The position numbers and the translations under genes were made by a program. Shown in pieces: positions 1 through 35,873 of a DNA stretch of 35,873 nucleotides. The notes below the pieces were generated by a model. The model was not told the origin of the DNA and did no database searches. It saw only the letters and a program-made list of their open reading frames with translations. Source of the stretch: Candidatus Zixiibacteriota bacterium (GTDB taxonomy: Bacteria > Zixibacteria > MSB-5A5 > GN15 > PGXB01); NCBI GenBank assembly GCA_020058225.1, contig JAGVEJ010000145.1, forward strand, positions 1 to 35,873, given 5' to 3'. Each line of letters begins with the position of its first letter. Position 1 is the stretch's first letter.

Positions 1-2958
1 ACAGGTGAGGTGAAACTTCACGCCCAATCAGGAAGTGTTACCCGGGATATTTCATTGAGGGTATTGCCGGCGGAATTGGGCGAGTTGAAATTAGATATTC
101 AGCCAACGCAATTTATTGGTAACCCCATTATCGGTCCGGCGACTATTTTTGCTCTTGATATCTATGGAAATTTAAAGACTGATTTTGATGCCTCGAAGAC
201 GCCGGTGCAATTGACTGTGGACACAGGTGCATTCAATTCTTCGCGGATAGAATCGAAAGAGAGTTTCAAGAATGGTGTGGCTGATATCAGCAAGATGAAT
301 ATTGTCTATGATGGGCATAGCGGGAAGAAGATACTTACTGTATCAAGCAATAATATTTCGGCATCGGCGAATTTGCTTTATAATGGAATTGAGTTTGAAC
401 CGGACAAACAGGGGCAACTTGATACAGTCTACGTGGGGGAAGCGAAGACATATGGGGGAATAGTCTTTAATAGAGGTAATCTAACTCCCCTTTATCCCGT
501 GGATATCGTCCAATACTTCCAATCATGCTCAAGTTCTTGCTATGATTCATCAGGTTTTAGAGCACTTGGCCCCGATAGCTCCCTCAGGCATTATATATCG
601 GTGCCGACGGATTCTTTGTCCCTGGATTCCGAGGATACTCTTCGGTTATTCACCATATCAAGATATCTATTTGATGGTGATACTATCTCTGTCGGGAGCA
701 GGAGATATATTCGAATAATTGCTCTTCAGGGATTGGTCCTGAAATATGTAGAAAGTTCTTTCTCCATCGATACTATAATTGCGCCATCCATAATTCGCAT
801 GATTTCGTTGCAATTTGAGGCCAATATAGATTTCGATCCATCAAGATATGCCATTGTATTCTATCCTTATTATTATTCCAGCGGGGATGACGAGGACGAT
901 GATTATGGAGGCTTAGAAGGTACGTATCAAAGCGGACGAATCGACGGCCGAATACTCACCCTGAATATGTCCTATGTAGAGATTCCAGACATAAAGGAAA
1001 AAGGATGGTTTGATGAAGGGTACAGGTCATTAAATGGCGGCCTTTCTGTTTATGAACGAGAGGGAAGGCATAGATATTGGAGGCAATTATATAATTTCGA
1101 TTCCGTTTATTTTGCCTTCGCGGCTGATTTGGCTTATGTGCCAAATTCTATAAAGCCAAAAGCAGTTTCCCCTGATCGGACAGTTTCTTTTGAATTCGAT
1201 ATAAATCTCACCGGCAAAATAGGCATAGTCTTGGATTCTGTTTTCCTCAAGAATGATTCTGCATTTCAGCTGGTAGATGAAGACACTATTCTATATTCTA
1301 AGATATTTTCGGACTCTCAAATTCTTGTGCCGGGAATTAATCATATTAGGACGGGAGATATTCATATTCCAGTGGGGTTGATTAATGAAAAGTCTTCTCC
1401 ACGATTAATCATCAAGGGCAGCGAGTTATATTCACAACGCACAGACACCGTTTCATTCGGTGATGAGCGCATTTCTGTCTCCGGCTTGCCGCAGATCAAG
1501 ATCACTTCCGCCGAGCTTCAGACTGTCAATCCCCCGTTTGTGAATTATGGACAGGAATTTTCGGTAAATATCAAAATCGCCAATCTTTCGTCGGATACAA
1601 TCCCAAATGCTTTTGCTTTCATCATGCCGGAGAATAGCAGTGATACTCTTGCGCTAAGTGATTTATTTGCTTTAATGCCTGCAGACACTATTGAAATTTC
1701 TCTTCCCCTTGTGGCGGATTCCATATCCAATCCCGCTAAGACATATCGGGCCTTTATTAATGCGCCAAATATTACAATCCTGCCGGCCGATGACAATACT
1801 GCCGTCGTGGCTATTCAATCGCCTGCCGAAATTGAGTTGGAATATATCTTGATGGGAACTTATCGCGAATATGTTGAATTCGGCCAATCATTCTCGTTAT
1901 TGGTTAAAATGGTTAATAATGGGGAGGCGATGGCATCGTCGGGCGAGGTTAGTATTAGCGCCGGGGATTTTGGTATCGAGAATCCTTCATTTGCTACCAT
2001 TGATGCCGACAGCTCCGTGCAATGGAATTTGACTGCGCCATCAATATCGGGAGATGCAGAATTGGAAATAAAATTGACGCGAATTCCTCAAGATAGAAAT
2101 ACCGGGCAACCGGCTGGAGTGAAAATTGGAGAACTATTTGTTCCCATAATTATTGAATCCAGTCAGGCTGAATTGGTTGTTAATGGTATTATAGGGAATG
2201 CGCCTCTTGTAATTGAGGGAACCACAAGCGAATTATTTACAGTTGAGCTGTATAACAATACCAATAATCCTCTTAATGAAATTGCGCTGAAATCGATTGA
2301 TATCGAACTAACCGATAGAAAAGGGAATATCATATCGCCTGATTCGATCGTAAGAATTGATTCAACATTTTTCATCGCAGGTGAACAAATATTGGCAACG
2401 GCTGAAATTGATGACAAAATTTTACGATTGGTGTTTACTGATTTCAAAATGCCGCCGGGCGGGGAAAGCGATATTACTTTCCGGACGAAATTTAATGAAA
2501 AGATTAGCCTTTCCGGCTTTGCATTGAAAGTCGAAAATCAGGATTTCAAGGCGATATTTATTTCAGGGCCAAGACTAAACCAGCCGGTGCCGGTGAGAGG
2601 CAAAATTGACAATAATTTCCTAATTTCCGGCAATTTCACGGTAACCCCGCCGTCCTTGGGACAATCATTGATGGTGCGAAATAATCCATTCAATCCGCAT
2701 ATTGAAAAGGCGGAAATCACATATAACCTTGAGAAAGATACCGATGTCTCATTGAGGATTTTTACTTTAACCGGCGAAAAGGTATATGAATCTGAATATG
2801 CCTCAGGGATGGTCGGCGCCAAGTTGGGAAATAACCCTATATCATGGAATGGCCAAAATGATAAGGGAAGAATTGTTCTGAATGGCGTGTATATTTTGAT
2901 TATTAAAGATAACAGTACCGGGCAAACCTACAGTTTAAAATTGGCGGTGATAAAGTAA
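1..2958 (+). CDS. Large secreted surface protein, 3' part (FlgD/type IX-like C-terminal domain)
   Basis: The reading frame is already open at base 1, so the gene starts outside the window; a GTG at 10 is merely the first start-like codon inside. About 985 codons are visible. There is no catalytic motif. The visible part is made of beta-rich, Ig-like stretches: a BIG/invasin-like module in the first 130 residues, a region with an acidic tyrosine-rich patch near residues 285-305, then two CARDB-like modules around 500-720. The last ~95 residues (from the RNNPFNPH motif to KLAVIK) form a FlgD-Ig/type IX-like C-terminal domain with the pattern NPFNP, LRIFTLTGEKV, WNGQNDKG and NGVYILII. Such tails mark extracellular proteins in FCB bacteria. 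The stop overlaps the next ATG by one base, so it is probably co-transcribed with the PorV-like gene. The exact function is unknown. Confidence 0.8.
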   Translation, partial: TGEVKLHAQSGSVTRDISLRVLPAELGELKLDIQPTQFIGNPIIGPATIFALDIYGNLKTDFDASKTPVQLTVDTGAFNSSRIESKESFKNGVADISKMNIVYDGHSGKKILTVSSNNISASANLLYNGIEFEPDKQGQLDTVYVGEAKTYGGIVFNRGNLTPLYPVDIVQYFQSCSSSCYDSSGFRALGPDSSLRHYISVPTDSLSLDSEDTLRLFTISRYLFDGDTISVGSRRYIRIIALQGLVLKYVESSFSIDTIIAPSIIRMISLQFEANIDFDPSRYAIVFYPYYYSSGDDEDDDYGGLEGTYQSGRIDGRILTLNMSYVEIPDIKEKGWFDEGYRSLNGGLSVYEREGRHRYWRQLYNFDSVYFAFAADLAYVPNSIKPKAVSPDRTVSFEFDINLTGKIGIVLDSVFLKNDSAFQLVDEDTILYSKIFSDSQILVPGINHIRTGDIHIPVGLINEKSSPRLIIKGSELYSQRTDTVSFGDERISVSGLPQIKITSAELQTVNPPFVNYGQEFSVNIKIANLSSDTIPNAFAFIMPENSSDTLALSDLFALMPADTIEISLPLVADSISNPAKTYRAFINAPNITILPADDNTAVVAIQSPAEIELEYILMGTYREYVEFGQSFSLLVKMVNNGEAMASSGEVSISAGDFGIENPSFATIDADSSVQWNLTAPSISGDAELEIKLTRIPQDRNTGQPAGVKIGELFVPIIIESSQAELVVNGIIGNAPLVIEGTTSELFTVELYNNTNNPLNEIALKSIDIELTDRKGNIISPDSIVRIDSTFFIAGEQILATAEIDDKILRLVFTDFKMPPGGESDITFRTKFNEKISLSGFALKVENQDFKAIFISGPRLNQPVPVRGKIDNNFLISGNFTVTPPSLGQSLMVRNNPFNPHIEKAEITYNLEKDTDVSLRIFTLTGEKVYESEYASGMVGAKLGNNPISWNGQNDKGRIVLNGVYILIIKDNSTGQTYSLKLAVIK

Positions 2959-4787
2959 TGAGAGCGCCGGTAAGAATATTTTTGCTGATCGTCATAGGTC
3001 TTATTTTGTCGATCGGTTTGGCATTTGCCGGCGATGCCGGGCGGGAGTCGCAGTTTTCTCTCGGAGCCGGAGCCCGGGCTCTTGGCATGGGTGGTGGTTT
3101 TGTCGGTCTTGCCGATGATGCCTCAGCCATATATTGGAATCCGGCGGCGCTTTCTTGTCTTGATAATCAAGAAATAAGCCTTCTGCATGTCACTCTTTTT
3201 GAGAGCTCAATTTATGATGTCGCCAACTATGTTTATCCGCATCCCAAATTGGGGGGATTTGGATTTTCTTTTATGAGAATGGGAACGAGCAATATTATTA
3301 GAAGGCAGGATTGGGAAAATCTTGGGGAATTCTCATATTCAGTATGGCAGATGATGTTTGGATATGGTCGCACTCTTGAAGGTGGATATTCAATCGGATC
3401 GACCCTGAAAGTGGTGGGCCAAACAATGGATAATAGTTCATCAAACGGCCTTGGCCTGGATATTGCGTTTTATAAGGCTTTCAATAAAAATATTTCTGTC
3501 GGCGTTAATTTCCAGGATATGCTTGCGCCACGCCTTCATCTTGGGGATACCCTTGAAAATATTCCAATGGCGATTCTTGGGGGAGCGGCATTCAAAAATA
3601 TTGAATTGGGCGATGGCTTCCGCCATAATTTGGCATTGGAATTTGAAAAGCCGGAAAACCGCTCGCTCAAGTTGCATATCGGCGTAGAATCCGTATATCG
3701 TAACTATCTGGCTTTGCGGACAGGATATGACAGAGATAACCTATCGTTTGGCTTTGGTATATTCTATCAGCGGTTCCGTCTTGATTATGCCTATAAATTT
3801 ATGGACGGCCTTACTGATTCTCATAGGTTGGGTCTTTCAATAAACATCGGAGTATCCGTCTCTGAAAAAATAAAAAGGGAAAAAGAGCTTGAGAGCGCCC
3901 GCGGCAGTACCCTTATATTGGATGACCGGAAGCGGCAATTCCAATTCTTTAAAGAAATTGCAGACAAATATTATCATAATAATTCAAACGATTCGGCTTA
4001 TATTTATTATCACCGGGCGCTCGCTTTTAATGAAGATGATAAGGACAGCAAACATCGCATCTCCAATATAGAAAAAACGCGAAAATCGCTTCAAGAAACA
4101 GCTCAAAAGGAGATGTCGAGAATTGATATTGTCCAGCCTATACTTGACGGCTATTATTCGCAAGCGGAAAGTTTTGCCAGTAAGGGCGCCTATGTGGCTT
4201 CATTGGAGATGATTGATCTCGCACTTCAGGCTTCACCGGATAATCCCAAATTCATCTCCCTCAGAGACAGTACAATACAATTACGTGAAAAGGAAATTAA
4301 GCGCTTGATGGATGATGCTTTAAAATCAGAAAAAGACGGCCGCTATGCCGATGCCCTCACTTTTTATAATCGTATTCTTGAATTATCTCCCAATAATACC
4401 GCAGTCCGGCAGTTGATAAGCAGAACATCCAACGAATTAAATAATGCCCAACTTATTAGCAAAGGTATGGAGCAGTTTACGCTGGGGAATTTTTCGGGCG
4501 CCAAAAATAGTTTTGAAGAGGCTCTGAAAACCGATCCTAACAATCCGGTGGCAAAAGAATATCTGGATAAGATTTTATCTCTGATGAAAGAAGTCTCCGA
4601 GCTTGAAGATCTGCAGAAGGATGAATCTGTCTGGAAATTATATTTGGCGGCTTTGGAGCATTTCCGCAACGGTGATTACGAAAAGGCCATCCAACTTTGG
4701 GAAGAAGTGCTGAAATATTATCCCGGCAACAAAAATACCATCAACAATATCGAACAGGCCAAACTAAGGTTAAAAACCAGGGAATAA
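2958..4787 (+). CDS. PorV/UPF0164-family outer-membrane barrel fused to TPR repeats
   Basis: The 609-residue protein begins with a signal peptide (hydrophobic stretch about residues 6-22, cleavage likely after AFA near 24). Residues ~25-300 match the PorV/UPF0164 pattern: SLGAGARALGMGGGFVGLADDASAIYWNPAAL-type opening, followed by alternating beta strands ending in RLDYAYKF and HRLGLSINIG. Residues ~320-609 are helical TPR-like repeats, for example ALTFYNRILELSPNN and AIQLWEEVLKYYPGN. In the type IX system of Bacteroidota, PorV shuttles CTD proteins to the attachment machine; the neighbour ending at the same base carries such a CTD-like tail. A barrel with a periplasmic TPR tail is not the standard PorV architecture, so the role here is inferred. 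An alternative is a generic long-chain-fatty-acid-transporter-like barrel. Confidence 0.82.
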   Translation: MRAPVRIFLLIVIGLILSIGLAFAGDAGRESQFSLGAGARALGMGGGFVGLADDASAIYWNPAALSCLDNQEISLLHVTLFESSIYDVANYVYPHPKLGGFGFSFMRMGTSNIIRRQDWENLGEFSYSVWQMMFGYGRTLEGGYSIGSTLKVVGQTMDNSSSNGLGLDIAFYKAFNKNISVGVNFQDMLAPRLHLGDTLENIPMAILGGAAFKNIELGDGFRHNLALEFEKPENRSLKLHIGVESVYRNYLALRTGYDRDNLSFGFGIFYQRFRLDYAYKFMDGLTDSHRLGLSINIGVSVSEKIKREKELESARGSTLILDDRKRQFQFFKEIADKYYHNNSNDSAYIYYHRALAFNEDDKDSKHRISNIEKTRKSLQETAQKEMSRIDIVQPILDGYYSQAESFASKGAYVASLEMIDLALQASPDNPKFISLRDSTIQLREKEIKRLMDDALKSEKDGRYADALTFYNRILELSPNNTAVRQLISRTSNELNNAQLISKGMEQFTLGNFSGAKNSFEEALKTDPNNPVAKEYLDKILSLMKEVSELEDLQKDESVWKLYLAALEHFRNGDYEKAIQLWEEVLKYYPGNKNTINNIEQAKLRLKTRE

Positions 4788-4850
4788 TTTAAACAGCGGC
4801 GGGGCTCTTTTATATTGAAATAAATCCGGTTGACCTGTACCTTTTAGGCA

Positions 4851-6857
4851 ATGTTTCGGAAACCAATAAAAGAAATCAACGCCGAATACCTGGCCGAAGA
4901 GAAATTTCTCCTTTCCATTCAAAATCTGGTTCGAGAGACCTGCGCCGGCGCAGGTATGTCTCGCAAAGATGTCAGCGCTATTACATTGGCAATCGAAGAG
5001 GGCGTCACCAACATTATCAGGCATGCCTATTTATATGAAAAGGGCATGGTTCGAATCCGAATCGTAATATTCCAAAAAAGAGTTATCTTTTCCTTAATCG
5101 ACGAGGGACGATCTTTTCATCCGGAAAGTAGCGAAAAGCTTGATTTGAAAAAAATGGTTGATTCCGGGCGCAAAGGCGGACTTGGATTTTACATGATCGG
5201 CAAAATAATGGATTCGGTCGAATATATTTCTACGCCGAAATTTAATGAATTACGGATGACCAAGAGGATATCATCTCAGCCGGAACAATCCCGCTTGTTT
5301 TTTAGCAGAATGTTTACTTTAAGAGCCAAGTTTTCGATTTATACCTTTGTTATTATGCTGATTATAATTGCGAGTTCCTATCTTTTTATCAACAACAGAA
5401 GTGTAAAGAAAATATATGAGCACCTCCATGATACGGTAGGTTCCCTCTCAAAGACGCTGGCGGCCCAGATGGCAGGACATATATTGAATCATCGCTCCGA
5501 TGTGGAATTTGATGAGCTGGTTATAAGCTACCTTGCCGCCAATCCGGAATTGGCCACCATAGTTCTTACCGACTCGAGCGGAAACATCCTTGCCGATAGC
5601 CGCGATATTAGAAACCTTCGCAAAAAGTATAATGCGCCGGAGGGGATAAATCCCGAAAAATTTGGCCGACCCCAGCCATATAATGAAAATGGTGAAAAAT
5701 ATTATTATATGGTTAAGCAGGTTATTGGCGGCGATAATCTCTTTGGACATGTGCATATCTCTTATTCCGATCATCTTTATATGCAAGAGATTTCTTCGGA
5801 ACGAAAGAAAATTATATTGCTTACAATGATAGGACTGGCGATAGGGATAGGCGGGATATATCTTTTGTCGAATTATTTTGTCAGTCCAATCATCAGAATA
5901 ACCGAACGAGTCCGTAAATTTAGTTCCGGCGATATAGACACCGAACTTCCCCCCGAAGGGGTGGAGGAATATTTTGAAATTTCCAAAGCGCTGAATGAAA
6001 TGCTCAGCCGATTGCGCCGGGATAGAGAAAATATTGTGGAACGCGAAAAAGTTGCCAAAGAAATAGAGGTTGCCGGTCAGATTCAGAGAATGCTTTTGCC
6101 GGTCAGGCTTCCACAAATCCCGGGATTAAGTCTTGATGCCTATTATCGGGCGGCCTCGCGAATCAGCGGCGATTTGTATGATATTTTCCAAATTGACAAA
6201 TCCAATTATTGTCTTTTGATAGCTGATGTTTCCGGCAAAGGTGTTCCCGCCTCCCTGGTAATGTCGGTCGTGAGGACAGTGATTCGGATAGAGGCGAAAG
6301 GCAAGCTATCTTCTCATCAGATATTGGTTGATGTGAATGAATTTATAAAAGATGATATTCCCCCAGGCATTTTTATTACAGCCTTTCTCGCCGTTTTTAA
6401 TTCTGATACCCGTCAAATGAATTTTGTTTCTGCAGGGCACAATCCACTGATTTATCTAAGAAATGGTTCCCCCAAAGCCGAACTTATCAATCCCGCCGGC
6501 GCCCCTCTTGGCTTGCCTCTCGAGGACAGTAATGGATTCGCAAAAAAACTGGTGGAAAAAAATATGGAAATAGGCAAAGGGGATTTGATGTTTATTTATA
6601 CCGATGGCGTAACCGAGTCTATGAATCGTAATAACCAAAAATACGGTTTGGAGAGGTTGACAACCCTTTTTAATGATAAAATTTCCCCCAATAATTACTC
6701 GGAACCACGCCAAATATCCGAGGTGATTCTTGCCGATATTGACCAATATGCTGGAATGGCGGTTCAAAATGATGATATTACATTTATTACGATTTGTTCT
6801 GTAAATTATAATGTGGAGGGGTCGGGAAAGTCAGTGGAATCGGAAAATATCGGCTAA
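4851..6857 (+). CDS. Membrane anti-sigma-type kinase / PP2C (SpoIIE/RsbU-type) phosphatase fusion
   Basis: This 668-residue protein joins two opposing enzymes of sigma-factor partner switching. Residues 1-140 are a GHKL (RsbW/SpoIIAB-like) ATPase domain with an N box (EEGVTNIIRHAY, 49-60), a G1 box with D84 in DEGRSF, and a glycine-rich G2 box at 109-116. Two membrane segments (about 162-180 and 320-340) flank a ~140-residue periplasmic sensor loop; a HAMP segment (341-393) and a short helix follow. Residues ~405-648 are a PP2C/SpoIIE phosphatase with all metal aspartates visible: SGD (D441), ADVSGKG (D459), YTDG (D585) and NDD (D641/D642). Such phosphatases remove phosphate from STAS antagonists, and a STAS gene lies directly downstream. 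Having the kinase domain at the N terminus ahead of the membrane segments is unusual. Start ATG has only a weak AGG upstream. Confidence 0.88.
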   Translation: MFRKPIKEINAEYLAEEKFLLSIQNLVRETCAGAGMSRKDVSAITLAIEEGVTNIIRHAYLYEKGMVRIRIVIFQKRVIFSLIDEGRSFHPESSEKLDLKKMVDSGRKGGLGFYMIGKIMDSVEYISTPKFNELRMTKRISSQPEQSRLFFSRMFTLRAKFSIYTFVIMLIIIASSYLFINNRSVKKIYEHLHDTVGSLSKTLAAQMAGHILNHRSDVEFDELVISYLAANPELATIVLTDSSGNILADSRDIRNLRKKYNAPEGINPEKFGRPQPYNENGEKYYYMVKQVIGGDNLFGHVHISYSDHLYMQEISSERKKIILLTMIGLAIGIGGIYLLSNYFVSPIIRITERVRKFSSGDIDTELPPEGVEEYFEISKALNEMLSRLRRDRENIVEREKVAKEIEVAGQIQRMLLPVRLPQIPGLSLDAYYRAASRISGDLYDIFQIDKSNYCLLIADVSGKGVPASLVMSVVRTVIRIEAKGKLSSHQILVDVNEFIKDDIPPGIFITAFLAVFNSDTRQMNFVSAGHNPLIYLRNGSPKAELINPAGAPLGLPLEDSNGFAKKLVEKNMEIGKGDLMFIYTDGVTESMNRNNQKYGLERLTTLFNDKISPNNYSEPRQISEVILADIDQYAGMAVQNDDITFITICSVNYNVEGSGKSVESENIG

Positions 6858-6940
6858 GAGTTTGAGGATTAAGATAATAACGGGGGCAATGGGGGGATTG
6901 ATCCAAAAAATTTTAATTCCCTATTTTTTACTTTTTTAAT

Positions 6941-6953
6941 TATAATAAACTAT
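6941..6953 (+). promoter_or_regulatory. Perfect -10 box TATAAT implying a leaderless start for the STAS gene
   Basis: TATAAT lies at 6941-6946 and the ATG of the STAS gene begins only 7 bases after it. A transcript starting at the usual distance from a -10 box would begin at or next to the ATG, and no Shine-Dalgarno sequence precedes it. The upstream spacer is very AT-rich with no clear -35 element. Inference from sequence only. Confidence 0.45.
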
Positions 6954-7652
6954 ATGGAAAATATCAGAATTTCCGTTTCCGAAAGTGGTCAAGAAGACAG
7001 TTTTTCGGTAATTAGGGTTGATGGCGTAATTGATACTCTCACGGCCACCAAACTCGAAGAGGTCTTGGATAGGCTCCTTCAGCGGGATAGATTTAATATT
7101 ATTCTTGATCTGGCCGGCGTGGATTATATTTCATCGGCAGGCTGGGGGATATTCATTTCCCGCATAAAAGAGATCAGGGAAAATAAGGGTGATATCAAAC
7201 TGGCCAACATGATTCCCAACGTATTTGAGATTTATGAACTTCTCGAGTTTGATAATATTTTAGGCGCCTATGAGAATATAAATTCAGCCAAAACAGCTTT
7301 TAATGCTTCGCCCGGAGCGGAGCCGGCAAAAAAAAAAGACCAAGCGGTAGGAGCCCGGACAATAGTTGAGGAATTGCCATCTGGATTTGAGATGGTATCC
7401 AAATCAAAGGGCAATTTGCCGTCGGGTGGTATGGAGTCGAAAGCTCCGGATTCTCAATTGGAGGAGGCGGTGCTTAATGCCGTAAGAGAAGACCCATTTT
7501 ATTCAATTTCGGAGATTAAATTGGTCATTAGAGAAACAGCGCCAAATTGCCGAATAGGATGGTGGGGAATATTCAATATTCTAAGGAGACATAAACTGAT
7601 TTTCCGCCGCTCCCGTTTTCTTTATGCCCGCAAATGGCGGAAACGTTCCTAA
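6954..7652 (+). CDS. STAS anti-sigma factor antagonist with C-terminal winged-helix-like domain
   Basis: Residues 1-~115 of 232 are a STAS domain of the RsbV/SpoIIAA type: it opens with alternating strands (VIRVDGVIDTLTATKLEEVL) and carries YISSAGWGIF, in which S61 aligns with the phosphorylated serine of SpoIIAA. A low-complexity linker (about 118-165, with a lysine run) leads to a C-terminal domain of ~65 residues (LEEAVLNAVRED... to the end) rich in aromatic and basic residues, with the helix-helix-strand look of a winged helix (ISEIKLVIRE, WGIFNILRRHKLI). The STAS part should be phosphorylated by an anti-sigma kinase and dephosphorylated by a PP2C enzyme; both activities are encoded just upstream. 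The added basic tail could bind DNA or a partner; that is inference. No sigma factor gene is in the window. Confidence 0.85.
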   Translation: MENIRISVSESGQEDSFSVIRVDGVIDTLTATKLEEVLDRLLQRDRFNIILDLAGVDYISSAGWGIFISRIKEIRENKGDIKLANMIPNVFEIYELLEFDNILGAYENINSAKTAFNASPGAEPAKKKDQAVGARTIVEELPSGFEMVSKSKGNLPSGGMESKAPDSQLEEAVLNAVREDPFYSISEIKLVIRETAPNCRIGWWGIFNILRRHKLIFRRSRFLYARKWRKRS

Positions 7653-7708
7653 TATTAAAGGGACATAATTGAAATTTAATTTATAACTAAAGAATCCTTA
7701 TTTAACTT

Positions 7709-9352
7709 ATGTTGGAAAAGGTATTAATAGGTTTTCTCGCATTTTTGGTGGTGATTTTATTGTACCTTGCTTGGCGCCGGCGGCGTGATGATAAAGGTAC
7801 CATTCAGCTAAGTGGGGCGGCCATAGATGAATTAATGAAGGCTATGCTGAACAATATAAAAGCGGGCCGGATTTCGGATATAGCCGGCATGGTCTCAAAT
7901 GTGCTTAAAGAATATCTTGCCTGCGAAAAAATATTATTCTTGAAATATTATAGAGCGCATCTTGAGGTCAATTTTATGCATGGCCTGCTGAATCCTCAAA
8001 GAGAAAAATTACGTCTTAAGGTGACCCCCGACTTGCAGAATAAACTTAAAGCCTTTAATAGGATTGCAGATATAAATGAACTATCACCCGTTCTGCCTGA
8101 TGCCAATTTGAAATATCTTCAAAATCTTGGTTTAGGTTATTATTTCCCTGTTTATCTTAGGGATAATTTATATGGATTGTATTTTGTCAAAACCAATCTG
8201 TCGCTTAACAATCCCTCCTTGCAGTTTTTATCGACGGCGTTGGCATTCAGCCTTTCCACCGCATATCATATAGTAGTTCAAGAACAGCAGCTAAAAAAGT
8301 ATGAAGACAGAGTTCAAAAATTAATGGCCGACCATGGCAAGAAGTCGCATCCAAAAACAGCTCCCTCGCGCGAGGTTATAAGATTACTCAAAATTAAAAA
8401 TAGCCGTCAACTTATTCCGGAATTGATGGCCACTTTACGAAAGGAATGCGAGTTTTCCAAGTTGGCATTTTATGTTCAGTCGGATGCCTCTGATGAGTCG
8501 ATTATCTCAGCATGTTGGAATATTGATGCCGACTCTGATCGAACTCTTAAGGAGAATTATGTCAATCTGGCGGAGAATATTGAAACAGATAGAATATTCA
8601 GCTTGGATGAATTATCAAAATCAGAAAAAGGATTTGTTAATCAAATTCGAAAGTTAAAAGATAATGAACTGAAATATCTGACGGCAATCAACTGGGGGGG
8701 GAAGAAGAAAGCCATTCTGGCCTGGAATGGCCAGATGGCGGTTGAAGATGTTACTGCACGCTTGAAGTGTTTTAGCGCTGAAGCGATACCATTAATGGAA
8801 AACGCCGTGCAGTTTGAAAAGGTTGAGGAGATGTGTCATACCGATGGCCTTACCGGCTTACATAATTTTCGATATTTTCAGAAGCGCATGTATGAAGAAT
8901 TCATGCGTGCTCAGCGATATAAACGAAATCTCGCTCTATTGATTTTTGATATTGATGACCTTAAACTGGTGAATGATAAGTATGGACATTTGGCTGGAGA
9001 TGCCTTGCTAAAGTCGTTTGGTCAAATATTATCGGATTCTGTTCGTTCCATTGATGTGGTTTCAAGATATGGAGGGGATGAGTTTTGTTTGATAATGCCC
9101 GAGGCTAATAGGCAAAAGGCCGGCTTTTTTATGGAGAGAATTCGAGAGAAGATTGCGAGCAATCAAGTGGAATCTCATTCGCTCTGGGGAGAAGAGAAAT
9201 ATTCGGTGTCTATTGGGGCGGCGGTTTATCCGATAGATGCCAATACTGTCGAGAATCTGATAAATTCCGCCGACATGGCCCTGTTGAAGGCAAAATCGGA
9301 GGGGAGAAATTGTTCAAAGCTATATACTTCCGAGATGGAACGAAAAGAATGA
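7709..9352 (+). CDS. Membrane-anchored GAF-like/GGDEF diguanylate cyclase
   Basis: This 547-residue protein has one N-terminal membrane helix (about 5-21) followed by an arginine cluster, which puts the rest in the cytoplasm. Residues ~35-190 and ~225-365 look like two GAF-type sensor modules, without recognisable ligand motifs. Residues ~375-540 are a GGDEF domain with TDGLTGLHNFRYF, DIDDLKLVND and an intact GGDEF active site (455-459). An RxxD inhibitory site (R446-D449) lies five residues ahead of the active site, so the enzyme is predicted to make c-di-GMP and be subject to product inhibition. No EAL or HD-GYP domain is fused. Its place between partner-switching genes and the exopolysaccharide genes suggests it feeds c-di-GMP into that output. 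Confidence 0.9.
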   Translation: MLEKVLIGFLAFLVVILLYLAWRRRRDDKGTIQLSGAAIDELMKAMLNNIKAGRISDIAGMVSNVLKEYLACEKILFLKYYRAHLEVNFMHGLLNPQREKLRLKVTPDLQNKLKAFNRIADINELSPVLPDANLKYLQNLGLGYYFPVYLRDNLYGLYFVKTNLSLNNPSLQFLSTALAFSLSTAYHIVVQEQQLKKYEDRVQKLMADHGKKSHPKTAPSREVIRLLKIKNSRQLIPELMATLRKECEFSKLAFYVQSDASDESIISACWNIDADSDRTLKENYVNLAENIETDRIFSLDELSKSEKGFVNQIRKLKDNELKYLTAINWGGKKKAILAWNGQMAVEDVTARLKCFSAEAIPLMENAVQFEKVEEMCHTDGLTGLHNFRYFQKRMYEEFMRAQRYKRNLALLIFDIDDLKLVNDKYGHLAGDALLKSFGQILSDSVRSIDVVSRYGGDEFCLIMPEANRQKAGFFMERIREKIASNQVESHSLWGEEKYSVSIGAAVYPIDANTVENLINSADMALLKAKSEGRNCSKLYTSEMERKE

Positions 9353-9436
9353 ATTTTATTGCTCAAACAAAGATTAAGTATGTATAATAACCGCCTAAAT
9401 AGATAATTGCAATATGCCGATTTTATAGAATGAATA

Positions 9437-9586
9437 CCAGAGGATGTGTTGAAAAAGCCCCGTTCTCGCGCCATAGTCCGCCGCGGCGGATCTCCCTACG
9501 GAATTGTCTTAGTTTTTCGATCGGGATCCGGCAACTGCCGAACCAACCGCGGGTTGAGTGGGTTTTTCAACAACCCCCAGAGGATG
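9437..9586. mobile_element. MITE-like element with inverted ends and 10-bp flanking direct repeats
   Basis: CCAGAGGATG occurs at 9437-9446 and again at 9577-9586, as a target duplication would. Between them are 130 bases whose ends are inverted: TGTTGAAAAAGCCC at 9447-9460 and GGGTTTTTCAACA at 9560-9572. The interior has a 14-bp perfect palindrome TCCGCCGCGGCGGA (9477-9490) and a small CGGCA/TGCCG hairpin (9529-9540). It has no coding capacity and is more GC-rich than its surroundings. The right end is followed by four extra bases before the direct repeat, so the exact boundary is uncertain. TGTTGAAAAA-type ends are common in insertion sequences; the parent element is not in the window. Confidence 0.6.
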
Positions 9587-9611
9587 GTTGACTAATTATC
9601 GAAGAGGAAAT

Positions 9612-10634
9612 ATGGAAGGAAAATCAAAGCAGGGAAGATATTCAATCTTGGGTCTGATCATAATATTTCTATTTATCCCGCTAACGGTATTTTCACAGTC
9701 AGAACAATCTTATCAGGTTGGTTCCGACGATGTTCTTGAGATTAAATTTTGGCAGGATCGTACGCTTGATGCTGTTGTCAAAGTAAGACAGGACGGCAAA
9801 ATTTCCCTGGATATTGCCGGCGAAATTGATGCGGCGGGATTGACGACTTCCGATCTTGAGAAAAAAATTGTGAAACAGATATCACGCTATAATAGCGCCA
9901 TTTCCCAAGCTGTGGTGAGAGTAATAGAGTTTAATAGCCGGCGGGTATTTGTTTCCGGACAGATAAGGACTCCCGGAAGATATACTTTTGAAAAAATACC
10001 TGATTTGTGGACAATCATAAATGAAGCGGGCGGAGTGACTGAGTTTGGTGACCTAACCCGAGTCCTGATTATACGCGGTGGAGCCGATGCCGGCAAGGTT
10101 GAAGTGGTGAATGTTTCGGGACTTGTTACATCAGGCAAAATGAATGAACTGCCGAAATTGCGGGCTGGTGATACCATAGAAATCCCCCGAACCCCTGCCG
10201 GACTTCCGGCCCCTGCTTTATCTGACCAATCGGCTCAAAAAAATCTTTTTTATATTGTCGGTGAAGTAATAAACCCCGGCTCAATTCCGTTGGAAAAAAA
10301 TACCGACTTGCTCGATGGAATTGCACTGGCGGGTGGCCCATCGGAATTTGCAGATTTGAGAAAGGTGACGGTAATATCCAAGGATGGATTAAAAACCCAA
10401 ACGCTTAAGGTCAATCTCAAAAGGTACCAGGAGAGCGGTCGGCCAGGAAGATATTTCCTGCGTCCTGAGGATACGATTATTCTTCAACGAGCCAGTCGTG
10501 GATTTTTGGGGATTGAATCGATTACCGGTTGGGTGGCGGTAATTGCAGGAATCGGCTCTGTGGTATTGATTGCCGATCGGCTTGGATGGTTTGGTTTAGG
10601 CGAGGATGCAACTCCTACGGCAACCGCACCATGA
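9612..10634 (+). CDS. Wza-type polysaccharide export protein (Poly_export + SLBB)
   Basis: The ATG at 9612 is chosen because GAGGAAA sits just ahead of it and a signal peptide follows at once (hydrophobic residues 11-27, ending LTVFSQ); the open frame extends upstream only into the MITE-like element. The 340-residue product has a polysaccharide export domain (about 33-110, starting YQVGSDDVLEIKFWQD), a first SLBB domain (about 112-190, VFVSGQIRTPGRY) and a second (about 230-300, FYIVGEVINPGSI). A hydrophobic helix (about 308-332) near the C terminus could be the outer-membrane helix, as in Wza. It should form the periplasm-to-surface channel for an exopolysaccharide. No cysteine lipobox is seen. 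It is the first gene of the exopolysaccharide block. Confidence 0.88.
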   Translation: MEGKSKQGRYSILGLIIIFLFIPLTVFSQSEQSYQVGSDDVLEIKFWQDRTLDAVVKVRQDGKISLDIAGEIDAAGLTTSDLEKKIVKQISRYNSAISQAVVRVIEFNSRRVFVSGQIRTPGRYTFEKIPDLWTIINEAGGVTEFGDLTRVLIIRGGADAGKVEVVNVSGLVTSGKMNELPKLRAGDTIEIPRTPAGLPAPALSDQSAQKNLFYIVGEVINPGSIPLEKNTDLLDGIALAGGPSEFADLRKVTVISKDGLKTQTLKVNLKRYQESGRPGRYFLRPEDTIILQRASRGFLGIESITGWVAVIAGIGSVVLIADRLGWFGLGEDATPTATAP

Positions 10635-10675
10635 TTGGCCGTCCTAATAAACTGATGGGTAGAGAGGAGAATAAG

Positions 10676-11797
10676 ATGGAATCATATAGGCTCGACAGCA
10701 AAATAGTTGAAGAGGATAAGGAATATCTGATTCAGACCGTCAATGATTCAAATGAGGGGGTCATAAAGACATCGCTTTTTGTAAATGGAGAGTTGCTTGA
10801 TTCCTGTGTATTGCCTCATTCTGATGAGATCAGCGATGGAGATTTGCTGAATCTTGTTAAAAACACTCATGTCGATAAAAAAACCGAACTTGAGTATTTG
10901 CTTCGAAGCTATAAAGATATAGTCGGCGGCGGCAAGCCGGAAATGATGTATCATCTTGGCGTCGCTCTGTTCTTTAAGAGAATGTATTATCAGGCGAGGC
11001 AATTATTTCAATCCGCTGTAAAACAGAAACATGATTATCATGAGGCCTTTTTCTTCTTAGCTCAATCGGAACTTGCTTCAGGTCATATTGATGCGGCCAT
11101 AAAAGCCGGAATTAAGGCCGTGGAATTGCGGCCTCATTTTGCCGACTATCGCAATATTTTGGGAGAAGCCTACTTAACCTCGGGTTCATGCAAAAGGGCG
11201 GTTATCGAGTTTGAAGAAGCCATAAGAGAAAATATTTATTATGCCGATGCCTATTTTGATCTTGCCATAGCCTATTTGCTGAATGCCGTGAACCGGGAGG
11301 ATTTTGAGATGTATCCCGACCTCACCACCCGGACGATTGATGTACTAAAAAAAGCGACACTTATTAATCCAAATTATAAAACATCCGCATACGACGAAGC
11401 GGTGGCCGCGCTGACTGCAGGGCAACTTAAAAGGGCGCATTCTCTTTTAAAGGCCGTTCGTGAAGAAAAAAAGGAGATGTATAGGCAGGAAAAATCGGCG
11501 CATTTTAATAGATTTCTAATGTATACGGATTGGATTTCGTATAATAATATTATAGAGAGAATAAACCATTTAGAGCGAGAAATTGAAAAAAATCCCGGAT
11601 ATGTTGACCTGTACAATGAACTTGCGGTTTCATATTTACATCAGGCAAAGTTCAGCTGGCAGAAAGGTATAGAGCATTTCAAAAAAGCATTGGATATAAA
11701 CCCGCAATTGGGCAAGGCGAAAAGGTCGTTGGAATTATCCGAGGAATTTTCATTGAAACTGGCCGATGCCGTTTTTGATATAACCGAGAGACAATGA
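10676..11797 (+). CDS. TPR protein of the exopolysaccharide cluster
   Basis: The start at 10676 is favoured by a strong GAGAGGAG about 6 bases upstream; an in-frame ATG at 10631 overlapping the previous stop is the alternative. The 373-residue product has a ~75-residue N-terminal part of unknown fold (FVNGELLDSCVLPH), then TPR units from about residue 85 (MMYHLGVALFFKRMYYQARQ, AFFFLAQSELASGHIDAA, YRNILGEAYLTSGSCKRA, AYFDLAIAYLLNA) and a last one near 320-345 (LYNELAVSYLHQAKF). There is no signal peptide or membrane helix, so it is probably cytoplasmic. It sits between the export channel and the tyrosine kinase, so it may be an assembly or scaffold protein for the synthesis machine. No enzyme motif is visible. 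Confidence 0.8.
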   Translation: MESYRLDSKIVEEDKEYLIQTVNDSNEGVIKTSLFVNGELLDSCVLPHSDEISDGDLLNLVKNTHVDKKTELEYLLRSYKDIVGGGKPEMMYHLGVALFFKRMYYQARQLFQSAVKQKHDYHEAFFFLAQSELASGHIDAAIKAGIKAVELRPHFADYRNILGEAYLTSGSCKRAVIEFEEAIRENIYYADAYFDLAIAYLLNAVNREDFEMYPDLTTRTIDVLKKATLINPNYKTSAYDEAVAALTAGQLKRAHSLLKAVREEKKEMYRQEKSAHFNRFLMYTDWISYNNIIERINHLEREIEKNPGYVDLYNELAVSYLHQAKFSWQKGIEHFKKALDINPQLGKAKRSLELSEEFSLKLADAVFDITERQ

Positions 11798-11811
11798 TAT
11801 AGGAGCAAACA

Positions 11812-12519
11812 TTGGCCAAAGAAAAGTCCAAAATTTCAATAAGTGATTTGTATGATGCCGAAGCTCCTGAGGCTTCGGAATTTCGCCGGCTACTGCATAA
11901 TCTAAATAATGTCCTTTCTGAGAATGACAAGCGGGCAATTTTAGTGACCTCCGCTATGGGTTCGGAGGGAAAATCAATTATATCTTCATATCTGGCGATG
12001 ACATCATCAAGACATAAGAATAAGAAGACACTTTTGGTGGATTTTGACCTTCGACGGCCAACCATACATAAACTTTTTTCAATGCCAAGGGATGGCGGCT
12101 TATCAGATGTCTTATTAAATGGCCAATCTGCCAGAAAGATGATTAAAAATTCGTCGCTTGAAAATCTGGATATTTTGACCGCCGGCAAGGCGATTCCCAA
12201 TCCCTCTGATATTATCAATGGCCCTGCCATTCATAAAATCATTGAGGAAATGAAATTTTATTATGAATTGATTGTTTTGGATTCATCCCCGATGATACCC
12301 GTATCAGACCCATTATTGATATTGGAAGAGGTCGATGGTGTGGTGATTGTGGTAAAGGCGGGAGCGACTCCGCGCGGGGTGATTCGTAGAGCTTGTGATT
12401 TATTAATTCCTTATAAGAAAAAAGTAATGGGCGTGGTTGTCAATAATCTAACCCATTCCTTACCCTATTACTATAACTACAATTACTATGGTTATCAATA
12501 TAAACCCACGAAAGAGTAG
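11812..12519 (+). CDS. Cytoplasmic BY-type tyrosine kinase (CpsD/CapB-like) with tyrosine tail
   Basis: Translation starts at TTG 11812 behind AGGAG (11801-11805); no ATG is as well placed. The 235-residue protein is a bacterial tyrosine autokinase of the P-loop MinD-like type: Walker A GSEGKS (50-55), Walker A' LLVDFDLRRPTIHKLF (74-89) and Walker B LIVLDSSP (153-160). The C-terminal tail has eight tyrosines in twelve residues (219-230), the autophosphorylation cluster typical of Wzc/CapB. These kinases cycle phosphorylation to control polysaccharide polymerisation and export. Here the kinase is a separate protein with no membrane helix; its usual Wzz-like membrane activator is not in the window. 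The residue after the Walker A serine is Ile rather than the more usual Thr. Confidence 0.9.
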   Translation: MAKEKSKISISDLYDAEAPEASEFRRLLHNLNNVLSENDKRAILVTSAMGSEGKSIISSYLAMTSSRHKNKKTLLVDFDLRRPTIHKLFSMPRDGGLSDVLLNGQSARKMIKNSSLENLDILTAGKAIPNPSDIINGPAIHKIIEEMKFYYELIVLDSSPMIPVSDPLLILEEVDGVVIVVKAGATPRGVIRRACDLLIPYKKKVMGVVVNNLTHSLPYYYNYNYYGYQYKPTKE

Positions 12520-12557
12520 GCAAGGGTGTCTCATCCTTACTGCTTCGTCAAGTAATT

Positions 12558-13433
12558 ATGACTATGATTACGAATATATTAACGGTCGATTTGGAAGACT
12601 GGTTTGTCGTAGAAAATCTTAAGGGGAATATTGATTATCAAGAATGGGACGAGCTTCCTTCAAGAGTTGTGGGAAATACCGAAAGGCTTCTTGAACTTTT
12701 CAGTCAATATAATGTAAGAGCGACATTTTTTGTCCTTGGTTGGGTGGCGGATAGATTCCCGCATTTGGTCAGTAATATTGCCCATAATGGTCATGAAATC
12801 GCCTGTCATAGCTTTCGGCATCTAATGGTGAGTAGTGTAGGACAGGATGTATTCCGCTCTGATACGGAAATGGCGATTCAAGCCATAAAAAGAGCCTGCG
12901 GTATTGCCCCGATGGGCTATCGCGCCCCAAGCTGGTCGATAAATTCATCCACACCATGGGCTTTTGAAATTTTGGCCCAATTGGGGTTTATGTATGACTC
13001 CTCAATTTTTCCGGTTAAGCATGATATTTATGGCGACCCGCATGGTCCCCGTGAAATATTTCGAATGCGGTTGGAAAGTGGAAGATTACTCTATGAAATC
13101 CCGGCATCGACCATAAATATTTTGGGTAAAAATCTGCCGGTATGCGGCGGCGGCTATCTGCGCCATTCACCGCTTTGGTACACAATCGGCATCATGAAAA
13201 GATTGAACAACGCGGGAAAGCCGGCTGTTGTCTATGTTCATCCATGGGAGTTTGATAATGAATTACCTCGTTTGAAAGGGTTGACGATGTTTCAGAAATA
13301 TCGCCAATATGGAGCTATTCCTAACCTCTTAAGGAAACTGGACAGGTTATTGAATGAATTTGAATTCTGCCCAGCCCGGGAATATATTGATAAATTGACG
13401 CGCAAACCGATTGGATTTGAAAGAAATGTATAG
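12558..13433 (+). CDS. XrtA-type polysaccharide deacetylase (NodB homology, DUF3473)
   Basis: The 291-residue protein opens with TVDLEDWF (catalytic D11 region), has the zinc-ligand motif HSFRH (H84 and H88), GYRAPSWSI (R122), and the C-terminal HPWEFD-type motif and YRQYGAIPNLLRKL of the DUF3473 extension. This combination is characteristic of the polysaccharide deacetylases found with exosortase/PEP-CTERM exopolysaccharide clusters. It should remove acetyl groups from an N-acetylated sugar in the exported polymer or its precursor. No signal peptide is present, so it probably acts at the cytoplasmic side, as is usual in this subfamily. An ATG two codons later is an equally possible start. 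It overlaps the DUF362 gene at its 3' end. Confidence 0.9.
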   Translation: MTMITNILTVDLEDWFVVENLKGNIDYQEWDELPSRVVGNTERLLELFSQYNVRATFFVLGWVADRFPHLVSNIAHNGHEIACHSFRHLMVSSVGQDVFRSDTEMAIQAIKRACGIAPMGYRAPSWSINSSTPWAFEILAQLGFMYDSSIFPVKHDIYGDPHGPREIFRMRLESGRLLYEIPASTINILGKNLPVCGGGYLRHSPLWYTIGIMKRLNNAGKPAVVYVHPWEFDNELPRLKGLTMFQKYRQYGAIPNLLRKLDRLLNEFEFCPAREYIDKLTRKPIGFERNV

Positions 13434-14511
13434 AAGCCAAGTCGCAGTATTAAAAACTGATTCGGCCAATATTATTGGGGATTATCGCAAACTTCTCGAG
13501 TTGGTTAACTACCGTTCAATAATTAATCCCGATAAGAAAACCGTCATAAAGCTGAATCTTTCTTGGACAAAATATTTCCCCGCATGCTCGTCACAGCCTT
13601 GGCAGGTGGAAGGAATGGTTAAGACTCTTGTCGAGGATGGCTACTCTCGCAAAAAATTATTTCCTTTGGAAAATAAGACAGTGGTTACCAACCCATGGAA
13701 AGGGGCAAAGAATAATCGCTGGTTGCCGGTACTTGATAAATATGGATTAACCTTTACGGCTCTTCCCGAAGTTGAATGGACCGTCTATAATTTCAAAGAA
13801 AAATTGCTCAAATTGAATGAAATTTTTCCCGAGGGGATTGAGATTCCCAAGATATATATCGGCAAACAGATAATTCATCTCCCCACCATTAAGACCCACG
13901 GTCATTCAACCACCACCGGCGCCATCAAGAACTCTTTTGGCGGATTGCTGAAAGAGGTTCGTCACTATGCCCACAAATATATGCATGAGGTACTGGTTGA
14001 CTTGATGATTATGCAAAAGGAATTGCATCCGAGCATCTTGGCGGTTATGGATGGAACGGTATGCGGTGACGGCGCCGGACCTAGGACGATGACGCCGCAT
14101 GTCAAGAATTTCATTCTGGCATCAGGAGATTCAGTCGCCATTGATGCCATCTCCGCACAATTAATGGGATTTGATCCAATGTCTATTCCTTATATTAGAA
14201 TGTGTCATGAAAGGGGACTGGGAGTAGGGGACCCAAAAGAGATTGAAATTTTGGGACATGATATTACCGGAATCAATTTTGGCTTCCACACTAAGAAATC
14301 ATTTGTAATATGGGGCGACCAGTTGCTTCGCAAGGGACCCCTTAAATTCCTCGAAAAAATAGCTCTTCATTCTCCGCTGGTTTTCTGGGCGCCTATGGCG
14401 AGCAATATTTATCATGATTGGTTCTGGTATCCGATTGTAGGGAAATCAATTATTCGCAAATTTTCTCAGACTGAGTGGGGCCGGTTATTTAAGGCGTATA
14501 AGAAGAAATAA
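13426..14511 (+). CDS. DUF362-domain protein
   Basis: The 361-residue protein matches the DUF362 pattern: VIKLNLSW near the start, HLPTIKTHGHSTTTGAIKN (about 150-168) with the ensuing SFGGLLKE, MDGTVCGDGAGP (about 210-221) and DSVAIDAISAQLMGFDP (about 238-254). It lacks the 4Fe-4S cysteine motifs carried by some family members. The biochemical role of DUF362 is not settled. The ATG at 13426 overlaps the deacetylase stop, so the two are translationally linked; a TTG at 13411 in frame is a less likely start. The context suggests a role in modification or synthesis of the exported polymer, but that is only guilt by association. The C-terminal ~60 residues contain aromatic stretches (SPLVFWAPM, YHDWFWYPIVG) that could touch a membrane. 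Confidence 0.85.
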   Translation: MYRSQVAVLKTDSANIIGDYRKLLELVNYRSIINPDKKTVIKLNLSWTKYFPACSSQPWQVEGMVKTLVEDGYSRKKLFPLENKTVVTNPWKGAKNNRWLPVLDKYGLTFTALPEVEWTVYNFKEKLLKLNEIFPEGIEIPKIYIGKQIIHLPTIKTHGHSTTTGAIKNSFGGLLKEVRHYAHKYMHEVLVDLMIMQKELHPSILAVMDGTVCGDGAGPRTMTPHVKNFILASGDSVAIDAISAQLMGFDPMSIPYIRMCHERGLGVGDPKEIEILGHDITGINFGFHTKKSFVIWGDQLLRKGPLKFLEKIALHSPLVFWAPMASNIYHDWFWYPIVGKSIIRKFSQTEWGRLFKAYKKK

Positions 14512-14550
14512 ACCAACGACTGCGGCAATACAACAGACAGACGTGTTCGG

Positions 14551-14621
14551 CCGTAGGGGCTTGATTCATTAAGCCCTCGCCCAACCCTACACATAGGGTT
14601 TGATAAATCAAACCCCTACGG
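14551..14621. repeat. Paired-hairpin intergenic repeat, copy 1
   Basis: A 71-base unit is bounded by 9-base inverted ends CCGTAGGGG (14551-14559) and CCCCTACGG (14613-14621). Inside are a decayed palindrome around GGGCTTGATTCATTAAGCCC (14557-14576) and an exact one, GGGTTTGATAAATCAAACCC (14596-14615). The same two palindromes in the same order recur at 35016-35063, so this is an interspersed repeat family. Nothing else of note lies in the rest of the 256-base gap except a possible promoter. Confidence 0.75.
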
Positions 14622-14724
14622 AAAAAACACCCCATCAAATCAGGGCAACCTCAGTTTCGACCTACAACTCGATAATTATAATTCAGATGGCATTTTTATT
14701 GAAATATCGCTTGACTACAAACTG

Positions 14725-14760
14725 TATAATTGATACATAGTTATAAGTATTCCGAGGAGG
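14725..14760 (+). promoter_or_regulatory. Candidate -10 box and Shine-Dalgarno for the 14768 gene
   Basis: TATAAT is present at 14725-14730, 37 bases before the ATG. TTGACT at 14711-14716 is too close to pair with it, and TTGAAA at 14699 is a little too far, so the -35 element is unclear. A strong GAGGAGG follows at 14754-14760, well placed for the ATG at 14768. Confidence 0.35.
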
Positions 14761-14767
14761 ATTGAAG

Positions 14768-15424
14768 ATGAAAAAATTAATCGCTATGACATTAATGGGG
14801 CTGATGTTTTTTGGTATTTCTGAGGCGCGTAAACAGCAGGATTTGGCGGGCAAAGTAGAGAATGCGACATACTCCGACGGCAAATATAATTTTTCAATGG
14901 GGATTCCATCAACTTGGGATTTTAGCATAAAGAAGGACAAGAGCCCAATTAGAATGACCTTGAGCAAGAAATCGTATGATATTCCAATTCAGTTCCAACA
15001 TGCGCCGAATTATACCACTATTCCCAAGATTATGGTTTATGTTGATACAACAAATTTGAGCACAGAGCAGTTCATAGATTCGCTTCTATCCAATAAATTC
15101 AATTCAAAGCAGAAGAATGCGCTTCTGAATGAATTTCCGGTTTTATATGGGGATTTCATACTGAAAAGGCGTATTAAGATTCAGGTTGGGGATGTGGTTG
15201 GCGGACGTATTTCGGGGCAGACCAAATATACCAAAGAGGTTCAAAGACAGGGCTCCGAATCTGATTTGGCCGATGTTGTTACTGATTTCTATGGCGGTTC
15301 CGTGTTCTTCATAAAAAATGGAAACAATATAATTATTTTTCATTTGATTTGTGAGTGGCGGTATTTTGAAGTCATCGATAAAGATTTTGCCGAAATATTA
15401 AATGGATTTAAATTGGGCAAGTGA
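14768..15424 (+). CDS. Exported protein of unknown function
   Basis: The ATG at 14768 follows GAGGAGG by 7 bases and begins a signal peptide (MKKLIAMTLMGLMFFGISEA), preferred over the TTG two codons earlier. The mature part of ~198 residues has no cysteine lipobox and no catalytic motif I recognise. Its opening YNFSMGIPSTWDFSI and its ending FAEILNGFKLGK resemble, in pattern only, the PsbP/Mog1/DUF1795-like fold of small secreted proteins. It stands alone between repeat-bearing intergenic regions, with its own likely promoter, and is not obviously linked to the exopolysaccharide genes upstream or lapAB downstream. Confidence 0.7.
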   Translation: MKKLIAMTLMGLMFFGISEARKQQDLAGKVENATYSDGKYNFSMGIPSTWDFSIKKDKSPIRMTLSKKSYDIPIQFQHAPNYTTIPKIMVYVDTTNLSTEQFIDSLLSNKFNSKQKNALLNEFPVLYGDFILKRRIKIQVGDVVGGRISGQTKYTKEVQRQGSESDLADVVTDFYGGSVFFIKNGNNIIIFHLICEWRYFEVIDKDFAEILNGFKLGK

Positions 15425-15531
15425 CAGGGAGATGTATTATAAATTATCCTGCTTATGATTCAAAGCCTTAAAAGATTAAATTTCCAGATACTGAATTTTG
15501 AGGAAGATATGGGCAGTTTCAAGGAGGAAAT

Positions 15532-15867
15532 ATGTGGGTTTTCAGGGCAATCCTGATTCTGGTTATTATTGCAGTAATTGTCGGTTTTGCTGTCTATAAT
15601 AGTGGACCGGGTCAGACTGTCGATGTTGACCTTATGTGGACAAAACGATTTGATGTCCCAATCATAACGGTTGTTTTTTGGTCATTTCTTCTTGGCTCGG
15701 TGGTATCTCTCCTTCTATTCATTTCGGTTTATCTAAAACAATCCAATCAATTGCGCGAAACCAATAGGGCCATCAAAGGATTGCAGGCCGAAGTTACATC
15801 TTTGAGGAATAGGCCAATAGAAGAGGCCAAAGATTTAATTGAGAAAAAGGGTGGATTTTTGGAGTAA
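15532..15867 (+). CDS. lapA: LapA-domain (DUF1049) inner-membrane protein
   Basis: This 111-residue protein has two membrane helices (about 2-22 and 43-65) and a charged coiled-coil-like C-terminal tail (LRETNRAIKGLQAEVTSLRNR), the layout of LapA/DUF1049 proteins; the stretch YNSGPGQTVDVDL between the helices is typical. In Escherichia coli LapA works with LapB in control of LPS assembly and LpxC turnover. A very strong AAGGAGGAAAT precedes the ATG. The stop is followed after three bases by the lapB-like gene, which supports the name. Family assignment rests on topology, motifs and context. Confidence 0.82.
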   Translation: MWVFRAILILVIIAVIVGFAVYNSGPGQTVDVDLMWTKRFDVPIITVVFWSFLLGSVVSLLLFISVYLKQSNQLRETNRAIKGLQAEVTSLRNRPIEEAKDLIEKKGGFLE

Positions 15868-15870
15868 GCC

Positions 15871-17010
15871 ATGGATAGCCTTGTCATAATCTTTTTGCTC
15901 GCGATAATCGCATTGATATTCATATATATTTATTATGACCGTCTAAAAAAAGAAAAAAAGGGCATAGACCCCACCTTATATATTGATGCCCTAAAAGCAC
16001 TTCTTGATGGCCAAGAAGATAAAGCCTTCAGCAAATTCCGTGATGTTGTCGCTGAGGACAGCAGTAATGTCGATGCCTATGTCCGCATTGGGGATATTTT
16101 GCGGAAATATAATAAGCCGGATAAAGCCCTGCAGGTGCATAAGGATTTAACAATCAGACATGGCCTCACGGTTGATGATAAAAAAGTTATTCTGCGGGCA
16201 TTGACGGAGGACTTCATTTTACTAAAAGATATCCCACAGGCCAAGTCAGCCCTAAAAGAGCTTCTTGCCATTGAAGGCAACAGCCATTGGGCGGCTGAGA
16301 AGCTTCTTGAAATTTATGCGCAAACCGGAGAATGGGAAGAGGCCTTTGAAATTAAAGAAAGACTAATAAAGCTTGAGGGCGGCAAATCCAAAAGCGGGCT
16401 TGCCATATACAAATTTCTTCAGGGCGAAAAACTCTATAATGAAAAGGAATATCACAAAGCTCGAATTCATTTTAAAGAGGCAATAAATATCGACCCCACC
16501 TGCGTTCCGGCCTATATTTTTGTCGGGGATTCATATCTGGCCGAAAATCGCGAAGAAAATGCGGTTGAATTCTGGAAAAAATTAATCAAAAATGTCCCTG
16601 AGGCTGCACATTTTGTTTTAGGGCGACTTAAAAGAGCCCTCTTTGATATAGGGAAATTTGGGGAGATATCAAGCATCTGTATTGAAATTCTTGAAATCTC
16701 GCCCAAGAATCTTGATGCACGTCTGACTCTTGCGGAATATCATTATAAAAAAGGCGAATATTCGGTTGCCTCAGAGCATCTAACTCAAGCCATGGATGAC
16801 CATCCCGATTCATATCTTCCGGTTCTGGATCTGGCCAAATTATACTTAACGTTGGGAGATAAAAAGAAATTGGCCGATCTAATCAACCGACTTGACGAAC
16901 ATCGGGAGGCGGTGGAAAATGAATACCATTGCACCCGATGCGGGCATAAATCAAAAACCAAAAAATGGCTCTGCCCCTCATGCAAGGCGGTTGACAGTTT
17001 TATTAACTGA
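15871..17010 (+). CDS. lapB: LapB (YciM)-like TPR protein with rubredoxin-type zinc/iron site
   Basis: The 379-residue protein has an N-terminal membrane helix (about 3-21), then a long series of TPR units (for example AYVRIGDILRKYNKPDKALQVH, AYIFVGDSYLAENREENAVEF, ARLTLAEYHYKKGEYSVA), and ends with a four-cysteine rubredoxin-like knuckle, C354xxC357 and C368xxC371. This order is diagnostic of LapB/YciM, which in E. coli couples LPS synthesis and transport and adapts LpxC to FtsH degradation. The length is close to that of the E. coli protein. It lies three bases after the lapA-like gene and its stop overlaps the next gene by one base, so they form an operon. No lpxC or ftsH is visible here. 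Confidence 0.88.
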   Translation: MDSLVIIFLLAIIALIFIYIYYDRLKKEKKGIDPTLYIDALKALLDGQEDKAFSKFRDVVAEDSSNVDAYVRIGDILRKYNKPDKALQVHKDLTIRHGLTVDDKKVILRALTEDFILLKDIPQAKSALKELLAIEGNSHWAAEKLLEIYAQTGEWEEAFEIKERLIKLEGGKSKSGLAIYKFLQGEKLYNEKEYHKARIHFKEAINIDPTCVPAYIFVGDSYLAENREENAVEFWKKLIKNVPEAAHFVLGRLKRALFDIGKFGEISSICIEILEISPKNLDARLTLAEYHYKKGEYSVASEHLTQAMDDHPDSYLPVLDLAKLYLTLGDKKKLADLINRLDEHREAVENEYHCTRCGHKSKTKKWLCPSCKAVDSFIN

Positions 17011-18005
17011 TGATTCGCTCTATTCTTCCCGTTTTCCTAACCCTTCTTTTGGCGACAAAGGGTTTGGCATCATCTGAAATAATTGAGTTGATTAATAGGG
17101 GCGAGATTGAAGAAGCCCGGGAGTTGATAGTGAAATCCACATCGGCATCACGCCGCGATGGGACTATTCTCTTTGCTCAGGCGCTGATTGAACAAAATGG
17201 TGCAAGGAGTATGGAATTGCTAAAGGCGGGAGAATCTGCCGGGATTGACCCAGAATATAAAGAAACCGCAGAGCGACTGAAGGCGGACTTTTATCTTGCC
17301 AAGCATGAATACAAACAGGTGGGCGAAATTGCCGGTAATTATCTCAAGCAGTATGAAAATGGAAAGTATCGGAATCAAATGATGCGAATGGCGGCATTAT
17401 CTTATGAACTTGAGGGATTCCCTGAGAAGGCAGAGAATTTGCGAACAAAATTGGCAAAAGAAAATCCCGATTCCGAATATGGTTCTATCGGAAAATTGGA
17501 CCGAGCAAGTTATCTTTTTAATGCCAAAAAATATGATGAAACTGCCAAATTATGCCGAAAGCTCTCCTCGTCGAAAGCTGATATTATTTCAGCCCCGGCT
17601 ACTTATCTGTTATCACTTTCCGTTTTGAAACAGGGTGAGGTGGATAATGCCATTTTTCATTATAATCTCCTGAAAGAGCAGTACACTGATGCGATAGGTC
17701 TTGATGAACTGATGGATGAGATGGGTCAGATTGAGAGCCGGATGGATGATCAAAATGCGGAAAAAATAACCGGCACCATATATTCAATTCAAGCAGGGGT
17801 GTTTTCCAATCGGGATAATGCCAAGAATCTCGCCAAAAGGATGAAGCAATTTGGCGAGACGGTGGAAATTAAAGACAAGAATATTTCGGGAAAAAAGTAT
17901 TTTGTTGTTTTTGTGGGCAAATTTTCCTCCACGGATAAGGCGATGGCATTCAAAAGCCGTCTTGAAAAATCTGAGAAGGAAGCTTTTCAGGTTGTGGCCA
18001 GATGA
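17010..18005 (+). CDS. Exported TPR protein with C-terminal SPOR domain
   Basis: The start ATG overlaps the previous stop. The 331-residue product has a signal peptide (MIRSILPVFLTLLLATKGLAS), a helical TPR-like body (about 25-245) and a C-terminal SPOR domain (about 252-330, YSIQAGVFSNRDNAKNLAKRM through YFVVFVGKFSSTDKA). SPOR domains bind glycan strands stripped of peptides at the division septum. The protein is therefore probably periplasmic and localised to septal or remodelled peptidoglycan. Its stop shares ATGA with the mutS start, so it belongs to the same transcript, although no functional link to mismatch repair is apparent. Confidence 0.85.
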   Translation: MIRSILPVFLTLLLATKGLASSEIIELINRGEIEEARELIVKSTSASRRDGTILFAQALIEQNGARSMELLKAGESAGIDPEYKETAERLKADFYLAKHEYKQVGEIAGNYLKQYENGKYRNQMMRMAALSYELEGFPEKAENLRTKLAKENPDSEYGSIGKLDRASYLFNAKKYDETAKLCRKLSSSKADIISAPATYLLSLSVLKQGEVDNAIFHYNLLKEQYTDAIGLDELMDEMGQIESRMDDQNAEKITGTIYSIQAGVFSNRDNAKNLAKRMKQFGETVEIKDKNISGKKYFVVFVGKFSSTDKAMAFKSRLEKSEKEAFQVVAR

Positions 18006-20614
18006 AATCCCCAAATTCGACCGGCGGTGCATTGACGCCGTTGATGCGTCAGTATAATCGAATTAAATCTCAGTATCCCGATAAGATATTATTTTTCCGG
18101 ATGGGGGATTTTTATGAAATGTTTGGCGATGATGCTATCAAAGCGGCGCCGATTCTAAATGTGGTGTTGACATCAAGAGGAAACATCAATGGAGAAAAAA
18201 TACCGTTGGCGGGAGTTCCCTATCATGCGGCGGAAAAGTACATCGCCAGATTATTATCTGCAGGCGAAAAAGTGGTCGTTGTCGAGCAGACTGAGGATCC
18301 CAAGCTTGCCAAAGGCGTAGTAAAAAGAGAAGTGGTCGAAATTTTAACGCCGGGGACGGCCACAATTGAGGGTGTAACCGGCGAAACAACCCCGTTATAT
18401 CTTGCCGCCGTTTTCTCTGATAATCCAAAATTGCTGGGGCTGTCATATATTGATCTTATGAGCGGGAAATTCTTTTTGGATGAGAATTCCCATGATGCAA
18501 TTTATGAAAGATTGAAGATACTTTCACCTCAGGAGATACTCTATCCGCAGTCATCCGAAAGCCCGGATAACTATGACGCTTTGAAGAAATATTGTAGTGA
18601 TAAATTGACCGCCTATGAAGAATGGAATTTTGATTATCGAGCCGCAGAAAGGGAGTTATCGGAATTTTTCGGCGTTAGTACATTGGAGGGGTTCGGTATT
18701 GGGGAATTGAAGTATGGTTTGGCGTCAGCCGGAGCGATTTATAGATATCTTCGTGAAAATAACCGCACCAAACTGGATCATGTTAAAAAATTGACGCGGG
18801 TAGAATCCGATCAATATATGGGCCTTGATTATAGCACGGTCAGAAACTTGGAACTAATTCGGAATCTGGCTGAGGGAACCGAGAAGGATTCTCTGTTTCA
18901 GTCCATAAACCGGACCGCCTCGGCCGGCGGAGCGCGCAAGCTAAAAGAAAGTCTTCTGCGTCCATTTGTTAAGATTAAGCCGATTATTTATCGTCAAGAA
19001 GGGGTGAAGGAACTTTATCGCAGGCGCGAAACCGCACTTAGTCTGTCAGAAATTTTAAGGCATTTGCCTGATTTAGAGAGGCTGGCAGGCCGTCTTGGGA
19101 TGAGGAAAATCAATCCGCGTCAACTGGCGGCAATTGCCGACGGTTTGAATGTCGGAAATAAAATAATCGATTTAATCAAGGATCTGAAATCGGATATATT
19201 TATCGATATACAAAGGGCATATCCGGATTGTGCTGTAATATCATCCCTTATCTTGGGAGCGCTTGCCGAAGAACCTCCATTAGTAGCGAATAAAGGCGGA
19301 ATTATAAAGGCGGGATATTCTGCGGAACTTGATAATCTAAAAAACTCCGTTAAAGATGCCCGCGATTATATTGCATCATTGCAGAAAACTGAACGTGAAA
19401 GAACGGGAATACCATCATTAAGGGTGAGCTTTAACAAAGTTTTTGGGTATTATATTGAGGTAACCAGAACACATCTTGAGAAAATTCCGCCAGATTATAT
19501 TAGGAAGCAGACCTTGGTTAATGCCGAAAGGTTCATCACCAATGAACTCAAAGAGAAAGAGGATTTAATTCTGGCGGCGGAAGAAAAGATTTTTGACCTT
19601 GAGGAGAGATTATTTAATGAGCTGGTCGATAAGGTTGCCTTTCATATAGAAGATATTTTACTGGCCGCCGGATTTTTATCCGAGCTTGATTTGGTAGCAT
19701 CATTGGCCAATTTAGCCTCGGAACGAGGCTATTGCTGTCCTGTAATTGATGATTCATTTGATATTGAAATAGTAGATGGCCGTCATGCTGTAATAGAGGA
19801 GATTTTACCGCCGGGCAGTTTTATCTCGAATGACTTATCACTGTCATTGGATAAAAATAGAATAATGATTCTCACCGGGCCGAATATGTCCGGTAAGTCA
19901 ACCTTTCTTCGGCAAGATGGCCTGATTGTAATAATGGCACAAATCGGATCGTTTGTACCTGCGGAAAAAGCGCGCATCGGGCTGGTCGATAGAGTTTTCA
20001 CACGCGTTGGCGCTATTGACCATCTGGCGCGCGGTCAATCGACATTTCTGGTAGAAATGATAGAGACTTCCAATATTCTTCATAATGCCACTGACAGATC
20101 GCTTATTCTGCTTGATGAAGTCGGTCGTGGGACATCGACCTTTGATGGGTTATCTATTGCATGGTCGGTTGTGGAATATATTAATGAGCAAATAAAGGCC
20201 AGAACTATTTTTGCAACCCATTATCATGAATTGACAGGACTGGCGGCCCTATACGAAAGGGTTGTCAATTATCAAGTTTCGGTAAAAAGGTGGGAGGATA
20301 GTATAATTTTTTTGCATAAAATAATTCCGGGCGGTTGTGATGACTCCTATGGAATTGAAGTGGCTCGTTTGGCGGGAATTCCCAAATCCACCTTAAACCG
20401 CTCTAAGGAGCTTTTGCGACTTCTTGAATCAGGGAAATTTTCTCAATCGGAGTTGGCCAAGGGAATTCATAAAACCATAAATCAGCGAACATTATTTGAC
20501 CCGGCGCCATCGCTTATTGAAGAAGAATTAAAAAAGATTGATATCAATTCTATCACACCTTTAGATGCGCTTAGTATATTGGGCAAACTCAAGAGGGAAA
20601 TTGGTGAAAAATAG
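18002..20614 (+). CDS. mutS: DNA mismatch repair ATPase MutS
   Basis: The 870-residue length is normal for MutS1. The mismatch-reading motif FYE is at 37-39 in the N-terminal domain (FFRMGDFYEMF). The ATPase domain has Walker A GPNMSGKS (626-633), the LARGQSTFLVEM stretch, Walker B LILLDEVGRGTSTFDG and the FATHYHEL motif near 740. MutS binds mispairs as a dimer and recruits MutL. The gene starts inside the stop of the SPOR gene (ATGA overlap) and its end overlaps the mutL start by 11 bases, so expression of the two repair proteins is coupled. Nothing is missing or unusual in the visible motifs. Confidence 0.98.
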   Translation: MKSPNSTGGALTPLMRQYNRIKSQYPDKILFFRMGDFYEMFGDDAIKAAPILNVVLTSRGNINGEKIPLAGVPYHAAEKYIARLLSAGEKVVVVEQTEDPKLAKGVVKREVVEILTPGTATIEGVTGETTPLYLAAVFSDNPKLLGLSYIDLMSGKFFLDENSHDAIYERLKILSPQEILYPQSSESPDNYDALKKYCSDKLTAYEEWNFDYRAAERELSEFFGVSTLEGFGIGELKYGLASAGAIYRYLRENNRTKLDHVKKLTRVESDQYMGLDYSTVRNLELIRNLAEGTEKDSLFQSINRTASAGGARKLKESLLRPFVKIKPIIYRQEGVKELYRRRETALSLSEILRHLPDLERLAGRLGMRKINPRQLAAIADGLNVGNKIIDLIKDLKSDIFIDIQRAYPDCAVISSLILGALAEEPPLVANKGGIIKAGYSAELDNLKNSVKDARDYIASLQKTERERTGIPSLRVSFNKVFGYYIEVTRTHLEKIPPDYIRKQTLVNAERFITNELKEKEDLILAAEEKIFDLEERLFNELVDKVAFHIEDILLAAGFLSELDLVASLANLASERGYCCPVIDDSFDIEIVDGRHAVIEEILPPGSFISNDLSLSLDKNRIMILTGPNMSGKSTFLRQDGLIVIMAQIGSFVPAEKARIGLVDRVFTRVGAIDHLARGQSTFLVEMIETSNILHNATDRSLILLDEVGRGTSTFDGLSIAWSVVEYINEQIKARTIFATHYHELTGLAALYERVVNYQVSVKRWEDSIIFLHKIIPGGCDDSYGIEVARLAGIPKSTLNRSKELLRLLESGKFSQSELAKGIHKTINQRTLFDPAPSLIEEELKKIDINSITPLDALSILGKLKREIGEK

Positions 20615-22448
20615 TCCTCTGAATGCAACAAGAAGGCGAATACGACCGCTACCGGAAAGGCTTGTCAATAAGATTGCCGCCGGTGAGGTGATAGAAAGGC
20701 CTGCGGCCGTGTTGAAGGAGTTGGTGGAGAACTCTATTGATGCCGAATCCACCCAAATTGATATCGTGGTGGAAAAATCAGGGACAAAACTAATTTCAGT
20801 TACCGATAACGGTGGCGGCATTGAACCGGAGCAAGTGGAGATAGCCTTTTCTCGTCATGCCACCAGTAAAATAAGCGACTTTGCCGATTTGGATCAGCTT
20901 CGCAGTTACGGATTCAGAGGCGAGGCCCTGCCATCAATTGCCTCAATTTCGCGCACAATTATGATTACCAAAACAGCTATGGCCGAAGGCGGTATGAAGT
21001 TGATAATTGAAGGGGGGGTGGTACAAAGTCTGAAACCGGTATCGGCTCCGAATGGAACCAAGGTTGAGGTTGAAAATCTATTCTTCAATACGCCGGCACG
21101 CCGCAAATTTTTGAAAGCAGAAACGACAGAAGCAAGACATTTAACCCGAAATGCAATCGCCTTGGCCTTAGGCGCGGCCAATGTTAGATTCAGTTATAGC
21201 TTGAATGGTAGAAAGGTTTTTGCTTTAGATGAATCTCATTCCGATGAAAAAATACGAACTGGACATATCCTTTTTGGCGATAGAAATTTTGACCTTTATG
21301 AGATTATCTCCGCAAGTGATTCCTTGAAAATTCGAGGATTTTTAAGTCAAACACAGGATTGTCGCCAAAATCAATATGGGTTGTACCTATTTATAAATGG
21401 AAGATATATAAAATCGCAGACATTGGTTCATGCCATAACTTCCGGCTATGGAGAGTTATTGCCGCGCGGGCATTATCCGGCCGGAACGGTATTCCTTGAA
21501 ATTGACCCTCTCAAGGTCGATGTGAATGTTCATCCTACCAAAGCGGAAGTCCGTTTATCCGATGAAAAGCTGATTCATGATCTCTTATATCAAGCGGCAA
21601 AGAAAGGAACAAGGGGGGCAGGTCAATTCTCATCGGCAGGCTTATTGAATAAGAATGATGATGCTCCGGCGGTTTCAAGTCATGGAAATTTCTCCCCGAG
21701 GCATTATGAAAAACCCGGCATTAATGAAGCCTCAAAAATAACACAATCTGAGCTAAAAGAGATTTATGATTGGAGGCCAACAGGAACAATCGAAAGTAAT
21801 CGGATTAATGATATAGATTCAAAGAAATCGGTAATTCCGGATTCAATAATAGAACATTCTCGCAGTTCTAAAAAAAATTCCGATGTTAATTTCCTTGGTC
21901 AATTCGGCGAATTATATTTGATTTTTAATTCCGGTAATGAGGTAATAATTATTGACCAACATACCGCCCATGAAAGGGTTTTATTTGAAGAGACGCTTAA
22001 AATCATTGGATCCGGAAATGGCGTGGCGCAGAGTCTCTTATTTCCTATCAATATTGAACTTACGGTTGAACGGTCTGCTCTTTTTGATGAAGCGGCGGAA
22101 ATTTTGAAATCGATTGGGTTTGAAGTGGAGCCTTTTGGCAGCGGCAATATTTTATTGTCGGCGGTGCCATCAATTCTTGCAAAGAAATCGCCGGAAAAGA
22201 TATTTTTGGGGATACTTGATGACATTGAATTATTGCATCGAACGGAAGATGATTTGATAAAACGAATTGCTCAATCTATTGCCTGCCGGGCGGCCGTAAT
22301 GGCTGGAGATAAGATCGGTAGTCAGGAGGCGACGGCCTTATTTTATAGGCTAATGCAATGCGAAAATGGCCAGTCATGTCCACATGGCCGCCCCACCGTT
22401 CTCAAGATTTCCAAGGATGAGCTTAATGCCAGATTTGGAAGGAAATAG
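20604..22448 (+). CDS. mutL: DNA mismatch repair protein MutL with endonuclease motifs
   Basis: GTG at 20604 is chosen because GAGGGA lies five bases ahead; an earlier in-frame start at 20565 would bury 40 bases in mutS. The 614-residue product has the GHKL ATPase motifs: KELVENSIDA (catalytic E39), VTDNGGGI (D68) and YGFRGEALPSI (102-112). After a variable linker (about 350-430), the C-terminal domain carries the metal-site motifs of nicking MutL proteins: DQHTAHERVLFEE (a DQHA variant), ACRAA, CPHGRP, and FGR at the very end. This indicates a MutL that nicks the strand itself, as in bacteria without MutH. It overlaps mutS and the downstream miaA. Confidence 0.96.
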   Translation: MKNSPLNATRRRIRPLPERLVNKIAAGEVIERPAAVLKELVENSIDAESTQIDIVVEKSGTKLISVTDNGGGIEPEQVEIAFSRHATSKISDFADLDQLRSYGFRGEALPSIASISRTIMITKTAMAEGGMKLIIEGGVVQSLKPVSAPNGTKVEVENLFFNTPARRKFLKAETTEARHLTRNAIALALGAANVRFSYSLNGRKVFALDESHSDEKIRTGHILFGDRNFDLYEIISASDSLKIRGFLSQTQDCRQNQYGLYLFINGRYIKSQTLVHAITSGYGELLPRGHYPAGTVFLEIDPLKVDVNVHPTKAEVRLSDEKLIHDLLYQAAKKGTRGAGQFSSAGLLNKNDDAPAVSSHGNFSPRHYEKPGINEASKITQSELKEIYDWRPTGTIESNRINDIDSKKSVIPDSIIEHSRSSKKNSDVNFLGQFGELYLIFNSGNEVIIIDQHTAHERVLFEETLKIIGSGNGVAQSLLFPINIELTVERSALFDEAAEILKSIGFEVEPFGSGNILLSAVPSILAKKSPEKIFLGILDDIELLHRTEDDLIKRIAQSIACRAAVMAGDKIGSQEATALFYRLMQCENGQSCPHGRPTVLKISKDELNARFGRK

Positions 22449-23364
22449 GCCTATCATTCCGATTCTTACCGGGCCGACGGCATCGGGCAAGACCTCTATT
22501 GTAAACCGTCTTTTTGAACTTTATCCCGATTTGCATGTCATTTCTGCTGATTCACGGCAGATTTATAAATACATGGATATTGGAACCGACAAGCCATCCA
22601 AGGCGGAAATGGCAAAATATAATTATCATCTTGTCGATTTTGTGGAACCCGGTGAGAGATATACCGCCTTTAATTTTGTGGCGGATGCCAATCGAATATT
22701 GGCGGACTTAATTGGCAAAGGGCGTATTCCACTGATTTGTGGCGGCACGGGGCTGTATATAAAATCATTGGTTGATGGGATCGTAGAAATCCCTGAGGAT
22801 GACCTCTTGATAAGACAAAAATTGGTAGATGAGGCATCACAGCTTGGGCCTAAGTATCTCTATAACAAACTTATGGATATAGACCCGGATGAAGCCTTGA
22901 AAATCCACCCCAATAACATTCGAAAAATTATTCGAGCCCTTGAGATTTATTATTTGACCGGAAAACCCAAATCGAAAATTATTGCTGATGGAAATAATGA
23001 TGTTGATAAATATAATTTTCATATTTATTGTTTAATGCCGGCTCGAAACAAGCTTTATGCGACAATTGAAACACGGATTGACAAAATGATACAAGACGGT
23101 CTTCTCAGTGAAGCAACTGCTTTGGGTAAAATGGGTATAAAAGAAAAGATCACGGCAATTAATGTCATAGGGTATAACGAGTTGTTTGAGTATATGGATA
23201 ATGAAATTTCGCTCGATACAGCCATTAATTTGATAAAGCAAAATAGCCGCAGATTTGCAAAACGCCAGATAACCTGGTTTAAGGGGATGAACAAAGTTGT
23301 TATTTTTCAGTCTGCCGATGAACTTTTTGACCATTTGCTTAGATATTGGGCAGAAAAGAAATAA
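22426..23364 (+). CDS. miaA: tRNA dimethylallyltransferase MiaA
   Basis: MiaA transfers dimethylallyl from DMAPP to A37 of tRNAs reading UNN codons. The 312-residue form starting at 22426 fits the usual family length; AAGGA lies eight bases upstream, and an ATG at 22417 is the alternative. It has the P-loop GPTASGKT near the start, ISADSRQIYKYMDIGTDKP (DSRQ motif), LVDFVEPGERYTAFNF, ICGGTGLYIKSLVDG and IRALEIYYLTGKP, and near the end NSRRFAKRQITWFKG. The mutS-mutL-miaA order resembles that of several bacteria. The start lies within mutL, so translation is coupled. Confidence 0.96.
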   Translation: MPDLEGNRPIIPILTGPTASGKTSIVNRLFELYPDLHVISADSRQIYKYMDIGTDKPSKAEMAKYNYHLVDFVEPGERYTAFNFVADANRILADLIGKGRIPLICGGTGLYIKSLVDGIVEIPEDDLLIRQKLVDEASQLGPKYLYNKLMDIDPDEALKIHPNNIRKIIRALEIYYLTGKPKSKIIADGNNDVDKYNFHIYCLMPARNKLYATIETRIDKMIQDGLLSEATALGKMGIKEKITAINVIGYNELFEYMDNEISLDTAINLIKQNSRRFAKRQITWFKGMNKVVIFQSADELFDHLLRYWAEKK

Positions 23365-23369
23365 AAAAC

Positions 23370-23398
23370 TTGACAGCAAATTTATCATTTATATATAT
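23370..23398 (+). promoter_or_regulatory. Candidate sigma-70-type promoter upstream of the transglycosylase gene
   Basis: TTGACA (23370-23375) matches the -35 consensus exactly; a TATATAT run at 23392-23398 gives a -10 box at a 16-17 base spacing. It begins five bases after the miaA stop and lies about 100 bases ahead of the mltD-like gene, so it probably starts the mltD-sppA transcript. Confidence 0.55.
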
Positions 23399-23494
23399 AT
23401 GCCAATAGGTTAGCAAAAATTCCTGTATAAAGTATGGGAATTGCATTGCCGATAAGTTAAGATAGGGAATAAACCAATAAGTTTGGTGGAAAAA

Positions 23495-25501
23495 ATGATG
23501 AGACTTATTGAAAGAGGAATGGTTTTTTTCATATCCGGGGTGATGCTTATGTCATGTACAAAGCCGGGTTTTGAAAGACCATCAGAGGAAACTTCAAATG
23601 CCGTCGCAGTATTGAATGAAGATGCGGTTGGTGCGGATGGCGACAGCGATGAAGTCATCATAGAACTCGATAGATTAAGTCAAACTCCAATATTGAGTTC
23701 TGATTCTGCTGTTTCTGAGGAGGATGGGGCGGAAGCCATAAATGACTATGTATGGCAACAGCTTAGTATGGCTACGGAGTATTGTGATATGGGGGTTTTG
23801 GCGAATAGGGAAACGGCTTGGGAAGAAGCGGAATATTATTTTGAGAAATCACTGGCAATTTTGGGTGATCTTGATATTGATACTGAAGCTGACTCTCTAT
23901 CTGAAGAAGCGGTTAGGTACAACCGTACACTCGCGGAAGTCGTTGCCAATTACAAAACAACCTTGGTTTCTTTGGGGCGATTACCGAGCGATGTGTCGCC
24001 GGATGTGCTTATTGCCCGTTTTTCCGAAATCAATCATATTAAAGTTGATTCCAGCGAATTCAAGCGATTGGAATCTTATGCACAGGAGCAGGTTACTTAT
24101 AATATTCCGCTGGTCTTCAATGACCGCGTCAAAGAGTGCATTTTATTCTATCAAACGGTAGCGCGGGATGCCTTTGTAAGATTTATGGGGCGTTCGACCA
24201 AGTATCTACCCATGATTTATAAAATATTCCAGGAATATGGTCTTCCCACTGATATCGCCTTTCTTGCTATTGTTGAATCCGGATATAATCCGCATGCCTA
24301 TTCATGGGCAAGGGCGATGGGTATGTGGCAATTTATTGCCTCGACCGGCAGGATGTATGATATGGAAAGAACCTGGTGGTATGATGAAAGAAAGGATCCC
24401 GTCAAGTCAACTCATGCGGCGGCGCGTTTCTTGAAAGATCTATATAATGAATTCGGAAGTTGGGAACTGGCCCTTGCGGCATATAATGGCGGCCCACAGA
24501 GAATAAGAAATGAAACCAAAAAGCAGAAAACCAATGATTTTTGGAAATTAAAATTGAAAAAGGAGACGATGGGTTATATTCCATTTTTTATGGCCGCAAC
24601 CATGATAAGCAAGGACCCGGCAAGGTTTGGATTTACCGATGTTATTTATGAACCGGAGTGGGCCTACGATGAAGTCAGGATTGAAAAAAGTGTCGATTTG
24701 AAAACAGTCGCGCATGGTTTGGGATGTTCGTTGTCTTCATTGCAGGAGATTAATCCTGAATTACTACGAACATCTACCCCGCCCAATTTAAAGCATTATA
24801 ATCTTCGGATTCCCAAGGGGTCAAAAGAGGTATTTTGGACAATCTATGAGGAGCTTCCAATTGCCAAGCAAACAAATTATTCTCAGCATAAAGTGCGCAA
24901 AGGCGAAACTGTTGCCTCAATAGCAAAAAAGTATGGTGTCTCTGAATACGCCATTCTTGAAGCCAATCGATTATCACGTCGCACAAAATTATCTATCGGC
25001 AAATCGCTGATAATTCCAGGGCCGTCTGAAAAAGAGTATGCATCAAAGAATGACCGCTCTTATGATTCTGATGGAGATGTTTATATCGTCCGCAAGGGAG
25101 ATACGGTATCAGATATCGCTAAGTCATTTGGAACGACCGCGGCAGAGATAAGATTATTAAATAGCCTCGGCAGGCAATCGAAAATAGTGGTCGGCCAGCG
25201 CCTCAAAATAAGGCCGAGTGGTTCGGGGAGCAAGGCAAGCACGGGAACAAAAAAATCCGGTAGTAATACTTATGTTGTTAGAAACGGCGATACCCTATGG
25301 GATATTGCCCGCAAATTTGGATTGACTCTTAATAATTTGCTTCAAATGAATAATCTGAACACCAGAAGCCGAATATATCCTGGGCAGAAGTTGTTAATTT
25401 CTGCCATTGATTCTAATAATGATAAGCCGATCTATGCCAAGGATGCCGATTATCAGCAATTTGGGAAACATAGTAATCAATCAAGGTTGCTGACATTTTA
25501 A
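23495..25501 (+). CDS. mltD: MltD-type lytic transglycosylase lipoprotein with LysM repeats
   Basis: The ATG at 23495 (next to a second ATG) follows GGTGG; TTG and GTG codons just upstream are weaker choices. A hydrophobic segment ends at LMSC (C21), a probable lipobox, so the protein is likely a lipoprotein. A spacer with helical repeats reaches about 230. The SLT domain follows, with the catalytic glutamate E261 in AIVESGYNP, then MGMWQFIASTGR and LALAAYNGGP. After a degenerate LysM-like stretch (about 400-440) come three clear LysM domains (about 465-508, 529-573 and 593-637; VRKGETVASIAKKYG, VRKGDTVSDIAKSFG, VRNGDTLWDIARKFG). The enzyme cleaves glycan strands to 1,6-anhydro-muropeptides. 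At 668 residues it is longer than E. coli MltD owing to the N-terminal spacer. Confidence 0.92.
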   Translation: MMRLIERGMVFFISGVMLMSCTKPGFERPSEETSNAVAVLNEDAVGADGDSDEVIIELDRLSQTPILSSDSAVSEEDGAEAINDYVWQQLSMATEYCDMGVLANRETAWEEAEYYFEKSLAILGDLDIDTEADSLSEEAVRYNRTLAEVVANYKTTLVSLGRLPSDVSPDVLIARFSEINHIKVDSSEFKRLESYAQEQVTYNIPLVFNDRVKECILFYQTVARDAFVRFMGRSTKYLPMIYKIFQEYGLPTDIAFLAIVESGYNPHAYSWARAMGMWQFIASTGRMYDMERTWWYDERKDPVKSTHAAARFLKDLYNEFGSWELALAAYNGGPQRIRNETKKQKTNDFWKLKLKKETMGYIPFFMAATMISKDPARFGFTDVIYEPEWAYDEVRIEKSVDLKTVAHGLGCSLSSLQEINPELLRTSTPPNLKHYNLRIPKGSKEVFWTIYEELPIAKQTNYSQHKVRKGETVASIAKKYGVSEYAILEANRLSRRTKLSIGKSLIIPGPSEKEYASKNDRSYDSDGDVYIVRKGDTVSDIAKSFGTTAAEIRLLNSLGRQSKIVVGQRLKIRPSGSGSKASTGTKKSGSNTYVVRNGDTLWDIARKFGLTLNNLLQMNNLNTRSRIYPGQKLLISAIDSNNDKPIYAKDADYQQFGKHSNQSRLLTF

Positions 25502-25507
25502 GAGGTT

Positions 25508-26404
25508 ATGGCTAAGAAGAGAGATATAGTAATAGGCCTTTTGATTGGATTCTCTTTTCTGGTCACTTTCCTGTTTTTCGCCCTAATGTTCTATGGTTCA
25601 TTTGCGGCAGAGGATGGGATATCGCTATTAAGCGGCGGCTCAAAAGTGGCGGTGGTAGAAATCAACGGCATAATTGATGAATCAGAAACGGCCGTCAAAC
25701 AGCTAAAAAAATGGGGCAAATTATCAAACATAAAAGCCATTGTTGTCCATATTGATTCGCCCGGAGGAGCGGTAGCTCCATCGCAAGAAATTCACGATGA
25801 AATAATTCGAATTAGGAACGAGGAAGATAAGGTTGTGGTGGCATCGATGTCATCAATGGCGGCATCCGGCGGGTATTATATTGCCTGTGCGGCGGAAAAA
25901 ATAATGGCCAATCCGGGCACTCTGACAGGTTCAATCGGGGTAATTATACAATTCTATTCGGCCGGCAAGTTGATGGAAAAAATTGGCATCGAAACCGAGA
26001 AAGTCAAATCCGGCGAGTTAAAGGATGTGGGCTCTTTTGATAGAAAATTAACTGACAATGAGCGGATGATGTTATCGGCCGTGATAATGGATACTTATGA
26101 GCAATTTGTTGAAGCGGTTGCCGATGGGCGGGGACTTGATAAGAAGAAAGTATATAAACTTGCCGATGGTTCTATTTTTACGGGAAGGCAGGCTCTTGGA
26201 CTTGGCCTGGTTGATACATTGGGCGGATTTGAGGATGCCATCCGGTTTGCGGCCGATTTGGCTGGCTTAACGGGGGAACCAATCATAATAAAAGAAGAAA
26301 AACCAAAACCGGGAATATGGGATCTTATTGGCTCAACAGTTGGTAATGTAAAGGAAATGACAAAATTGGACTTCGGCGGGCCGAAGGTAATGTATTTATA
26401 TTGA
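25508..26404 (+). CDS. sppA: Signal peptide peptidase SppA (short 36K type)
   Basis: SppA is a membrane serine protease that clears cleaved signal peptides. The 298-residue protein has one N-terminal membrane helix (about 8-29), HIDSPGGAVAPSQEI (82-95), the nucleophile S119 in MAASGGYYIACAAEKIMA, TLTGSIGVI, and the general-base lysine K171 in SGELKDVGSFDR. The length fits the short bacterial form with a single protease domain, rather than the doubled E. coli enzyme. AGAGG precedes the ATG. It follows the transglycosylase gene by six bases and probably shares its promoter. Confidence 0.95.
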   Translation: MAKKRDIVIGLLIGFSFLVTFLFFALMFYGSFAAEDGISLLSGGSKVAVVEINGIIDESETAVKQLKKWGKLSNIKAIVVHIDSPGGAVAPSQEIHDEIIRIRNEEDKVVVASMSSMAASGGYYIACAAEKIMANPGTLTGSIGVIIQFYSAGKLMEKIGIETEKVKSGELKDVGSFDRKLTDNERMMLSAVIMDTYEQFVEAVADGRGLDKKKVYKLADGSIFTGRQALGLGLVDTLGGFEDAIRFAADLAGLTGEPIIIKEEKPKPGIWDLIGSTVGNVKEMTKLDFGGPKVMYLY

Positions 26405-26572
26405 TATGTATTAAAAATCTATTGCTTTTAATTCAAAAATCAATTAAATAACACGGTTTCCATCAATGGCTTAAAGGGGAAATATCATAAGGAAATTAGC
26501 TTGAAGGAACATTGAATAAAATAGAAAGAAGATGAAAATAAATAAACTATCAAGATATCGAGGGAGGATGTA

Positions 26573-26857
26573 ATGACCAAGGCTGACCTTGTAGAAAAAG
26601 TCGCCGAAAGAACTGGTCTAACCAGGACAGATGTTGCTGTCGTGGTTGATGCCTTTTTGGAAACGGTCAAGAAGGCGATGGAGGGAGGTAACAACATCGA
26701 AATAAGAGGGTTTGGCACCTTTAAAGTGAAAATACGCAAATCTCGAAAGGCGAGAAATCCTCGGACTGGAGATGTTGTCCCTGTACCCGGCCGAAAAGTA
26801 CCAGTTTTTAAACCCTCAAATGAATTCAAGAACTTGATAATCAAACTGCCGGTCTGA
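26573..26857 (+). CDS. hup: HU/IHF-family DNA-bending protein
   Basis: The 94-residue protein has the full HU pattern: MTKADLVEKVAERTGLTRTD helices, IEIRGFGTFKVKIRKSRKARNPRTGD with the DNA-inserting arm RNPRTGD (about 62-68), and VPVFKPSNEFKNLI at the end. It forms dimers that bend and compact DNA. GGGAGG precedes the ATG. The 168-base gap upstream is AT-rich and should hold its promoter, but I see no convincing -35/-10 pair. A tiny ribosomal-type gene follows after 25 bases and the pair ends at a strong terminator. HU versus IHF subunit cannot be told from the sequence alone; HU is more likely. Confidence 0.95.
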   Translation: MTKADLVEKVAERTGLTRTDVAVVVDAFLETVKKAMEGGNNIEIRGFGTFKVKIRKSRKARNPRTGDVVPVPGRKVPVFKPSNEFKNLIIKLPV

Positions 26858-26882
26858 TGTGGATCGTCAATGCGGAGGATGA

Positions 26883-26978
26883 ATGCCAAGCGGTAAAAAA
26901 AGAAAACGCCAGAAAATTAAAACTCATAAACGTAAAAAACGTAGAAGAGCGGATCGCCACAAAAAGAAAATAAGATAG
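26883..26978 (+). CDS. mS38/COX24-like small basic ribosomal protein (31 residues)
   Basis: The 31-residue product starts MPSGKKRKRQKIKTHKRKKR and continues with RRADRHKKKIR. It is almost wholly lysine, arginine and histidine. It closely resembles the ~30-residue AURKAIP1/COX24-domain proteins annotated in Bacteroidota, whose relatives are mitoribosomal mS38 and the mycobacterial bS22 of the small subunit decoding region. GGAGG lies four bases ahead of the ATG. It lies just after the HU gene and just before a strong terminator, so both should be made at high level. I recall the family pattern rather than a measured alignment; chance coding of so regular a basic peptide is unlikely. Confidence 0.85.
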   Translation: MPSGKKRKRQKIKTHKRKKRRRADRHKKKIR

Positions 26979-27014
26979 TACTATTGCCTTTTTTGCCTGG
27001 CAAAATTCTCGCGG

Positions 27015-27058
27015 GGAAAATCATTCCATTAATTTGGAATGATTTTCCTTTTATTTTA
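27015..27058 (+). terminator. Strong intrinsic terminator after the HU/mini-ribosomal genes
   Basis: GGAAAATCATTCC (27015-27027) pairs perfectly with GGAATGATTTTCC (27036-27048) across an 8-base loop, followed at once by TTTTATTTTA. This 13-bp stem plus T-tract ends the transcript that includes HU. Confidence 0.9.
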
Positions 27059-27181
27059 CTCTCATATATTCCTTAATTATTTTCGCTCTTATATCCCTTT
27101 GACCTAAGAGCGGTTGCATGATGTCCATAAAATATTATCTGCCAATAACAAGGGCATAACAGTTGCATCTGCAAATGATTG

Positions 27182-30100
27182 ATGATTTGCTGTCAAATCC
27201 GATATCGGGCGTGCATTGCACTTTTGTTATTATTTGTCCTACTTACTTATAGTGAATCCAAAGCCACCGACAAATATGATATTTTGGTAAATGATGATTA
27301 TTCAGGTTTGGAGCAACTATCGCCGCGGGTTGCCGTGGGACATTCGGGCGATTTTGTGGTTGTCTGGGTCGATAAGAGAAATGGCCAAAATGATATTTAC
27401 AGCCAATGGTTTGACTCAACCGGTCGGGCGATAGAAACCAATCTTCAAGTAAATGACAATGATAATTCCGTGCCTCAATTTGAGCCAGTTGTTGCGGGAA
27501 ATAATTCCAATCAATTTGCGGCAGTTTGGAAGGATTATCGAAATGGTTCATATCCATTTCAGCCGGATATTTATTTCTCCCGAATTGATACTCTTCAATC
27601 ATACAATGATTTAAATGTGACTACTGAACCGCCTGATTCAATCAAGGAATCTCCGGATATAGCTCTCTTCCCCAATGGCTCATCAATTGTAGTTTGGTCG
27701 GATTATAGAAATCGAAATTGGGACATATATGGCCAGAAGCTTGATATCAACGGCAATTTGGTCGGCAAAAATTTTAAGATTAATAACGAGGCCGGAACCT
27801 TTCAACAACACTCACCAAAAGTAGCGACATTTCATGATGGCGGCTTTATTGTTGTCTGGTATGATAATAGGTATGGAAACGATGATATTTTTGGGCAAAT
27901 ATATGACGCCTCCGGCAATGCGGTTGGAACCAATACTAAATTAAGTGATGATTTGGGGACGACCCGACAGGCTTTTCCATCAGTTGCAACTGATGGAGAT
28001 AAGGGAATTTTTGTGGGATGGGTCGATTGGCGGAATGGAGTTTATCCCCAGAATCCGGATATTTATTTTCAGAGACTGGATAGTAGCGCCAATATTATAG
28101 GTCCAGCCATGAGGGTAAATCTTGATGGCGGTTCGACAGCTCAAAGGGAGGTGTCAATTTGCGGCGATTGGATTGGAAATGTGGCTTTTGTGTGGGCCGA
28201 TTCATCGTCCGGGCAGTGGGATGTAATGGCACAAATTATTGATCATTCGGGGCAATTGGTTGGAAGCAATTTCAGAGTACATCAGGTGCAGACCGGACGA
28301 CAGCTTCAGCCTGATGTCGAAACGGATGATTATAAGCTGTATTTTACATGGGCGGATTCACGCTCAGGTAATTTTGATATTTATGTTACTATCTACCAGT
28401 ACAATGAACCGGAACTCCTCGTCGAGCCAACCGAAGTAAATTTTACCATGGAACTGGCAGGGGCTCTGCCTTCTCAACAGCAAGTAATAATTGAAAATGC
28501 CGGATTAAGCCCAATTCAATGGTCAGCCTCGCCGACAGCAGAATGGATATCATTATCGCCAGCGGTTGGCGTTACTCCGGATACCATACTTGTGTCTATT
28601 AATGATGGATCATTGCCTTATGGGGATCACTATGCGGGGCTCAAACTTATCAATCTTGATAATCATGATTCATCTTTAGCCTTACCTGTAAAATTGTCGG
28701 TTACGGCGCCATTTCTTGATATTGTCCCTGATTCTCTTAATTTCCGGGTTTTTGCGGCAATGGGAAATCCCATTCCGCAGATGATTCAAATCAATAATAT
28801 CGGTACCGGAACATTGACATGGCTGGCGACCGAAAATGCCTTATGGTTCGAAATAGATAAATCCTCGGGAAATCAATCCGAACAAGTTGTCGTGACGGTA
28901 GATATTGGGGGGCTGTTGTACGGCCATTACTATGAACCGCTGATTATCAATTCCGCAGAGGCAGTCAATTCACCTGAAACGGCGATAGTCCATCTTGAAT
29001 TGGTGGGAAATATCCCATTCCTAATAGCCTATCCGGATTCATTCCATTATGATGCCAAACAGGGGGAGATATTAAACGGTGCAATTCAAATCCTGAATAC
29101 GGGCGATGGGGCGCTGAATTGGCATGCAGATGCAATGGATGACTGGGTCAGCCTGCAAAGCAGTTCCGGTTCTGACAATGATTTAATCAATTTCTCCCTT
29201 TATACTTCAGGATTGATGGTAGGGAACCATTACACGGGAATTATCATTTACGATTCCATGGCCTTCAATGAATCGGTTATGGTATTAATTGATATCTCTT
29301 TATCTCCGCCGGATGCCATAATTAAGCCCGATACGATAATCATAGGAAATTCCGAAATTTTTTCCGGACAGATGGCGGCAATTCCGATAGAGATAACTCT
29401 TGTTTCGCCAAGCAAAGGGGGATATATTCCATTAGAGTGCGATACAAATATCATAAGAATGGATTCAATTGTATTAAATTCATCGGCATTCCCGGGGTTT
29501 ATTGAGATTTCGAAAAGAATAATTAGCGGGCAGAATGGCGAGATAGGGTTTAGAGTTCAACCAATCTTTATAAATGACAGCAGTATTTCGCAGGGAAAAT
29601 ATAATATTGGTTCTTTATATTTTTCATCGACTCTAATGGCGGGAGAGTCAGTCATTGATACATCGAATTTCGACAGCTCAGGAATTTATCTATTGGATAC
29701 CGCTCTTGCCAAACATATTCCGATATTTCATTCAGGATTGGCAAAAGTAAATGCTCCTCCGGCGCTAATTCCCGATACATTAAAATTCAAAGATATCCAG
29801 ACTTCTGTCAATCTAAATGCGGTTATGCCAATAACAATCAGGCTTTCTCAAGCGCGGCTTGGGGGATATATCCCATTTCAATATGATGATAATTTTCTTA
29901 AGTTGGACTCGATAAAACTTAATAATTCGGGATTTCCTTCTTTTGTAGAATTCAGTTCGGGAATTGGTATGAATGGAATAGGCGAGATAGAATTTTATGT
30001 TCAGCAGCCAATTAGTCAAAAAATATCTGCGGGCAATTATGATATTGGCAGTCTTTATTTCACTACCGGTAGCGAACCGGCAATAATAGAAATTGATACA

Positions 30101-30514
30101 TCTCACTCCGACAGTTCGAGCATATATATTATTGACACTACCGGCGATAAGATTATTCCCATTGTATCATCAGGAAATTTGGTAATTGACAGGACAACCG
30201 GATGGGAACAATCGGAGTTTAACGAATTAATTCCCCAAAACATCGGACTTAATCAAAATTCTCCAAATCCATTTAACTCTAATACTTCAATTGATATATT
30301 TTTGCCGCATAGCATGAAAATTTCGCTGGAAATTTATAATCTTCTTGGCCAACGGGTGGCAATTTTGTTTCAGGGGGATTTGCCCGGTGGGTATTCAAGA
30401 ATGAATTGGGATGGGATGATGTTGGATTCACGCCCGGCGCCAAGCGGTATCTATTTCTATTGTCTTACCGTAAATGGGACGACATTGACCAGAAAAATGG
30501 CACTTTTGAAATAG
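27182..30514 (+). CDS. Multidomain secreted surface protein with type IX-like C-terminal sorting domain
   Basis: The ATG at 27182 opens a signal peptide (hydrophobic ALLLLFVLLTY, ending near SESKA). The 1110-residue protein then shows four parts. Residues ~25-410 carry repeated blocks built on VVWxDxRNGxxDIYxQ, as in a beta-propeller-like surface domain. Residues ~415-720 are three BACON/Ig-like modules (WISLSPAVG, WFEIDKSSGNQ, WVSLQSSSGS). Residues ~730-1010 are two cohesin-like modules, each with IPIxITL/ITIRLS, LGGYIP and a closing YNIGSLYFS/YDIGSLYFT. The last ~90 residues (NQNSPNPFNSNT, LEIYNLLGQRV, PSGIYFYCLTVNG, KMALLK) are a Por-secretion type A-like sorting domain. Function is probably extracellular adhesion or glycan binding; the ligand is unknown. 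The Shine-Dalgarno sequence is weak. Confidence 0.88.
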   Translation: MICCQIRYRACIALLLLFVLLTYSESKATDKYDILVNDDYSGLEQLSPRVAVGHSGDFVVVWVDKRNGQNDIYSQWFDSTGRAIETNLQVNDNDNSVPQFEPVVAGNNSNQFAAVWKDYRNGSYPFQPDIYFSRIDTLQSYNDLNVTTEPPDSIKESPDIALFPNGSSIVVWSDYRNRNWDIYGQKLDINGNLVGKNFKINNEAGTFQQHSPKVATFHDGGFIVVWYDNRYGNDDIFGQIYDASGNAVGTNTKLSDDLGTTRQAFPSVATDGDKGIFVGWVDWRNGVYPQNPDIYFQRLDSSANIIGPAMRVNLDGGSTAQREVSICGDWIGNVAFVWADSSSGQWDVMAQIIDHSGQLVGSNFRVHQVQTGRQLQPDVETDDYKLYFTWADSRSGNFDIYVTIYQYNEPELLVEPTEVNFTMELAGALPSQQQVIIENAGLSPIQWSASPTAEWISLSPAVGVTPDTILVSINDGSLPYGDHYAGLKLINLDNHDSSLALPVKLSVTAPFLDIVPDSLNFRVFAAMGNPIPQMIQINNIGTGTLTWLATENALWFEIDKSSGNQSEQVVVTVDIGGLLYGHYYEPLIINSAEAVNSPETAIVHLELVGNIPFLIAYPDSFHYDAKQGEILNGAIQILNTGDGALNWHADAMDDWVSLQSSSGSDNDLINFSLYTSGLMVGNHYTGIIIYDSMAFNESVMVLIDISLSPPDAIIKPDTIIIGNSEIFSGQMAAIPIEITLVSPSKGGYIPLECDTNIIRMDSIVLNSSAFPGFIEISKRIISGQNGEIGFRVQPIFINDSSISQGKYNIGSLYFSSTLMAGESVIDTSNFDSSGIYLLDTALAKHIPIFHSGLAKVNAPPALIPDTLKFKDIQTSVNLNAVMPITIRLSQARLGGYIPFQYDDNFLKLDSIKLNNSGFPSFVEFSSGIGMNGIGEIEFYVQQPISQKISAGNYDIGSLYFTTGSEPAIIEIDTSHSDSSSIYIIDTTGDKIIPIVSSGNLVIDRTTGWEQSEFNELIPQNIGLNQNSPNPFNSNTSIDIFLPHSMKISLEIYNLLGQRVAILFQGDLPGGYSRMNWDGMMLDSRPAPSGIYFYCLTVNGTTLTRKMALLK

Positions 30515-30636
30515 GCCAATTTAGGCAAGAATAATTTCATATCAGATAAGATATATTCGCACCTTAAAGCGAAACTTTTCAACGCAAAATCCGTCAAACC
30601 TTTAGAGAAAAAAGAGTTATGCCAAGGGAGTCTGGT

Positions 30637-31869
30637 ATGAAAAGATTTATATTTCTAATATCATCAATGCTATTGATGCTTTTTCAATCCGCCTCGGCTG
30701 ACCCGGGACAGCTATATGGAAGAATTTATACCACAGATAAGGAAATGCTCGAGGGATTCATAAGATGGGATAAGAATGAAGCATCATGGGATGATATTTT
30801 GGATGGTTATAAAGAATTGGACAGGAATAGATCCAAAAAATATAGGGTTGATGACGATGAAGAGCGAACCCATAGAGTCAGAATCCTTGGGATAACGGTC
30901 TATGAGGAAAATAATAATTTTGAATGGACATGGAATGGCGAGGCGCAATCAGGAATAAGAATTGGACATATTCAAACCATAATCCCCGATGGAAAGGATA
31001 ATGCAATCTTAATTCTGAAATCGGGCGAAAAAGTGGAATTAAAAAACAGCTCCACTGATTTGGGGGAAGGGATTCGTGAACTGCTTATAGATGATATCAA
31101 AGAAGGAATAACAGAATTGTATTGGGAGGATATTGATAAAGTCGAATTTCTACCGACTCCAAAAGGGGAATCCAAGTTTGGAACAAGGCTTTTTGGTACG
31201 GTAACATCGCGGCGAGGCGAATCTTACACCGGATTTGTATGTTGGGATATGGATGAAATGTATGATACCGATATTCTTGATGGCCGTGATCGCTCGCATA
31301 ACCGAAAAATCGAATTTGGCAAGATTAAATCAATTGAAAGTCTTTCATCCAGCTCATCATTGGTTACATTAAAAGATGGCCGTGAGCTCAGATTGGATGA
31401 ATCTAATGATATTGACAGTGGTAATAGGGGGATTGTCATTTCTGATCCGCTGTTTGGCCGCGTGATCATACCATGGGATGAATTTGATTTTATTCAATTT
31501 CAGGATCCTCCACAAGGTCTCCCCTATGACAAGTTTGACGGTGGGGAAAGATTGCATGGTACGGTCTATACCGAAGAAGATGAGAAATATGTCGGAAATA
31601 TTAAATGGGATGATGACGAGGAATTCACTTGGGAGATGCTTGATGGTAATATCGATGATGTTGAATTTGATATTGAATTCGGAGCCATAAGAGCAATTGA
31701 AAAGATATCTTCACGAACAAGCAGGGTGGAGTTGAAGGACGGCAGAATACTAAAATTAAAGGGTTCCAATGATATCAATAGCGAGAACAAGGGAATATTT
31801 ATTCAGACCGATAAAGGAAAAGTTGAGATAGATTGGAGCGAATTCGCCAAGGTTGAATTTACCAATTAA
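30637..31869 (+). CDS. Secreted protein of three internal repeats, unknown function
   Basis: AGGGAG (30625-30630) supports the ATG at 30637, and a signal peptide follows (MKRFIFLISSMLLMLFQSASA). The 410-residue product consists of three related blocks of ~105-150 residues (about 26-173, 185-289, 306-409). Each opens with a beta hairpin of the type LxGxVYTxxxExYxGxIxWDxDE, continues with LDG, and contains IEFGxIxxIExLSS, LKDGRxLxLxxSNDI and ends in IxWDEFxxVxF. Block 1 has an insertion. Aspartate/glutamate content is high, so calcium or cation binding is possible. I do not recognise a named family. It is one of several extracellular proteins in this window and ends at an intrinsic terminator. 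Confidence 0.78.
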   Translation: MKRFIFLISSMLLMLFQSASADPGQLYGRIYTTDKEMLEGFIRWDKNEASWDDILDGYKELDRNRSKKYRVDDDEERTHRVRILGITVYEENNNFEWTWNGEAQSGIRIGHIQTIIPDGKDNAILILKSGEKVELKNSSTDLGEGIRELLIDDIKEGITELYWEDIDKVEFLPTPKGESKFGTRLFGTVTSRRGESYTGFVCWDMDEMYDTDILDGRDRSHNRKIEFGKIKSIESLSSSSSLVTLKDGRELRLDESNDIDSGNRGIVISDPLFGRVIIPWDEFDFIQFQDPPQGLPYDKFDGGERLHGTVYTEEDEKYVGNIKWDDDEEFTWEMLDGNIDDVEFDIEFGAIRAIEKISSRTSRVELKDGRILKLKGSNDINSENKGIFIQTDKGKVEIDWSEFAKVEFTN

Positions 31870-31921
31870 ATTATTCTTTTAAATATAGATTCATTACTAC
31901 ATTCTTGGTTTTATTCCCAAT

Positions 31922-31957
31922 GGGCGGTCTTCTCCGGTAACCGCCCTAAATTATTTT
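31922..31957 (+). terminator. Intrinsic terminator of the triple-repeat protein gene
   Basis: GGGCGGT (31922-31928) and ACCGCCC (31940-31946) form a 7-bp GC-rich stem with an 11-base loop, followed by TAAATTATTTTT. The position 52 bases after the stop codon fits. Confidence 0.75.
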
Positions 31958-32041
31958 TGTACATATTTTTTCCGAAAAGAACATGCCCTCACAGGTCAAC
32001 CCCCCAAGCCTTTGTGAGTGGTTTCAACACTTATTCTTGTG

Positions 32042-32067
32042 GCCGACTTTCCGGAAAGTCGGCTTTT
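32042..32067. repeat. 22-bp perfect palindrome followed by T-tract
   Basis: GCCGACTTT CCGG AAAGTCGGC, positions 32042-32063, reads the same on both strands and is followed by TTTT. It could act as a second terminator or be part of a repeat element; it is too far from any stop codon to be a primary terminator. Confidence 0.7.
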
Positions 32068-32072
32068 CTGCG

Positions 32073-32111
32073 CCGGCAGGAGTTTCAAGACTGTTTCGTC
32101 TCTCCTGCCGG
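32073..32111. repeat. Inverted repeat CCGGCAGGAG / CTCCTGCCGG
   Basis: Exact 10-base arms at 32073-32082 and 32102-32111 enclose 19 bases. It directly follows the palindrome at 32042, and GC-rich hairpins of this form are often members of interspersed intergenic repeat families. A second copy is not present in this window. Confidence 0.6.
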
Positions 32112-32168
32112 AATAGAAAGCCAGACCCAGTGTGTCCCAAATCTGGAAAAAGTGATTGACAATAATGC

Positions 32169-32304
32169 GGCTGAAGAGCATCCATGTATTAGGATATTAA
32201 TAAACTTTACTGCAGGTCAGGTTTCCGAAATCCCGATGATAATCGGGATAAGAAACCCGACATGTATGGTTGAAGAGCAATCATGTATCAAGATATGGAT
32301 GAAC
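32169..32304 (+). repeat. Diverged 37-base direct repeat, 99-base period, covering the DUF6504 start
   Basis: Bases 32169-32205 and 32268-32304 match at 29 of 37 positions. The second copy holds the start codon and first residues of the DUF6504-like gene; in the first copy the matching ATG is followed by TAT and a TAG stop. Between them is a hairpin, GGTTTC and GAAACC around TCCCGAT/ATCGGGA (32220-32257). Confidence 0.5.
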
Positions 32305-32531
32305 AGATAGAAGTCGTGGCGGTGTTCGAAAGCCACAAAATGAAACCGGCGCGGTTTCGCTGGAATGGACGGGTCTATAAAATCAGCGAAGTCACCGGCG
32401 ATTGGAAAACCAATGTCGGTGCCTATAAAGTGCATCATTTCGCCGTGGTGGATACCTCGTCAAATTTTTTCCAACTTACCTACGACGAGCGCCGGATAAG
32501 CTGGATGATAAGCAAGATATGGGTGGAATAG
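32283..32531 (+). CDS. DUF6504-like small protein, partner of dinB
   Basis: The 82-residue product has the pattern KPARFRWNGRVYKISEV followed by HFAVVDTSSNFFQLTYDERRISWMISKIW, like the DUF6504 proteins encoded beside Y-family polymerases and DnaE2-type cassettes in other bacteria. Its function is not known. It overlaps the dinB start by 13 bases, so translation is coupled and the link to dinB is firm. An ATG five codons later (32298) is also possible as the start. The upstream region carries a diverged copy of its 5' end. No LexA-type box that I recognise is visible upstream. Confidence 0.72.
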   Translation: MYQDMDEQIEVVAVFESHKMKPARFRWNGRVYKISEVTGDWKTNVGAYKVHHFAVVDTSSNFFQLTYDERRISWMISKIWVE

Positions 32532-33718
32532 ACCGGACAAAAGGTTGGCCAAAGGTTATTTTGCATGTCGATATGGATGCCTTCTTTGCCGCTTTCGAGA
32601 TCCGCAATGATCCTCACCTGAAAGGGAAGCCTGTCATAGTGGGTGGCGACACGCAGTTCAGAAGTGTGGTTTCCACCTGTTCTTACGAAGCAAGAAAATT
32701 CGGCGTTAAATCAGGAATGCCGATGGCGCAGGCAAAAAGGTTATGCCCTGAAGCTATAATTATTTCAGGTAATCTGAGTGGGTATGTGTACACTTCGGCC
32801 AAATTGCAGATGATTTTCGGGAATTATTCTCCGATAGTTGAGCCATTTTCAGTTGACGAAGCTTTCCTTGATATCACCGGATGCCATAGAATATTCGGGA
32901 CTGTGGAAAATCTGGTGATGAAAATGAAGGAAGACATAAAAAAGGAATTGTCATTAACCTGCTCGATCGGTATTTCTCCGAATAAACTTTTGGCAAAGAT
33001 GGCATCAGGGGAGAATAAGCCGGACGGAATGACTATTATGGACAAAGAAGATTTTATCAAGATGTTTTATCATCGTCAGGTTGATGCTCTTTGGGGAGTT
33101 GGTGAGGCCTCAAAAAAGGCATTAAATAAAAAGGGAATATATACAGTGGGAGATATGGCCGCTCGAGACGAAAAAGAACTGCAAAGATATTTCGGACAGA
33201 ACGGATTGGCGTTAAGCGAAAATTCACGCGGCGATGATCCTTCTGAAGTATATTCAATTGATACTTTGCCGCTTGAAAAATCGATGTCTCACGAAACCAC
33301 GCTCGAGGTTGATTTATCTGAAATTGATAAAATCTATTCTACCCTTCTATGGCTTTCAGATAAGGTAGCCAGAAGGTTGAGAAAGGATAATTTCTGCGGG
33401 AGGACCATTTCGGTTAAGATTCGCTCATCAGATTTTAAGACCATAACCAGAGATAAAACATTGAAATATCCTACCGACCAATGCAGGATTATATTTGAAA
33501 CGGCAAAAAAGCTTATGCCGAAAGAATATGGACCAAATATCAAAGTAAGATTGCTCGGAGTAAGGGTTTCGCATCTTGAGAAAAATATGGATAATCCCCA
33601 GTTATTTTTGATAAATAATCAAGAGTTGGAAAGTATGTCGAAATGCAGTAAGGCGATGGATGAAATTAGGGATAAATTCGGCGAATCGGTAATCAAGTTG
33701 GCGGGCGCTCAAATTTAA
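32519..33718 (+). CDS. dinB: DNA polymerase IV (Y-family)
   Basis: DinB is an error-prone lesion-bypass polymerase. The 399-residue protein has the first catalytic motif HVDMDAFFAAFE (D18, with the steric-gate aromatic in DAFF), CSYEARKFGVKSGMPMAQAKRLCP, the second catalytic motif SVDEAFLD (D113, E114), and CSIGISPNKLLAKMAS with GENKPDG. The C-terminal little-finger domain runs to the end. A QLFLI motif (361-365) followed by AMDEIRDKFGESVI sits where family members keep the sliding-clamp-binding QLSLF motif. All key residues are present. It is co-transcribed with the DUF6504-like gene and faces the methyltransferase gene tail to tail. Confidence 0.96.
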   Translation: MGGIDRTKGWPKVILHVDMDAFFAAFEIRNDPHLKGKPVIVGGDTQFRSVVSTCSYEARKFGVKSGMPMAQAKRLCPEAIIISGNLSGYVYTSAKLQMIFGNYSPIVEPFSVDEAFLDITGCHRIFGTVENLVMKMKEDIKKELSLTCSIGISPNKLLAKMASGENKPDGMTIMDKEDFIKMFYHRQVDALWGVGEASKKALNKKGIYTVGDMAARDEKELQRYFGQNGLALSENSRGDDPSEVYSIDTLPLEKSMSHETTLEVDLSEIDKIYSTLLWLSDKVARRLRKDNFCGRTISVKIRSSDFKTITRDKTLKYPTDQCRIIFETAKKLMPKEYGPNIKVRLLGVRVSHLEKNMDNPQLFLINNQELESMSKCSKAMDEIRDKFGESVIKLAGAQI

Positions 33719-33806
33719 TTTTCCTCATTTGTACTGTGACGGCAATTGCGCGGTGGCGACGTACTATTGAATACCAAAGACAAAGGTCACCGGATTGATG
33801 TGTCAA

Positions 33807-34808
33807 TTATGGTTGCATGCGGAGGGTACCCAATAATGGCAAATCACTCGACTGGTTTCCGAAAAATGGCAGGGAATTTAGTTTGATTGCGCGCAATCTT
33901 TTCTGAGCCATTTCAACGTATTCCTTATTGATATCTATCCCAATATATTTAAAACCAAGTTTTTTTGCGGCAATCGCAGTCGTCCCGCTGCCGATAAATG
34001 GATCTAATACTATTGTATCTTCTGAGAAACCTGAAAGCATTAGAAGATATTCGCATATTTTCAAGGGTTTCACGGTTTTATGATTATTCGATTCTCCTTT
34101 TTCCTTTTTTGATGGTTTATCGATTAGAAAATATTTGTCGATCAATTCTTCGAAATGTTCTATTGCCATAACATTGGAGGGAAACATATTCTTCCCAATT
34201 CTTACATTTGTATTAACCAACCCCACGCCATGAGTAATGACATTATGCAAAAATGTCCCATCATATTTTTTTTGAGCCATTACAATCGGCTCAAAACACG
34301 ATTTGATCTGTGGAGTTTTCCAACCGCTTAACTTTTGTTTCAGCTTCGCTTTGTCTTCTTTGGATATAGATAGTTTATCGATAAAATGGTTCAGAGACAT
34401 AGCCTTGACCTGATTTTGCGTATATAGCCATATAAAACAATCTCTGATCAGAAAATCTGCATCATCTATAGCAGAAGCCATCCTATGATAAAGACGGGGG
34501 GAGGAGAAGGAAAAGAAAAATCCTCCGGGTTTTAGCACTCGGTTAATTTTTTTGGATACATTGAAGTACCACTTGTAAAACCGTCGGCCTTGTTCGGGAT
34601 CGAATTTCATTCCAGCTGGCAGTGATTTAATAGCATAGTGATTTTTGGTGTTTGAAACCACTTTGTGATCCCAGTTATCATCCATTTTATCCAAAAAATA
34701 TGGCGGATCGGTTAGGACTATATCAATTGTTCCTGGGTCGATTTTGTCGAGGATTTCGATTGCATCCCCAAGCACAATTTTATTTTCGAATTCGTTTATC
34801 TTATTCAT
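33807..34808 (-). CDS. Orphan beta-class DNA methyltransferase (DPPY type)
   Basis: The ATG at 34808 is preferred to a TTG at 34817; neither has a clear Shine-Dalgarno sequence. The 333-residue enzyme has the catalytic motif TDPPYF first (D34-Y37) and the S-adenosylmethionine-binding motif LDPFIGSGTTAIAAKKLG last (268-285), with VLKPGGFFFSFSSPRLYHR (91-109) between. This order is that of the beta class, and DPPY favours N6-adenine methylation. Residues ~125-245, rich in charged residues, would contain the target-recognition region. No restriction endonuclease, specificity subunit or Vsr gene is next to it, so it seems solitary, with a possible regulatory or protective role. It is convergent with dinB, leaving an 88-base gap. 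Confidence 0.9.
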   Translation of the reverse strand: MNKINEFENKIVLGDAIEILDKIDPGTIDIVLTDPPYFLDKMDDNWDHKVVSNTKNHYAIKSLPAGMKFDPEQGRRFYKWYFNVSKKINRVLKPGGFFFSFSSPRLYHRMASAIDDADFLIRDCFIWLYTQNQVKAMSLNHFIDKLSISKEDKAKLKQKLSGWKTPQIKSCFEPIVMAQKKYDGTFLHNVITHGVGLVNTNVRIGKNMFPSNVMAIEHFEELIDKYFLIDKPSKKEKGESNNHKTVKPLKICEYLLMLSGFSEDTIVLDPFIGSGTTAIAAKKLGFKYIGIDINKEYVEMAQKRLRAIKLNSLPFFGNQSSDLPLLGTLRMQP

Positions 34809-35015
34809 TTTTTGCAAACGGATTTATCCCGTATCTCAATACGTGCTGATAATTTGGCATATTTTTCAGTCATGTCAACCACAAATTCTAATTAATTTTT
34901 TTCTTTTAATATTTCGCCGACAATTCATTAAAGATTTTGGACTTTTGCCCTTTATTCCCTTGACTTCACCTTTATGAAATCATTATTCAAATATAAAATA
35001 TTATTAATTTCGCAA

Positions 35016-35063
35016 GGGCTTGATTTATCAAGCCCCAAAAAAACGGGTTTGATAAATCAAACC
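35016..35063. repeat. Paired-hairpin intergenic repeat, copy 2
   Basis: GGGCTTGATTTATCAAGCCC (35016-35035) and GGTTTGAT-AA-ATCAAACC (35046-35063) repeat the two palindromes seen at 14557-14615, here with the first one intact. The two hairpins are near-inverted copies of each other, as in REP/BIME pairs. The element lies 27 bases ahead of the ccmA start. The rest of the 281-base gap (34809-35089) is AT-rich with nothing else I can name. Confidence 0.75.
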
Positions 35064-35089
35064 ACTATAACGATAAAATTTATTTTGGA

Positions 35090-35707
35090 ATGCTTAAACT
35101 CACCGCCCAAAATCTTGCTAAACGATTCGGCCCCAGACGGGTCTTCGAAAATATTAGCTTCACCCTCGAACTCGGGCAATCGATCGCCATTGTTGGCCCC
35201 AATGGCTCCGGCAAATCAACCTTGTTAAGGCTCATTATCGGTTTCAGTATACCGTCAAAGGGAAAAGTAATCTTTTCCGAAAATGGCAAACCGCTCGATT
35301 TCGATAATTACCGCAAGAAACTGGCTTTGGTTTCGCCTTATCTTGCTATGTATAGTTCCCTCACCGCCCGTGAAAACCTCCGTTTTCTTGCGAAAGTCAA
35401 TGGCGATTTAATCTCCAATATTGAGATCGAGACTGCTCTGGCTCGGGTCGGGCTTGAGGGGAGAGGTGATGATTTTGTTTCGGCCTATTCGTCAGGGATG
35501 CTTCAACGCTTGAAATATGCCGCCGCCATAATAAAAAGGCCGGAAATATTTCTGCTCGATGAACCAACATCCAACCTCGATGAATCAGGGGAAAAGATTA
35601 TTGTCGATTTGATAAATCAACACCGAAAAAAATCCATAATAATCATCGCCACCAATGAAAAAGAGGAGTATTCGCTTGCCGAATCAGTCTGTCAGCTGGG
35701 TGGCTAA
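35090..35707 (+). CDS. ccmA: Heme exporter ATP-binding protein CcmA
   Basis: The 205-residue ABC ATPase has Walker A GPNGSGKST (36-44), LALVSPYLAMYSSLTARENLRFLA after it, the signature YSSGMLQRLKYA (from 133) and Walker B IFLLDEPTSNLD (from about 152). The short length, the signature variant SSGM and an overlapping downstream CcmB-like gene identify it as CcmA of cytochrome c maturation System I, rather than a generic transporter. CcmAB with CcmC and CcmD releases heme-loaded CcmE in the periplasm. The ATG has little Shine-Dalgarno complementarity. Confidence 0.88.
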   Translation: MLKLTAQNLAKRFGPRRVFENISFTLELGQSIAIVGPNGSGKSTLLRLIIGFSIPSKGKVIFSENGKPLDFDNYRKKLALVSPYLAMYSSLTARENLRFLAKVNGDLISNIEIETALARVGLEGRGDDFVSAYSSGMLQRLKYAAAIIKRPEIFLLDEPTSNLDESGEKIIVDLINQHRKKSIIIIATNEKEEYSLAESVCQLGG

Positions 35708-35873
35708 AGTCTTTGCCGTTGCCCAAAAGGATATTGTTTCCGAATTCCGGACCCGATATGCGCTCAATGCCATATTGATGTTTGCTCTGGTTACTTTGAC
35801 AGTAATCTCATTTGCAATCGGCGCCCTTGATGTCTCCAAAGAAATCCTGGCCTCTCTTTTCTGGATAGTGCAG
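35676..35873 (+). CDS. ccmB: CcmB-like heme exporter membrane protein, 5' part
   Basis: The gene is cut by the window end after 66 codons. TTG at 35676 is chosen because AGAGGAG (35661-35667) precedes it by eight bases; an ATG in the same frame at 35655 lacks a ribosome site. The start overlaps the end of ccmA. The visible residues include AQKDIVSEFRTRYALNAILMFALVTLTVISFAIGA, with the cytoplasmic KDxxxExRTR segment and first membrane helix typical of CcmB, the permease that pairs with CcmA. Only this part can be judged. Confidence 0.85.
   Translation, partial: MPNQSVSWVAKVFAVAQKDIVSEFRTRYALNAILMFALVTLTVISFAIGALDVSKEILASLFWIVQ

Follow-up and report, generated by a model that had tools for sequence, protein, structure and literature searches.

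The gene at 4851-6857 of the window (the whole 35,873-nucleotide stretch of DNA analysed here) encodes a membrane protein in which an RsbW-like GHKL domain and a SpoIIE/RsbU-type PP2C domain flank a transmembrane sensor. The intact motifs of both domains support a kinase and an opposing phosphatase on one chain, with activities predicted from the families to which they belong. A STAS gene and a diguanylate cyclase gene follow on the same strand, and this neighbourhood suggests that the switch acts on a c-di-GMP enzyme and a surface polysaccharide and not on a sigma factor.

Domains and residues of the kinase-phosphatase and its STAS neighbour

The features of the window on which the argument draws are:

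10-4787, + strand: upstream pair, a large surface protein (C-terminal FlgD/CHU_C-like sorting-type region) and a PorV-family beta-barrel with TPRs
4851-6857, + strand: predicted bifunctional membrane protein, GHKL kinase - TM - periplasmic sensor - TM - HAMP - PP2C, 668 aa (Pfam, catalytic residues, orthologues)
4917-5264, + strand: RsbW/SpoIIAB-like GHKL domain, aa 23-138 (HATPase_c_2, E 5.8e-21)
5325-5879, + strand: two TM helices (about aa 159-181 and 321-343) flanking a periplasmic sensor of ~140 aa (hydropathy)
5862-6017, + strand: HAMP domain, aa 338-389 (PF00672, E 3.2e-8)
6198-6794, + strand: SpoIIE/RsbU-type PP2C phosphatase domain, aa 450-648 (PF07228, E 9.4e-40)
6954-7652, + strand: STAS-HTH protein, 232 aa (STAS, E 7.6e-17; AlphaFold2 model)
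7134-7136, + strand: predicted phospho-acceptor Ser61 in YISSAGWG (alignment to TM1442, SpoIIAA and RsbV; invariant)
7449-7646, + strand: C-terminal four-helix basic HTH-like domain, aa 166-231 (AlphaFold2, profile homology, charge)
7709-9352, + strand: diguanylate cyclase, N-terminal TM and GGDEF domain, candidate STAS target (PF00990, E 4.1e-44)
9396-9423, + strand: sigma28-like promoter element TAAA-N16-GCCGATTT before the polysaccharide export gene
9558-14511, + strand: polysaccharide cluster of a Wza/SLBB export protein, TPR protein, tyrosine autokinase, XrtA-type polysaccharide deacetylase and DUF362 protein (NCBIfam, Pfam)

The initial annotation had described an N-terminal RsbW-like ATPase with N, G1 and G2 boxes, a two-helix periplasmic sensor with HAMP and a complete PP2C domain in one chain, followed by a STAS protein that retains its phospho-acceptor serine. 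Its coordinates for the two genes were right and we recovered each of these elements. The boxes of the GHKL domain are E50-GVT-N54 (N), D84-x-G86 (G1) and R107-x-GGLG (G2). Kinase residues E50, N54, H58, D84, G86 and G109/G110/G112 are unchanged in 18 relatives with identities down to 27%, as are D441, D459, D585 and D641/D642 of the PP2C domain in the same 18. The metal-binding aspartates are all present and the SpoIIE domain scores 137 bits against a cut-off of 25; the GHKL domain lies below the curated RsbW equivalog cut-off (NF003144, 60.8 vs 145 bits). Between the two hydrophobic segments, the sensor is weakly Cache-like, with an sCache_3_2 match at E 0.045 in the window protein and in 6 of the 18 relatives (best 1e-6). 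Orthologues are full-length and 64-71% identical within the family, and the same layout recurs across the phylum; the architecture is therefore not a chance one.

An alignment of the STAS protein places S60-S61 at the phosphoserine region of TM1442, SpoIIAA and RsbV, with S61 itself matching the phosphoserine of the latter two, and the motif SSAGWG is present in all 106 STAS relatives. The protein exceeds the TIGR00377 cut-off (62.3 vs 53.45 bits), and SpoIIAA and RsbV are its closest structural matches.

Co-occurrence and gene neighbourhood

Loss of the association between the two genes in relatives would have spoken against the initial annotation, but the association held. Among 132 genomes of the phylum Zixibacteria (partial kinase matches in fragmented assemblies included), 103 encode both the kinase-phosphatase and the STAS-HTH protein, 4 only the former, 3 only the latter and 22 neither. 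The two are thus jointly present or absent in 125 genomes, with one only in 7 (Fisher p 5e-18 with genomes treated as independent of phylogeny; shared ancestry inflates the apparent strength of this value). Families f12-f14, as a group, have neither gene. In 82 of the 103 genomes with both, no more than 4 kb separates the kinase gene from the STAS gene downstream of it on the same strand; the other 21 are contig breaks or have unlinked genes (f3, most of f17, f18, f19). This linkage, and the shared retention or loss, agree with the adjacent STAS protein being the likely substrate, as had been proposed.

The diguanylate cyclase at 7709-9352 was absent from the earlier description. In 88 of 94 informative genomes the STAS gene is followed, in the same orientation, by a gene for a GGDEF protein (12 further genomes were left out of this count because they offered too little sequence). 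The GG[DE]EF motif is kept in 84 of 88 cyclase relatives and the I-site RxxD in all 86 that were scored. Only three GGDEF proteins of the window's genome exceed the cut-off, so the STAS-cyclase neighbourhood is not expected by chance. In families f17-f19 the cyclase gene still follows the STAS gene although the kinase gene is mostly elsewhere, and the pairing is therefore partly independent of the kinase. There are exceptions: in f3 the cyclase stays beside the kinase and the STAS-HTH gene is elsewhere, f7 has no cyclase nearby, and Calditrichota and Latescibacterota carry the kinase and STAS without a cyclase within the stretch examined. Because of these cases, the cyclase may not be the ancestral target.

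By their profile matches, the genes headed by the cyclase are an XrtA/PEP-CTERM-type polysaccharide cluster, with TIGR03006 (304.6 vs 276.2) and TIGR01007 over their cut-offs and TIGR03027 and TIGR03018 under theirs. The family of the TPR protein (10529-11797 of the window; L085, L095, L120, L127, L128) recurs near the STAS gene, also at loci without a cyclase. In one genome (G119, locus L086, 5839-9455) a PilM-like type IV pilus gene follows the kinase gene, which has moved away from the polysaccharide locus. Upstream, the pair of surface protein and PorV-family TPR genes hints that the sensor may be linked to the export of surface proteins; such a pair also precedes the kinase-phosphatase gene at L119-L126, even in KSB1 and Calditrichota.

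Candidate outputs of the switch

We give about an even chance to a model in which the membrane switch sets the phosphorylation of the STAS-HTH protein and one of its phospho-forms activates the adjacent cyclase, promoting the neighbouring polysaccharide. The kinase-phosphatase would sit in the inner membrane, where its periplasmic sensor would act through the HAMP domain and a helical linker on the PP2C domain, countered by the GHKL kinase of the same chain; linker control has been proposed for RsbU-type phosphatases (PMC12143880). With one transmembrane sensor serving both activities, the switch could be set by a single extracellular cue. The phospho-state of S61 would decide whether the STAS protein binds the cyclase, and one form would bind and activate it, so that production of the neighbouring polysaccharide is promoted; by comparison with SiaC and SypA this is most likely the unphosphorylated form. 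The choice of active form is a guess by majority because the precedents differ in sign: unphosphorylated SypA promotes biofilm, unphosphorylated SiaC activates SiaD (PMC8457831) and it is phosphorylated HsbA that binds HsbD (PMC6482189). Kinase and phosphatase activity on S61, and control by the sensor and HAMP domain, are predicted from the protein families. The cyclase as target and the polysaccharide as output are suggested by synteny, and the adjacency of the cyclase may reflect merely a shared polysaccharide locus.

The C-terminal domain of the STAS protein, which the initial annotation had also passed over, suggests another or an additional output. In the AlphaFold2 model the linker (aa 122-163) is disordered and the domain itself (aa 166-231; pLDDT 90.9, pTM 0.78) consists of four helices with no wing. 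It is basic (net charge +3 to +13) and the STAS part is acidic. Foldseek returned mainly DNA-binding HTH proteins, none of them significant (best E 1.9), and we rejected a winged-helix identity on the strength of this search and the wingless model. We call the domain HTH-like because profile comparison shows it to be homologous (E 1.6e-6) to the HTH_32-like half of the HTH extensions found after PP2C in deeper lineages. Of 106 relatives, 104 have it, 69 as a fusion and 35 as the product of a separate next gene; the two without it are G050, where the contig ends, and G007. The deeper lineages (L072, at 3758-6580 and 3001-3780, and L074, L075, L077, L079, L080, L120) carry a C-terminal HTH_23/28 plus HTH_32-like extension on the PP2C protein, and a ParA-like ATPase gene sits between the PP2C-HTH gene and the STAS gene. 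This pairing of a membrane phosphatase bearing an HTH with a ParA-like ATPase could place the complex on DNA. The Latescibacterota homologue (L120, 5974-10380) joins kinase, sensor, HAMP, PP2C, HTH and three STAS domains in one chain of 1468 aa, with two further STAS genes downstream.

The STAS-HTH protein might then itself be the output, a DNA-binding regulator that the GHKL domain holds at the membrane when it is unphosphorylated and frees when it is phosphorylated, or the reverse, to act on promoters such as that of the polysaccharide cluster. The near-universal presence of the basic domain in relatives and its homology to the PP2C-fused HTH domains found beside the ParA-like gene favour this reading; against it stand the Foldseek result, the four helices without a wing, and the intergenic regions looked at, where no conserved palindrome was recognised. 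The inspected part of the family f1 alignment of these regions contains conserved promoter-like elements but no clear palindromic operator for an HTH. We regard this reading as unlikely, though a serious possibility. A dual output, in which the STAS part regulates the cyclase and the HTH part binds nucleic acid, coupling c-di-GMP synthesis to gene expression, appears to us rather unlikely.

The initial annotation had spoken of a sigma-switch. In the classical form of such a partner switch a sigma factor is held by the GHKL domain until unphosphorylated STAS protein releases it, and the RsbW/RsbV-type folds are those expected. A sigma of the SigB/F/G group exceeded the curated TIGR02980 cut-off in none of the 132 genomes and in 1 of 14 named control genomes. 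The region-3 sigmas of the window's genome are one RpoD/RpoS-like and one FliA/WhiG-like protein, FlgM was searched for and not found, and the conserved neighbourhood holds no sigma or anti-sigma gene. The FliA/WhiG-type sigma does lend this reading something, since families f1 and f3 have a sigma28-like element ahead of their polysaccharide genes. Such an element lies before the export gene in 12 of 81 loci (a count in which one place figures twice) vs 0.4 in shuffles, and genome-wide the pattern has 27 matches vs 11 for its reverse. After these searches (region-3 sigmas, SigB/F/G, FlgM) we do not favour a sigma-factor target and consider it quite improbable; with no SigB/F/G sigma over the cut-off and a cyclase after the STAS gene in 88 of 94 informative genomes, the sigma-switch label is poorly supported. 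A second sigma28 (FliA/WhiG)-like element lies at 23428-23455 of the window, before a LysM lytic transglycosylase gene. RsbW-like and PP2C domains are also encoded close together on contigs C214, C141 and C96 of the window's genome (G000), where several RsbW-like/PP2C switches thus coexist without a SigB/F/G-type sigma.

That the two catalytic domains act on different substrates, for instance the STAS protein of another locus, with the STAS neighbourhood incidental, is very improbable: the genome does encode several more PP2C, GHKL and STAS proteins, and in f3 and most of f17-f19 the kinase and STAS genes lie apart, but the two share presence or absence in 125 of the 132 genomes, those with separated genes among them.

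Domain order and comparison with known systems

The initial annotation had remarked that the order of domains differs from the usual phosphatase-then-kinase fusions, and among the best 80 loci from 84,980 species genomes this difference is real. The order kinase-sensor-HAMP-PP2C was seen there only in Zixibacteria, Latescibacterota (L120), KSB1 (L121, L122), Calditrichota (L123-L125) and a few unplaced MAGs (L126 among them). Two further loci, L127 and L128, are truncated or incomplete, and the simple gene caller did not settle L129. The remaining loci among the 80 have PP2C before the kinase, separate genes or PP2C alone. These 80 are the highest-ranking results of a capped search and do not amount to an exhaustive count. 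A kinase-first order is not unprecedented, as SypE of Vibrio fischeri is a kinase-REC-PP2C protein (PMC3610818) that has been described as unique in domain architecture (PMC10120452). Beyond SypE, we found no kinase-HAMP-PP2C protein and no STAS-HTH fusion in the open-licence literature.

SypE-SypA is similar in having an N-terminal RsbW-like serine kinase, a central regulatory part and a C-terminal PP2C domain on one chain, a STAS substrate and control of a polysaccharide biofilm (PMC3610818, PMC10120452). SypE differs in its central REC domain, in place of which the window protein has TM-sensor-TM-HAMP; SypA is a lone STAS domain, and the pair has no established cyclase partner in the literature examined. 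SiaABCD of Pseudomonas aeruginosa likewise combines a HAMP-PP2C phosphatase, a kinase, a small phospho-switch protein and a diguanylate cyclase in one locus (PMC8457831), but its kinase SiaB is separate and SiaC is a DUF1987 protein with a phospho-threonine. We rejected membership of this system, as the matches to SiaA (40.9 vs 700 bits) and SiaD (142.8 vs 290 bits) fall short and the small protein matches STAS, not DUF1987. In HsbR-HsbA-HsbD of P. aeruginosa (CrsR-CrsA in Shewanella) a PP2C and kinase chain also controls a STAS protein that binds a cyclase (PMC6482189), but HsbR is soluble and has the order REC-PP2C-kinase, and the system is also tied to FlgM/FliA and RpoS. The RsbU-RsbW-RsbV and SpoIIE-SpoIIAB-SpoIIAA systems of Bacillus use the identical three domain families, as three separate proteins that act on SigB or SigF, whereas here no such sigma exceeds the cut-off in any of the 132 genomes. 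Rv1364c of Mycobacterium tuberculosis has PP2C and RsbW-like domains in one chain and provides the best chain match (PDB 3ke6), but its PP2C domain precedes the kinase domain and, in the aligned chain, the two are not separated by a TM-HAMP sensor.

Each part of the arrangement is already known, as is partner-switch control of a diguanylate cyclase. Within the reach of our tools, what is new is a membrane version of the SypE order, an HTH tail on the STAS protein and the phylum-wide conservation of both with cyclase and polysaccharide genes. The order shared with SypE occurs here in a membrane protein, across most of a phylum and also in its neighbours, the HTH tail suggests an output for which we found no description in the papers retrieved, and the conserved STAS-cyclase pair would extend partner-switch control of c-di-GMP far beyond Proteobacteria.
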